Source of the DNA: Gemella sanguinis ATCC 700632
Lineage (GTDB): Bacteria > Bacillota > Bacilli > Staphylococcales > Gemellaceae
Direction of reading: 5' to 3'
DNA: 45,706 nucleotides
NCBI RefSeq assembly: GCF_000701685.1
Contig: NZ_JNJO01000012.1
Location: 1-45,706, forward strand
Shown piece after piece: positions 1 to 45,706 of this stretch. Both the position numbers and the translations under genes were made by a program. The first letter of the stretch is position 1. The number at the start of each line of letters is the position of its first letter. The notes below the pieces were generated by a model. The model did no database searches. It was not told the DNA's origin and was given only the letters and a program-made list of their open reading frames with translations.

Positions 1-238
1 TTGTTTCTCTCATAGATTTTATTCCATAAAAGTCTTTTAAAAATACCAGTTTAAATAATACAACAGGATCTAGACTATTTCTCCCTGTCGTATGGCTATA
101 GTATTTTTCTGTTAAATCATAAATAAATTTAAAATCGATAGCTTTATCTACTTTTCTTAAAAAATGGTCTTTAGGTACTATTTCTGATAGTGTCATTAGT
201 ATTATTTCATCTTTTATATTTTCTACTTTATTAAACAT
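1..238 (-). CDS. IS1182-family transposase, N-terminal part (runs off the window)
   Basis: The reverse strand opens with ATG at 238 behind a good ribosome site (GGAGG) and stays open to the window edge, giving about 79 residues. The translation includes IVPKDHFLRKVDKAIDF and DPVVLFKLVFLKDFYGIKSMRET, the typical N-terminal DUF772-like start of IS1182/IS5-type DDE transposases. The catalytic DDE core would lie beyond the left edge, so it cannot be said whether the gene is intact. It sits next to the MFS gene, reading in the same direction. Confidence 0.8.
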   Translation of the reverse strand, partial: MFNKVENIKDEIILMTLSEIVPKDHFLRKVDKAIDFKFIYDLTEKYYSHTTGRNSLDPVVLFKLVFLKDFYGIKSMRET

Positions 239-300
239 ACTAAAACCTCCTTTATATACTTATATTATACCATTTTAAAGGTTTTATTTCAGTTAAAAAA

Positions 301-328
301 AGGCTGTTGACCTATTTGTCAACAGCCT
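301..328 (-). terminator. Perfect hairpin near the end of the IS element
   Basis: AGGCTGTTGAC and GTCAACAGCCT are perfect 11-base arms around a 6-base loop. On the reverse strand the stem is followed by a run of seven T, so it can terminate leftward transcription before it enters the transposase. Such hairpins are common near IS1182-type ends, where they shield the transposase from outside promoters (inference). Confidence 0.7.
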
Positions 329-331
329 GAA

Positions 332-361
332 AAATATCAAGTAAAATAATACTTGATATTT
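332..361 (-). terminator. Terminator of the MFS permease gene
   Basis: Arms AAATATCAAGTA and TACTTGATATTT are perfect, lie directly after the MFS stop codon and are followed on the reverse strand by a short T run. Confidence 0.7.
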
Positions 362-369
362 TTTATTAT

Positions 370-1563
370 TTAATCTTCTATAATATTTCCATCTGAACTA
401 CAATGTAATAATGTTACTAGTAATGCTATAGCTGTTAATATTAATATGTATATTGCTACATTCCAGTTAGATATATCTCTTATATATCCTAATAATGGTG
501 GGAATATCGCAGCAAGTAAATAACCACCTGACTGAGCTAATCCTGAAATATTAGCTGATTCTTTTTCATTTCTTGCTTTTGCTGAGAATAGATACATTAC
601 ATAAGAGAATGATCCTCCTCCAGCTAATGCAAATAAAATTACTAAGATTGCCATTAATGTAAAGTTACCATGTACATATACCATTCCTAATAATGATACT
701 ATATATCCTACTACTATAAAAATAGGAATAATTAATTTATTTTTTAACTTATCAGCTAATACTGGTACTAAAAATGTAGATGGAAATTGTGCAAATTGAC
801 TTATTGATAATAGTAATCCAGCCGCTTCTGGAGTAAATCCTTTACTTATCATTATTTCAGAAAACCAAGAAACACTACAATAGAATAATGCTGATTGAAG
901 TCCCATACTTAAAGTTAAAGTCCACATTTTCAAACTACCTAAGTAATTTTTAATACCATCAGATTTTTCTGCTACTACATTTTCTACAGTAGCTTTTCTA
1001 GAAATATAAAAGTAAACTATCGCATTTAAGATAGCTATCACTATCCAAATATTAACAGCTAATCCTATAGAAAATTCAGTACCTCCTATATTAGAACTTG
1101 CTATTGGATAACTTATTCCCGCAGCTAAAGCAGCACTCACATTCATCACGACTGCATAAAATCCAGTCATAACTCCTAGATTTTCTGGGAAATATTTTTT
1201 AGCTATTCCTGGTAATAATACGTTACCTACTGTTATTCCTACACCTACAATAAATGTAGCAAAGAAAAACACATAAGTATTTAGATAAAATCTTAAACCT
1301 AAACCAATAGTAATAATTATTGCAGAAAAGAATACAGTTTTTTCTAGACCTAACTTTCCAGAAAATTTACTAACAACCGGACTACATAAAGCGAACGCTA
1401 TTAGTGGAATTGTTGTTATTAAACCAACTACTGTATTATTTATATTTAAGATACCTTTTAAAGGTCCAGATATTGCCCCTACAGAAGTAATAGGCGATCT
1501 AAGTATCATACCTAATAAAACTATACCTAATATAATAATTACTTTATTTATATTTTTTGTCAT
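370..1563 (-). CDS. MFS permease of the CynX/NimT type
   Basis: This 397-residue polytopic membrane protein has about 12 hydrophobic segments. The N-terminus (GMILRSPITSVGAISGPL) and the whole length fit the cyanate/nitroimidazole-type major facilitator subfamily (CynX, NimT, YycB). The substrate cannot be told from sequence; none of the neighbours is a cyanase. It is monocistronic on the reverse strand, with a terminator on each side, downstream of dnaN. Start ATG at 1563 follows a GGA-rich ribosome site. Confidence 0.8.
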   Translation of the reverse strand: MTKNINKVIIILGIVLLGMILRSPITSVGAISGPLKGILNINNTVVGLITTIPLIAFALCSPVVSKFSGKLGLEKTVFFSAIIITIGLGLRFYLNTYVFFFATFIVGVGITVGNVLLPGIAKKYFPENLGVMTGFYAVVMNVSAALAAGISYPIASSNIGGTEFSIGLAVNIWIVIAILNAIVYFYISRKATVENVVAEKSDGIKNYLGSLKMWTLTLSMGLQSALFYCSVSWFSEIMISKGFTPEAAGLLLSISQFAQFPSTFLVPVLADKLKNKLIIPIFIVVGYIVSLLGMVYVHGNFTLMAILVILFALAGGGSFSYVMYLFSAKARNEKESANISGLAQSGGYLLAAIFPPLLGYIRDISNWNVAIYILILTAIALLVTLLHCSSDGNIIED

Positions 1564-1591
1564 TATATATCCTTTCTCAAATCTTTCTCAC

Positions 1592-1644
1592 AAAAAAGAA
1601 GATAGAATAAACAAAACAATTACTATTCATTCTACTTCTTTTTT
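1592..1644 (-). terminator. Terminator between dnaN and the MFS gene
   Basis: A long imperfect inverted repeat with AAAAAAGAAGATAGAATAA and a TTCATTCTACTTCTTTTTT partner. The A/T tails on both sides suit termination in the dnaN direction. Confidence 0.7.
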
Positions 1645-1656
1645 TATTTTTTAATT

Positions 1657-2796
1657 TTAATAAGTTCTTACTGGTAGAATAAGTTCAATAATATCTCTAT
1701 GATAATCACTTGGTTGAACTATAAATGCAGTTAATTCACCAGAAAACTTAATTACGATTTCTTCAGAAGCAATAGCTGAAACTGCATCTTTCAAATATTT
1801 ACCAGATACAGATATTTCAAAACTATCATCTTCTAATTTAGAATTAACTTGTAATTCTTCAACAGCACTACCTAAATCTTTAGCCTGTGAAGAAATTTCT
1901 AAGTTACCTTCAGTTACTACTAATTTAATAATATCATCTTTATCTTCTCTACTCATAAGTGAGATTCTATCAACAGCATTGAAAAACTCTCTACTATCTG
2001 CAGTAAATGAACATTCAAACATAGTTGGAATAAGTTTTTCTGTATTTGGATAATTACCACTTATTAATAAAACAGTATAAACTACATTTTGGTAGTAAAG
2101 AACTATTCTATTATTTTCATAGAAGATTTCAACCTCATCTCCACCAGTTTCTATCATTCTTTGGAAGTATGTTAGAGCCTTACGTGGAATAATTAGATTA
2201 AATTCTTTTTCTGCATCTTCATCATTTAAAACTATTTGTCTTCTACTTAGACGATAAGAGTCTGTAGCAGTCGCAGTTAAAATTTTATTTTTTAATGAGA
2301 AGTTAACACCTTCTAAAATAGGTCTTTGATCATTAGGTGCTGTACAGAATACTGTTTCTCTAATAATATCATTAAATACTGTAGCTTCTAATTTAAGACT
2401 ATTTTCTCTAGATATTACAGGAAATTCTGGATATTCCATAGCATCATAACCTTTAATATTAAATTCACTCTTACCTGAATGAATTTTAATAAACGAATCT
2501 GTACTTTCAAATTCAATAAGATTAGTAGGTGCTTTTCTTATAATTTCTATAAAATTACGAGAAGGTAATACTACTTGTCCTTCTTCTTCTATAGTAATAA
2601 TTTCTTTATCATCTTTATAAGCATCTATTATAAATTCAACAGATACTAAAGAATCACTTGCTTTTAATACTAAGTTGTTAGAAGATAGTTCTAATTTAAT
2701 TCCTTTTAAAATTTCAAAAAGAGAATTAGGAGCTATAACTCTAGCAACATGATTTAGACCTTCTAAAAAATCAGATTTTTCTATAGTAAATTTCAT
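1657..2796 (-). CDS. dnaN: DNA polymerase III sliding clamp (beta subunit)
   Basis: This 379-residue protein has the standard length and three repeated clamp domains of the bacterial beta ring, which tethers replicative polymerase to DNA. Recognisable family sequence includes RPILEGVNF near residue 158 and the C-terminal ILPVRTY, which matches the usual PMRT/PVRTY end. It follows dnaA on the same strand after a 160-bp gap that carries part of the origin, the usual Firmicute dnaA-dnaN order. ATG start at 2796, with GGAG 7-8 bases upstream. Confidence 0.97.
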   Translation of the reverse strand: MKFTIEKSDFLEGLNHVARVIAPNSLFEILKGIKLELSSNNLVLKASDSLVSVEFIIDAYKDDKEIITIEEEGQVVLPSRNFIEIIRKAPTNLIEFESTDSFIKIHSGKSEFNIKGYDAMEYPEFPVISRENSLKLEATVFNDIIRETVFCTAPNDQRPILEGVNFSLKNKILTATATDSYRLSRRQIVLNDEDAEKEFNLIIPRKALTYFQRMIETGGDEVEIFYENNRIVLYYQNVVYTVLLISGNYPNTEKLIPTMFECSFTADSREFFNAVDRISLMSREDKDDIIKLVVTEGNLEISSQAKDLGSAVEELQVNSKLEDDSFEISVSGKYLKDAVSAIASEEIVIKFSGELTAFIVQPSDYHRDIIELILPVRTY

Positions 2797-2956
2797 TTTG
2801 TCTCCTTATATATAATATATATTAAATAAAATAATAATAATAATAAGGGCTGTTAACACTGTGGAAAACTCCACCCAAATTAAAAATAAATTGTAAAGTT
2901 TGCTGTGAATAACTTGTTAATAACTAACACAAAAAGTTAATACTTATTAACAGCTA
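2797..2956. other. oriC: oriC part 2 (dnaA-dnaN gap): DnaA boxes, GGGC block and TAA-trio unwinding element
   Basis: Two DnaA boxes fit TTWTNCACA on the reverse strand: 2860-2868 (TGTGGAAAA) and 2904-2912 (TGTGAATAA). Next to the first box lie a GGGC block at 2847-2850 and five in-register TAA trinucleotides at 2832-2846, running into pure A/T sequence down to the dnaN ribosome site. Box, GC block, trio array and A/T-rich DNA is the layout of the basal unwinding system described for Bacillus subtilis, whose trio consensus read 5'-3' is TA(G/A). Confidence 0.8.
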
Positions 2957-4432
2957 TTATATTTGACCTAACTTTTCTTTAATCATAGAGATGTTTTCAA
3001 AAATATCAGGGAATTCATCTTCATTTAACTTAGCTATCTTATTAAATGAATAAAGAATAGAAGTATGGTCCTTATTAAAGTGTTGACCTATCGCAGGAAA
3101 CGATAGATTAGTAAGTTCACGACATAAGTAAATAGCTATATTTCTAGCTTGAACAACTTCTTTTTTTCTAGTAGAAGAAAGAATATCATCTTTTCTAATA
3201 GAATAAAAATCAGAACAAGCATTAATAATATGATCAGGTGAAATATTTTTACGAGGAGCTTTTCTCACATCTTTTAATATTTCTTCTGCGATTTGAAGAG
3301 AAGGTTTTTTATTCATTGTAGCTGACATAGATTTAATACTCTTTAAAACACCTTCTAATTCTCTTATATTTGATGAAACATTATTAGAAATATATATAAG
3401 AGTCTCTTCATCTAACTCAATGTCAAACTGAGTACATTTATATTTTAATATAGCCATACGAGTTTCAAAGTCCGGTGGTGTAATATCTGTAGTAACACCT
3501 TGTTCAAATCGAGTAACAAGACGATCTTCTAGATCATTAAGTTGAGAAGGTGACTTATCACTTATAAGAACTATTTGTTTTTGGTTCATTTGAAGCTCAT
3601 TAAAAGTGTGGAAAAATGCATTTTGTGTTTCAGTTTTTCCAGATAAAAACTGAATATCATCAATAAGTAAGGCATCTATCTCACGATACTTACGTCTGAA
3701 ATCTTCATCAGCATTATCATTTTTATTTTTCATAGGTTTAATAGAGGCTAAAAACTCATTTAAGAATTTTTCCGATGAAATACACTCTATTTTAAACTCA
3801 GGAAAGTTTTTCTCCATTTCATTACCTATAGCATGTAAAAGGTGTGTTTTACCTAATCCAGCTCCACCGTAGATAAATAAGGGGTTATAGATACCACCAG
3901 GAGAATCAGCAACGTTATAAGCAACGTTATGAGCATATATATTACCAGCACCAACGACAAAATTATCAAATGTATAGTTTTTATTTAGCGTTGGGTTCTT
4001 TTTGCTGTTAAAAGCATTATTAGAGGAAACAGGCTTTTTATATTCATCTAAAGGTAAACTTTGTTTTTGATAAAAGTGTTGAGCTCCAGAAGGCTTATTA
4101 CCTTGTAAGAAGTTTTGTCTAATAATATCTTCAGCAGCAGGTGTTGTTTTAGTTGGTTTTTCAGGTATTTCAAAATTATTATCAAGTGAATCATACTCAA
4201 TATTAAAATCAAAACCAGTAGTATTCTTTAATATTTGTTTAAGACGTGCATCGTAAGCTCCATGAATAAATTGAGATACAAGAGCTTCTTTACTAGTAAT
4301 TACGATAATCTTATTAGCAAAATCAACTTTATCAATAGAGGCACCTAAAAACCAAGTTTCAAAAACTTGAGCAGGAAGTTCTGCTTTTAATTCTTTAAGA
4401 ATAATCTCCCATAAAAAATTAGAATTACTCAA
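2957..4432 (-). CDS. dnaA: Chromosomal replication initiator DnaA
   Basis: This 491-residue protein has all four DnaA domains. Domain I occupies roughly residues 1-80. A variable linker runs to about 150. The AAA+ core has Walker A GGAGLGKT at 189-196 and Walker B LLIDDIQF at 255-262. The C-terminal domain IV helix-turn-helix ends in the DNA-reading signature DHTSILYSF at about 455-463. It binds the boxes listed on both sides of its own gene and melts the origin. ATG at 4432, with AAGGAGG upstream. It is probably autoregulated through the upstream boxes (known for the family). Confidence 0.98.
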   Translation of the reverse strand: MSNSNFLWEIILKELKAELPAQVFETWFLGASIDKVDFANKIIVITSKEALVSQFIHGAYDARLKQILKNTTGFDFNIEYDSLDNNFEIPEKPTKTTPAAEDIIRQNFLQGNKPSGAQHFYQKQSLPLDEYKKPVSSNNAFNSKKNPTLNKNYTFDNFVVGAGNIYAHNVAYNVADSPGGIYNPLFIYGGAGLGKTHLLHAIGNEMEKNFPEFKIECISSEKFLNEFLASIKPMKNKNDNADEDFRRKYREIDALLIDDIQFLSGKTETQNAFFHTFNELQMNQKQIVLISDKSPSQLNDLEDRLVTRFEQGVTTDITPPDFETRMAILKYKCTQFDIELDEETLIYISNNVSSNIRELEGVLKSIKSMSATMNKKPSLQIAEEILKDVRKAPRKNISPDHIINACSDFYSIRKDDILSSTRKKEVVQARNIAIYLCRELTNLSFPAIGQHFNKDHTSILYSFNKIAKLNEDEFPDIFENISMIKEKLGQI

Positions 4433-5000
4433 AAAAAATCCCTCCTTAAAAAAATGTACACTAAATTATATCATAAAAAAAGAGATAAACCAAATAAAAA
4501 ATTAAAGTTATTCACAGTCTGTGGAAAAACTTTTAATAACTATGAAAAACGAAAAGAAATTCTCTGTGAAAAACGTAAAAAAAGTATAAATTTTATAAAA
4601 AGTATAAAGAAAAATAACAAGTTTTTAACAGTTAAGAATATTATAAGAAAAGTAATTTAATATTTTTTCACACATAATTCACAGCTGTGGAAAACTTTAT
4701 TAAGTGAAATTGTGAAAAAGTATAAATTTCTGTGGAAAAACAGTAAGTTTTGAAAATGAATTTTGAACATATTCATAACTTTTTAACAGTTATTCTATGA
4801 AAAACTAACTAAATCTGTGGAAAACTTTTAAATATATATTTTTTTATTTGTTAAAAAAGTTTTCAATAAATATCTCTATTTGAGCTATATTTTTTAAAAT
4901 TTTTAAAGGTTTCTTCTTGATTAATTAAGCTAGATATGTTAAACTAAATCAGTTATTACATCTATCTATTAAGAATTAAAGAAAACTCGAGGAGGATAAA
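4433..5000. other. oriC: oriC part 1: DnaA-box cluster between dnaA and rpmH
   Basis: No credible gene lies here. Nine 9-mers fit the DnaA-box consensus TTWTNCACA on one strand or the other, one of them with a mismatch: 4508-4516, 4520-4528, 4565-4573, 4664-4672, 4675-4683 (mismatch), 4686-4694, 4711-4719, 4731-4739 and 4816-4824. Several are paired head to head. The rest is A/T-rich and includes the divergent dnaA and rpmH promoters. Genes on both sides read away from this block, as expected for the start point of bidirectional replication. Confidence 0.92.
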
Positions 5001-5135
5001 ATGAAACGTACGTATCAACCAAATAAAAGAAAACATTCAAAAGTACACGGATTTAGAGCTAGAATGAGCACTAAAAACGGAAGAAATGTATTAGCTAGAC
5101 GTAGAGCTAAAGGAAGAAAAGTTCTTTCTGCTTAA
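5001..5135 (+). CDS. rpmH: 50S ribosomal protein L34
   Basis: The 44-residue product, [20 protein letters not shown] onwards and ending [12 protein letters not shown], is a complete, near-canonical L34 of the usual length. A strong ribosome site (GAGGAGG) lies 8 bases before ATG 5001. It is the first gene on the rightward arm of the origin. Unusually for Firmicutes it is closed off by its own terminator and separated by over 700 bp from rnpA. Confidence 0.97.
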
Positions 5136-5150
5136 TATATAAGTACTTAA

Positions 5151-5175
5151 AGCATCGCTTCGGCGATGCTTTTTT
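5151..5175 (+). terminator. rpmH terminator with UUCG loop
   Basis: Arms AGCATCGC and GCGATGCT (8 bp, perfect) enclose the very stable TTCG tetraloop and are followed by TTTTT. Confidence 0.92.
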
Positions 5176-5245
5176 GCGTTATACGTTAGTATTTCGAATG
5201 TTGAAAACATGAAGAAATACTTACGTATAACGTATGCAAAAGGAA
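5171..5245 (+). repeat. Long imperfect hairpin directly after the rpmH terminator
   Basis: Sequence at 5175-5195 (GCGTTATACGTTAGTATTTC) is the near-complement of 5213-5241 (GAAATACTTACGTATAACG and flank). The loop holds a smaller ATGTT-ACAT hairpin. The right arm is the start of the first repeat unit listed next, so repeat and hairpin are the same structure. Confidence 0.65.
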
Positions 5246-5714
5246 CTTGAATTTTGAAGACGCAAGGATGAAAAAATTCCTAGTTCCAACTGCTGCGTTT
5301 AAAATAGGTCTGCGCAGAAATGCTTACGTATAACGTATGCAAAAAGAACTTGAATTTCGAAGACGCAAGGATGAAGAAATTCTTAGTTCTGACTGCGGCG
5401 TTGACTGCTTAAAGCAACTGCGGTGTTGTTAATAAATACTCGTAAAATACTTACGTATAACGTATGCAAAAGGAACTTGAATTTTGAAGACGCAAGGATG
5501 AAAAAATTCCTAGTTCCTACAGTGAATATCAGCCAAGGATAGAGTCGTCTTCCTCCCTATCCTTGGGATATTCTTGAGTACGTTACTCAATAAGATTTCT
5601 TTGTATCTTACAGATTTAAGAAATCTAATGATTAACGCAACTGCAGCGTTGAAAATAGGTCTGCGCAGAAATGCTTACGTACAACGTATGCAAAAAGAAC
5701 TTGAATTTCGAAGA
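5216..5714 (+). repeat. Four copies of a ~70-bp structured intergenic repeat between rpmH and rnpA
   Basis: Copies lie at 5216-5287, 5322-5390, 5446-5517 and 5669-5714 (cut short). Each begins CTTACGTATAACGTATGCAA and continues into GAACTTGAATTT...AAATTCNTAGTTC, itself an inverted repeat around a GACGCAAGGATG loop. Copies 1 and 3 are near-identical. Copies 2 and 4 share variant bases and also a preceding segment with AAAATAGGTCTGCGCAGAAA (5302-5321 and 5652-5671). This looks like two rounds of segmental duplication. No gene is supported here; the one open frame crossing copy 4 is discounted. Confidence 0.8.
5524..5590 (+). repeat. Two stacked hairpins between repeat copies 3 and 4
   Basis: GAATATC-AG-CCAAGGATAG (5524-5542) pairs with CTATCCTTGG-GATATTC (5557-5573). 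A second perfect hairpin, TTGAGTA-CGT-TACTCAA, follows at once (5574-5590). Neither has a T run, so they are not ordinary terminators. Confidence 0.7.
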
Positions 5715-5859
5715 TATTGTATAGAAAAACATACTTTAAAAATTAAAAATGTAAAAAGAAAAATATTCTATAACTCAAACAAGATAGATAATTTAAAGAA
5801 AGATAGTTGTAAAAATTTCAAGAAACTGTTAAAATATTAGTGTTAAGAAAGGTTTAAAG

Positions 5860-6204
5860 ATGAAAAAAGAATATAGAGTAAAAAAAAGTCAAGATTTTGA
5901 TAATATAATAAGAAAAAAACAATCTTTTGCTAATAGACAGTTTGTTATTTATTATCAAGAAAATAAACTAGATCATATGCGCTTAGGTATTTCTGTGAGT
6001 AAAAAATTAGGAAAAGCTCACGAAAGAAATAGGCTAAAAAGATATGTAAGAGAGAGTTTTAAGACAAGGAAAGATTTCTTAAAAAATTACGATATTATAA
6101 TTATAGTAAGACCTGCGGCAAAAGGATTATCATTTTTAGAGTTTGGTAGTTCAATTGACCACGTATTAAAAAGATCAAAATTATATAGAGGAAAGAGGGT
6201 TTAA
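5860..6204 (+). CDS. rnpA: Ribonuclease P protein component
   Basis: This 114-residue basic protein carries the RNase P signature ERNRLKRYVRESF at about residues 55-67, where the RNR motif contacts the catalytic RNA. It forms the holoenzyme that trims the 5' ends of pre-tRNAs. ATG at 5860 after AAAGG. Normally rnpA is coupled to rpmH just upstream and yidC just downstream. Here rpmH is 725 bp away and jag starts 2 bp after the stop, so rnpA and jag are clearly co-transcribed. Confidence 0.95.
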   Translation: MKKEYRVKKSQDFDNIIRKKQSFANRQFVIYYQENKLDHMRLGISVSKKLGKAHERNRLKRYVRESFKTRKDFLKNYDIIIIVRPAAKGLSFLEFGSSIDHVLKRSKLYRGKRV

Positions 6205-6206
6205 AA

Positions 6207-7061
6207 ATGGAAAAAGAGTTTATTTATGTAGCAGGAACAGTAGATGAGGCTATAAAAAATGGTTTAACAGACTTAGGATTAAAAGAAGAAGATGTTAAAA
6301 TAGAAGTATTAGAAGGTGGAAGTGCTGGTATCTTTGGGTTATTTAAAAAAGAAGCTAGAGTAAAATTATCTCCACTAGATAGTGAATTTAAAAAAGAAGA
6401 TAAACCAAAAGTAGAAGAAAAAGAAGTTAAAGAAGTAAAACCTGAAGTAAAAGAAGAAGTTAAAGAACAAAAACAAGAAGAAAAAGTTGTTGTTAAAGAA
6501 GAAAAAGAAACACCAGTAGTCGAAAAAACTACAGAAGTACAAGAAGAAACAGTAGTTGAAAAAGAAGAAGTAAAAGAACAAAAACCAAAAAGAGAAGACT
6601 ATATTGTAAAAAATCAAGATAAAATAGTTAGCTATTTACAAAATATAGTAATAGCTATGGGATATCCAGATGCTACTGTAGAATTTAGTGAAGATGGAAA
6701 TAGACATTTCACATTAAATATAAAAACAGAAGAAAATACAAGCCTAATTATAGGTAAAAGAGGTTCAACTCTTAATAGTTTACAATTTTTAGTAAACAAT
6801 TACGCTAAAAAATTCAGTTCACACTTCTTTAGAATAGAAGTAGACTGTGATGATTATAGAGAAAGTCGTAAGAAAACTTTAGAAGAATTAGCACTAAATC
6901 TTGCTAAAAAATCTAAAAAAACAGGAAGACCAGTTGAATTAGAACCAATGACAAGTGTTGAAAGAAAAATTATTCACAATGCTTTAACTGGTATAAAAAA
7001 TGTTGAAACAGAATCACGTGGTGAAGAACCATATAGATATTTAGTTATAACAGCAAAATAG
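6207..7061 (+). CDS. jag: Jag/KhpB (EloR) RNA-binding protein
   Basis: The 284-residue protein has a Jag-N domain (about 1-52, with EGGSAGIFGLFKKEARV), then a long Lys/Glu/Val-rich low-complexity linker (about 60-130). A KH domain with GKRG at 183-186 and a C-terminal R3H domain with R253-x3-H257 follow. In streptococci this protein (KhpB/EloR) pairs with KhpA and controls cell elongation. The linker is longer than in many homologues. It starts 2 bp after rnpA, with its ribosome site inside the end of rnpA. The usual partner gene yidC/spoIIIJ is absent from this position. Confidence 0.93.
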   Translation: MEKEFIYVAGTVDEAIKNGLTDLGLKEEDVKIEVLEGGSAGIFGLFKKEARVKLSPLDSEFKKEDKPKVEEKEVKEVKPEVKEEVKEQKQEEKVVVKEEKETPVVEKTTEVQEETVVEKEEVKEQKPKREDYIVKNQDKIVSYLQNIVIAMGYPDATVEFSEDGNRHFTLNIKTEENTSLIIGKRGSTLNSLQFLVNNYAKKFSSHFFRIEVDCDDYRESRKKTLEELALNLAKKSKKTGRPVELEPMTSVERKIIHNALTGIKNVETESRGEEPYRYLVITAK

Positions 7062-7069
7062 GAGAAACA

Positions 7070-7435
7070 ATGAAATCAATACTAATTGTTGATGATAGTG
7101 CATATTATAGAAGTCGTGGCGCAGAGATAGCTGAATTAGCTGGTTTTAAGTGTCATTTTGCAGAAAATGGAGAACAAGCAGTAAGGATGTATCATAGAAT
7201 ACAACCGGACATAGTTACAATGGATATTTGTATGCCTCTTATGGATGGTCTAGAGGCTACTAAACAAATCTGTTCTCGCTATCCTAATGCAAATGTACTT
7301 ATTTGTAGTAGTGTAGGTCATGTGCCAGTATATCGACGTCAAGCGTATGATAACGGAGCTAAAGGTATTCTTCCAAAAGAATATGATTTAGATGAATTAG
7401 AATTTGCTATAAAAGAAATAGAACTAATGAAATAA
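7070..7435 (+). CDS. Stand-alone CheY-like receiver domain protein
   Basis: This 121-residue protein consists of one receiver domain and no output domain. It has the acidic pair D8/D9, the phospho-acceptor D52 (TMDICMP), a conserved-position S80 and K103 (LPKEYD). It starts 8 bp after jag behind GGAG, so it belongs to the rnpA-jag transcript and ends at its terminator. No histidine kinase or chemotaxis gene is nearby. A single-domain receiver may act by protein contact or as a phosphate sink; the real partner is unknown. Confidence 0.85.
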   Translation: MKSILIVDDSAYYRSRGAEIAELAGFKCHFAENGEQAVRMYHRIQPDIVTMDICMPLMDGLEATKQICSRYPNANVLICSSVGHVPVYRRQAYDNGAKGILPKEYDLDELEFAIKEIELMK

Positions 7436-7584
7436 AAATGAGTAAGGCGTTAGCCCTACTCATTTTCTTTAACTTAAAAAAGACATTTAGAAGTAATTAA
7501 GTAATATATAACATAAATTTATGACTTTATTAACTAATTACCTATAAAATGGAGAAAGACCCGCAAAGTAGCGAGACTATATTA
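7434..7584 (+). repeat. Direct repeat copy A (left of the small-protein cargo)
   Basis: About 150 bp that recur at 8707-8861. The unit runs from the terminator hairpin through TTAACTTAAAAAAGACATTT and a palindromic TAATTA region to GACCCGCAAAGTAGCGAG. Outside the terminator loop only about three base differences separate the two copies. Confidence 0.93.
7435..7470 (+). terminator. Terminator after the receiver gene
   Basis: AAAATGAGTA and TACTCATTTT arms enclose a GGC/GCC inner stem with a GTTA loop, followed by T-rich sequence. It forms the first part of direct-repeat copy A. Confidence 0.85.
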
Positions 7585-7716
7585 GGAAGGAAAATATATA
7601 AAATATAGGTGTTTTGTTGAAAAAAGATTATTAATTTTATAATATTATTGATTGAAATAGTTTTTCTATAGATGTTATAATACAAGAGAGAGGGCTAAGC
7701 TGTCTTCGCTGCACCA

Positions 7717-7923
7717 GTGTTTTTCGTTAGTTATGGAGCTATACAAGACAGTAAAGTAATTAATAAAGAAATAAAGTTATTACATAAAAAATTCTCAGAA
7801 TTAAAAGATATTTTAGATTTTATTTATGAGAATAAAGGGATTGTATATTCAAAAAAATTAGTTGAATATATTATAAAATCAAGTTTAGATGAGGTTTCAT
7901 CTAATATTAAGGAAAATATTTAA
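7717..7923 (+). CDS. Short unrecognised ORF, possibly a gene remnant
   Basis: A 68-codon frame begins with GTG at 7717. There is no convincing ribosome site, and the first residues do not look like a natural start, so it may be the tail of a longer decayed gene. It is Lys/Ile-rich and predicted helical (ELKDILDFIYENKGIVYSKK). It lies between direct-repeat copy A and the two small membrane protein genes. I do not recognise a family. Confidence 0.35.
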   Translation: MFFVSYGAIQDSKVINKEIKLLHKKFSELKDILDFIYENKGIVYSKKLVEYIIKSSLDEVSSNIKENI

Positions 7924-7996
7924 AAAAATGTAATAAAGCATTAACATAAGAAAGTAGTTGCTTTCTCTTATTTATAATTTTAAGGAGGTAATAACT

Positions 7997-8305
7997 ATGT
8001 CAAAATTACAAATTTTAATTTTTTCAGGGATTTCTATATTATTGATAGTTATAGGAAGAACTATGGAAAATAATTATTCGTTAAAATCAGGAGTAGCTAT
8101 ATTAGCTATAATGTCATTTATCACAGGATATAATATGGTAATTCAAAATCGAATAGATTTATTTGCGGGTTCAGGTTTAAAAAAAGAAGATTTGGATAAT
8201 TTATCGGAAGAAGTAAAAATTAAATATAGACCTGTAACCTTAAGTTGTGGATTATTCTCATTTGTTGTTGGAATATATTTAATATATACTATTTTTAATA
8301 AATAA
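7997..8305 (+). CDS. Small membrane protein, paralogue of the next gene
   Basis: ATG 7997 has an ideal ribosome site (AAGGAGG), whereas the longer frame from 7958 has none, so the product is taken as 102 residues. It has about three hydrophobic segments (residues about 5-22, 30-48 and 82-100) and a polar stretch GLKKEDLDNLSEEVKIKYRP before the last one. The next gene has the same layout (GSKITSKDLKKLPLETQKKYR), so the two are diverged tandem duplicates. The family is not recognised and no function is assigned. Confidence 0.75.
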   Translation: MSKLQILIFSGISILLIVIGRTMENNYSLKSGVAILAIMSFITGYNMVIQNRIDLFAGSGLKKEDLDNLSEEVKIKYRPVTLSCGLFSFVVGIYLIYTIFNK

Positions 8306-8390
8306 TTAGGGATAAGGGTTGAGAGAAAACTATAAAATTAGGATATTTTGACCTCTATATCAAATATATCGCTTTATAAGGAGAATAAAT

Positions 8391-8696
8391 ATGCTAAAAA
8401 AAACAATATTATTATCTTTGTTAACGGTAGGTGTAGGTTTAATAATAATATCGAATAATAAAGGAGTAATGAAAAGTGGAGGAATAATAGTAACCGTGGG
8501 TATGTTGTATGGATCTTTTGAATTACTATTTAGGAATAGTGTAGAATTACTTTCTGGATCTAAAATTACTAGCAAAGACTTAAAAAAACTACCTTTAGAA
8601 ACGCAAAAAAAATATAGAAAAGCAACAATATTAGTTGGTATTCTGTGTTTATTAGGGAGTATATTAAATATGTATGCTGTGCTTTATAGGTTATAG
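8391..8696 (+). CDS. Small membrane protein, paralogue of the preceding gene
   Basis: This 101-residue protein starts at ATG 8391 behind AAGGAG. It has hydrophobic segments at about 5-22, 28-45 and 80-98, with the conserved polar patch D-L-x-x-L-(P/S)-x-E-x-(Q/K)-x-K-Y-R before the last. The similarity to the gene at 7997 extends over the whole length. It ends 10 bp before direct-repeat copy B, whose first element is its terminator. Confidence 0.75.
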   Translation: MLKKTILLSLLTVGVGLIIISNNKGVMKSGGIIVTVGMLYGSFELLFRNSVELLSGSKITSKDLKKLPLETQKKYRKATILVGILCLLGSILNMYAVLYRL

Positions 8697-8706
8697 TGAC
8701 ATAGAT

Positions 8707-8861
8707 AAAAAAATGAGTAAGGTATATTTGCCCTACTCATTTTCTTTAACTTAAAAAAGACATTTAGAAGTAATTAAGTAATATATAACATAAATTTATG
8801 ACCTTATTAATTAATTACCTATAAAATGGAGAAAGACCCGCAAAGTAGCGAGCCTATATTA
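8707..8861 (+). repeat. Direct repeat copy B (right of the small-protein cargo, in the mnmE leader)
   Basis: Second copy of the unit at 7434-7584. Its terminator loop differs (GGTATATTTGCCC instead of GGCGTTAGCCC), but the rest, including GACCCGCAAAGTAGCGAG, is nearly identical. It doubles as terminator for the cargo and lies upstream of the mnmE promoter region. Confidence 0.93.
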
Positions 8862-9031
8862 TGAAAAAAATATTATTAACTGATTACTATTATATATAAC
8901 TTACTTAAAGGGAACTTAAAATGCTACTTAAAATTTCAAAAAAAGATAATAAGTTTCAAATATATAATATAATAGTGTATAATTAATAAGGTATTTAGAA
9001 AGATAAAAAATTAGAAAGAAGGAGTACAGTA

Positions 9032-10414
9032 ATGAGTGAAACGATTTGCGCTATATCTACTGCCTTAGGAGAAGGTGCTATTGGTATAGTAAGACTTAGT
9101 GGTGATGAAGCTTTTAGTATAGCGGATAAAATAGTAAGATTACCTAAAGGTAAAACTGTAGAAAGCTTACCTACCCACACTATTAACTATGGAAATGTTA
9201 TTGATCCAGCAACAAATGAAAAAATAGAAGAAATAATGCTTGTTAAAATGGTAGGTCCACGTACATATACTACAGAAGATGTTGTAGAAATAAATTGTCA
9301 CGGTGGAATAATTACTATTCAAAAAGTATTAGCCTTATGCTTAGAACATGGAGCAAGAATGGCAGAGCCTGGTGAATTTACAAAACGTGCCTTTTTAAAT
9401 GGACGTATAGACTTAACACAAGCAGAAGCTGTTATCGACTTTATTAAGAGTAAAACAGACGAAGCTAGTCAAATAGCTAACAATCAAATGCAAGGCCGCC
9501 TATCTACCCTTATAAAACGACTAAGAGCAGAAATTTTAGATATATTAACGGTAGTAGAAGTTAATATAGATTATCCAGAATATGATGACCTTGAAATAGA
9601 GACAACAAAAACTATTTTAGAAAAATCAACAAGTATAAAACGTAGTTTAGAAGAATTATTAGAAACTTCTAAACAAGGTAAAATAATAAAAGAAGGTATA
9701 AACACAGCTATTATAGGACGTCCTAATGTAGGTAAAAGTTCATTATTAAATAACCTATTACAAGAAAATAAAGCTATTGTAACTGATATAGCTGGAACTA
9801 CGCGTGACGTACTAGAAGAGTATGTAAATATTAAAGGAGTACCTATAAAATTAATAGATACAGCGGGTATTCGTGAAACAGATGATATAGTAGAACAAAT
9901 AGGAGTTCAACGTAGTAAAGAAGCATTAGAAAAAGCGGATTTAGTATTATTCTTACTTAATAGTAGTGAAGAACTAACAGAAGATGACAGAGAATTATTA
10001 AAACTAACTGAAGGAAAAACTACTATAGTAATACTAAATAAATTAGATTTAGAAACAAAAATAGATTTAGAAGAAGTAGAAAAATTAGCACATAATCACC
10101 CTATTATCAAAACTTCTATGACTACTTATAAAGGTATAGATGAATTAGAAAAAAATATTAGAGATTTATTCTTTGGAGGAGCAGCAAGACCAAAAGATGC
10201 TACTTACCTATCTAATACACGTCAAATTAATTTAATTCAAAGAGCCCTATCAAGTCTAAATGAAGCAATAGGAGCTGCAGAATTAGGATTAGAAGTAGAT
10301 ATGGTGCTTATAGATTACACAAATGCTTTTAATTTATTAGGAGAAGTAATTGGAGAAAACTCAGGAGATGAGTTAATTAATGAATTATTTAGTAGATTCT
10401 GTTTAGGAAAATAA
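9032..10414 (+). CDS. mnmE: tRNA-modifying GTPase MnmE
   Basis: This 460-residue protein is full length. The N-terminal folate-binding domain starts [20 protein letters not shown]. The embedded G domain shows GRPNVGKS (229-236), GTTRD (255-259), DTAG (276-279) and an NKLD motif. The C-terminal FCLGK carries the cysteine of the usual CIGK end. With MnmG it modifies the wobble uridine of several tRNAs. ATG 9032 follows GAAGGAG. mnmG is not adjacent here. A parS-like site follows directly after the stop. Confidence 0.97.
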
Positions 10415-10416
10415 AA

Positions 10417-10432
10417 TGTTTCGCGTGAAACA
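10417..10432. promoter_or_regulatory. parS: parS-like site 1
   Basis: TGTTTCGCGTGAAACA, a perfect palindrome, differs at one central position from the Firmicute parS consensus TGTTNCACGTGAAACA. It lies between mnmE and exoA. Confidence 0.85.
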
Positions 10433-10460
10433 AAAGTAAAATATATAGGAGAATTAAATA

Positions 10461-11225
10461 ATGAAATGTATAAGTTTTAATGTAAATGGTCTACGTGCTA
10501 TAGTAGGAAAAAACTTTGAAGAAGATTTTAAAAAATTAGATGCAGATTTTTTCTGTTTGCAAGAAACTAAAATGCAAGAAGGTCAATTAGATTTACAATT
10601 TGAAGGTTATTATAGCTATTTTAACTATGCAGAACGTAAAGGTTATTCAGGAACAGCAATATATACAAAACACAAACCTTTAAATGTAACATATGGAATT
10701 GGAATAGAAGAACATGATAAAGAAGGTCGTGTAATAACATTAGAATATGATAATTTCTTCTTTATCACAGTTTATACACCTAACTCAGGAAGTGAATTAA
10801 AGAGATTAGAATATAGAATGAGTTGGGAAGATGATTTTAAAGATTATTTATTAACACTAAATAAAGATAAAGGTGTTATTGTTTGTGGAGATTTAAATGT
10901 TGCTCACACAGAAATAGATTTAAAAAATCCAAAAACTAATGTAAAAAATGCTGGATTCACACCAGAAGAAAGAGAAAAATTTACAAAGTTATTAGATGCA
11001 GGTTTTATCGATACATTTAGATATTTCAATCCAGACTTAACAGGTGCTTATTCATGGTGGAGCTATAGATTTAATGCTCGTAAAAATAATTCAGGGTGGA
11101 GAATTGATTACTTTTTAGTAAGTAAGGACTTGAAAAAATACTTAGTTAGTGCTAAAATACATAATGATATTTTTGGTAGTGATCATTGTCCAGTAGAACT
11201 TGTATTAGATGAAACTTTGATGTAA
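10461..11225 (+). CDS. exoA: Exodeoxyribonuclease III (AP endonuclease)
   Basis: This 254-residue protein belongs to the exonuclease III/APE1 family. It has the conserved N-terminal SFNVNGLRA, the metal-ligand motif CLQETKMQ, CGDLNVAH and the C-terminal active-site SDHCPVEL. It cuts DNA backbone at abasic sites in base-excision repair. It stands alone, with ATG 10461 behind AGGAG, and ends in a strong hairpin. Confidence 0.95.
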   Translation: MKCISFNVNGLRAIVGKNFEEDFKKLDADFFCLQETKMQEGQLDLQFEGYYSYFNYAERKGYSGTAIYTKHKPLNVTYGIGIEEHDKEGRVITLEYDNFFFITVYTPNSGSELKRLEYRMSWEDDFKDYLLTLNKDKGVIVCGDLNVAHTEIDLKNPKTNVKNAGFTPEEREKFTKLLDAGFIDTFRYFNPDLTGAYSWWSYRFNARKNNSGWRIDYFLVSKDLKKYLVSAKIHNDIFGSDHCPVELVLDETLM

Positions 11226-11230
11226 AGTAG

Positions 11231-11275
11231 AATATAATTCGGAGAGAACAAATATAGGTCTCTCCGAATTATATT
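11231..11275 (+). terminator. Perfect 17-bp hairpin after exoA
   Basis: AATATAATTCGGAGAGA and its exact complement enclose an 11-base loop. There is no long T run after it, so it is a terminator-like or transcript-stabilising hairpin. Confidence 0.75.
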
Positions 11276-11338
11276 ATGAAAGTAAGATGATTATTATTAA
11301 AAATAGTTTCAAAATTACCCAAAAAGGTAGGTAATATA

Positions 11339-11851
11339 ATGTTAAGAAAAGCAAATAGTACAGAAATAGAAGAAATAATGTCAGTAATAGAGGATGGTAA
11401 AGAGTTTTTAAAACAACAAGGTATAAATCAATGGCAACACGGTTCACCAGGGTGTAGTGATGTAGAAAATGATATAAAACAAGAAACATCATATGTTTAT
11501 GAGTTAGATGGTGAAATAGTCGGAACAGCTATGTTAAATACTTATGACGCTGATTATGAGAAATACCCTACTCTTTGGACAAAATGTAATAAATACCTAG
11601 TTATCCATCGTTTATCTATAAAAAAAGAATATCGTTCACAAGGTATAGGACATAAATTTATGAATGATATTATTTTATTTGCTAAAGAAAATAGTGTAGA
11701 ATACATAAGAATAGATACTCATAAAGACAATGTAATAATAAGAAAATATTTAAGTAAAAACAACTTTAAAGAGCTAGATGAAATAAAATTATCAATGAAA
11801 AATAGTTTAGATGATAAAGAAAGAATAGCTTATGAGTTAAAAATAGAATAA
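11339..11851 (+). CDS. GNAT-family N-acetyltransferase
   Basis: This 170-residue protein has the acetyl-CoA-binding pattern RLSIKKEYRSQGIGHKFMNDI (R-x-x-G-x-G/A loop as RSQGIG) at about residues 89-109, and GNAT strands before and after it (VGTAMLNTY; VEYIRIDTHKDN). The acceptor is unknown. It starts at ATG 11339 behind AGGTAGG. Confidence 0.85.
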   Translation: MLRKANSTEIEEIMSVIEDGKEFLKQQGINQWQHGSPGCSDVENDIKQETSYVYELDGEIVGTAMLNTYDADYEKYPTLWTKCNKYLVIHRLSIKKEYRSQGIGHKFMNDIILFAKENSVEYIRIDTHKDNVIIRKYLSKNNFKELDEIKLSMKNSLDDKERIAYELKIE

Positions 11852-11857
11852 TATAAA

Positions 11858-11873
11858 TGTTTCACGTAAAACA
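11858..11873. promoter_or_regulatory. parS: parS-like site 2
   Basis: TGTTTCACGTAAAACA, one mismatch (in the right arm) to the consensus TGTTTCACGTGAAACA. It lies immediately before the ribosome site of the DUF3290 gene. Confidence 0.8.
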
Positions 11874-11888
11874 AAAGGAGTGATAGGT

Positions 11889-12341
11889 TTGAAATTTTAC
11901 TCTTATGAATATTTATTAAATAAAATAGATCAGAGTAATACTATAACATATATAATAGGAGGCTGCTTACTATTAATAATAATAGGATCACTATTTAAGT
12001 ATTATAAAAATAGACAAGATAGTAAGTATAGAGAATTAGCTATCATAATGGTAGTAGGCATCTTTTTATTAATTGGGATACAAATAAGTGATTATCAAAG
12101 TAATAGTATATCAGCTAATCAGTATAAGAGTTCTGTTAAATTTATTGAGGAAGTTTCAGAAAAATTAAATATTGACAAAACACATATTTATATAAATAGT
12201 GAAGTATCTATAGAAAATTCATTTTTAAAAATAGATGACAACTACTATAGAGTTATAAGTAGCGAGAAAAAGGATGATTATTTACTAGAGAAAATAGAAT
12301 TGGTAGAACCAATTGTTGAAAAAGTAGAGGTGAAAAAATAA
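11889..12341 (+). CDS. DUF3290 membrane protein
   Basis: The start is taken as TTG 11889, which has AAAGGAG at a proper distance; the upstream GTG at 11880 would overlap that ribosome site. The 150-residue product begins MKFYSYEYLL, the usual opening of DUF3290 proteins. It has two membrane segments (about 18-37 and 48-66) and a C-terminal soluble domain. Its stop overlaps the start of the next gene (TAATG), the usual DUF3290-DUF421 pairing. The biochemical role is unknown. Confidence 0.8.
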   Translation: MKFYSYEYLLNKIDQSNTITYIIGGCLLLIIIGSLFKYYKNRQDSKYRELAIIMVVGIFLLIGIQISDYQSNSISANQYKSSVKFIEEVSEKLNIDKTHIYINSEVSIENSFLKIDDNYYRVISSEKKDDYLLEKIELVEPIVEKVEVKK

Positions 12342-12973
12342 TGCAACTTTCATATATAGAAATAGCGGTAAAACTAGCTTTAGGTTTATTATCGCTTGTA
12401 ATAGTAATTAATATATCAGGAAAAGGAAACTTAGCCCCTACTTCAGCAAGTGATCAGGTTCAAAACTATGTACTCGGGGGAATAATAGGAGGAGTAATAT
12501 ATAGTCCATCAATATCTATTTTACAATATTTAAATATATTATTAATATGGATAATTTTGGTATTAGGTATGAAGTGGTTAAAAACAAATAACTCATACTT
12601 TAAAAAAATGATAGATGGACAACCTACAACAATAATAAAAAAAGGAAAAATAGATATAGAAGCAACAAGAAAAGCAGGTTTAACAGCGCAAGATGTTGCA
12701 TTTAAATTAAGAACACAAGGTGTCTATAGTATTCAAAAAGTAAAAAGAGCAGTTTTAGAACAAAATGGACAACTAATTATAATACAACAAGGTGAGGAAA
12801 ATCCTAAATATCCGGTAATTACTGATGGAACTATCCAACATAGCACGCTAGAATCAATAGATAAAACAGAAGAATGGTTATTGGAAGAATTGAAAGATAT
12901 GGGGTATAAAAATGAAAGTGATATCTTTATAGCTGAATATGATAAAGGTCAATTACATATAGTAGAATATTAA
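12341..12973 (+). CDS. DUF421/YetF-type membrane protein
   Basis: This 210-residue protein has two to three N-terminal hydrophobic segments with GKGNLAPTSASDQVQNYVLGG, typical of DUF421 (YetF/YcaP). A soluble domain follows with GQPTTIIKKGKID, AGLTAQDVAFKLRTQGVYSI and a C-terminal YDKGQLHIVEY. It overlaps the preceding DUF3290 gene by one base, so the two are translated together and probably form one membrane complex. YetF-like proteins in spore formers affect envelope and germination, but no role is assigned here. Confidence 0.85.
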   Translation: MQLSYIEIAVKLALGLLSLVIVINISGKGNLAPTSASDQVQNYVLGGIIGGVIYSPSISILQYLNILLIWIILVLGMKWLKTNNSYFKKMIDGQPTTIIKKGKIDIEATRKAGLTAQDVAFKLRTQGVYSIQKVKRAVLEQNGQLIIIQQGEENPKYPVITDGTIQHSTLESIDKTEEWLLEELKDMGYKNESDIFIAEYDKGQLHIVEY

Positions 12974-12997
12974 TTAAATAAAGATAAAAACAAATAA

Positions 12998-13037
12998 AAA
13001 CATAAAATTTATCAATATAATAAATTTTATGTTTTTT
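12998..13037. terminator. Bidirectional terminator between converging genes
   Basis: AAACATAAAATTTAT and ATAAATTTTATGTTT arms have A and T runs on both sides. They end the DUF421 operon and the converging acetyltransferase gene. Confidence 0.85.
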
Positions 13038-13051
13038 TGTTTTATAAAATA

Positions 13052-13333
13052 CTATTTATCTACGTTAATAAAATCGTAAGAAGAATCTTCTTCAAACTTT
13101 TTAACTACATACGAACAACTAGCTTTAATCTTTTTATTTTGTTGTTTCATATCTTCAACAAGAGCGTTTAGAAGCTTTCCAGCAACACCTTGCCCTCTTA
13201 ATGAAGAATCAACAAATGTGTGGTCTGCAACAACTACATTAGGATCAGAAGTATTAGCATAAGTAATTTCGGCTATTAATTTGCCATTTTCATCGTGTTT
13301 AACGAAACCATTATTAGTTTTTTCGAATTTCAT
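13052..13333 (-). CDS. Small YjdJ-type GNAT acetyltransferase
   Basis: This 93-residue protein of the short GNAT class (NATD1/YjdJ type) has EITYANTSDPNVVVADHTFVD, then the CoA loop LRGQGVAGKLLNALV and a C-terminal KKIKASCSYVVKKFE. In this class the last Cys-Ser-Tyr strand is conserved. The substrate is unknown. The ribosome site GGGAGG lies before ATG 13333. Confidence 0.85.
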   Translation of the reverse strand: MKFEKTNNGFVKHDENGKLIAEITYANTSDPNVVVADHTFVDSSLRGQGVAGKLLNALVEDMKQQNKKIKASCSYVVKKFEEDSSYDFINVDK

Positions 13334-13591
13334 AGTAAACCTCCCTAGCTAAATATAATATTAGCTATAATTATTTATTGTACATCTTCATTATAGCATA
13401 TTTAAAATAGTAATACGAATGTTAAAAATAATAAAAATATAAAAAATAAAAAGAGTAATAATTTTATATTAATGATATTAAGTATTTTATTGTTAAAATT
13501 TTAAAAATTATAATATATAAAATTTAAATATTTTTTTTTGAGAAACATTTTATAGAAGAAAAAAATAAGAGAAAAAATTTATAAAAAAGTG

Positions 13592-13620
13592 TTGACAAAT
13601 AAAAAAAACAGGTGTACAAT
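13592..13620 (+). promoter_or_regulatory. Sigma-A promoter of the metY T-box transcript
   Basis: TTGACA at 13592-13597, a 17-base spacer and TACAAT at 13615-13620. It follows roughly 200 bp of gene-free A/T-rich sequence (13340-13590). Confidence 0.85.
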
Positions 13621-13624
13621 GAGT

Positions 13625-13905
13625 ACAAACTTAATAAAAAACGTTGAAAAGATAAGTAGATTAGTACGTAGCTAAAACAGAGAGTTGCTGGGTGGTGCGA
13701 AGTAACAAAGTGAAGATTAATTGAAAATGGTCTTAGAGTTTTGTTTATCTAATAGGTAAACACGTGAGTTGCACGATATAGCACGCAGTATAATTTTGTA
13801 CTGGCTAAGGTACTAGCTGTAAAGTTAGTATAAAGTAGAGTGGTAACGCGAATATTAACATACTCGCCTCTATTGCAAACGCAATAGGGGTGAGTTTTTT
13901 TATTT
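13625..13905 (+). ncRNA. T-box riboswitch (probably tRNA-Met) upstream of metY
   Basis: The leader carries a stem I region with an AGAGAG-TTGCTGGGTGGTGC core and the T-box AGAGTGGTAACGCG at 13837-13850. A terminator follows: ACTCGCCTCTATTGC (13862-13876), loop AAAC and GCAATAGGGGTGAGT (13881-13895), then a T run. The likely specifier is ATG at 13727-13729 in TTGAAAATGG, which would read methionine and fits the downstream gene. The principle is that uncharged tRNA pairs with the leader and prevents termination. The specifier is inferred by position, not by a folded model. Confidence 0.88.
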
Positions 13906-13961
13906 ATTACACTCCCCTAATCTATTATCAATAAAACAAACGAGAAAAGAGGAAACACAAT

Positions 13962-15239
13962 ATGACAAGAAAATTTAGTTTTGAAACATTACAATTACAC
14001 GCAGGACAAACTGTTGGAGATACTAAATCTCGTGCAGTACCAATTTATCAAACAACATCTTTTGTATTTGATGATACTGAAGAAGCTGCTGATTTATTCG
14101 CTTTAAGAAAAGCGGGGAATATTTATACTCGTATAACTAACCCTACTACTTCTGTATTTGAAGAACGTATTAACGCTTTAGAAGGTGGTGTTGGTGCACT
14201 AGCTGTTGCATCAGGAATGGCAGCAATCACTTATGTATTTCTAACTTTAGCTCATGCTGGAGATCATATCGTATCATCTAAAACGGTATATGGTGGAACA
14301 TATAACCTATTCAAATTAACATTACCACGTTATGGTATTAATACAACATTCGTTGATCCAGATAACTTTGAAGAAGTAGAAGCAGCAATCAATGAGAATA
14401 CAAAAGCTCTATTTGTAGAAACATTAGGAAATCCATTAGCTAACGTTGCTGATTTAGAAAAATGGGCAGAAATTGCACACAAACATAAAATTCCATTAGT
14501 AGTAGATAATACATTCGCTACACCATACTTAATTAATGCATTTAGCCACGGTGTTGATATTATCGTTCACTCTGCAACTAAATTTATCGGAGGACATGGT
14601 ACTTCAATCGCTGGTGTGATTGTAGACAGTGGTAAATTTGATTGGGAAGGTAGTGGTAAATTCCCACAATTAGTAGAAGAAGATCCAAGTTACCACAACT
14701 TAAGTTATACACGTGATGTAGGACCAGCTGCATTTATTACTAATGTAAGAACACAGTTATTACGTGATACAGGTGCTGCTTTATCACCATTTAATGCATT
14801 CTTATTATTACAAGGATTAGAAACACTATCTCTACGTGTAGAACGTCACATAGAAAATACTAAAAAAGTAATAGACTTCTTAGTAAATCATCCAAAAGTA
14901 GAAAGTGTGAACTACCCTGGTTTAGAAAATAGTAAATATTATGAACTAGCTAAAAAATACTTACCAAAAGGTACTGGTTCTATATTCTCATTTGATGTAG
15001 TTGGTGGAGAAGAAGCTGCAAGAAAAGTAATAGATAGTTTAGAAATATTCTCTAACCTTGCAAACGTAGCTGACGCTAAGAGTTTAGTAGTGCACCCAGC
15101 TTCAACAACTCATGGGCAATTAAGTCCAGAGGAGTTAGCTTATACAGGTATTACTCCATCACAAATCCGTTTATCAATCGGATTAGAAAATGCTGATGAC
15201 TTAATTGAAGACTTAAGATTAGCGTTAGAAAATATTTAA
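13962..15239 (+). CDS. metY: O-acetylhomoserine sulfhydrylase (MetY), PLP enzyme
   Basis: This 425-residue protein is of the Cys/Met-metabolism PLP family and of the longer MetY type: FETLQLHAGQ start, YTRITNPTTSVFEERI, SGMAAI, VDNTFATPYL and the PLP lysine K207 in SATKFIGGHG. It makes homocysteine from O-acetylhomoserine and sulfide. Control by a probable Met T-box supports methionine synthesis rather than cysteine breakdown. ATG 13962 follows AGAGGA. Other members of the family (MetB, CGS) are shorter, about 380 residues. Confidence 0.93.
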   Translation: MTRKFSFETLQLHAGQTVGDTKSRAVPIYQTTSFVFDDTEEAADLFALRKAGNIYTRITNPTTSVFEERINALEGGVGALAVASGMAAITYVFLTLAHAGDHIVSSKTVYGGTYNLFKLTLPRYGINTTFVDPDNFEEVEAAINENTKALFVETLGNPLANVADLEKWAEIAHKHKIPLVVDNTFATPYLINAFSHGVDIIVHSATKFIGGHGTSIAGVIVDSGKFDWEGSGKFPQLVEEDPSYHNLSYTRDVGPAAFITNVRTQLLRDTGAALSPFNAFLLLQGLETLSLRVERHIENTKKVIDFLVNHPKVESVNYPGLENSKYYELAKKYLPKGTGSIFSFDVVGGEEAARKVIDSLEIFSNLANVADAKSLVVHPASTTHGQLSPEELAYTGITPSQIRLSIGLENADDLIEDLRLALENI

Positions 15240-15256
15240 TATAGAACAAACAAAAA

Positions 15257-15272
15257 TGTTTTACGTGAAACA
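15257..15272. promoter_or_regulatory. parS: parS-like site 3
   Basis: TGTTTTACGTGAAACA, one mismatch to TGTTTCACGTGAAACA; the mismatch falls at the N-adjacent C. It lies 17 bp after the metY stop. Confidence 0.8.
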
Positions 15273-15330
15273 TTTATAAGATTACTAAATACCAAATAAC
15301 CTTAAAAAAATATATATTTATAGAATATGT

Positions 15331-15415
15331 GCGGGGTTAAGACTCGACTTCTGATAATTTAATAACCGTTTATTTTTGTATTGTATATTTATAATAAACA
15401 CGTCTTAACCCTCGC
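15331..15415 (+). other. Hairpin-forming gene-free segment after metY
   Basis: GCGGGGTTAAGAC (15331-15343) pairs with GTCTTAACCCTCGC (15402-15415) apart from one bulge. The enclosed 58 bases contain a further CGTTTATT/AATAAACACG pairing. No ORF is present. It could be a structured small RNA or part of the metY 3' region. Confidence 0.55.
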
Positions 15416-15430
15416 GAGTTTTCTCTTTTT

Positions 15431-15503
15431 GGAAGGTGATTAACAAAAGATAAATAATGATAAAAACAGTATCGACATTTATCTTTATAGTTAATCACCT
15501 TCT
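15431..15503 (+). other. Second long hairpin after metY
   Basis: GAAGGTGATTAAC plus AAAGATAAAT (15432-15455) pair with ATTTATCTTT plus GTTAATCACCTTC (15477-15502), interrupted only by a small internal loop. This gives a 23-bp stem followed by TTTTATATT. It may be the distal terminator for metY or the 3' end of an RNA. Confidence 0.6.
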
Positions 15504-15532
15504 TTTATATTCAGTTATAAAAAAGAGGGTAT

Positions 15533-15572
15533 ATAAAAAAAGTCTTTTTAGGGGAATATCCTAAAAAGACCT
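15533..15572 (-). terminator. Terminator of fabZ
   Basis: Arms AGTCTTTTTAGG and CCTAAAAAGACCT, with a T run on the reverse strand. Confidence 0.8.
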
Positions 15573-15610
15573 ATATAAAGGATAATAATTAAGTTAATAG
15601 GGTGAAAAAA

Positions 15611-16072
15611 CTAGCTTTTAGCTATTAACATATCACCTGAGGCAACTTCTTTACCATTTTCATCTTGAATCACAGCATTTACTCTTATAAGACTACGTAA
15701 ACTAGACTGTAGTTCACATATAATCTTTAATTGATCCCCAGCTGTTACTAATCTTTTAAATTTAAAGTTTTTAACGCTAGCTAAATAACCAACGTTATTT
15801 GTGACAGTTTCAAAGTCAGTCTGTTCATTTATTTCATCTACTCCTAAAGAGTCTAAAATACACAGTAAACCAGCAGATTGTGCTGCCATTTCAATCATTA
15901 AAACTCCTGGTACAACAGGTTTTTTAGGAAAATGCCCTTGAAAATAAGGTTCATTTATCGTTATATTTTTACGACATTCAATTGAACCAGGTTTATAACT
16001 AATTACTTTATCTACCAATAGAAAAGGGTAGGTATGAGGTAATAACTTCATTATAGTTTCAATATTAATCAT
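15611..16072 (-). CDS. fabZ: 3-hydroxyacyl-ACP dehydratase FabZ
   Basis: This 153-residue hot-dog-fold protein has the FabZ motif HTYPFLLVDKV, GHFPKKPVVPGVLMIEMAAQ (catalytic His in GHFP, Glu in the helix) and the C-terminal half typical of the family. It removes water from 3-hydroxyacyl-ACP in fatty-acid elongation. It is monocistronic here rather than in a fab operon. ATG 16072 has AAAGGAG 10 bases upstream. Confidence 0.93.
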   Translation of the reverse strand: MINIETIMKLLPHTYPFLLVDKVISYKPGSIECRKNITINEPYFQGHFPKKPVVPGVLMIEMAAQSAGLLCILDSLGVDEINEQTDFETVTNNVGYLASVKNFKFKRLVTAGDQLKIICELQSSLRSLIRVNAVIQDENGKEVASGDMLIAKS

Positions 16073-16737
16073 GATAATAAAACTCCTTTTTGTAAAAAAT
16101 TATTTCAATACTTATTAAAAACACCTTAAAACATTAAATATCTTTACTATATATAATAGAATTTTATTCTTCAATTGTCAAATTAAATAGAAAAAATCGC
16201 TTAATTAAATAAAACTATAATTTCTTAAGTTATTAAAGCTAGTTAAAATATTTTTTTAGTGATTTTTTACTATAAGTAGATTAAATTTAGAATGAAATAT
16301 CTTGTTTTTTCACTCCCTTCCCTTTTTTCTTACATATTCTCCTCTTCCCCCTTTTTTCAGGTGCTTTCCCTCTTTTTTTACATAGATCTATTCCTTTTTC
16401 TTTAAAAATCACAATAAATGTTACATATTCATTCCTTTAATACGTATTTTACTACTAAATAATGAATATCCGCCCTCCTCTTTTTTGCTTCTAGACGCTC
16501 TCCCCTCCCCTATCAGTATTTTATTATTTAAATTTTATTTATAAAAGCAGTTAACTACAAGAAATATCGATTATAAAATATTAAGGTGAATTAATTTTAA
16601 TTTTATTATAAAAATTATAAATAACTTTAATATTTAAGGAAAATACTCCTCTTTTATATAAATTTAAGAATTAATTTCTGTTTGTTTACATTTTATGGTA
16701 TAATTTTATTAAAGTTTTACAATAAGGAGGAGATAAT
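16073..16737. other. Long gene-free region with a pyrimidine-rich island and the bceR promoter
   Basis: No ORF is supported. The fabZ promoter lies at the left. 16300-16515 is strikingly pyrimidine-rich on the plus strand, with runs such as CTCCTCTTCCCCC and CTCTCCCCTCCCC. An extended -10 (TGGTATAAT, 16696-16704) then lies 34 bp before the bceR-like start and its AAGGAGGAG ribosome site. Confidence 0.6.
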
Positions 16738-17406
16738 ATGTATAAAGTAATGATAGTAGAAGATGATGAGATAATCTCTAACTCAATAGCTGGCTATCTT
16801 AATAAATGGCAGTACACTACACATGAAGTAAGTAACTTTCAAAATGTTATTACTGAATTTGTAGAAGAAAAGCCCGATATAGTGTTAATGGATATAAATC
16901 TCCCCTATTTTGATGGATATTATTTTTGTGAAGAAATAAGAAAAATATCTAAAGTACCTATTATATTTATTTCATCAGCTAGTGATGATATGAATATAGT
17001 TATGGCTATGAATATTGGTGCGGATGATTTTATAGAAAAACCTTTTAAACTAGTGGTATTAAAAGCTAAAATAGAAGCTCTATTAAGACGTGTTTATAAT
17101 TTTAATAGTAGTAATTCGCTAATTGTTTATAAGGAAGTTATATTTGATATAAATAAAGATGAAATTAAATACAAAGATAATATTGCAACATTAACAAAAA
17201 ATGAAAGTAAAATTTTGACGATATTATTAGAAAATAGAGAAAAGATTGTTTCTAGAGAAGATATAATAGCTGCTTTATGGCAAAGTGATAATTTTATAGA
17301 TGAGAATACACTTTCTGTAAATGTTAATAGACTGCGATCAAAATTAAAAGATATAGGAATAGCTGATTTTATAATTACAAAAAAAGGTAAAGGGTATATG
17401 GTTTAA
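16738..17406 (+). CDS. OmpR-family response regulator, BceR/GraR type
   Basis: This 222-residue protein has a receiver domain with acidic residues E8-D9-D10, phospho-acceptor D52 (VLMDINLP) and K101 (IEKPF). A C-terminal winged helix ends in VNRLRSKLKDIG and KGKGYMV. Together with the next gene it forms the regulator/kinase pair of a Bce-type antimicrobial-peptide response. The stop overlaps the kinase start by one base (TAATG). The likely target is the ABC operon at 18558. Confidence 0.93.
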   Translation: MYKVMIVEDDEIISNSIAGYLNKWQYTTHEVSNFQNVITEFVEEKPDIVLMDINLPYFDGYYFCEEIRKISKVPIIFISSASDDMNIVMAMNIGADDFIEKPFKLVVLKAKIEALLRRVYNFNSSNSLIVYKEVIFDINKDEIKYKDNIATLTKNESKILTILLENREKIVSREDIIAALWQSDNFIDENTLSVNVNRLRSKLKDIGIADFIITKKGKGYMV

Positions 17407-18392
17407 TGGATATAATAAAGAGTTATATAAAGAAAAATTTAAAAATATACTTATTGCTTATCGTCTTTATTTTTATCTTTGTTTTAATATTTTATTTATA
17501 CAATCTACCTTTTGAATCCTTGTTTTATGGTGGTTTATTATGTTTTCTAGTTTCTTTAATAGCGAGCATAATAGATTATAATAATTATAGAAAAAGTTAT
17601 ATCGATTTAAAATATCTTGAAACTAATATTTTAAGTAGTATGGAAGACTTGCCTAAGAGTTTAGATATAAGAGTTGAATACTATCAAAAGATTATCGAAA
17701 GATTGCATAATGAAGTAGAAAGACTAAAAATTGAAGATAATAAAAAAATGGAAGATTTAGCTGATTACTATAGTATGTGGATTCATCAAATAAAAACACC
17801 AATAGCTGCGATGAATTTTCTATTAGATAATGAAGAAACTGATGTAAAAGTATTTAAACAAGAATTATTTAAAATAGAAAGATATGTAGAGATGGTTCTT
17901 ACATATATCCGTCTAGGTAGTGAAACTTCAGACTATGTAATAACGAGTATTGATTTAGATGAAGTAGTAAGAGAAAACATAAAGAAATATGCGACATTAT
18001 TTATTAATAAGAAGATTAAATTAAATTATGTTTCACATGAAACATATGTAATAAGTGATAAAAAATGGCTTGGTTTCGCATTTGAACAACTTCTTAGTAA
18101 CGCTATAAAATATACGAAAAGCGGCGGTGAGATAAGTATAAATATATCTGAGAGTGAATTAATAATAGAAGATAATGGAATTGGTATTTACGAAGAAGAT
18201 TTACCAAGAATCTTCGAACAAAGTTTCACTGGATTAAATGGAAGATATGAGAAAAAATCAAGTGGTCTAGGTTTATATCTATGTAAAAAGACTTTGGATA
18301 AACTTCAACACAAGATAGAAATAACTTCTGAAGTGAACAAAGGAACAAAAGTAAAAGTTAGTTTTCCTAAGAAAGATATATTTAGAGATTAA
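17406..18392 (+). CDS. Intramembrane-sensing histidine kinase, BceS/GraS type
   Basis: The 328-residue kinase has two closely spaced membrane segments (about 12-32 and 38-57) and almost no outside loop, the hallmark of BceS-like sensors that take their signal from the partner ABC transporter. The phospho-acceptor is H127 in MWIHQIKTPI. The ATPase domain has N, G1 (EDNGIGI) and G2 (SSGLGLYL) boxes. Inside the coding sequence lies a parS-like site (18029-18044). Confidence 0.93.
   Translation: MDIIKSYIKKNLKIYLLLIVFIFIFVLIFYLYNLPFESLFYGGLLCFLVSLIASIIDYNNYRKSYIDLKYLETNILSSMEDLPKSLDIRVEYYQKIIERLHNEVERLKIEDNKKMEDLADYYSMWIHQIKTPIAAMNFLLDNEETDVKVFKQELFKIERYVEMVLTYIRLGSETSDYVITSIDLDEVVRENIKKYATLFINKKIKLNYVSHETYVISDKKWLGFAFEQLLSNAIKYTKSGGEISINISESELIIEDNGIGIYEEDLPRIFEQSFTGLNGRYEKKSSGLGLYLCKKTLDKLQHKIEITSEVNKGTKVKVSFPKKDIFRD
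18029..18044. promoter_or_regulatory. parS: parS-like site 4 (inside the kinase gene)
   Basis: TGTTTCACATGAAACA, a perfect palindrome apart from its centre, with one mismatch (A for G) to TGTTTCACGTGAAACA. It lies within coding sequence, as many parS sites do. Confidence 0.82.
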
Positions 18393-18395
18393 AAA

Positions 18396-18432
18396 CTCTA
18401 GTCTTACAAAATTGTAAGATTAGAGTCTTTTT
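18396..18432 (+). terminator. Terminator after the kinase, with a BceR-like operator at its apex
   Basis: ACTCTAGTCTTACA and TGTAAGATTAGAGT enclose AAAT and are followed by TTTTTT. The apex 18414-18427 reads TTACA-AAAT-TGTAA, which fits the TNACA-N4-TGTAA site described for BceR-type regulators. It lies 131 bp before the ABC transporter start, so it may serve as both terminator and operator. Confidence 0.75.
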
Positions 18433-18557
18433 TGTAAGGAAAATCGATAGAACGAGTAAGAAAAGTAAGGTAAAATATAAATATAAACAAGATAAAACTT
18501 GTAGATAAAAGTTCGAACTAGTTAAATTAGATTAAGATAAAATTAGGAGTGATAAAG

Positions 18558-19310
18558 ATGTTATTAGAAGTAAACAATATTAGAAAAGTTTATACAACAA
18601 GATTAAGTACACAAAGTACAGAAGCATTAAAAAATGTGAATTTCTCAGTAGACAATGGTGAGTATGTAGCGATTATGGGAGAAAGTGGTAGCGGGAAAAC
18701 GACTTTGCTTAACATACTAGCTACATTTGATAAAGCAACTTCAGGTAATGTATTGCTAAATAATTTAGATTTAAGTAAGTTAAAGGATAAAGACTTAGCA
18801 GATTTTCGTCGTGATAATTTAGGTTTTGTTTTCCAAGATTTCAATTTATTAGATAATTTTTCAATAAAAGATAATATTCTTTTACCATTAGTTTTAGCAA
18901 ATAAAAAATATAAAGATATGGAAGCAAGATTAGAAAAAGTTACTAAACCTTTAGGTATAGACCAACTAATTAATAAATATCCATATGAAATCTCAGGTGG
19001 TCAAAGACAAAGAGTTGCAGTAGCCCGTGCGATTATAACAAACCCATCACTAATTTTGGCGGATGAGCCAACAGGTGCTCTTGATTCAAAATCAACAGAT
19101 CAACTATTAAATGTTTTTGATAAGTTAAATGAAGTTGGACAAACAATTATAATGGTTACGCACTCTGTAAAAACAGCGGCGAGAGCTAAACGAGTATTGT
19201 TTATTAAAGATGGAGTAGTTTTCCATGAATTAAGAAAAGGAAATGCAACAGCAAATGAAATGTTCCAAAAAATAAATGATACACTATCATTGATGCAGGC
19301 AGGTGAGTAA
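18558..19310 (+). CDS. BceA/VraF-type ABC transporter ATPase
   Basis: ATG 18558 is preferred over GTG 18549, because the latter overlaps the AGGAG ribosome site; the product has 250 residues. It shows Walker A GESGSGKT, Q-loop FQDF, signature SGGQRQR, Walker B LILADEPT and a switch His in VTHS. It is the ATPase of a peptide-antibiotic detoxification exporter whose permease follows 2 bp later. In this family the transporter is also the sensor for the adjacent kinase. Confidence 0.93.
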   Translation: MLLEVNNIRKVYTTRLSTQSTEALKNVNFSVDNGEYVAIMGESGSGKTTLLNILATFDKATSGNVLLNNLDLSKLKDKDLADFRRDNLGFVFQDFNLLDNFSIKDNILLPLVLANKKYKDMEARLEKVTKPLGIDQLINKYPYEISGGQRQRVAVARAIITNPSLILADEPTGALDSKSTDQLLNVFDKLNEVGQTIIMVTHSVKTAARAKRVLFIKDGVVFHELRKGNATANEMFQKINDTLSLMQAGE

Positions 19311-19312
19311 AA

Positions 19313-21304
19313 ATGAATTTATTTTATAGTAAATTTGCATTCAATAATCTTTTAAAAAATAAAAGATTTCTAGTACCTTATGTGCTATCAGCAATCTTCA
19401 CGATTATTTGTTTTTACATATTAAGTTCATTAACATATGGTGGAAATTTAGATAAACTTGAACATGGAGCAAGTGCAGTAAAACAAGTATTAGGTTTTGG
19501 GGTTATAGTTATTGGTATATTTTCTGTAATATTCCTTTTTTACACATATAGTTTTTTAATAAAACGTAGGGTAAAAGAGTTTGGGTTATACTCAGTGCTA
19601 GGAATGACTAAAAAACAAATAGCGCGTATTTTAGTATTAGAAACAATATACATCGCAGTAGTAACTATAGGATTAGGATTAGTACTAGGTATTGTGTTAG
19701 ATAAATTAGCACTATTAGCTTTGTTAAAATTATTTACTACTGGTGTTAGTTTTGGATTTGTAATTACACCAAAAGCAATAGTAGTAACAGCATTACTATT
19801 TGGTGGAGTGTACTTCTTATTATTAATATATACAATAATCAAAATTTCAAGATTAAAAATAGTAGCTTTACTAAAAGAAAGCAGCAAAGGTGAAAAAGAA
19901 CCTAAAGCTAGATGGTTATTAGCGATAATAGGTTTAGGATTAATAGGTTATGGTTATTACACAGCTCAAACTGTAACTAACCCTATAAAAGCAGTGACAG
20001 TATTCTTCTTTGCGGTAATAGCGGTAATTATAGGTACATACTTTATTTTTGTTGCTGTAAGCATTACAGTATTAAAAATAATGAAAAATAATAAAAGTTT
20101 CTACTATAAACCTAAAAACTTTATAAGTGTATCAGGTTTATTATATAGAATGAAAAGAAATGCCGTAGGACTAGCAAATATTTGTATCTTAGCAACTATG
20201 ATTCTAGTTACTATGGGGACTACTTCAGCTTTATATGCAGGATCAGAAAGTTCATTTGAAAAAAGATATCCAAGAGATATAGCTATAATGGCATATGGTC
20301 AAAACGATAAAGAAATAGCTGATTTAGATGCAGGTATAGAAAAAATCGTAAAAGAAAATAATACTGAAATAAAAGATTTAATAACATATAATCAATTAAA
20401 TATTGCGGGTACAGTAGAAGGTTCAAATTTTTCTTTACAAAGAGAATTTGGATTAGGATCAGTGGATAAAGTTAAGTTTATGACAGTGATAACACTAGAT
20501 GATTATAATAAAGTAGCTAAAACTAATAAAACACTTAAATCAGATGAAATATTATTGTACGTTGATAAAAAGGGAACTTATGACTATGATCAACTAAATA
20601 TAAATGGTGAAAACCTAAAAGTAAAAGAAAAAATGAGTAGTTTCCCTGGTGAAGTTGGTTCGCAAACTGCAAATATAACGGATACATACTATGTAGTAGT
20701 TAAAGATAAAGAAAAGCTAAACAGTATAAGTACTAAAACAGGTGAAGCTTTTAAAAGAAGTAATATGGATGATATGAAATCAAAATATATTACATTTGAT
20801 TTAGGAGATAAGAGTAAAGAAGAAATAGTAGTAAATAAATTAAAAAATTTAGAAAATAGTGACAGAGTAATTATAGAAAGAAAATCAGAATCTAAAGTAG
20901 AATTTATAGGGTTCTTCGCATCATTCTTATTCATCGGAATATTTATTAGTATGGTGTTTGTAGTTTCACAAGTAGTTATAATGTACTACAAACAAATATC
21001 AGAAGGTTATGAGGACAAAGACAAATTTGAAATAATGAGAAAAGTAGGTTTAACTGATAAACAGATTAAACAATCTATAAGAGCACAAGTATTGTTAATA
21101 TTCTTTGCTCCACTAGTAGTAGCGACAATACATACAATAGTAGCTTATCCGTTTATAGAGAAAATTCTTAAACTATTCTTATTATCAGAAACACGTTCAT
21201 TCTTAATAGCTATGTTTGCTACAATAAGTATCTTCGCTCTATTCTACCTAGTAGTTTACACAATTACATCGAAAACATACTACAGAATAATAAAAGAAAA
21301 ATAA
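19313..21304 (+). CDS. BceB/VraG-type ABC permease (FtsX domains)
   Basis: This 663-residue protein has the ten-segment BceB topology: one N-terminal segment, a group of three around residues 58-180, more at about 200-250 and 285-305, then a large outside domain (about 310-525) and the last three segments. The outside domain is the ligand-sensing part in this family. FtsX-type sequence such as RRRVKEFGLYSVLGMTKKQI is clear. Together with the ATPase and the kinase it would give bacitracin- or peptide-type resistance; the actual ligand is unknown. Confidence 0.92.
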   Translation: MNLFYSKFAFNNLLKNKRFLVPYVLSAIFTIICFYILSSLTYGGNLDKLEHGASAVKQVLGFGVIVIGIFSVIFLFYTYSFLIKRRVKEFGLYSVLGMTKKQIARILVLETIYIAVVTIGLGLVLGIVLDKLALLALLKLFTTGVSFGFVITPKAIVVTALLFGGVYFLLLIYTIIKISRLKIVALLKESSKGEKEPKARWLLAIIGLGLIGYGYYTAQTVTNPIKAVTVFFFAVIAVIIGTYFIFVAVSITVLKIMKNNKSFYYKPKNFISVSGLLYRMKRNAVGLANICILATMILVTMGTTSALYAGSESSFEKRYPRDIAIMAYGQNDKEIADLDAGIEKIVKENNTEIKDLITYNQLNIAGTVEGSNFSLQREFGLGSVDKVKFMTVITLDDYNKVAKTNKTLKSDEILLYVDKKGTYDYDQLNINGENLKVKEKMSSFPGEVGSQTANITDTYYVVVKDKEKLNSISTKTGEAFKRSNMDDMKSKYITFDLGDKSKEEIVVNKLKNLENSDRVIIERKSESKVEFIGFFASFLFIGIFISMVFVVSQVVIMYYKQISEGYEDKDKFEIMRKVGLTDKQIKQSIRAQVLLIFFAPLVVATIHTIVAYPFIEKILKLFLLSETRSFLIAMFATISIFALFYLVVYTITSKTYYRIIKEK

Positions 21305-21310
21305 ATAATA

Positions 21311-21340
21311 AGTCGGTCATTATTATGATCGACTTTTTTA
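21311..21340 (+). terminator. Terminator of the BceAB-type operon
   Basis: AGTCGGTCAT and ATGATCGACT arms (one G-U pair) around a short loop, followed by TTTTTT. Confidence 0.85.
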
Positions 21341-21415
21341 AGTTGATTAAACTTGATAAGATAGGGATTTTTAATAGGTGTAGAAAACTCTTTTTATTTT
21401 TTCCACAAAAAACTA

Positions 21416-21473
21416 TTGACAAGTGAGTGATTACTCACTAAAATATAAATATAAGGTGAGTGGTTACTCACTA
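21416..21473 (+). promoter_or_regulatory. Promoter with twin TetR-type operators
   Basis: TTGACA (21416-21421), a 17-base spacer and TAAAAT (21439-21444) form the promoter. The spacer is almost wholly operator 1, AGTGAGT-GATT-ACTCACT (21422-21439). Operator 2, GGTGAGT-GGTT-ACTCACT (21455-21472), lies 33 bp downstream, three helix turns away. The TetR gene at the end of the operon is the obvious ligand, giving autorepression. Confidence 0.88.
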
Positions 21474-21541
21474 ATAAAAATAAATAGTTGATTCTTATAA
21501 AAAAGAAGTAGAGTTATGTAATGTAAAGAGGTGTTTTTACT

Positions 21542-22258
21542 ATGGGAAGACTAATAGAAATAGAGAAATTATCAAAAAGTTTTGGAGAACAAAAAGTATT
21601 AGATAAAATAGATTTTAATCTTGAAAGTGGCGAAATCGTTGGCTTAATAGGTCCTTCTGGTTCAGGTAAATCAACATTAATTAAAACAATGTTGGGAATG
21701 GAAAAAGCAGATGAAGGAGAAGCGTTAGTATTAAATTATAAAATGCCAAAAAGAGAAATCTTATCTAATATAGGATATATGGCACAAAGTGATGCTTTAT
21801 ATGAAATGCTAACTGGGTATGAAAACTTAGATTTCTTTGGAAAAATGAAAGGTGTACCTTCTGATAAATTGAAAAAAGAAATAGAATATATAGCTGAGAT
21901 TGTTGATTTAACAGATGATTTGAAAAAGTTAGTATCTAAGTATTCAGGAGGAATGAAGCGTAGATTATCTTTAGCTATAGCCTTAATAGGGAGCCCAGAG
22001 TTATTAATATTAGATGAGCCTACAGTTGGTATAGATCCAAGTCTTAGAAAAAACATATGGAAAGAGCTATTTAAACAAAGAGATAGTGGTGTAGGAATAT
22101 TAGTAACGACTCATGTAATGGATGAAGCTGAACTTACAGATAAAGTAGGGTTACTTCTTAATGGTAATATTATAGCTTTTGATACACCACAACAGCTGAA
22201 AGTAAAAAATAATGTTAAGACAATAGAAGAAGTATTCTTAAAAGTGGAGGAAAACTAA
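21542..22258 (+). CDS. ABC-2-type exporter ATPase
   Basis: This 238-residue ATPase has Walker A GPSGSGKS, Q-loop MAQS, signature KYSGGMKRRLS, Walker B LLILDEPTVG and a switch His in TTHVMDE. It is the DrrA/CcmA-like class that works with ABC-2 permeases. First gene of a three-gene operon with its permease (1 bp gap) and TetR regulator. A drug or lipid export role is inferred. Confidence 0.92.
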   Translation: MGRLIEIEKLSKSFGEQKVLDKIDFNLESGEIVGLIGPSGSGKSTLIKTMLGMEKADEGEALVLNYKMPKREILSNIGYMAQSDALYEMLTGYENLDFFGKMKGVPSDKLKKEIEYIAEIVDLTDDLKKLVSKYSGGMKRRLSLAIALIGSPELLILDEPTVGIDPSLRKNIWKELFKQRDSGVGILVTTHVMDEAELTDKVGLLLNGNIIAFDTPQQLKVKNNVKTIEEVFLKVEEN

Positions 22259-22259
22259 T

Positions 22260-23345
22260 ATGAGAGTATTTATGATAATAAAGAGGGTATTTAAAGAATT
22301 TTTTAGAGATAAAAGAACGCTAGCACTGATGTTTTTAGCCCCTATATTAATTATGTGGTTAATTAGTATTGTCTTTTCTGCGAGTACAACAACAGATGTG
22401 AGTGTCGCTTCAGTAAACACACCTACAAATGTTGTAGAGTTTATGAAGAGTATTGATAATGTTAGTTTAGAACAATATCAAACAAAAGAAGAAGCTGATA
22501 AAAGGTTAAAAGATGGAGAAGTAGATACGGTTATTTATTACGATAATGGCACATATAATGTAACTTATGCCAATATAGATTCTAGTAAAACTGTTAAAGC
22601 TCAACAAGTATTAAAAAGCTCCATACAAGGTGCAGAAGCAAAAAATCTAGTAGAAGTAGTAAAAAAAATAAATCCAAAAATTGAGAATAAGCAACAACAA
22701 CAACCAGAGTTAAAAGAATATTACAATTATGGAAATGCTGATACAACATTTTTTAATAAAATAGCTCCGGTATTAATAGGTTATATATTATTTTTTTATT
22801 GTTTTTTAATCTCAGGTATGGCATTACTAAAAGAAAGAACAACAGGAACACTAGATCGCTTACTAGCCACTCCAGTAAAAAGAAGTGAGGTAGTATTTGG
22901 ATATATATTATCTTATAGTTCATTAGCGATAGTACAAACTATTATAGTAACACTATCATCAATATATTTATTAAATATTGAGGTTGTTGGAAGTCTATAT
23001 TATGTTATAATAGTAAATGTATTATTAGCTATGGTTGCATTAACATTAGGTTTATTACTTTCAACTATAGCGAAGTCAGAGTTTCAAATTATGCAATTTA
23101 TCCCAATTGTAGTTATTCCACAGATGTTCTTCTCTGGAATAGTATCAGTAGAAAGCATGGGAAAAATAGCGGTGTATATTAGCAAAATACTACCAGTTAC
23201 ATACGCAAGTGATGGATTAAGTAAAATCATTTTAGAAGGAAAAAGCTTAGTTGCGGTAAAATATGATGTAATAGTATTAATAGTATTTTGCATAGTGTTA
23301 ATAGTATTAAATATTATAGGTTTGAAACGTTATAGAAAAGTTTAA
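22260..23345 (+). CDS. ABC-2-type exporter permease
   Basis: The 361-residue protein has one N-terminal membrane segment (about 22-42), an outside domain of about 120 residues and five C-terminal segments, with the ABC-2 motif LKERTTGTLDRLLATPVKRSEV at about residues 194-215. This is the YhgE/DrrB-like layout. It is co-transcribed with the ATPase before it and the TetR gene after it. Confidence 0.9.
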   Translation: MRVFMIIKRVFKEFFRDKRTLALMFLAPILIMWLISIVFSASTTTDVSVASVNTPTNVVEFMKSIDNVSLEQYQTKEEADKRLKDGEVDTVIYYDNGTYNVTYANIDSSKTVKAQQVLKSSIQGAEAKNLVEVVKKINPKIENKQQQQPELKEYYNYGNADTTFFNKIAPVLIGYILFFYCFLISGMALLKERTTGTLDRLLATPVKRSEVVFGYILSYSSLAIVQTIIVTLSSIYLLNIEVVGSLYYVIIVNVLLAMVALTLGLLLSTIAKSEFQIMQFIPIVVIPQMFFSGIVSVESMGKIAVYISKILPVTYASDGLSKIILEGKSLVAVKYDVIVLIVFCIVLIVLNIIGLKRYRKV

Positions 23346-23363
23346 TAATAGCGGAGAAAAGCG

Positions 23364-24002
23364 ATGAAAGAAAATATTTTAAGTTCATATTTGGACATAA
23401 TGAAAGAAGAAAAAATGCCATCTGGCAAGAAGAAAACTATAGAAGCAGCGATAAAGCTATTTGCAAAACAAGGGTATAATGGAACATCAACTTTGCAGAT
23501 TGCAAAAGAAGCGGGAGTAAGTCAGGCGACGGTATTTAAATATTTTAAGACTAAGGAAGATTTATTATACTCTATAACTTTACCAGTCCTTCCAAAATTG
23601 TATTTAGTTTTTTTAGGTAGAGTTCAAAATGCTAATTCTTTACAGGAACTAATTAGATATATTGTAAGAGATAGGTTTGAATTTTTAGAAGAAAATAGTA
23701 ATACTGTTAAAATTATATATTCAGAAATATTAACAAATGAAAATTTAAAAAAACAGGTAATTGAATCAACTTTAGAAATTTTTGATGAGTTTGATATTAA
23801 AGAAACACTATATAATTATAAAAAAATTAATCCAGAAATTAATGAAAATCTTACAACAGCAGAAATAATACGTTCATTTACCGGCCCAATTATCACTTAT
23901 GTAGCACAAAGATTTGTATTATTTGAAAATGTTCCTTGTGAAACACAAGAACATGATTTACAATTTATAGAAAATCAAATTTATAGAAATATTACAAAAT
24001 AA
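23364..24002 (+). CDS. TetR-family repressor
   Basis: This 212-residue protein has an N-terminal helix-turn-helix at about 41-66 (TSTLQIAKEAGVSQATVFKY) and a ligand domain without close relatives that I can name. It closes the ABC-2 exporter operon, and the two TetR-like palindromes in that operon's promoter are its probable sites. Release by an exported compound would induce the pump (family knowledge plus inference). Confidence 0.9.
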   Translation: MKENILSSYLDIMKEEKMPSGKKKTIEAAIKLFAKQGYNGTSTLQIAKEAGVSQATVFKYFKTKEDLLYSITLPVLPKLYLVFLGRVQNANSLQELIRYIVRDRFEFLEENSNTVKIIYSEILTNENLKKQVIESTLEIFDEFDIKETLYNYKKINPEINENLTTAEIIRSFTGPIITYVAQRFVLFENVPCETQEHDLQFIENQIYRNITK

Positions 24003-24005
24003 AAT

Positions 24006-24047
24006 AAAAAGCAGTAGAAGAAAAAGTATTCTTCTACTGCTTTTTCG
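24006..24047 (+). terminator. Terminator after the TetR gene
   Basis: AAAAAGCAGTAGAAG and CTTCTACTGCTTTTT, perfect arms with a 10-base loop. The following 280 bp (to 24331) hold no gene, only a small GAAAATGAA/TTCATTTTC hairpin at 24210-24235. Confidence 0.9.
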
Positions 24048-24331
24048 AACGTTAAGTATGGAATGATCGGAAAATAACGCAAAATAATATGCCATTAGAG
24101 ACATTAATGATAGATTTTTAGAAATAACGTTCATTTTTTTATTATACCACAAAAAAATATAAATAAAAGTCTTTTTTTACAAAAAAATATACTATATAAT
24201 GAAATGTAAGAAAATGAAAACAAGACTTCATTTTCACAACATAGCTGTTTTATGTCTATAAGAGAAGATTAATTATTATTCTTTATAGGTATAAGGTAAG
24301 CTAGAGTATAAAATATAAGGAGAGAACGGTA

Positions 24332-24880
24332 ATGAATAAAGTAAAAAATATCACAATCGCGACTTTAGTTTTTTCTAGTTTAGTGGCAGTATCTGCTAAT
24401 ACATCAGCAGCTCAAGCAGGAGACACAGCATCTGAAAGATATGGGGTTCATTTAAACCTTACTCCATCTCATATGACGGCTGAAGAATATCAAAAATATT
24501 TTGGTTCAAAAACTGAGAGTACAAATACGGTATCAACAAAACAAAGTGAAGTACCAACTTTTGAAAATACAGAAGTGAAAAAAATAACAATTCCTTATTA
24601 TTATAATTCTTCTACACTTTCAGGTAGATATGGTATCTATACAGACGATGAGAAGAAAGATATTATAGTAACTCAATATAAAACTTCAACAGGTAGTTTT
24701 GTAGATAGAGGTTATGTAGGCTATGAAGGAAGTTATTCAACAAACAATGAAGGAAAGAAAGTTTATAACTTTAGAGAAAACGGAATGCAATTAAAAGAAG
24801 AAAGTACTAATTTTGCAGACAAAACTTTCCTAGGAGAAATTAAAAATAGTGATGGAGCAATTTATCGTTACTGGAGATAA
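24332..24880 (+). CDS. Secreted protein of unknown function
   Basis: This 182-residue protein has a clear signal peptide, with probable cleavage after TSAAQA near residue 29. The mature part starts GDTASERYGVHLNLTPSHMTAEEYQKYFG, then a Ser/Thr-rich stretch and a Tyr/Gly-rich C-terminal half of predicted beta strands (YYYNSSTLSGRYGIYTDDE, VDRGYVGYEGSY). It has no cysteine, anchor motif or known domain that I can name. ATG 24332 has AAGGAGAG upstream. It stands alone, with its own promoter region and a terminator shared with the converging gene. Confidence 0.75.
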   Translation: MNKVKNITIATLVFSSLVAVSANTSAAQAGDTASERYGVHLNLTPSHMTAEEYQKYFGSKTESTNTVSTKQSEVPTFENTEVKKITIPYYYNSSTLSGRYGIYTDDEKKDIIVTQYKTSTGSFVDRGYVGYEGSYSTNNEGKKVYNFRENGMQLKEESTNFADKTFLGEIKNSDGAIYRYWR

Positions 24881-24931
24881 TAATTACAAAAGTCTTTTGT
24901 AAAACATAAGATGTTTTATTACTAAATAGGG

Positions 24932-24975
24932 CAAAAAGAAGATCGAACATAAATAGTTGATCTTCTTCTTTTTTT
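24932..24975. terminator. Bidirectional terminator
   Basis: AAAGAAGATC and GATCTTCTTCTTTTTTT arms between two converging genes, A-rich on one side and T-rich on the other. Confidence 0.85.
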
Positions 24976-24991
24976 ATTCTATTTCATATAA

Positions 24992-25477
24992 TTATTCTTT
25001 TCCTGCCTTATAAACATCATCCAGCAGTTTATTTATTTCTTCTTTTACCTCTTTTTCATACTTAGGTTTTTCTTCTTCTGTTAACTCCCTTCTAGGTTTT
25101 TCTTTATCTTGGTCAATAACACTACTAACTATATTCATATTTTTATCGAAAATTATAAACTTACTACGGTCATCTAGATAGGTATACAATTTTCCGTTGT
25201 CATCAGGAGATAGAATAATAACTTTTACTTTCCCTTTAGTTTCTAACTTTGGTATTCTATCCATAATCTTTAAGTCATAATCATCTACTTCATATCCCGC
25301 TTTTCTTACTTGTTCTGCATATCTTGTTGTATTCATTAATCTATCAAGTTGTTCAATCTCATTTCCTTTGTTATTTTCTCTTGTTAAGACTTTTGGTGGT
25401 ATTAATAAGTAACAAGTAACTATTATTGTTAAAACAGCGACTATACATAAAATTATTTTAATTTTCTTATTCAACAT
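24992..25477 (-). CDS. Membrane-anchored protein of unknown function
   Basis: This 161-residue protein has one N-terminal membrane anchor (about 7-26) and no lipobox or cleavage site that stands out. The outside part is charged, with KGKVKVIILSPDDNGKLYTYLDDRSKFIIFDKNMNIV suggesting a small beta domain, and a Lys/Glu-rich helical tail. No family is recognised. It lies alone on the reverse strand before the ABC exporter genes. Confidence 0.65.
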   Translation of the reverse strand: MLNKKIKIILCIVAVLTIIVTCYLLIPPKVLTRENNKGNEIEQLDRLMNTTRYAEQVRKAGYEVDDYDLKIMDRIPKLETKGKVKVIILSPDDNGKLYTYLDDRSKFIIFDKNMNIVSSVIDQDKEKPRRELTEEEKPKYEKEVKEEINKLLDDVYKAGKE

Positions 25478-25613
25478 GCTTTAATTTAACCCTTTCTAAA
25501 TAATCATAGAAATCTATTTCTGCCTACTTTCATCACACTATAAAAAGTACTAATTTGTAAGTTATTATACTATACTTTATACTATTTATCAAAATTATCT
25601 AATGCTTATAAAA

Positions 25614-25650
25614 AAGAATCTAAGTAATTATATTTTACTTAGATTCTTAT
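25614..25650 (-). terminator. Terminator of the ABC exporter pair
   Basis: AAGAATCTAAGTA and TACTTAGATTCTT, a perfect stem just after the stop of the second exporter gene. Confidence 0.85.
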
Positions 25651-25652
25651 AT

Positions 25653-27266
25653 TTATCCTTCTAATTTAACGATTTTATCACAAATAGATAGGGTAGATTT
25701 ATTATGAGATATAATAATTGTTATTTTATCTTCTTTATTAGCTTCTAGAGCTTTAAGAACTTCGATTTCACTGAAAATATCGATGTTTGCTGTTGCTTCA
25801 TCTAAGATTAGAAGTTTACTATCGTTATAGAATGAACGAGCAACAGATAGACGTTGTTTTTGCCCAGAACTAATATTTGAACTACGCTCCCCAACTATTT
25901 CTTGGTCTTCGCGTTTTAAGCTAGTTACGAAGTTTTTAAGATTTGTATTTCTTAAAGCATCGCTTAATCGATTTTTATCTAAATCTTTATCAAAGAAGTT
26001 TATATTATCTCTTATTGTCGCATTAAATAAATAGCTGTCTTGAAGGATAATAGAGCTGTTTTCTCTGAAATATCTATTATCTATATCTGCTAAGTCGACA
26101 TTATCAATAGTGATACTGCCATCCATACCTTCATCTGAGATAAATTTCATAATCAGTTTAGCGATTGTAGATTTACCACAACCACTAGGTCCGCTAATAC
26201 CGATGATTTCGCCTTTTTTAGCTGTTAGATTAATATTACTTAATACTGGAGTACCGCTATAGCTGTAAGATAGATTATCAATTTTTAGTTCATTGAAATC
26301 TACTACTTTTCCACTATTTTGATCTTCTTCTGGCATATTCATCAGCTCTAAAAATCTTTTACCACTAGCCATAGTTTGACTAAGCGTAGAAGCTAAGTTA
26401 CCCATATATAAAATAGGAATAAACGACACAATAAACATAGCCACTAAGGCAAGTATCATATTAGGTCTATCTAGTGAAGTAGTAGCGAAATAAATAAATG
26501 CCAATACTCCAAAATTATATGTAACAACATTAAGTGCATTTAAATCAATTAAAAATTTATTTTTTACATAAGAGCTACGTGTTAATTCCTCTGTCTCATC
26601 AATAATTGCTTGTTTTGCTTCTCTAACTTTATTATATTGTAAAGTTTCAAAGATTCCATAGGCTTGTTCTGAAGAATTATTATTTACCTTTGTAAGTTTT
26701 CTTCTGTATTTTTCTCCGACTAATTGACCTCTATTTTTAAAGCTTAGCGGATAAACAAGTCCAATAATAATATAGACAGCTAATGCGATAAAAGCAAGCT
26801 TGAAGCTAAAGAACATTAGGAATATAGTTACGGCTAAACTTTGAACGATATAAATCATAAATGGAGTAATTGTATGAGCGTAGAAAACCTCTAATAATTC
26901 AATATCAGTAGTAATAATAGTCATATAATCTCCAGAAGTGTTTCGCGTGAAACTATCGATAGAAATCTTCTTAAATTTGTTTAGTACTTTAACTCTTAGG
27001 GTATGCAGCACCTTGAATGCTACGTAGTGATTTAACAATTGTTCAGTATAACTAAATAATCCTTTTAAAATAGCTAATGCAAAAATTATAAAAAATAATA
27101 TTACTGCAATAGTAGTTATTTTTGTTAAAAAGAATAATGCTAGGAAGTAGGTAAATACTACAAGTGTTAGGTGTCCTAAACTACCAAACAGTGTTGCGCG
27201 AAGTAGAGGACGTTTAAAGTCTTTAGCGATTGCTAAAAGTTGTTTTAATTCTTTTAAAGAAGTCAT
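25653..27266 (-). CDS. ABC exporter half-transporter, CydC-like
   Basis: This 537-residue protein has six membrane segments in the first 300 residues and a C-terminal ATPase with Walker A GPSGCGKS, signature SSGQKQRL, Walker B LLILDEAT and switch His in ISHNKST. The start overlaps the stop of the previous gene by one base, with the ribosome site (AAGGAGG) inside it, so the two subunits are made together. Pair, order and sequence style resemble CydDC-type heterodimeric exporters. The coding sequence carries parS-like site 5. Confidence 0.85.
   Translation of the reverse strand: MTSLKELKQLLAIAKDFKRPLLRATLFGSLGHLTLVVFTYFLALFFLTKITTIAVILFFIIFALAILKGLFSYTEQLLNHYVAFKVLHTLRVKVLNKFKKISIDSFTRNTSGDYMTIITTDIELLEVFYAHTITPFMIYIVQSLAVTIFLMFFSFKLAFIALAVYIIIGLVYPLSFKNRGQLVGEKYRRKLTKVNNNSSEQAYGIFETLQYNKVREAKQAIIDETEELTRSSYVKNKFLIDLNALNVVTYNFGVLAFIYFATTSLDRPNMILALVAMFIVSFIPILYMGNLASTLSQTMASGKRFLELMNMPEEDQNSGKVVDFNELKIDNLSYSYSGTPVLSNINLTAKKGEIIGISGPSGCGKSTIAKLIMKFISDEGMDGSITIDNVDLADIDNRYFRENSSIILQDSYLFNATIRDNINFFDKDLDKNRLSDALRNTNLKNFVTSLKREDQEIVGERSSNISSGQKQRLSVARSFYNDSKLLILDEATANIDIFSEIEVLKALEANKEDKITIIISHNKSTLSICDKIVKLEG
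26939..26954. promoter_or_regulatory. parS: parS-like site 5 (inside an ABC exporter gene)
   Basis: TGTTTCGCGTGAAACT, two mismatches to TGTTTCACGTGAAACA and the same variant centre (GCGT) as site 1. Confidence 0.7.
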
Positions 27267-28987
27267 TATTCTACCTCCTTAGCTGAAAATTTTGATTTTA
27301 GTTCTTGTTGATCATTAAATAATCGTTTGTAAAGTGAAGGAGAATCTAGTAATTCGTCATGTGTACCTTCTTCGATTATTTTTTTATCTTTAAGAACATA
27401 AATGTTATCAGAGTTTGTAATTGTTTCTAAATCGTGAGAGATTATAATAATTATTTTTTCTTCTTTAATTGAATCGAAGGCAGAAAGAACGATATTTTTA
27501 CTATAGTCATCTATATTAGAAACAGCTTCATCTAGTATATAAATGTAACTATTTTTTAGAATAGCTTTTGCGGCAAGTAGACGTTGTTTTTGACCACCAG
27601 AAAGGTTACCCGCCCCAGCAGTAAGCTCATAGTCTAAGCCACCATTTTTAATTACAAAGTCTTTTAGATTCACTTTTTCTAATGTATTAAACATATCTTC
27701 TTCCGTGATGTATTTACTTACGGTTAAGTGATCGCGGATAGTTCCTTTTACTAAGTAACTATCGTTTGTAATAAGTGTTGTAATTTTTAACATTTCATCA
27801 GTAGGGATTGCATCGATATCACAAGTATCATATTTAATAGTCCCTGAATAATTAGAGTATAAACCAAGGATAAGTTTAACAAGTGTAGATTTTCCACTAC
27901 CACTTTCACCAACAAAAGCTATTTTAGTACTTGGTTTAAGAATCATATTTATATCTTCTAATGTAGTGTTATCACCGTAAGAGAATCCAACATTACTTAA
28001 AACAATATTTTTTCCTGGTGTTAGGGTAATATCATTATTTTTTTCTTGTTCAGGATAGTCAAGAAGTTTATAGATATTATCTAATTCTACATTACCTTTC
28101 ATAGAAATGTGGAATAGTCCACCTAAAGCACGAAGCGGTTTAAAACATTCTAAAGATGCTACAATAACAAAGATAATAAGTTTATTATCTTTAACGATAA
28201 ATATCGCAATAATTGATAAAACAAAAATCGAAATATAAGTAATAGCGTCCATTACATTAATTGAATTTAACTGATGACGTAAAAGAGCCATAGTTGATTT
28301 TCTATATTTAGAACTACGTGTATCTACATCACCAGCTACGCTATCTTCTTTACCGTAGATTTTAGCAGTTGTAAAACCAGCTAGTCTATCATAGAAAACT
28401 TCTGATAAGTTTAAGAAATCACTGAAGTTTTGCTTATTTGCCTTTTTAGATTTTTTAATAATAATCATAATAGAAATAGGAATCAGTGGGTAAAGAAGTA
28501 ACATCGCTACAAATAGTAGAATATGTATTTTTCCATAGATTACAAATGAGCTAAGCACTATTAATAGTGTTGCGAACATTTGTGGTACAAATTTATTAAA
28601 GTAAAACTCTATATTAACAATAGAAGATGAGTTCATCACAAGAAGGCTCCCAGTATTAACCGCCTCAGTATAGTTAAGAGACAGACGTTCTACTTTATTA
28701 TAAATTTCTTGACGTAAAGTATTTCTCACCTGTTTAGAAATTTTATGGCTAAAGAAATTATCCCCAGTAGTTGCAAGGTAATAAAGAACAAAACTTAGTG
28801 CAGTTCGTAGTGTAAAAGTAAGAATATAACTAATAGGGTATTCACCGCTAAGTAGGGTAAATAGGAAGTCTACAAAGTTATATATGAAAAAAAGCGAACA
28901 CCAGAATGCGACTAGTTTGCAAAATGCAACGAGATAAACTTCTTTTTTGATATTAAAAAGAGCCAGAGCTCTACCGTCAATTTTCAT
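27266..28987 (-). CDS. ABC exporter half-transporter, CydD-like
   Basis: This 573-residue protein has six membrane segments and an ATPase with Walker A GESGSGKS, signature LSGGQKQRL, Walker B YILDEAVS and ISHDLET. The segment ECFKPLRALGGLFHISMKGN (about 282-301) is close to the CydD hallmark PLR-LG-x-x-x-H-x-x-x-x-G. CydDC exports glutathione/cysteine or handles heme for cytochrome bd assembly; no cydAB is in this window, so the name stays provisional. First gene of a two-gene operon, with ATG at 28987 after GGAGGC. Confidence 0.85.
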   Translation of the reverse strand: MKIDGRALALFNIKKEVYLVAFCKLVAFWCSLFFIYNFVDFLFTLLSGEYPISYILTFTLRTALSFVLYYLATTGDNFFSHKISKQVRNTLRQEIYNKVERLSLNYTEAVNTGSLLVMNSSSIVNIEFYFNKFVPQMFATLLIVLSSFVIYGKIHILLFVAMLLLYPLIPISIMIIIKKSKKANKQNFSDFLNLSEVFYDRLAGFTTAKIYGKEDSVAGDVDTRSSKYRKSTMALLRHQLNSINVMDAITYISIFVLSIIAIFIVKDNKLIIFVIVASLECFKPLRALGGLFHISMKGNVELDNIYKLLDYPEQEKNNDITLTPGKNIVLSNVGFSYGDNTTLEDINMILKPSTKIAFVGESGSGKSTLVKLILGLYSNYSGTIKYDTCDIDAIPTDEMLKITTLITNDSYLVKGTIRDHLTVSKYITEEDMFNTLEKVNLKDFVIKNGGLDYELTAGAGNLSGGQKQRLLAAKAILKNSYIYILDEAVSNIDDYSKNIVLSAFDSIKEEKIIIIISHDLETITNSDNIYVLKDKKIIEEGTHDELLDSPSLYKRLFNDQQELKSKFSAKEVE

Positions 28988-29283
28988 ATTGCCTCCTTAA
29001 ATAAGTTAGTTTATGATTGAAAACATCAATCAGATAAGGTAATATAACATTAAAGAGTAAGTATAGTTCATCTGTTGATATTTACTATCAATTATATCTT
29101 ATTTATTATACTATATTGTGCAAATAAATGAAATAGTAAAAGAAAATATTACGAAAATGTTCAAAAAAATCTATGTTTTATAGCGAAATAACAAAAGTCA
29201 AAAAAGGTAAAAAATATAAGCTATATTTTAAGTTGCTAAAATATAATATAGGAACATTAATAGATTAGGAGGAATTTATTAAG

Positions 29284-29571
29284 ATGAAAGTTATAAACAA
29301 ATTATGGAATAAATTTCTTGGTTATTTAGAGGATAAGAAAATTTATAGAACATATGACGGCGCATTATTCGCTGGTGTATGTAGTGGAATTAGTAAAAGA
29401 TTTGGAATAAGTTTAAGTTTAGTAAGAGTATTATTTTTATTAACAGGAATAGCCTTTATCGGTAGTCCATTAATACTGTACTTCTTGCTAGTAATAATAA
29501 TGCCGGCAGAACCAAGAAAACAAAGATATAGAAAACCAAGTTATATTGACGTAAGAGCTTGGGAGAAATAA
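29284..29571 (+). CDS. PspC-domain membrane protein
   Basis: This 95-residue protein has a PspC domain (about 22-80): RTYDGALFAGVCSGISKRFGISLSLVRVLF, then one membrane segment ending in VIIMPAEP. PspC proteins act at the membrane in envelope stress and in secretin or peptide tolerance. The short basic C-tail (KQRYRKPSYIDVRAWEK) has no other domain. It is monocistronic, with AGGAGG upstream. Confidence 0.88.
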   Translation: MKVINKLWNKFLGYLEDKKIYRTYDGALFAGVCSGISKRFGISLSLVRVLFLLTGIAFIGSPLILYFLLVIIMPAEPRKQRYRKPSYIDVRAWEK

Positions 29572-29606
29572 ATAATTGTTTCTAAATAAAAGAAACGCAA
29601 AAAAAT

Positions 29607-29642
29607 AAAACAGGATTGACTAAAAATCAGTCCTGTTTTTTT
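29607..29642 (+). terminator. Terminator of the PspC gene (copy 1 of a repeated terminator)
   Basis: AAAACAGGATTGA and TCAGTCCTGTTTT enclose CTAAAAA, followed by T. The same 30-base block recurs at 33049-33084 with one base change. Confidence 0.9.
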
Positions 29643-29744
29643 CTATATTTTTTGTTATATCCTGATTATATATAATTAGTAAAATTATGATATAATAGAG
29701 AAAATAAAAGGGAACGAAATATCCGGAAAGGAATTAAAAATCAT

Positions 29745-30980
29745 ATGAAAAAACTTATAAATAGAATAGCAAATGTTTTTAGAAAAAAATCAGAAGACTC
29801 AAATAATGGGAGTGAAATATTTGAATATCACGCACTTATAAAAGAAGATGGTCAGTATAAAATAATATGGAGCAGAGATGGTAAATCTTTTGAATATGAA
29901 ATCTCAGAGACTTTAGCGAATAAATCAAGAAAGTCAGATAAAGGTGCGCTAGAAGTAATGTTCTATGTAGAGCATAATAGATGGCCGCAAGAAGGGGAGC
30001 TAGATAATTATCACCAAGTAAAAGTAAAGACATATAGAGGATCGTTGTTTACAATTTATGTTGAGGATGACAAGTATGAAATAGGGTTTGAGAGTGAACA
30101 CGGTCATATGAACTTAGGAGATGAAAAATTTCCTATAACGAAAGAACTAAAGGAAAAAGCTTTTAAATCATATGAAGACGCAGAAGCGGTAATGTGGTAT
30201 GCGTTGACGGGGGCTTGGTTATCCGATGGTAAGGAAGAAGTCTTTAGAAGATTCTTTAGAAGGTTTCCAAAATTCATACTTGTAAACCCAGAAAAATATA
30301 AAGGATTATTTTCGGAAGAAGAGTATGAGCATATATTGACAGTTGCTAAAGAAACAGAAGAAAGAGAAACTGAAGAAGCTAGGGAAAGAATTAGAGAAAA
30401 GATTCGTGAAGAACCTGAGTTGATACTATTGGATACTGAGAGAAGAAAACAGTTATTTTCAAAAGAGGAGTTTGAATATCTATTTTCACTTGCATTAGAC
30501 AAAGAAAGAGAATATATTAGAGAAAATCCTGTAAATATATTAGTGTATCCAGGGAGAAATCAAAGATTATTTTCAAATGAGGAGGAGTACAATCGCCTAG
30601 TTTCACTTGCAGAAGAACAATGGGAAAAGGAAAAAGGGGATGTAAGATATAGCTTAAAAACCGCTGATGACGGAGAAACAAGATATTTTGAAAAGATAAC
30701 ACTAGAAGCTATAGTAAGGAATCAGAAAGCTCGTAAAGAATATATTAGAAAGAATCCTGAAAGTATGTTAGAGAGTATACAAGAAGGCAAAGATCTGTTT
30801 TTAGAGGAAGAATTTGAATCTATCTTATCATTAATAGAAGAACGAGAGAAGGAAAGAAAAGCTATTCGTAAAAACCCAGAGCTTATATTGGAAAAAATAG
30901 AAGAAAATAGAAAACTATTTTTATCAGAAGAAGAATTTAACCATTTAGTGTCGATTGCTAAGGAAAAAAAGAATTCTTAA
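29745..30980 (+). CDS. Repeat protein, cytoplasmic half of a split paralogue family
   Basis: This 411-residue protein has no signal or membrane segment. An N-terminal domain (about 30-165) contains two internal copies of K-S-x-x-(S/D)-(K/E)-x-A-x-x-V-M-x-Y-x-x-x-x-x-W. Five 33-residue repeats follow (171-203, 220-252, 258-290, 334-366 and 374-407), with the pattern (R/K)-x-x-P-x-x-I-L-x5-7-(K/R)-x-L-F-x-x-E-E-(F/Y)-x-x-L-x-S-x-A-x-E. The N-domain is clearly shared with the gene at 31752. I do not recognise the family. It is followed after 10 bp by the gene for the missing membrane half. Confidence 0.8.
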   Translation: MKKLINRIANVFRKKSEDSNNGSEIFEYHALIKEDGQYKIIWSRDGKSFEYEISETLANKSRKSDKGALEVMFYVEHNRWPQEGELDNYHQVKVKTYRGSLFTIYVEDDKYEIGFESEHGHMNLGDEKFPITKELKEKAFKSYEDAEAVMWYALTGAWLSDGKEEVFRRFFRRFPKFILVNPEKYKGLFSEEEYEHILTVAKETEERETEEARERIREKIREEPELILLDTERRKQLFSKEEFEYLFSLALDKEREYIRENPVNILVYPGRNQRLFSNEEEYNRLVSLAEEQWEKEKGDVRYSLKTADDGETRYFEKITLEAIVRNQKARKEYIRKNPESMLESIQEGKDLFLEEEFESILSLIEEREKERKAIRKNPELILEKIEENRKLFLSEEEFNHLVSIAKEKKNS

Positions 30981-30990
30981 GGAATAAACT

Positions 30991-31581
30991 ATGAATAAGT
31001 TAAGCAAAAAATGGAAGATATCTATAATGGCTATAGCAGTTTTGTTAGGCAGTCTATATGGCATTTATAAAGCAAACAACAGAAATGCATTTGAAGAAAT
31101 GTTCAACTCATACTATAATTTTGTACCGATATCGGCTCTATATAATATGCCGCAAATAGAGCCAATACCTAGAGATAATATAGGAGCTGATGTTGTAGTA
31201 TTAAACTATAAAGAAAATAATAATGAACGGGAGATAGATATTACATTAGTAGGTGATGATAATGAAAGTATTTCAATATTTTACTCTGTATTAATATCTG
31301 ATGGAGTACATTTAGCTATAAATTATAGTTATGATATAAATAGTCATAAATTAAGAAATTATGTAAGTTTCTACGGAGATAATGTTCCAAAGACTAAAGA
31401 TGAAAAAAAACAAATTGAAGAACTACTCAAACAATATAATATTTCTAAAGAACAGCTACAAAAAATATCAGATGAAGGATTAGATAGAGTACTGACGGAC
31501 TGGAAAAGGTATAGTAATAGCCCATATTCAAGAGATAATATGGGAAGACTAACGATAGAAAAAGATGAGTTTTTAAGGTGA
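30991..31581 (+). CDS. Membrane-anchored exported domain, other half of the split paralogue
   Basis: This 196-residue protein has a short basic start, one membrane segment (about 10-27) and an exported domain. It aligns along its whole length with the C-terminal part of the 31752 product: N-x-N-A-F-x-E-M-x-N-S-Y-Y, MPQ, YSYDI...KL.NYV, YNISK, LTDWK-x-x-S-x-SPYS-x-DNMG and TIEKDE. ATG 30991 has AAGGAA upstream and is coupled to the preceding gene. No known domain is named. Confidence 0.8.
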   Translation: MNKLSKKWKISIMAIAVLLGSLYGIYKANNRNAFEEMFNSYYNFVPISALYNMPQIEPIPRDNIGADVVVLNYKENNNEREIDITLVGDDNESISIFYSVLISDGVHLAINYSYDINSHKLRNYVSFYGDNVPKTKDEKKQIEELLKQYNISKEQLQKISDEGLDRVLTDWKRYSNSPYSRDNMGRLTIEKDEFLR

Positions 31582-31599
31582 TAAATTAAATATAGATAT

Positions 31600-31637
31600 A
31601 ATAAGGTTGTGGCTTAAGTAAAGTTACAACCTTATTG
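31600..31637 (+). terminator. Terminator after the split gene pair
   Basis: AATAAGGTTGT and ACAACCTTATT arms with a 15-base loop. Confidence 0.8.
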
Positions 31638-31751
31638 TTATAATTACTCAATAATAGTATAATAAAGATAAATAATATAAGGTTTTAAATAAGGGAGAAA
31701 TAAGTTAGTTTAAGCGTAACTAGTATACTGAAAAAAAGGGGCGATTGAAAA

Positions 31752-33047
31752 ATGCAGGAAGTAGAAATAGAAACTTATAAACATCATGGAATATGGATAA
31801 GTGGTGATGAGTATAATATATTTTGGTTTAGAGGTAAAGAATATTTCAGTTATGATGCAACGGAAGAATTGGTAGAGAAATCAAGAAAATCAGATAAAGA
31901 TGCATTAGAGGTAATGTTTTATTTAGAACATAAAAGATGGCCCGAAGAAGGTGAATTAGAAAACTACAATAAAACAGATATTAAAACATATGTAGGAGAC
32001 GGATTTTTAATTTATGAAGAAAATGGAGAATATGAAATAGAAATAGAAAGAGATTGGGGAAAAGCACAACGTTATCCTATAAATAAAGAGCTCAAAGAAA
32101 AAGCGCTAAAGTCCTCTAGAGATGGATACGAAGTCGCAATATATGCAGAAACGGGACGATGGCCCTTAAAAGATCAAGATGAGGTAGACAGAGAATTCCT
32201 TAGGAAATATCCTGAATTCATTCTTAAAAACCCTGAATTTAATAAAAAACTATTTTCAGAAGAAGAATATGAACACTTAGTAAAACTTGCAAAAGAAGAA
32301 CAAGAAAAAGAAAAAATAGCGGAGAGAGAAAAAGAAGAAATTAGAGGGAATCCAGAACTTATCTCATGGGTATCAGAGAAAAAAAGAAATTTATTTTCCA
32401 AAGAAGAGATAGAGCGTTTAGAGGTGCTTGCAAAAGAAAACAAAAAAATTCATAAAAAGAAAATAAGAAAACGATGGGGAAAAATTATAGTAGCAAGTGC
32501 AGTAGTACTTATATTCTTGAGTGGAGGGTTATATGGATATTTTAAAATAAGTAATAAAAATGCATTTCAAGAGATGTATAACTCATATTATCATTTATCC
32601 CCTTATAAGTCAGTTGAATATATGCCACAATTAAACGAGCATTATAGACCAACAAAAACACTGTGGGATACACTTACACATTTATATTCTAATAAAGCAA
32701 GCTTGACATACAAAGGTTTTAAAAAAAGTATAACCTTAGTAGAAGATGGTCAAATAGTATTGGAAAAGTATATCCCAATATCGGAGGATGCAAGTATAGA
32801 AATATACTATTCATATGATATAAAGGCCTATAAATTAACCAATTATGTAATTGCAAAAGAAGGGTCTAAAGAAGTACCAGTAGAAGACTTTCTGGAAAAA
32901 TATAACATCTCAAAAGGATACATAAAAGCAGTATCAGATAAATTGTTAGATAGTGTATTGACTGATTGGAAGAACTTTAGCGGTAGCCCATATTCAAAAG
33001 ATAATATGGGAACAATAACAATTGAAAAAGATGAAATATTAAAATAA
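31752..33047 (+). CDS. Fused repeat and membrane protein, full-length member of the family
   Basis: The 431-residue protein has an N-terminal domain (about 10-145) with two internal motif copies (KSRKSDKDALEVMFYLEHKRWP; KSSRDGYEVAIYAETGRWP). Two 33-residue repeats (148-181 and 197-229), a basic stretch, one membrane segment (about 244-264) and an exported domain (about 268-431) follow. It contains in one chain what the two preceding genes carry separately. Topology is probably repeats inside and C-terminal domain outside. ATG 31752 has AAGGGG upstream. Function is unknown; a cytoplasm-to-surface link is only inferred from layout. Confidence 0.82.
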   Translation: MQEVEIETYKHHGIWISGDEYNIFWFRGKEYFSYDATEELVEKSRKSDKDALEVMFYLEHKRWPEEGELENYNKTDIKTYVGDGFLIYEENGEYEIEIERDWGKAQRYPINKELKEKALKSSRDGYEVAIYAETGRWPLKDQDEVDREFLRKYPEFILKNPEFNKKLFSEEEYEHLVKLAKEEQEKEKIAEREKEEIRGNPELISWVSEKKRNLFSKEEIERLEVLAKENKKIHKKKIRKRWGKIIVASAVVLIFLSGGLYGYFKISNKNAFQEMYNSYYHLSPYKSVEYMPQLNEHYRPTKTLWDTLTHLYSNKASLTYKGFKKSITLVEDGQIVLEKYIPISEDASIEIYYSYDIKAYKLTNYVIAKEGSKEVPVEDFLEKYNISKGYIKAVSDKLLDSVLTDWKNFSGSPYSKDNMGTITIEKDEILK

Positions 33048-33048
33048 C

Positions 33049-33084
33049 AAAAACAGGATTGACTAAAAATCAATCCTGTTTGTT
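33049..33084. terminator. Terminator (copy 2 of the repeated terminator)
   Basis: AAACAGGATTGA and TCAATCCTGTTT around CTAAAAA. Near-identical to 29607-29642. It lies between converging genes and can serve both the repeat protein and nanE. Confidence 0.88.
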
Positions 33085-33783
33085 CTATTTCACAGCGTTA
33101 ATAAATCTTGATGCTATCTCTTTTGGACGAGTAATAGCTCCACCTACAACTACACTAAATGCTCCAGCATCATAGGCAGCTTTTGCATTTTCAGGGTAGT
33201 GGATTCTACCTTCTGCAATAATAGGTATTGAGATGTTTTTTGATAAATCTGAAATAAGTTTTAAGTCAACTTCATCAGGTCTTTTCGCAGTGTTTTCTGT
33301 ATAACCACTTAGAGTAGTACCGACAAGATCCACACCTATTTTTTCAGCATTGATTCCTTCTTCTAATGTTGCGATATCAGCCATAAGAATAATATCAGGA
33401 TATTTTTCTTTAATTTCTTTTACGAAATCATTTATTGTTGACCCGTCAAAACGTGGACGAAGTGTACAATCTAGAGCGATAATTTCACAACCTGTTTCTA
33501 CTAGTTCATCAACTTCTTTCATAGTAGCTGTTATAAATTGTGACATACCTTCGTAGCTGCGTTTAATAATACCGATAATAGGTAAGTCTACTTGCTGTTG
33601 AATTTCTTTGATGTCACGTACTCCTTGGGCACGGATTCCTACTGCACCAGCTTCTTTAGCGGCTAAAGCCATAAGAGGCATAATGCCACCTTTTTCTGTA
33701 TATAGTGGTTCACCAGGAAGAGCTTGGCAAGAAACGATGATACCACCTTTAATTTGCTCTAAAATTTCATTTTTTTTGTTCAT
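33085..33783 (-). CDS. nanE: N-acetylmannosamine-6-phosphate 2-epimerase
   Basis: The start is taken as ATG 33783 ([20 protein letters not shown]), which has GGAG 8 bases upstream; a longer frame to 33804 has none and would overlap the regulator gene. The 232-residue TIM-barrel has NanE motifs [31 protein letters not shown] and [10 protein letters not shown]. It converts ManNAc-6-P to GlcNAc-6-P, the step after NanK. A predicted operator overlaps the spacer before it. Confidence 0.94.
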
Positions 33784-33797
33784 AACAAACTCCAATC

Positions 33798-33810
33798 TTA
33801 ACACATTAAT
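33798..33810 (-). promoter_or_regulatory. Predicted GntR operator, nanE copy
   Basis: TTAACACATTAAT (reverse strand ATTAATGTGTTAA), 15 bp before the nanE start and overlapping the stop of the regulator gene. Confidence 0.65.
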
Positions 33811-34519
33811 CTTTGATTGTTAATGTATAGTATTTATAATTTATATATATTTTTACATATTCAAAAACCTTACCGTCTGCAAAATATGTGAATCTATCAA
33901 ATTCGAAGCAAGGTTCATTGTCTTTAGCTACATATTTAGCAACTTTTTTCGGTGTATCTAACGTTACTTTCATTGTTTTTTTAGATTTTTCTTTATGTAT
34001 GTCTATGCGATATTTTTTTCTAATCATAGTTGCTAATTCTTTAAAGTTATCTAAGTCGTCTGTATTTATGTCTGGTAAGTATTTTAACGGTATGTAGTTA
34101 GTTTGATGTGCCCAAACTACATTTCCAATATATTTTACACGAACTACTTTTAGTAGTTTTTGATTTTTGATTTTTAATTTGTCACAAAGTTCTTTATCTT
34201 GGATTATTTCCGCAGAAATAACTTTTGAGTGTTCATAAACTGACTCTTTAAAGTATTTATGAAAATTATTGTTTTCTGTGACATAAACTTTTTTATTAAC
34301 TAATGTTTTATTAACGAAGCTACCTTTCCCTTGAACTCTGAAAATATATCCAGTAGTTTCTAGTTCGTTTAAGACACGAACAGCAGTAGTGCTACTAACG
34401 TTATAAATTTCTTTTATTTCACGTTCTGTATAAAGTTGTTCTCCCTCTTTAAACATTCCTGATTGTATCTTTAAGATGATATCATCAATAATCTTTTCGT
34501 ATTTTTTCAAAAATGGCAC
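33806..34519 (-). CDS. GntR/UTRA-family regulator, probable sialic-acid repressor
   Basis: The 237-residue protein has an N-terminal winged helix (about 10-75: [47 protein letters not shown] region) and a UTRA ligand domain to the end. It is placed between nanE and nanK. The motif TTAATGTGTTAA occurs before its own gene, before nanE and before nanA, which fits autorepression and control of the cluster. This is a HutC/UTRA-type regulator, not the RpiR-type NanR of staphylococci. The effector is likely a ManNAc or GlcNAc phosphate (inference). Confidence 0.85.
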
Positions 34520-34561
34520 CTCCGTCTCAGTGTTATGAAGTAAAATATTATTTGATTATAA

Positions 34562-34575
34562 ATTTAATGTGTTAA
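34562..34575 (-). promoter_or_regulatory. Predicted GntR operator, regulator copy
   Basis: ATTTAATGTGTTAA about 45 bp before the regulator start, in the gap to nanK. Core TTAA-TGTG-TTAA. Confidence 0.7.
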
Positions 34576-34641
34576 CTTATTTTTATATTATCACTTAAAG
34601 TATTGTTTGTAAAGTTAAAACTGAAGAATTTATATAAAAAG

Positions 34642-34670
34642 AAAAAAAGAACCGCAAAAGCGATTCTTTT
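34642..34670 (-). terminator. Terminator of nanK
   Basis: AAAAGAACCGC and GCGATTCTTTT around AAAA, with one G-U pair and a T run on the reverse strand. Confidence 0.8.
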
Positions 34671-34680
34671 AGGTTTTATA

Positions 34681-35544
34681 TTATTTTTTTACGAATGGAC
34701 TAATCGCTCCGTAAAGCGCAGCATCATTACCTAATTCAGCCGCTAGGAACTTAGTTTTGTTAATTTTAATTGGGTGAAGTTCACGAACTTTTGCTTCTAA
34801 TTTGTTTAATAAATAATCTCCTTGTGCAGATACAGCTCCACCAATAATTATGTATTTAGGATCTAAAATACATAATAGATTAACTATACCGCGAGCAACT
34901 TCGTATAACCATTCATCAAGTACTTTAAGTGCAGTAGAGTCATCGCGTTTACAAAGATCAAAGAATTCAATAACGCTTAAACCTTCGTACATTTCATTTT
35001 TAATTTTACGATCTAGTGCTATAGTAGATGCACGTTGTTCATATGTAGTGTCAGTATCCGTGTCATAAACAGATTGTCCGATTTCTCCTACACTGAAGTT
35101 TGAACCAAATGGTAAGCTAGTTAAGTAATAAGCTCCTCCAATACCAGTTCCTAAAGCCATGCAGAATACTTCATCAAGACCTTTAGCTCCACCTAACCAT
35201 TGTTCCCCAAGTAACGCACAGTTAACATCATTATCAGCGTAAACATCAATACCTAGACGGTCTCCAAAATCTTTTTTAAAGTTTGTCCCTAAATAATTTT
35301 TAATAGTTGGAGCAGAACGGATAACTTCCATATTTACATTATCGATTACTCCAGCTGCAGAAATACCTGCGGCAGTAAAGTTATAGCTTTCGCGAATTTT
35401 GCTAGCGATTCTAAACATTTCATCTGTGATTTTCGTTGTTACATTGTCTGGTGTTTTACAAGTTTCATAGTGAACAATTTTATAGTTATTATCAATAACT
35501 GCAAATTTGATACTAGTACCACCGATATCTATTCCTAAAAACAT
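34681..35544 (-). CDS. nanK: ROK-family sugar kinase, probable N-acetylmannosamine kinase
   Basis: ATG 35544 (MFLGIDIGGTSIKFAV) is preferred to the ATG two codons earlier, because AAGGTAGG then has proper spacing. The 287-residue protein has the ROK phosphate motif DIGGTSIK, the catalytic loop DNDVNCALLGE and the GTGIGGAYYL turn. It lacks the usual full ROK zinc cluster (CxCGxxGC) as far as I can see, as some NanK proteins do. Its place among nan genes points to ManNAc rather than glucose. Confidence 0.85.
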   Translation of the reverse strand: MFLGIDIGGTSIKFAVIDNNYKIVHYETCKTPDNVTTKITDEMFRIASKIRESYNFTAAGISAAGVIDNVNMEVIRSAPTIKNYLGTNFKKDFGDRLGIDVYADNDVNCALLGEQWLGGAKGLDEVFCMALGTGIGGAYYLTSLPFGSNFSVGEIGQSVYDTDTDTTYEQRASTIALDRKIKNEMYEGLSVIEFFDLCKRDDSTALKVLDEWLYEVARGIVNLLCILDPKYIIIGGAVSAQGDYLLNKLEAKVRELHPIKINKTKFLAAELGNDAALYGAISPFVKK

Positions 35545-35782
35545 ATACATACCTACCTTATTATTTTATTAAATTCATAAATTGGATAAAATCACCAACT
35601 TATGAAGATGCTGTCAACGTTATGTTATCATAAAAGAGTATTTTTGAAAATAGTTTGTAAGAAATTTCTTATAATATTTTTTGAATAAGGTTTTATAACT
35701 TTATTATTAATGTTATAAGTTATATGTTATAATGATTTGGTAAGAAATAGTTGAGTAATAAAAAATTATATAGGAGAGCGGA

Positions 35783-36730
35783 ATGGATAAAATAGTATTT
35801 TTAGAGCCGGTATTTTGCGAAAGAATTTGGGGTGGAAGAAACTTAGAAAGTTTTAACTTTGATATACCTGAAGGAAATATAGGAGAAGCGTGGGTTGTTG
35901 CGGCTCATGATAATGGTAGTTCAAAAATAGTTAACGGAGAACTAGCAGGCTTAACATTAAAAGAAGCTTACGCTAAAAATCCACAACTATTTACAGAGAA
36001 AAAATATGATAAATATCCGTTGCTAATTAAAATTTTAGATGCAAGTGATAATTTATCGGTACAAGTTCATCCAGAAGATGATTACGCACGCGTAAATGAA
36101 AATGGCGAGCTAGGTAAGACAGAATGTTGGTACGTTCTAGACGCTAAAGAAGATTCAAAACTTATATATGGGCATACCGCTAAAACAAAAGAAGAGTTTG
36201 ATGCGGCTATTGATAATGAAGAGTGGGATAAGCTTTTTGTAGAAGAAGGAGTAAAAAAAGGTGATTTCTTCTATATTCCAGCAGGAACTCTACACGCTAT
36301 TGGAGAAGGCATATTAATATATGAAGTACAACAAAACTCTGATACAACTTACAGAGTATACGACTACGATCGTGTAGACAAAGATGGTAATAAACGCGAA
36401 TTACACATTGAAAAAACTAAAGATGTAACAAAAGTTCCATTTGAAAAAGCAGCTACGACTAGAGAAGTAGAAAACAAAGAAGGAGCTACTATCACACACT
36501 TAGCTAATGAAAAATATTTCGCCGTGTATAAGGTAGATGTCTCAGGAAAAGTAACATTAGAGAAAAACAAAACAGGAAACTTATTTACTGTACTAGAAGG
36601 TAGTGGAGTCGTAAGAGTAGGAGGAGATAGTTTTGATGTTAAAAAAGGAGATAGTTTTATCTTAACAACAGCTTGCGATACTTTTGAGTTAGAAGGTGCA
36701 ATGTTCTTAATAGGAAGCTACGATAAATAA
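35783..36730 (+). CDS. manA: Mannose-6-phosphate isomerase, class I
   Basis: The 315-residue short Firmicute ManA shows FCERIWGGRNL at the start, zinc ligands QVHPEDDYA and E-x-x-Y (GKTECWYVLDAKE), and the late His in IPAGTLHAIGEGILIYEVQQNSDTTYRVYDYDR. It converts mannose-6-P and fructose-6-P. It is divergent from nanK and upstream of nanA. It is not a classical sialic-acid gene, but its product feeds the same fructose-6-P pool. ATG 35783 has AGGAGAG upstream. Confidence 0.93.
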   Translation: MDKIVFLEPVFCERIWGGRNLESFNFDIPEGNIGEAWVVAAHDNGSSKIVNGELAGLTLKEAYAKNPQLFTEKKYDKYPLLIKILDASDNLSVQVHPEDDYARVNENGELGKTECWYVLDAKEDSKLIYGHTAKTKEEFDAAIDNEEWDKLFVEEGVKKGDFFYIPAGTLHAIGEGILIYEVQQNSDTTYRVYDYDRVDKDGNKRELHIEKTKDVTKVPFEKAATTREVENKEGATITHLANEKYFAVYKVDVSGKVTLEKNKTGNLFTVLEGSGVVRVGGDSFDVKKGDSFILTTACDTFELEGAMFLIGSYDK

Positions 36731-36752
36731 TTACACAATAAATTAAAAATAT

Positions 36753-36802
36753 AAGAAATTCAAAAACTAGAATTAACTATAGTTTTTGAGTTTCTTTTTT
36801 TG
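36753..36802 (+). terminator. Terminator of manA
   Basis: AAGAAATTCAAAAACTA and its near-complement ending TAGTTTTTGAGTTTCTT, then a T run. Confidence 0.8.
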
Positions 36803-36813
36803 TTTTTAAAATA

Positions 36814-36826
36814 CATAATGTGTTAA
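36814..36826 (+). promoter_or_regulatory. Predicted GntR operator, distal nanA copy
   Basis: CATAATGTGTTAA, followed by AT, matches the core TGTG-TTAA half fully and the left arm partly. It lies 230 bp before nanA, where a second bound site could loop to the proximal one. Confidence 0.5.
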
Positions 36827-36956
36827 ATAAATAATAGTTATCTATACAAGTGAACTTAAAATTTTTTTGTTGTTTTCTCAAGCCGAACACAAGGAAACCT
36901 TTACACATCAACGTTTATAGACGCTAAAATATTTTGTATAATTTAAGCGTTTTCTA

Positions 36957-36985
36957 TTGACAAAACAAAGAAAACGTTTTAAAAT
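36957..36985 (+). promoter_or_regulatory. nanA promoter overlapping cre-like sequence
   Basis: TTGACA (36957-36962), 17-base spacer, TAAAAT (36980-36985). The spacer contains AAGAAAACGTTTTA, a near match to CcpA cre sites (TGWNANCGNTNWCA style). A second cre-like TTAAGCGTTTTCT lies just upstream (36943-36955). Catabolite control is inferred. Confidence 0.7.
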
Positions 36986-36999
36986 GAAAGTGTATTAAA

Positions 37000-37015
37000 A
37001 TTTAATGTGTTAAAT
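37000..37015 (+). promoter_or_regulatory. Predicted GntR operator, nanA copy
   Basis: ATTTAA-TGTG-TTAAAT, perfect 6-base arms, beginning 15 bp downstream of the -10 box, a classic roadblock position. Confidence 0.75.
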
Positions 37016-37042
37016 TATTTTTAAATAACGGAGGACAAAAAA

Positions 37043-37921
37043 ATGAAAGATTTAAAAGGTATTTATTCAGCATTACTTATTCCTTTTGATGAAAAAGGTG
37101 AAGTAAAAGAAGAGGGATTACGCCAAGTAATTGAACACAATCTTAATGTTTGTGGAGTTGACGGTTTATACGTTAACGGAAGTAGTGGGGAAAACTTCCT
37201 ACTAAACACAGCACAAAAAAAACAAATTTTTAAATTTGTTAAAGAAGTAGTTGGCGATAGAGCAAAACTTATTGCACAAGTAGGTTCTTTAGACTTAAAT
37301 GAAGCGGTAGAATTAGCAAAATACGCAACTGAATTAGGGTATGATTCATTATCTGCAGTTACACCATTCTACTATCCTTTATCATTTAAAGAAATCAAAG
37401 ATTACTACGAAACAATTATTAACGCAACTGATAACAGTATGATTCTTTACTACATTCCAACTTTAACTGGGGTAAAAATCAGCTTAGAACAATTCTCTGA
37501 ATTACTAGATAATGAAAAAGTTATCGGTGTTAAATACACTGCGGCAGACTTCTATCAATTAGAAAGATTCAGAAGAAGATTCCCAGATAAATTAATTTGG
37601 TCTGGATTTGATGAAATGTTAGTTCAAGCTGCTATATCTGGAGTAGATGGAGCTATCGGTTCTACATATAACGTTAATGGTAAAACAAGTAAAAAAATCT
37701 TTGAACTTGCTAAAGAAGGTAAAGTAGAAGAAGCATACGAATTACAACACAAAGCAAATGATGTAATTGAAAAAGTATTAGAACTTGGTTTATACCAAAC
37801 ATTAAAAGAAATCTTAAAAGTAAAAGGTATAGATGCAGGATATTGTAAAAAACCTATGAAAGTTTTTGATCCTGAGAAATTACCAGAAGTAGAAAAATTA
37901 GTTAAAGACTATAATCTTTAA
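37043..37921 (+). CDS. nanA: N-acetylneuraminate lyase
   Basis: This 292-residue TIM-barrel of the DHDPS/NAL family has the carboxylate-binding GSSGE at 46-50, Tyr137 in [10 protein letters not shown] and the Schiff-base lysine K164 in [10 protein letters not shown]. It splits sialic acid to ManNAc and pyruvate. The TLTG segment and the nan context distinguish it from DapA. First gene of the nanA-transporter transcript; GGAGG precedes ATG 37043. Confidence 0.95.
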
Positions 37922-38011
37922 TAAAAATTAGGGAAAAGGAAGAATGAAGACAAATAGTCGATTTGACTAAAAGCCACATTATAAAAAATTAATAAGTAGG
38001 AGGGATGTACC

Positions 38012-39565
38012 ATGGATAAAATAGGATTTGGTACGCTTAACAGTATAGTATTAGCAGTTTATCTAATAGCTATGCTAGCGATAGGGGTGTATTTCACTAA
38101 AAAAGCGGGTGAAAGCACGGATGAATTCTTTAAAGCCGGAGGAAATATTCCATCTTGGGCAGTAGGATTCTCAATTTACGCAACAACATTATCTGCCATT
38201 ACATTTATGGCAACACCGGAAAAAGCATTTAACGGGGATTGGACATATGCGGCTGGGAACTTCTCAATTATCGCGATTATTCCGATATTGATTCACTACT
38301 ATGTTCCATTCTTTAGAAAATTAAATGTAACAACAGCATATGAATATTTAGAAGAACGTTTTAATCCTAGTGTACGTGTAGTAGGAAGTGTGTTATTCTC
38401 GCTATTCCATATTGGACGTGTAGCTATCGTTATTTACTTACCAACAGTTGCTATTACATCAGTATCGACACTTAACCCATTCTTAGTGTGTGCGGTTATC
38501 GGATTACTTTGCGTAGTCTACTCATTCTTAGGAGGGGTAGAAGGAGTTATTTGGACAGACGTTATCCAAGGTATTATTTTACTTGGAGGAGCTGTTTTAG
38601 TAATTATCTTAGGGGCATACCACGTAGGTGGATTTGGACACATTACTCAAGATGCTTTAGCAAATGGTAAAATTGTAACTGCTGAGAAATTTAATTGGTC
38701 ATTAACTGCATCTACTATTCCAATCATCTTCATTGGATCAGTATTTAACAGTTTACAACAATATACAGCTTCTCAAGACGTAGTTCAACGTTATAGTACT
38801 ACTGAATCAGTTAAAGAAACTAATAAATCACTTTGGACTAACGGATTATTAGCATTCATTTCTATTCCAATTTTCTATGGAATGGGAACAGTTCTTTACA
38901 GCTTCTACAAAGGTAGCCACGCTGTAACTAAATTACCAGACTTCATGAACGCTGAAGTAGTAGGTAAAGCAGCTAACACAACAGCTTTAGTACCTTACTT
39001 CATCTTAACAGCATTACCAGCTGGTATCGCAGGATTAGTTATCGCAGCTATTTTAGCAGCTGCTCAATCAACTATCGCATCAAGCTTAAACTCAATTTCT
39101 GCTTGTATCACAGTTGATATTAAACAACGTTTCTTCGGATTAAGTAAAGATGCTAAACAAGACGTTCTATTAGCTCGTGTTATCATTATTGTAGCAGGGG
39201 TACTTGGAACAATTGCAGCATTATACTTTGTTAACACTAACCAAAAAGAAACTTGGGATTTATTCCTTAAATATATCGGACTTCTAGGAGTGCCTTTAGC
39301 TGGTACATTTGCACTTGGTATCTTTACTAAACGTGCAAATGGAGCTGGAGCATTATTAGGATTATTAGTAGCAGGTGTTGTATGTTGGTATATCCAAGAC
39401 TACACAACTTATGCTAAACAAAGTCCATTTATCTTCTCAGGATTCTCATTCTTAAGTGCATTAGTATTCGGTTATATCTGTAGTTTCTTCTTCAGATCTA
39501 CAAAAAATATCACAGGTCTAACTATCTATACAAAAGATCAAGAATATGTAAAAGAAGCAAAATAA
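38012..39565 (+). CDS. nanT: Sodium:solute symporter, probable sialic-acid transporter
   Basis: This 517-residue protein has about 13 membrane segments of the SSS family. It opens SIVLAVYLIAMLAIGVYF and has the family-typical KAGGNIPSWAVGFSIYATTLSAITFMATP, plus AAILAAAQSTIASSLNS around residues 345-365, where the sodium site lies. Gram-positive nan clusters such as that of Staphylococcus aureus use an SSS-type NanT, and the gene directly follows nanA. GGAGGG precedes ATG 38012. Confidence 0.88.
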   Translation: MDKIGFGTLNSIVLAVYLIAMLAIGVYFTKKAGESTDEFFKAGGNIPSWAVGFSIYATTLSAITFMATPEKAFNGDWTYAAGNFSIIAIIPILIHYYVPFFRKLNVTTAYEYLEERFNPSVRVVGSVLFSLFHIGRVAIVIYLPTVAITSVSTLNPFLVCAVIGLLCVVYSFLGGVEGVIWTDVIQGIILLGGAVLVIILGAYHVGGFGHITQDALANGKIVTAEKFNWSLTASTIPIIFIGSVFNSLQQYTASQDVVQRYSTTESVKETNKSLWTNGLLAFISIPIFYGMGTVLYSFYKGSHAVTKLPDFMNAEVVGKAANTTALVPYFILTALPAGIAGLVIAAILAAAQSTIASSLNSISACITVDIKQRFFGLSKDAKQDVLLARVIIIVAGVLGTIAALYFVNTNQKETWDLFLKYIGLLGVPLAGTFALGIFTKRANGAGALLGLLVAGVVCWYIQDYTTYAKQSPFIFSGFSFLSALVFGYICSFFFRSTKNITGLTIYTKDQEYVKEAK

Positions 39566-39582
39566 AGTTAAACAACAAAAGA

Positions 39583-39620
39583 AGAGTAGAGTTACTAATT
39601 TGTAACTTTACTCTTTTTTT
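39583..39620 (+). terminator. Terminator of nanA-nanT
   Basis: AGAGTAGAGTTAC and GTAACTTTACTCT around TAATTT, followed by TTTTTTT. Confidence 0.88.
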
Positions 39621-40032
39621 TCGATTTTTAAATAGATGTATATACATGCTCAAGGTAAGGTTAATTTAGGGTGATTTTATAGTTGAAGAATTTATTGAAT
39701 GTATTAGAGACGTTAAATCTATTTTATTTATATTTTAAGTGAGTGATTTATGATGAAGGTCGATGATTTCGTTCATTATCAGGATTAATATAGTATAATA
39801 ATTTAGGTATAAATATTGATAATGACTAGAGAGTTGGTGGTATAAATAAAAGAATAGCGAGAGCGTTCATTAGATTATATTGCTGTATTTATTATATTAT
39901 AATGAAACGCCATTTATAGTTAGGGTAGTAGATGAGGTTGAAAATAGTCTACATAAAAATGACATGTAGATGTATTTTCCAATAAAAGTAAGTATATTTG
40001 ATTAAAAATAAAAACCAAGAAAGGATGTAACT
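39621..40032. other. Gene-free region before the LPKTG protein
   Basis: About 410 bp without a convincing ORF. It is A/T-rich with several possible -10 boxes (e.g. TAGTATAATAAT near 39789). No repeat or operator is clear. AAGAAAGGATG before the next start is its ribosome site. Confidence 0.5.
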
Positions 40033-41280
40033 ATGAAAGTTAATAAGAAAAAGTTATTTTTAACAGTGTTAATGGCAAGTAGTTTATTTACTAGTCAACA
40101 AGCGTTAGCAAATGATACATCTCAAAAAAATATTGAAGCTAAGCTAAACAGCGCGCAGTGGAAAGGGCTAAAACCTTCTAGAGCTGGTGGAGATAATATT
40201 GCGTTTGTAGATAAAGCATCGTTGAATAGTGATGAAGTAAAAGAAATTAAAACACTAGGTGAGAATGAAAAAGTAGATGGATGTACAGTTTATAAGTTAG
40301 TCTACGAAAAAAACTCGGTAGGAACTACTAACAGTACTAAAGAAAAAATTCAAAAAATCTTACCTAAAACAGGAGATGTTATTGGGTGGGGACACCTAGT
40401 GGGTGCTGGTATATTAGCTGGTTTAGCATTTTTCCTAATTAAAAATAAAAAAGGACGTAAATTCCTAGTTATCGCTTTAATCGGAGGGGGATCACTAGTT
40501 TATGCAATGCAAGATACAGGCGCATATTCAGGAACTGAAATAAAAGAAACTACTTTTATAGCGAGCGATCAAGAGTTAAAAACACCCGAGATAGACGGTT
40601 ATCATTTTGTAGGTGTAATAAAATTAGAAGATGCATGTGTATTTAATACTTCATCAGATGAGACGCCTGCTGATAATCAGAAAGAAGAAAAACCAAAAAC
40701 AGAAAAACCTGATAATAAAAAAGAAGAGCAGCCAAAAACAGAAAAACCTAATAATAAAAAAGAAGAGCAGCCAAAAACAGAAAAACCTGACAACAAAAAA
40801 GAAGAAAAACCAAAATCAGATAATCCTAAAACAAATAAAGAAGAACAGACAGTTAAACCCGCTGAAATACAGTTTAACTTCACAAAAGCTTACCATGGTA
40901 GAACACTAAAAGCAGGTCAATTCAAGTTTGAAATGCGTGATAGTAGTGGCAAAGTAGTTCAAACCGCAACTAACGATGAAAAAGGAAATATCTTATTCCA
41001 ATCAATTAAGTTTAAAGATAATGAAGTAGGGACACATACGTATACTATAAGTGAAGTAAAAGGGACTGAAGAAAATACAGAATACGACAAAATGGTATCA
41101 ACAGTAACTGTTACAGTAACTAAATCTGATGATAAGCTGGTCGCAAAAATAACGAAGATTGTTTCAGCTAATGGAATAGACGGAAAACATAAGTCTACGA
41201 ATGGACAAGCAGATACAGAGTTTAATAACAGTTATATTGAACCTATCACAGTAGCGCCATCAGATCATTTAGATGATTAA
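40033..41280 (+). CDS. Surface protein with internal LPKTG signal and C-terminal pilin-type isopeptide domain
   Basis: The 415-residue protein starts with a signal peptide (1-26, ends QQALA). A short domain is followed by LPKTG at 110-114, a membrane segment (about 117-136), KNKKGRK, a second membrane segment (about 144-160), an outside stretch and Lys/Glu/Pro repeats of 13 residues (about 216-266). It ends with a streptococcal pilin FctA-type domain (about 276-402: FNFTKAYHGRTLKAGQFKFE, FNNSY). That domain has the expected Lys285, Glu300 and Asn398/399 for an internal isopeptide bond. A sorting signal normally ends the protein; here 300 residues follow. Confidence 0.8.
   Translation: MKVNKKKLFLTVLMASSLFTSQQALANDTSQKNIEAKLNSAQWKGLKPSRAGGDNIAFVDKASLNSDEVKEIKTLGENEKVDGCTVYKLVYEKNSVGTTNSTKEKIQKILPKTGDVIGWGHLVGAGILAGLAFFLIKNKKGRKFLVIALIGGGSLVYAMQDTGAYSGTEIKETTFIASDQELKTPEIDGYHFVGVIKLEDACVFNTSSDETPADNQKEEKPKTEKPDNKKEEQPKTEKPNNKKEEQPKTEKPDNKKEEKPKSDNPKTNKEEQTVKPAEIQFNFTKAYHGRTLKAGQFKFEMRDSSGKVVQTATNDEKGNILFQSIKFKDNEVGTHTYTISEVKGTEENTEYDKMVSTVTVTVTKSDDKLVAKITKIVSANGIDGKHKSTNGQADTEFNNSYIEPITVAPSDHLDD
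40684..40815 (+). repeat. Tandem 39-bp repeats encoding the Lys/Glu/Pro linker
   Basis: About three near-identical units around CAGCCAAAAACAGAAAAACC encode K-K-E-E-Q-P-K-T-E-K-P-(D/N)-N. Such in-frame repeats often vary in copy number between strains and usually span the cell wall. Confidence 0.8.
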
Positions 41281-41307
41281 TTATAAGTATAAGTTCTCGG
41301 TAATATA

Positions 41308-41341
41308 AAAAAGAGTTACAAAAAAATGTAACTCTTTTTTG
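41308..41341. terminator. Bidirectional terminator
   Basis: AAAAAAGAGTTAC and GTAACTCTTTTTT, perfect, between converging genes. Confidence 0.92.
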
Positions 41342-41347
41342 TTTATA

Positions 41348-41941
41348 TTATTTAATTTTACTAATCTCTTCTTCAAGAGCGCTCTCTGTTAAAGCACCAG
41401 AGATTTGGTTTGAGATAGTTCCATCAGAATTGATAAAAATATGTGTTGGGAATGAACGAATAGTGTAGTTTACTAAGAATCTATCGTTCACATCGAAAAG
41501 AACAGGGTATGTAACTCCAAGTTCTTTTGCCTTAGCAAGGATAGTAGCTTTATCCTTATCTTGAGGACTTTGGTTTTTGAATACATCATCGCTAGGAGAT
41601 GTTATTGATAAGAAAACAACATCCTCCTTATCTTTTAATTTTTGATAAGCTTTTTCTAATTCAGGCATTTCTCTAACGCAAGGACCGCACCAAGATGCCC
41701 ATACGTTGATATATACTTTTTTACCTTTGTAGTCGCTAAGTTTAACTGTGTTACCGTCTTTATCCATAGCGCTAAAGTCAAAGGCTTGTCTAGTTTTTTT
41801 CTCTTCAGTAGAACTTGAAGAGCTAGAACTTGAAGAACTAGAGTTATTTTGTTCGCTAGAATTTGATTGAGTCTTTGAACATGCTGTTAAGACTAATGCA
41901 CCACTTAAAAGAGTGGCAGTAAGTATTGATAATTTTTTCAT
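41348..41941 (-). CDS. TlpA/ResA-like thioredoxin lipoprotein
   Basis: The 197-residue lipoprotein has the lipobox LTAC (Cys21), a poly-Ser linker (about 28-45) and a TlpA-type thioredoxin domain with active site WCGPC (Cys85, Cys88). The cis-Pro region is RSFPTHIF. It receives electrons from CcdA and reduces disulfides or methionine sulfoxide reductase outside the cell, like the Etrx proteins of pneumococci. Second gene of the ccdA operon. Confidence 0.92.
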   Translation of the reverse strand: MKKLSILTATLLSGALVLTACSKTQSNSSEQNNSSSSSSSSSSSTEEKKTRQAFDFSAMDKDGNTVKLSDYKGKKVYINVWASWCGPCVREMPELEKAYQKLKDKEDVVFLSITSPSDDVFKNQSPQDKDKATILAKAKELGVTYPVLFDVNDRFLVNYTIRSFPTHIFINSDGTISNQISGALTESALEEEISKIK

Positions 41942-41977
41942 TAATTATACCTCCAAGGTTAGTGTGAATAATTTTTA

Positions 41978-42706
41978 TTAACTAAAGTATCTTGCAATCG
42001 TAGTGAATGAACCACTTAAAATTAGAACACCGATAATTATAAGTATTATTCCAGAAATAATCTGTGTATATTTTAAAATATTAGTATTGCGTTTGAATAC
42101 TGCAAGTAGTGTAGAAGCGAAGAAAGCTACTAAAATAAATGGCAGAATAAATCCTAAACAATATACTAATACTAAAAGAATACTCATAATACCTGTATGG
42201 CTAGAAGCGTATAAGAAAACACTAGCTAAAATAGGGCCGATACAAGGTGTCCAAGAGAAACTAAAAGTGAACCCCATAAGAAATGCAAGAAACGGTGTAG
42301 TTTTATTACCTTTTCGTTTTACTTTATTTTTTGCAGAGAATTCTTGTTTTAAGAAACCGATTTTGAAAACTCCTAATTGAAGAAGCCCCATAAATACGAT
42401 AAGAACACCACTTATAATTTGTAATGTTTTTATATTTTCATTTAAGAAGACACTGATAAAACTTGTTGCAAATGCCAAAATAAAGAATGTGGCACAAATA
42501 CCTAGTACAAAGAATAGGGTATTAGTTATAGTGTTCTTTTTGTTAAACACTAATTCTCCGTTAGCATTTTCCTCTTTTTTTCCTGCGAGAATACCGATAT
42601 AAATTGGTAATATTGGTATTACACAAGGAGAAAGGAATGATAACAAGCCTTCTAAAAATAAGAGTCCCATTTTTGTAAGAGAAGCAGCACTGTTTATGTC
42701 TGTCAT
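41978..42706 (-). CDS. ccdA: Cytochrome c biogenesis-type thiol transporter CcdA
   Basis: This 242-residue protein has six membrane segments and the two redox cysteines of the family, in LSFLSPCVIPILPIYIG (Cys28) and FSWTPCIGPILASV (Cys about 155). It passes electrons from cytoplasmic thioredoxin to the exported TlpA-like protein encoded 36 bp downstream. No cytochrome c or msrAB gene is beside it. ATG 42706 has GGGAGG upstream. Confidence 0.93.
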   Translation of the reverse strand: MTDINSAASLTKMGLLFLEGLLSFLSPCVIPILPIYIGILAGKKEENANGELVFNKKNTITNTLFFVLGICATFFILAFATSFISVFLNENIKTLQIISGVLIVFMGLLQLGVFKIGFLKQEFSAKNKVKRKGNKTTPFLAFLMGFTFSFSWTPCIGPILASVFLYASSHTGIMSILLVLVYCLGFILPFILVAFFASTLLAVFKRNTNILKYTQIISGIILIIIGVLILSGSFTTIARYFS

Positions 42707-43218
42707 ATTACCTCCCGTTTATATTTAATTTTTATATTTTTAAACATTGTCAAATACTTGTATAATCAACTTTTTAAGAAAAGGACTCCACAAGTGATTC
42801 ACAAAGATAATATATAACAAAATACACTTTTTAGCAAAGAAAGTGTTTTGGAAATACGGAAACACTTTTAAAAAGTTATTATAAAGATAAGAAAATATTG
42901 TTTACAAAATTTAAAGTATATAGTTTTTCGTAAATAGAAGTTTATAAAATAGGAAAAAAAGAAGAATTTTAGCCTATAATTGTTTGATATTTATCGTTGT
43001 TTTTTTTATAATAAAAGCATAAAATTTAATCAAATGCTTTAAGGGGATAATGTTAAGTAGTTATGAGATTAGGATTCTAGAAGATACAATGTGCATAAAT
43101 ACATTTTTCGTTAATGGTTAAATTACTTAATAAATTTTTTAAAAAAACTATGAAATAAAGCTTATGTTTAACCAGGTGACATTGATTAAAGAAATTTATT
43201 TATTATTAGGAGATTTTT
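42707..43218. other. Gene-free region with overlapping CACTTT/AAAGTG hairpins
   Basis: No ORF is supported in about 510 bp. AAAGTGTTT (42840-42848) can pair either with ACACTTT to its left (about 42823-42829) or with AAACACTTT to its right (42860-42868), giving two exclusive hairpins. The remainder is A/T-rich, and AGGAG at the end is the ribosome site of the next gene. Confidence 0.5.
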
Positions 43219-44046
43219 ATGTATAGAGCTAAAATAGAGTTTTCTTATTTTGAGGAGTTAGGTAATAATGATAGAGACACTGCTTTGAGTATTCCAAACG
43301 GAGCTTGTTTTACTTTTTGGGACTGTAGATTAAAGTACGTAAACAATAGTGAATTTAATCACTATTTTGAAATATTTGCTAATAAAGAAGAATATATTAC
43401 AGAATGTTTATCTATTCTATCATTTTTTACGTATATTCCTTTGTTACCCTTATCTTCTTCAGAGATGATAATTGAGGATATGTGTGAAGGAGAAAAAATC
43501 CCAGTAGAAAAGCAAAGTGATAAAATGAATGACTGGCTAGAGAGGTTAACTTTAATAGAGATGGGTTTAAAGGAGAAAATCCATGATGAAAAAAGAAAAA
43601 AAATAATTAACTGGATGGAAACTTACTCGTACGGTATTAAACATCATTATCAAGAAAACAGGAAAGAAGAATTCCTTAACTTATTTATACCAGTCGAAAA
43701 AATTTCAGCAACTGTGTTACAAGAATGTGAAACAGAAGAAAAAGAACCTGCAAATACAAATAGAGAAAAAATAATACTTGCTTGGAAACGGCTGAAAAGT
43801 TACTATCTTGGTGGTTATCAATTTGAAAATGAAAAAATAAAAAAAAGTTTTTCTGAAATAAACGATAAAAAAATTGGAAATTTAGTGAAAATAAGAAATA
43901 AAATAGCACATGATGGATATCGAGTAACCGAAGAAGATATAAGAACAATACAATTTCTATCTTCACAGTTTATTTCAATTTATGCTTTAAAGAAACCGTA
44001 TAACGAATACTATTTACGATCACGAGTGCTTGGTGAAAAATTCTAA
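43219..44046 (+). CDS. Unrecognised protein with HEPN-type RNxxxH motif
   Basis: The 275-residue protein is soluble. Its C-terminal helical part holds KIRNKIAHDGY (R226-N227...H231), the R-x4-H motif of HEPN ribonuclease and ribonuclease-like domains, followed by a helix as in ApeA/RiboL-PSP-type HEPN proteins. The N-terminal half (MYRAKIEFSYFEELGNN; SILSFFTYIPLLPLSS) has no family I can name. It is a single gene with no visible antitoxin partner, next to an IS200 element. RNase or antiviral activity is only inferred. Confidence 0.65.
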   Translation: MYRAKIEFSYFEELGNNDRDTALSIPNGACFTFWDCRLKYVNNSEFNHYFEIFANKEEYITECLSILSFFTYIPLLPLSSSEMIIEDMCEGEKIPVEKQSDKMNDWLERLTLIEMGLKEKIHDEKRKKIINWMETYSYGIKHHYQENRKEEFLNLFIPVEKISATVLQECETEEKEPANTNREKIILAWKRLKSYYLGGYQFENEKIKKSFSEINDKKIGNLVKIRNKIAHDGYRVTEEDIRTIQFLSSQFISIYALKKPYNEYYLRSRVLGEKF

Positions 44047-44117
44047 GTAGACAGCTTTTCCGCTTTTTTATTTAAAGGCCTAAGTCGATTGAGGAGGCGA
44101 AGTCTCCGAAAAAAAAC

Positions 44118-44134
44118 CACCCGCTATGCGGGTG
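44118..44134. repeat. Subterminal hairpin of the IS200 left end
   Basis: CACCCGC-TAT-GCGGGTG, a perfect stem with a 3-base loop preceded by an A run. IS200/IS605 elements are recognised by TnpA through such end hairpins rather than inverted repeats. It probably marks the left end. Confidence 0.7.
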
Positions 44135-44157
44135 CGAGATAAAAGATAAACAATTGA

Positions 44158-44221
44158 AAAATCATCCTTTCTTGATAAAATAAGAGTAGTTCAAGCTCTA
44201 AAATAAAGAAAGGATGATTTT
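44158..44221 (+). promoter_or_regulatory. Translation-blocking stem before the IS200 transposase
   Basis: AAAATCATCCTTTCTT (44158-44173) is the exact complement of AAGAAAGGATGATTTT (44206-44221). The right arm contains the GGATG ribosome site, 4-13 bases before ATG 44225. The stem hides that site in RNA started outside the element, as known for Salmonella IS200. Confidence 0.8.
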
Positions 44222-44224
44222 ATA

Positions 44225-44647
44225 ATGGCCAATAAACAAAACAGTTTATCGCATACAAAGTGGTTGTGTAAATACCATATTGTATTTACTCCTAAGTATA
44301 GACGAAAAATCGAATTTAATCAATATAAACGAGATATAGTGAATATAATCCAAAGATTGTGTAAATATAAAGGAGTATTGTGTAAATATAAAGGAGTAGA
44401 AATAATAGAAGGACACATAATGCCTGATCATATACATTTGCTGTTGTCAATCCCGCCAAAATATAGTGTTTCAAGTATAATGGGATACTTGAAAGGAAAA
44501 AGTTCATTGATGATATTTGATATGCATTCAAACATGAAATACAAGTATGGGAATAGGAAATTTTGGGCAGAAGGATATTATGTAAGTACAGTAGGACTGA
44601 ATGAAAGTGCGATAAGAGAATATACTAAGAAAACAAGAATCGTATAA
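44225..44647 (+). pseudogene. tnpA: IS200/IS605-family transposase TnpA, decayed
   Basis: The start MANKQNSLSHTKWLCKYHIV, the HUH motif PDHIH (H69, H71) and the catalytic tyrosine region AEGYYVSTVG (Y118/Y119) are intact. A 21-bp tandem duplication (44357-44377, 44378-44398) repeats LCKYKGV. After IREYTKK the frame ends as TRIV. Removing one A from the run at 44630-44633 restores YTKKQE, the usual start of the last helix, but that frame also stops soon after at 44673. The final helix of this family is therefore missing, and the enzyme is probably inactive. Confidence 0.85.
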
Positions 44648-45132
44648 AACCGCAATGGGTAATATATAATTATGATATTGTGTTCGTTAATAATATTAAT
44701 TTAATACATTAAAAAGGAAGGGTATCTTCTGCTTTTATTACAATAAAAACACCAAAAAGTATGTGATTTGCTGTTGTTTAAGGTAGAATTTGTCATTTTA
44801 ATAGTAAAGTATATCAAGAAATACTACAGAAAAATGTCAATAAATCTATAAAAAGAGCTCTGTTAAATTACCGGTAAATTACGAAAACAGACTTATGTAA
44901 CAGCAAGTTATCACTATTGTTACAAAACTGTTACAACTATTGAAAAGCCATCTGTTACATCATATAATGTTATTACGTCGAAATTAAAACGAAGTTTAAA
45001 CACATTTAAACGAGGTTAAAGACGTCTTACAAGTATTAATAAAAATTAAGAAAATTAGAAAATGGAAAAATAGAAAATTATTGAGGGAGTCGCAAGACTC
45101 AAAAATTCGATTTAAAAAGGAGACTTATTTAT
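44648..45132 (+). other. Gene-free region: IS200 right flank and LysM-gene control region
   Basis: No ORF is supported. The left third is the decayed end of the IS. The right part holds the WalR box, a long A-rich leader and a GAGTC-GCAA-GACTC hairpin (45087-45100) with a GNRA loop, about 30 bp before the LysM start. Confidence 0.6.
44918..44934 (+). promoter_or_regulatory. WalR (YycF) box
   Basis: TGTTAC-AAAAC-TGTTAC fits the WalR consensus TGTWAH-N5-TGTWAH exactly. A further half-site TGTAAC lies 22 bp upstream (44896-44901). WalRK controls cell-wall hydrolase genes, which suits the LysM gene that follows. Confidence 0.85.
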
Positions 45133-45706
45133 ATGAGTAAATTACATAAAATAGTAGCAACAACGGCATTCGTAGGAACAGTAGCAGTAGGTGGATCTCA
45201 AATCGCTGACGCTGATACTTATACAATCAAATCAGGTGATACTCTTTGGGATATCGCTGTAAACAACGGGACAACTGTTGATGCACTTATGCAAGATAAT
45301 AACTTATCAAGTCATTTAATCTACCCAGGAGATAAATTAAACTACTCTTCTAACTCTTCTAGTTCAGTAGAAAAATTAGCTCAAGTTAAAAATGATGGTT
45401 ACTACACAATCGCATTAGGTGATACTTTAGGAACAGTAGCAGATAAATTTGGTACTTCAGTAGATAACCTAGTTGAAATTAACAACCTTTCAAACCCACA
45501 TTTAGTATATGTTGGACAAGTAATTAAAGTTGATGGAAATGCAGCACCTAAAGCAACTCCAGCTGTAGCGCAAGCAGCTCCAGTACAAGCTGCACCTGTA
45601 CAAGCAGCTCCAGTTGCTAGAGTACAAGCAGCTCCAGTAGCTCAAACAAGAGTAGCAGCTCCAGCGGCTCAAACAAAAGCAGCAGCTCCAGCGGCTCAAA
45701 CAAAAG
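45133..45706 (+). CDS. LysM-domain cell-wall protein (runs off the window)
   Basis: ATG 45133 after AAGGAG opens a frame that continues to the edge (191 codons seen). There is a signal peptide (about 1-27, ends IADA), LysM 1 at about 29-71 (YTIKSGDTLWDIAVNNGTTV) and LysM 2 at about 90-133 (YTIALGDTLGTVADKFGTSV). An Ala/Pro/Val/Gln-rich repeat linker (from about 137) follows, coded by AGCAGCTCCAG-type repeats. The missing C-terminus is likely a CHAP, NlpC/P60 or similar hydrolase domain. The WalR box upstream supports a wall-remodelling role. Confidence 0.9.
   Translation, partial: MSKLHKIVATTAFVGTVAVGGSQIADADTYTIKSGDTLWDIAVNNGTTVDALMQDNNLSSHLIYPGDKLNYSSNSSSSVEKLAQVKNDGYYTIALGDTLGTVADKFGTSVDNLVEINNLSNPHLVYVGQVIKVDGNAAPKATPAVAQAAPVQAAPVQAAPVARVQAAPVAQTRVAAPAAQTKAAAPAAQTK

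Follow-up and report, generated by a model that had tools for sequence, protein, structure and literature searches.

Why should a genome carry one set of protein parts twice in a row, once on a single gene and once divided over two, and what might these proteins do? The question is raised by three genes in the window, by which we mean the whole 45,706-nucleotide stretch of Gemella sanguinis DNA that was analysed. All three genes are open and lie on the same (+) strand. Gene A (29745..30980) encodes a protein of 411 aa with a head domain followed by five helical repeats and without a membrane segment (ORF list, repeat matching, hydropathy and structure model). Next come gene B (30991..31581), which encodes a TipC-family immunity protein of 196 aa, and gene C (31752..33047), in which a head, two repeats, a membrane anchor and a TipC domain form a single chain of 431 aa (ORFs, the family NF033863, hydropathy and fold). 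On balance, we consider it probable that A, B and C form an orphan immunity island for T7SSb toxins, made up of a two-sided polyimmunity protein, C, and its two-gene counterpart, A-B.

Layout of the fused and split genes

Protein alignment placed the products of the pair on that of gene C: A matches residues 7-227 of C with 50% identity (E 2e-63) and B matches residues 242-431 with 41% identity (E 4e-40), and A and B share no sequence with each other (best E 8.1). ORFs and alignments thus agree with the original prediction that the same parts are fused in C (31752-33047) and split over A and B (29745-30980 and 30991-31581). Hydropathy and the alignment to C also place the break in the split pair just before the membrane segment, as had been proposed. 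An AAGGA motif at 30979..30983 (+), read by eye as the likely ribosome site of B, overlaps the stop codon of A and lies 7 nt ahead of the ATG, giving B a site of its own. A single sequencing error as the origin of the break was ruled out: no single indel tried between 30900 and 31009 joined the two frames, and the longest frame among 550 single-base variants over this interval (some of them equivalent) reached 416 of 611 codons.

The head domain of A (29745..30371, +), delimited by the head profile, repeat matching and the structure model, comprises two strand-then-two-helix units and the first repeat; the head of C together with its first repeat spans 31752..32315 (+; head profile and repeat matching). 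Repeat-core matching found five repeats in A (30237..30965, +, with an insert at about 30618-30725) and two in C (32181..32441, +), the numbers given in the original prediction. The repeats had been described as 33 residues long. They are present, but this length is approximate, with a core of about 34 residues and a spacing in A of 38-49 residues, or 76 across the insert.

By hydropathy, B and C have one membrane segment each, at residues 10-28 (31018..31074, +) and 245-263 (32484..32540, +), respectively, and none was found in A. In up to 15 residues ahead of the anchor we counted four K/R in B and nine in C, and no acidic residue in either. Because a K/R-rich, acid-free stretch before an anchor is the usual sign of this orientation, both proteins are predicted to have their N-terminus inside and their TipC domain outside. 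In C, the predicted outer domain covers 32541..33044 (+). It had been called exported, a word that holds in so far as hydropathy identifies a signal anchor and that means no more than this anchor. The structure model of A has a mean pLDDT of 78; in the model of C, residues 233-333, which include the anchor and the start of the outer domain, have a pLDDT below 50.

The island sits between convergent pspC and nanE genes. A terminator-like hairpin lies at its left end (29607..29638), and 31 of its 32 bases are repeated in a hairpin at the right end (33051..33082, both strands). Another hairpin follows B (31603..31634, +) and is related to the end of a TipC array on contig C19 of the same genome; it was recognized by eye and by flank alignment and was missed by the terminator scan. 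The scan detected three terminator-like sites where chance would give 1.2, and promoter-like sites were not above chance (19 found, 21.2 expected). In three of the eight other species of the genus (G003, G004 and G006), the matched parts of pspC and nanE are 51-53 bp apart, and in G005 they are 787 bp apart. At this site G002 has a gene for a surface protein together with a remnant of nanE, and the best pspC and nanE matches of G001, G007 and G008 are far apart or on different contigs.

The outer TipC domain and the head

B and C both have an outer domain that belongs to the TipC family of immunity proteins. In the NCBIfam scan, NF033863 scored 134 bits for B and 79.1 bits for C against a curated cut-off of 30 (E 7.2e-39 and 5e-22, respectively). 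The model of C matched the crescent fold of TipC2 (PDB 6dhx) with Z 10.6 and an rmsd of 3.0 Å over 118 aligned residues, the next entry reaching Z 6.1, and 6dhx was also found in the PDB when nine aligned TipC domains from the same genome served as query (E 6e-7). Across nine aligned TipC sequences, that of C included, 46 columns are invariant. The TipC domain of C shares no more than 37-46% identity with the eight others encoded in the genome, and its binding partner may therefore not be TelC.

According to published work, TipC is anchored in the membrane and uses its outer domain to block TelC, a lipid II phosphatase that type VII systems secrete (PMC6193138, PMC5555719). The proteins studied here resemble TipC1 and TipC2 of Streptococcus intermedius (NF033863, 6dhx) in that an anchor is followed by a predicted outer crescent domain and tandem paralogues occur; furthermore, one TipC of the source genome, outside the window, adjoins a TelC homologue. 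They differ in that about 240 residues of C, predicted to be cytosolic, precede the anchor, and the TipC copies of the window have no LXG gene beside them. The presence of tipC genes within mixed immunity arrays is already known (PMC6193138).

The head matched no family above cut-off in Pfam, NCBIfam or PADLOC, and no convincing PDB match was obtained by sequence or by fold (best Z 4.3). Alignment and structure models show two similar units, each with strands followed by two helices. Among the 398 genomes of the class, 11 were matched by a profile built from four heads, namely the source genome and ten whose genus code also covers the records named Streptococcus. Within the order, it matched the source genome only (1/157), and in the genus, the profile search found no head in any of the eight other species, four of which have TipC matches. 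Among Streptococcus genomes, 53 of 247 were matched. A contig scan with the head alignment as query yielded six Streptococcus loci, and an earlier one with C as query had yielded no confirmed relative. Pattern scans of viral contigs gave no confirmed relative of head or TipC, and no relative of C was found on plasmids. In a phage collection, four fragments matched only residues 103-169 of C; these one-unit relatives lie on contigs labelled Listeria phage.

Outside the source genome we counted 64 distinct head-bearing ORFs, taking those clipped by locus ends as they stand: 33 carry DUF6572 and 31 consist of the head or one unit alone. In S. suis, neutralisation of the toxin is described for the part ahead of DUF6572, and binding of the EssC ATPase for DUF6572 itself (PMC12558993), and in S. 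gallolyticus DUF6572 proteins are described downstream of LXG toxins (PMC13253547). The streptococcal heads that precede DUF6572 resemble in this respect the S. suis immunity proteins with a DUF6572/EIC-CR tail. A, B and C differ from them: none has a match to DUF6572 (PF20212), and C has a TipC tail instead.

From the toxin neighbours of its relatives, we read the head as a putative cytosolic immunity domain. It might instead be a delivery adaptor or chaperone that C tethers at the membrane. Parts of some immunity genes are indeed adaptors, as the binding of EssC by DUF6572 illustrates (PMC12558993), and helical repeats suit a scaffold role. Yet heads occupy the N-terminal, toxin-neutralising place of the S. 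suis proteins and they occur in the source genome, where the toxin domain that adjoins them in Streptococcus has no match, and we consider an adaptor role unlikely.

Candidate toxins beside the heads and elsewhere in the genome

In S. orisratti, a toxin-like gene of 736 aa and a head gene are one base apart. The C-terminal domain of this toxin is shared by the gene directly upstream of the head in seven of 18 distinct Streptococcus head regions (L149, L150, L151, L152, L153, L156 and L160; several are partial or broken), and the remaining 11 have no such domain beside the head. The number 18 counts each of the pairs L035/L156 and L031/L125, which are identical records, once. Head and toxin-domain matches are -2 to 48 bases apart in seven genomes. 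Fourteen regions had been chosen from head matches before the toxin comparison, and seven of these, S. orisratti included, have the toxin domain; leaving out S. orisratti, where the toxin had already been seen, six of 13 carry it upstream.

A profile of the toxin domain matched eight of the ten Streptococcus genomes tested, six of the eight having supplied the profile rows. The four genomes outside the rows all have heads: G154 and G207 match, and G741 and G676 do not. The match in G154 adjoins a head, and that in G207 is not beside any head found. A diverged copy of the domain lies beside a one-unit head in G628. The toxin domain had no Pfam match, and PT-TG was hinted at further upstream, below cut-off. 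This gene order points to head and toxin domain as a candidate toxin-immunity pair in Streptococcus, without a Pfam or NCBIfam name. Since the head is soluble, the toxin domain would be expected to act in the cytosol. The profile found no match in the source genome, so the heads there look like orphans for this toxin; among the other species of the genus, one of eight had a match, partial and with a stop.

On contig C9, the source genome encodes an EssC that scores above the family cut-off; two of the eight other species of the genus have one too. It has three LXG proteins, on contigs C1 and C19 only. No LXG protein was found in the window, and the locus of A, B and C has no toxin genes according to the screens for LXG and with the head-toxin profile. 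On C1, a head-only gene, a 112-aa gene and a second head-only gene are followed by two small genes of the kind that partners LXG toxins, a TelC homologue (match to PDB 5ukh, E 6.5e-35), the TipC that adjoins it and a second LXG cluster; a broken TipC is found at C1:23065-23717. On C19, an LXG protein is followed by a 161-aa gene and six tandem TipC genes. The PDB scan found no TelC match for this LXG protein, which aligns with the TelC homologue only over its first approximately 250 residues.

The two stand-alone heads just upstream of the TelC operon on C1 could mean that the head is linked to TelC itself. Both halves would then act on one TelC-type toxin, the head holding it in the cytosol before export and TipC blocking it outside, and the pairs ExiAB and ExiCD are described as compartment-specific immunity to EsxX (PMC12744356). 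Several observations make this reading unlikely in our view. Heads adjoin a different toxin domain in the seven Streptococcus regions, none of the 64 head ORFs has a TipC domain while 33 have DUF6572, and the window contains no LXG protein. In addition, S. intermedius that loses tipC is reported not to be exposed to its own TelC (PMC6193138), which argues that a cytosolic arm is not needed.

In the orphan immunity island that we favour, the anchor N-terminal to the TipC domain of B and C would keep that domain on the outside of the membrane, where it would block TelC-type lipid II phosphatases coming from neighbouring cells. The head and the helical repeats would stay in the cytosol and bind another toxin domain, one that occurs in polymorphic toxins of streptococci. 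C would carry both immunity domains in one chain, one on each side of the membrane, and A and B would provide the same two functions from two coupled genes. Sidedness, toxin binding, protection and the working of both faces of C are inferred. More tentatively, C may be a membrane-spanning double antidote to one cytosolic and one outside T7SS toxin, combining an unnamed immunity family, the head with an unnamed toxin partner of its own, with TipC, and A-B may be the unfused version alongside it.

Origin of the two forms and relation to known systems

The original prediction explained the two forms by a tandem duplication with later fission (or fusion). In its favour, the order of the parts is the same and the break falls at a domain border; moreover, a clade of the heads of A and C was not rejected (p 0.34). 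The TipC part argues otherwise. B has 89% DNA identity to C19:4864-5454, a member of the six-gene TipC array, versus 61% to the TipC of C, and its match to the array spans the spacer before the ATG of B to the 3' flank and hairpin. In the tree, B pairs with C19_5454 (support 94/90) and a clade of B with the TipC of C is rejected (AU p 0.031), although this rejection is moderate because the TipC of C is a long branch. Split and fused copies are therefore not mutual nearest relatives in their TipC part. The head of C has 76% DNA identity to the second head on C1 over 567 bases and 65% to the head of A over 553. Stand-alone heads and TipC genes are, furthermore, far commoner among the scored ORFs. 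Duplication followed by fission is thus disfavoured, and we regard it as quite improbable. It had also been suggested that the two split halves still meet. This found no support, as heads and TipC domains are mostly apart in the scored ORFs, and the two immunity domains need not touch each other.

The homologue count outside the source genome (64 head-bearing and 58 TipC-only distinct ORFs) contained zero head-TipC fusions. TipC was sampled at 30 loci out of 72 TipC-bearing Streptococcus genomes and in three further stretches, among the matches listed, so an infrequent fusion may have escaped notice. G616 and G608 have long TipC frames that were dropped as candidate fusions, part of each being N-masked, and a 300-residue TipC frame in G724 (L121) has no head match. 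C is the sole ORF with both head and TipC among the ORFs scored, and the fusion was seen in one genome.

The island was examined in one assembly, in which C occurs once, and C could on these grounds have been fused by accident and lack a function, or reflect an error of the assembly. We consider this highly improbable. C is open over 431 codons, with homology in one frame on both sides of the junction, and it is among the nine TipC sequences that share the invariant columns. By a simple counting method, in which some dS values are above 1, dN/dS is 0.16-0.44 over the head and TipC parts, C included, which shows selection; it is 0.25-0.38 for the head of C against the heads on C1 and 0.30-0.44 for the TipC part. 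The simplest reading is that the A/B pair and C would have been assembled out of pools of stand-alone heads and TipC genes, which is consistent with the recombination described among tipC paralogues (PMC9484751).

Polyimmunity proteins (Zhang et al. 2012, PMC3482391) have more than one immunity domain per chain, as C probably does, the second one in C being the putative immunity domain of the head, and they resemble C in being encoded at a small toxin-free locus. The combinations given there include, for example, SUKH, SuFu and Imm, and the section describing them names none that places domains on both sides of the membrane. ExiAB and ExiCD share with the island the separate protection inside and outside the membrane, but they are separate proteins of other families that act against one toxin, EsxX (PMC12744356). 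Polyimmunity and compartment-split protection are thus already known from these sources; in the open-access literature, as far as its text could be consulted, we found no description of a two-sided single-chain immunity protein or of a head-TipC fusion.

The recognition of TipC makes the parts of these proteins explicable, and both the two-sided fusion and the head with its candidate toxin partner deserve to be tested. As it has a fused and a split form next to each other, the locus offers a ready test of whether fusion alters protection. If our reading is true, immunity domains would be exchanged not only along a locus but also between the two sides of the membrane, and one gene would be able to cover toxins in two compartments.

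The pspC-nanE site and other TipC genes of the genome

A near-identical terminator hairpin stands at each of the two ends of the island (29607-29638 and 33051-33082), and the hairpin at the empty site in the related genomes compared differs from it. Related species carry different cargo in the intergenic site between pspC and nanE. In genome G005 (locus L143), the cargo opens with a stretch that resembles a Phd-type antitoxin; the same site in G002 (L171) holds a surface-protein gene, presumably NEAT-like, beside a remnant of nanE.

Elsewhere in the Gemella sanguinis genome, contig C19 encodes an LXG protein followed by six TipC genes in tandem (L010:3046-6657). The C-terminal part of this LXG protein gave no sequence match to TelC. 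On contig C1 (23.1-23.7 kb; L011:8135-8724), a TipC gene is interrupted by stops and flanked by unrelated genes.

Single-unit relatives of the head

Relatives of 140 residues, such as L031:7557-7979, consist of one head unit with one repeat and often adjoin full heads. One such gene neighbours an LXG protein that carries the toxin domain in diverged form (L150). Shorter one-unit proteins of 117 residues (L176:1743-2096 and L177:1964-2317) are encoded among small genes and preceded by toxin-like fragments, on unverified wastewater contigs labelled Listeria phage.

DUF6572 in other arrangements

A 465-residue frame of Streptococcus G561 (L111:1993-3390 and L159:6833-8230) reads half-head, DUF6572, then hydrophobic segments and a serine-rich tail, the last two judged by eye. 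This is another head-bearing protein, in which a membrane part is likely.

In S. parasanguinis CC87K, a gene adjoined by head genes (L036:9281-9892) combines PF16718, an IFS-type immunity domain, with the final part of a DUF6572 tail (profile positions 60-105 of 106). Judged from this IFS-type gene, tails seem to be shuffled among immunity genes.
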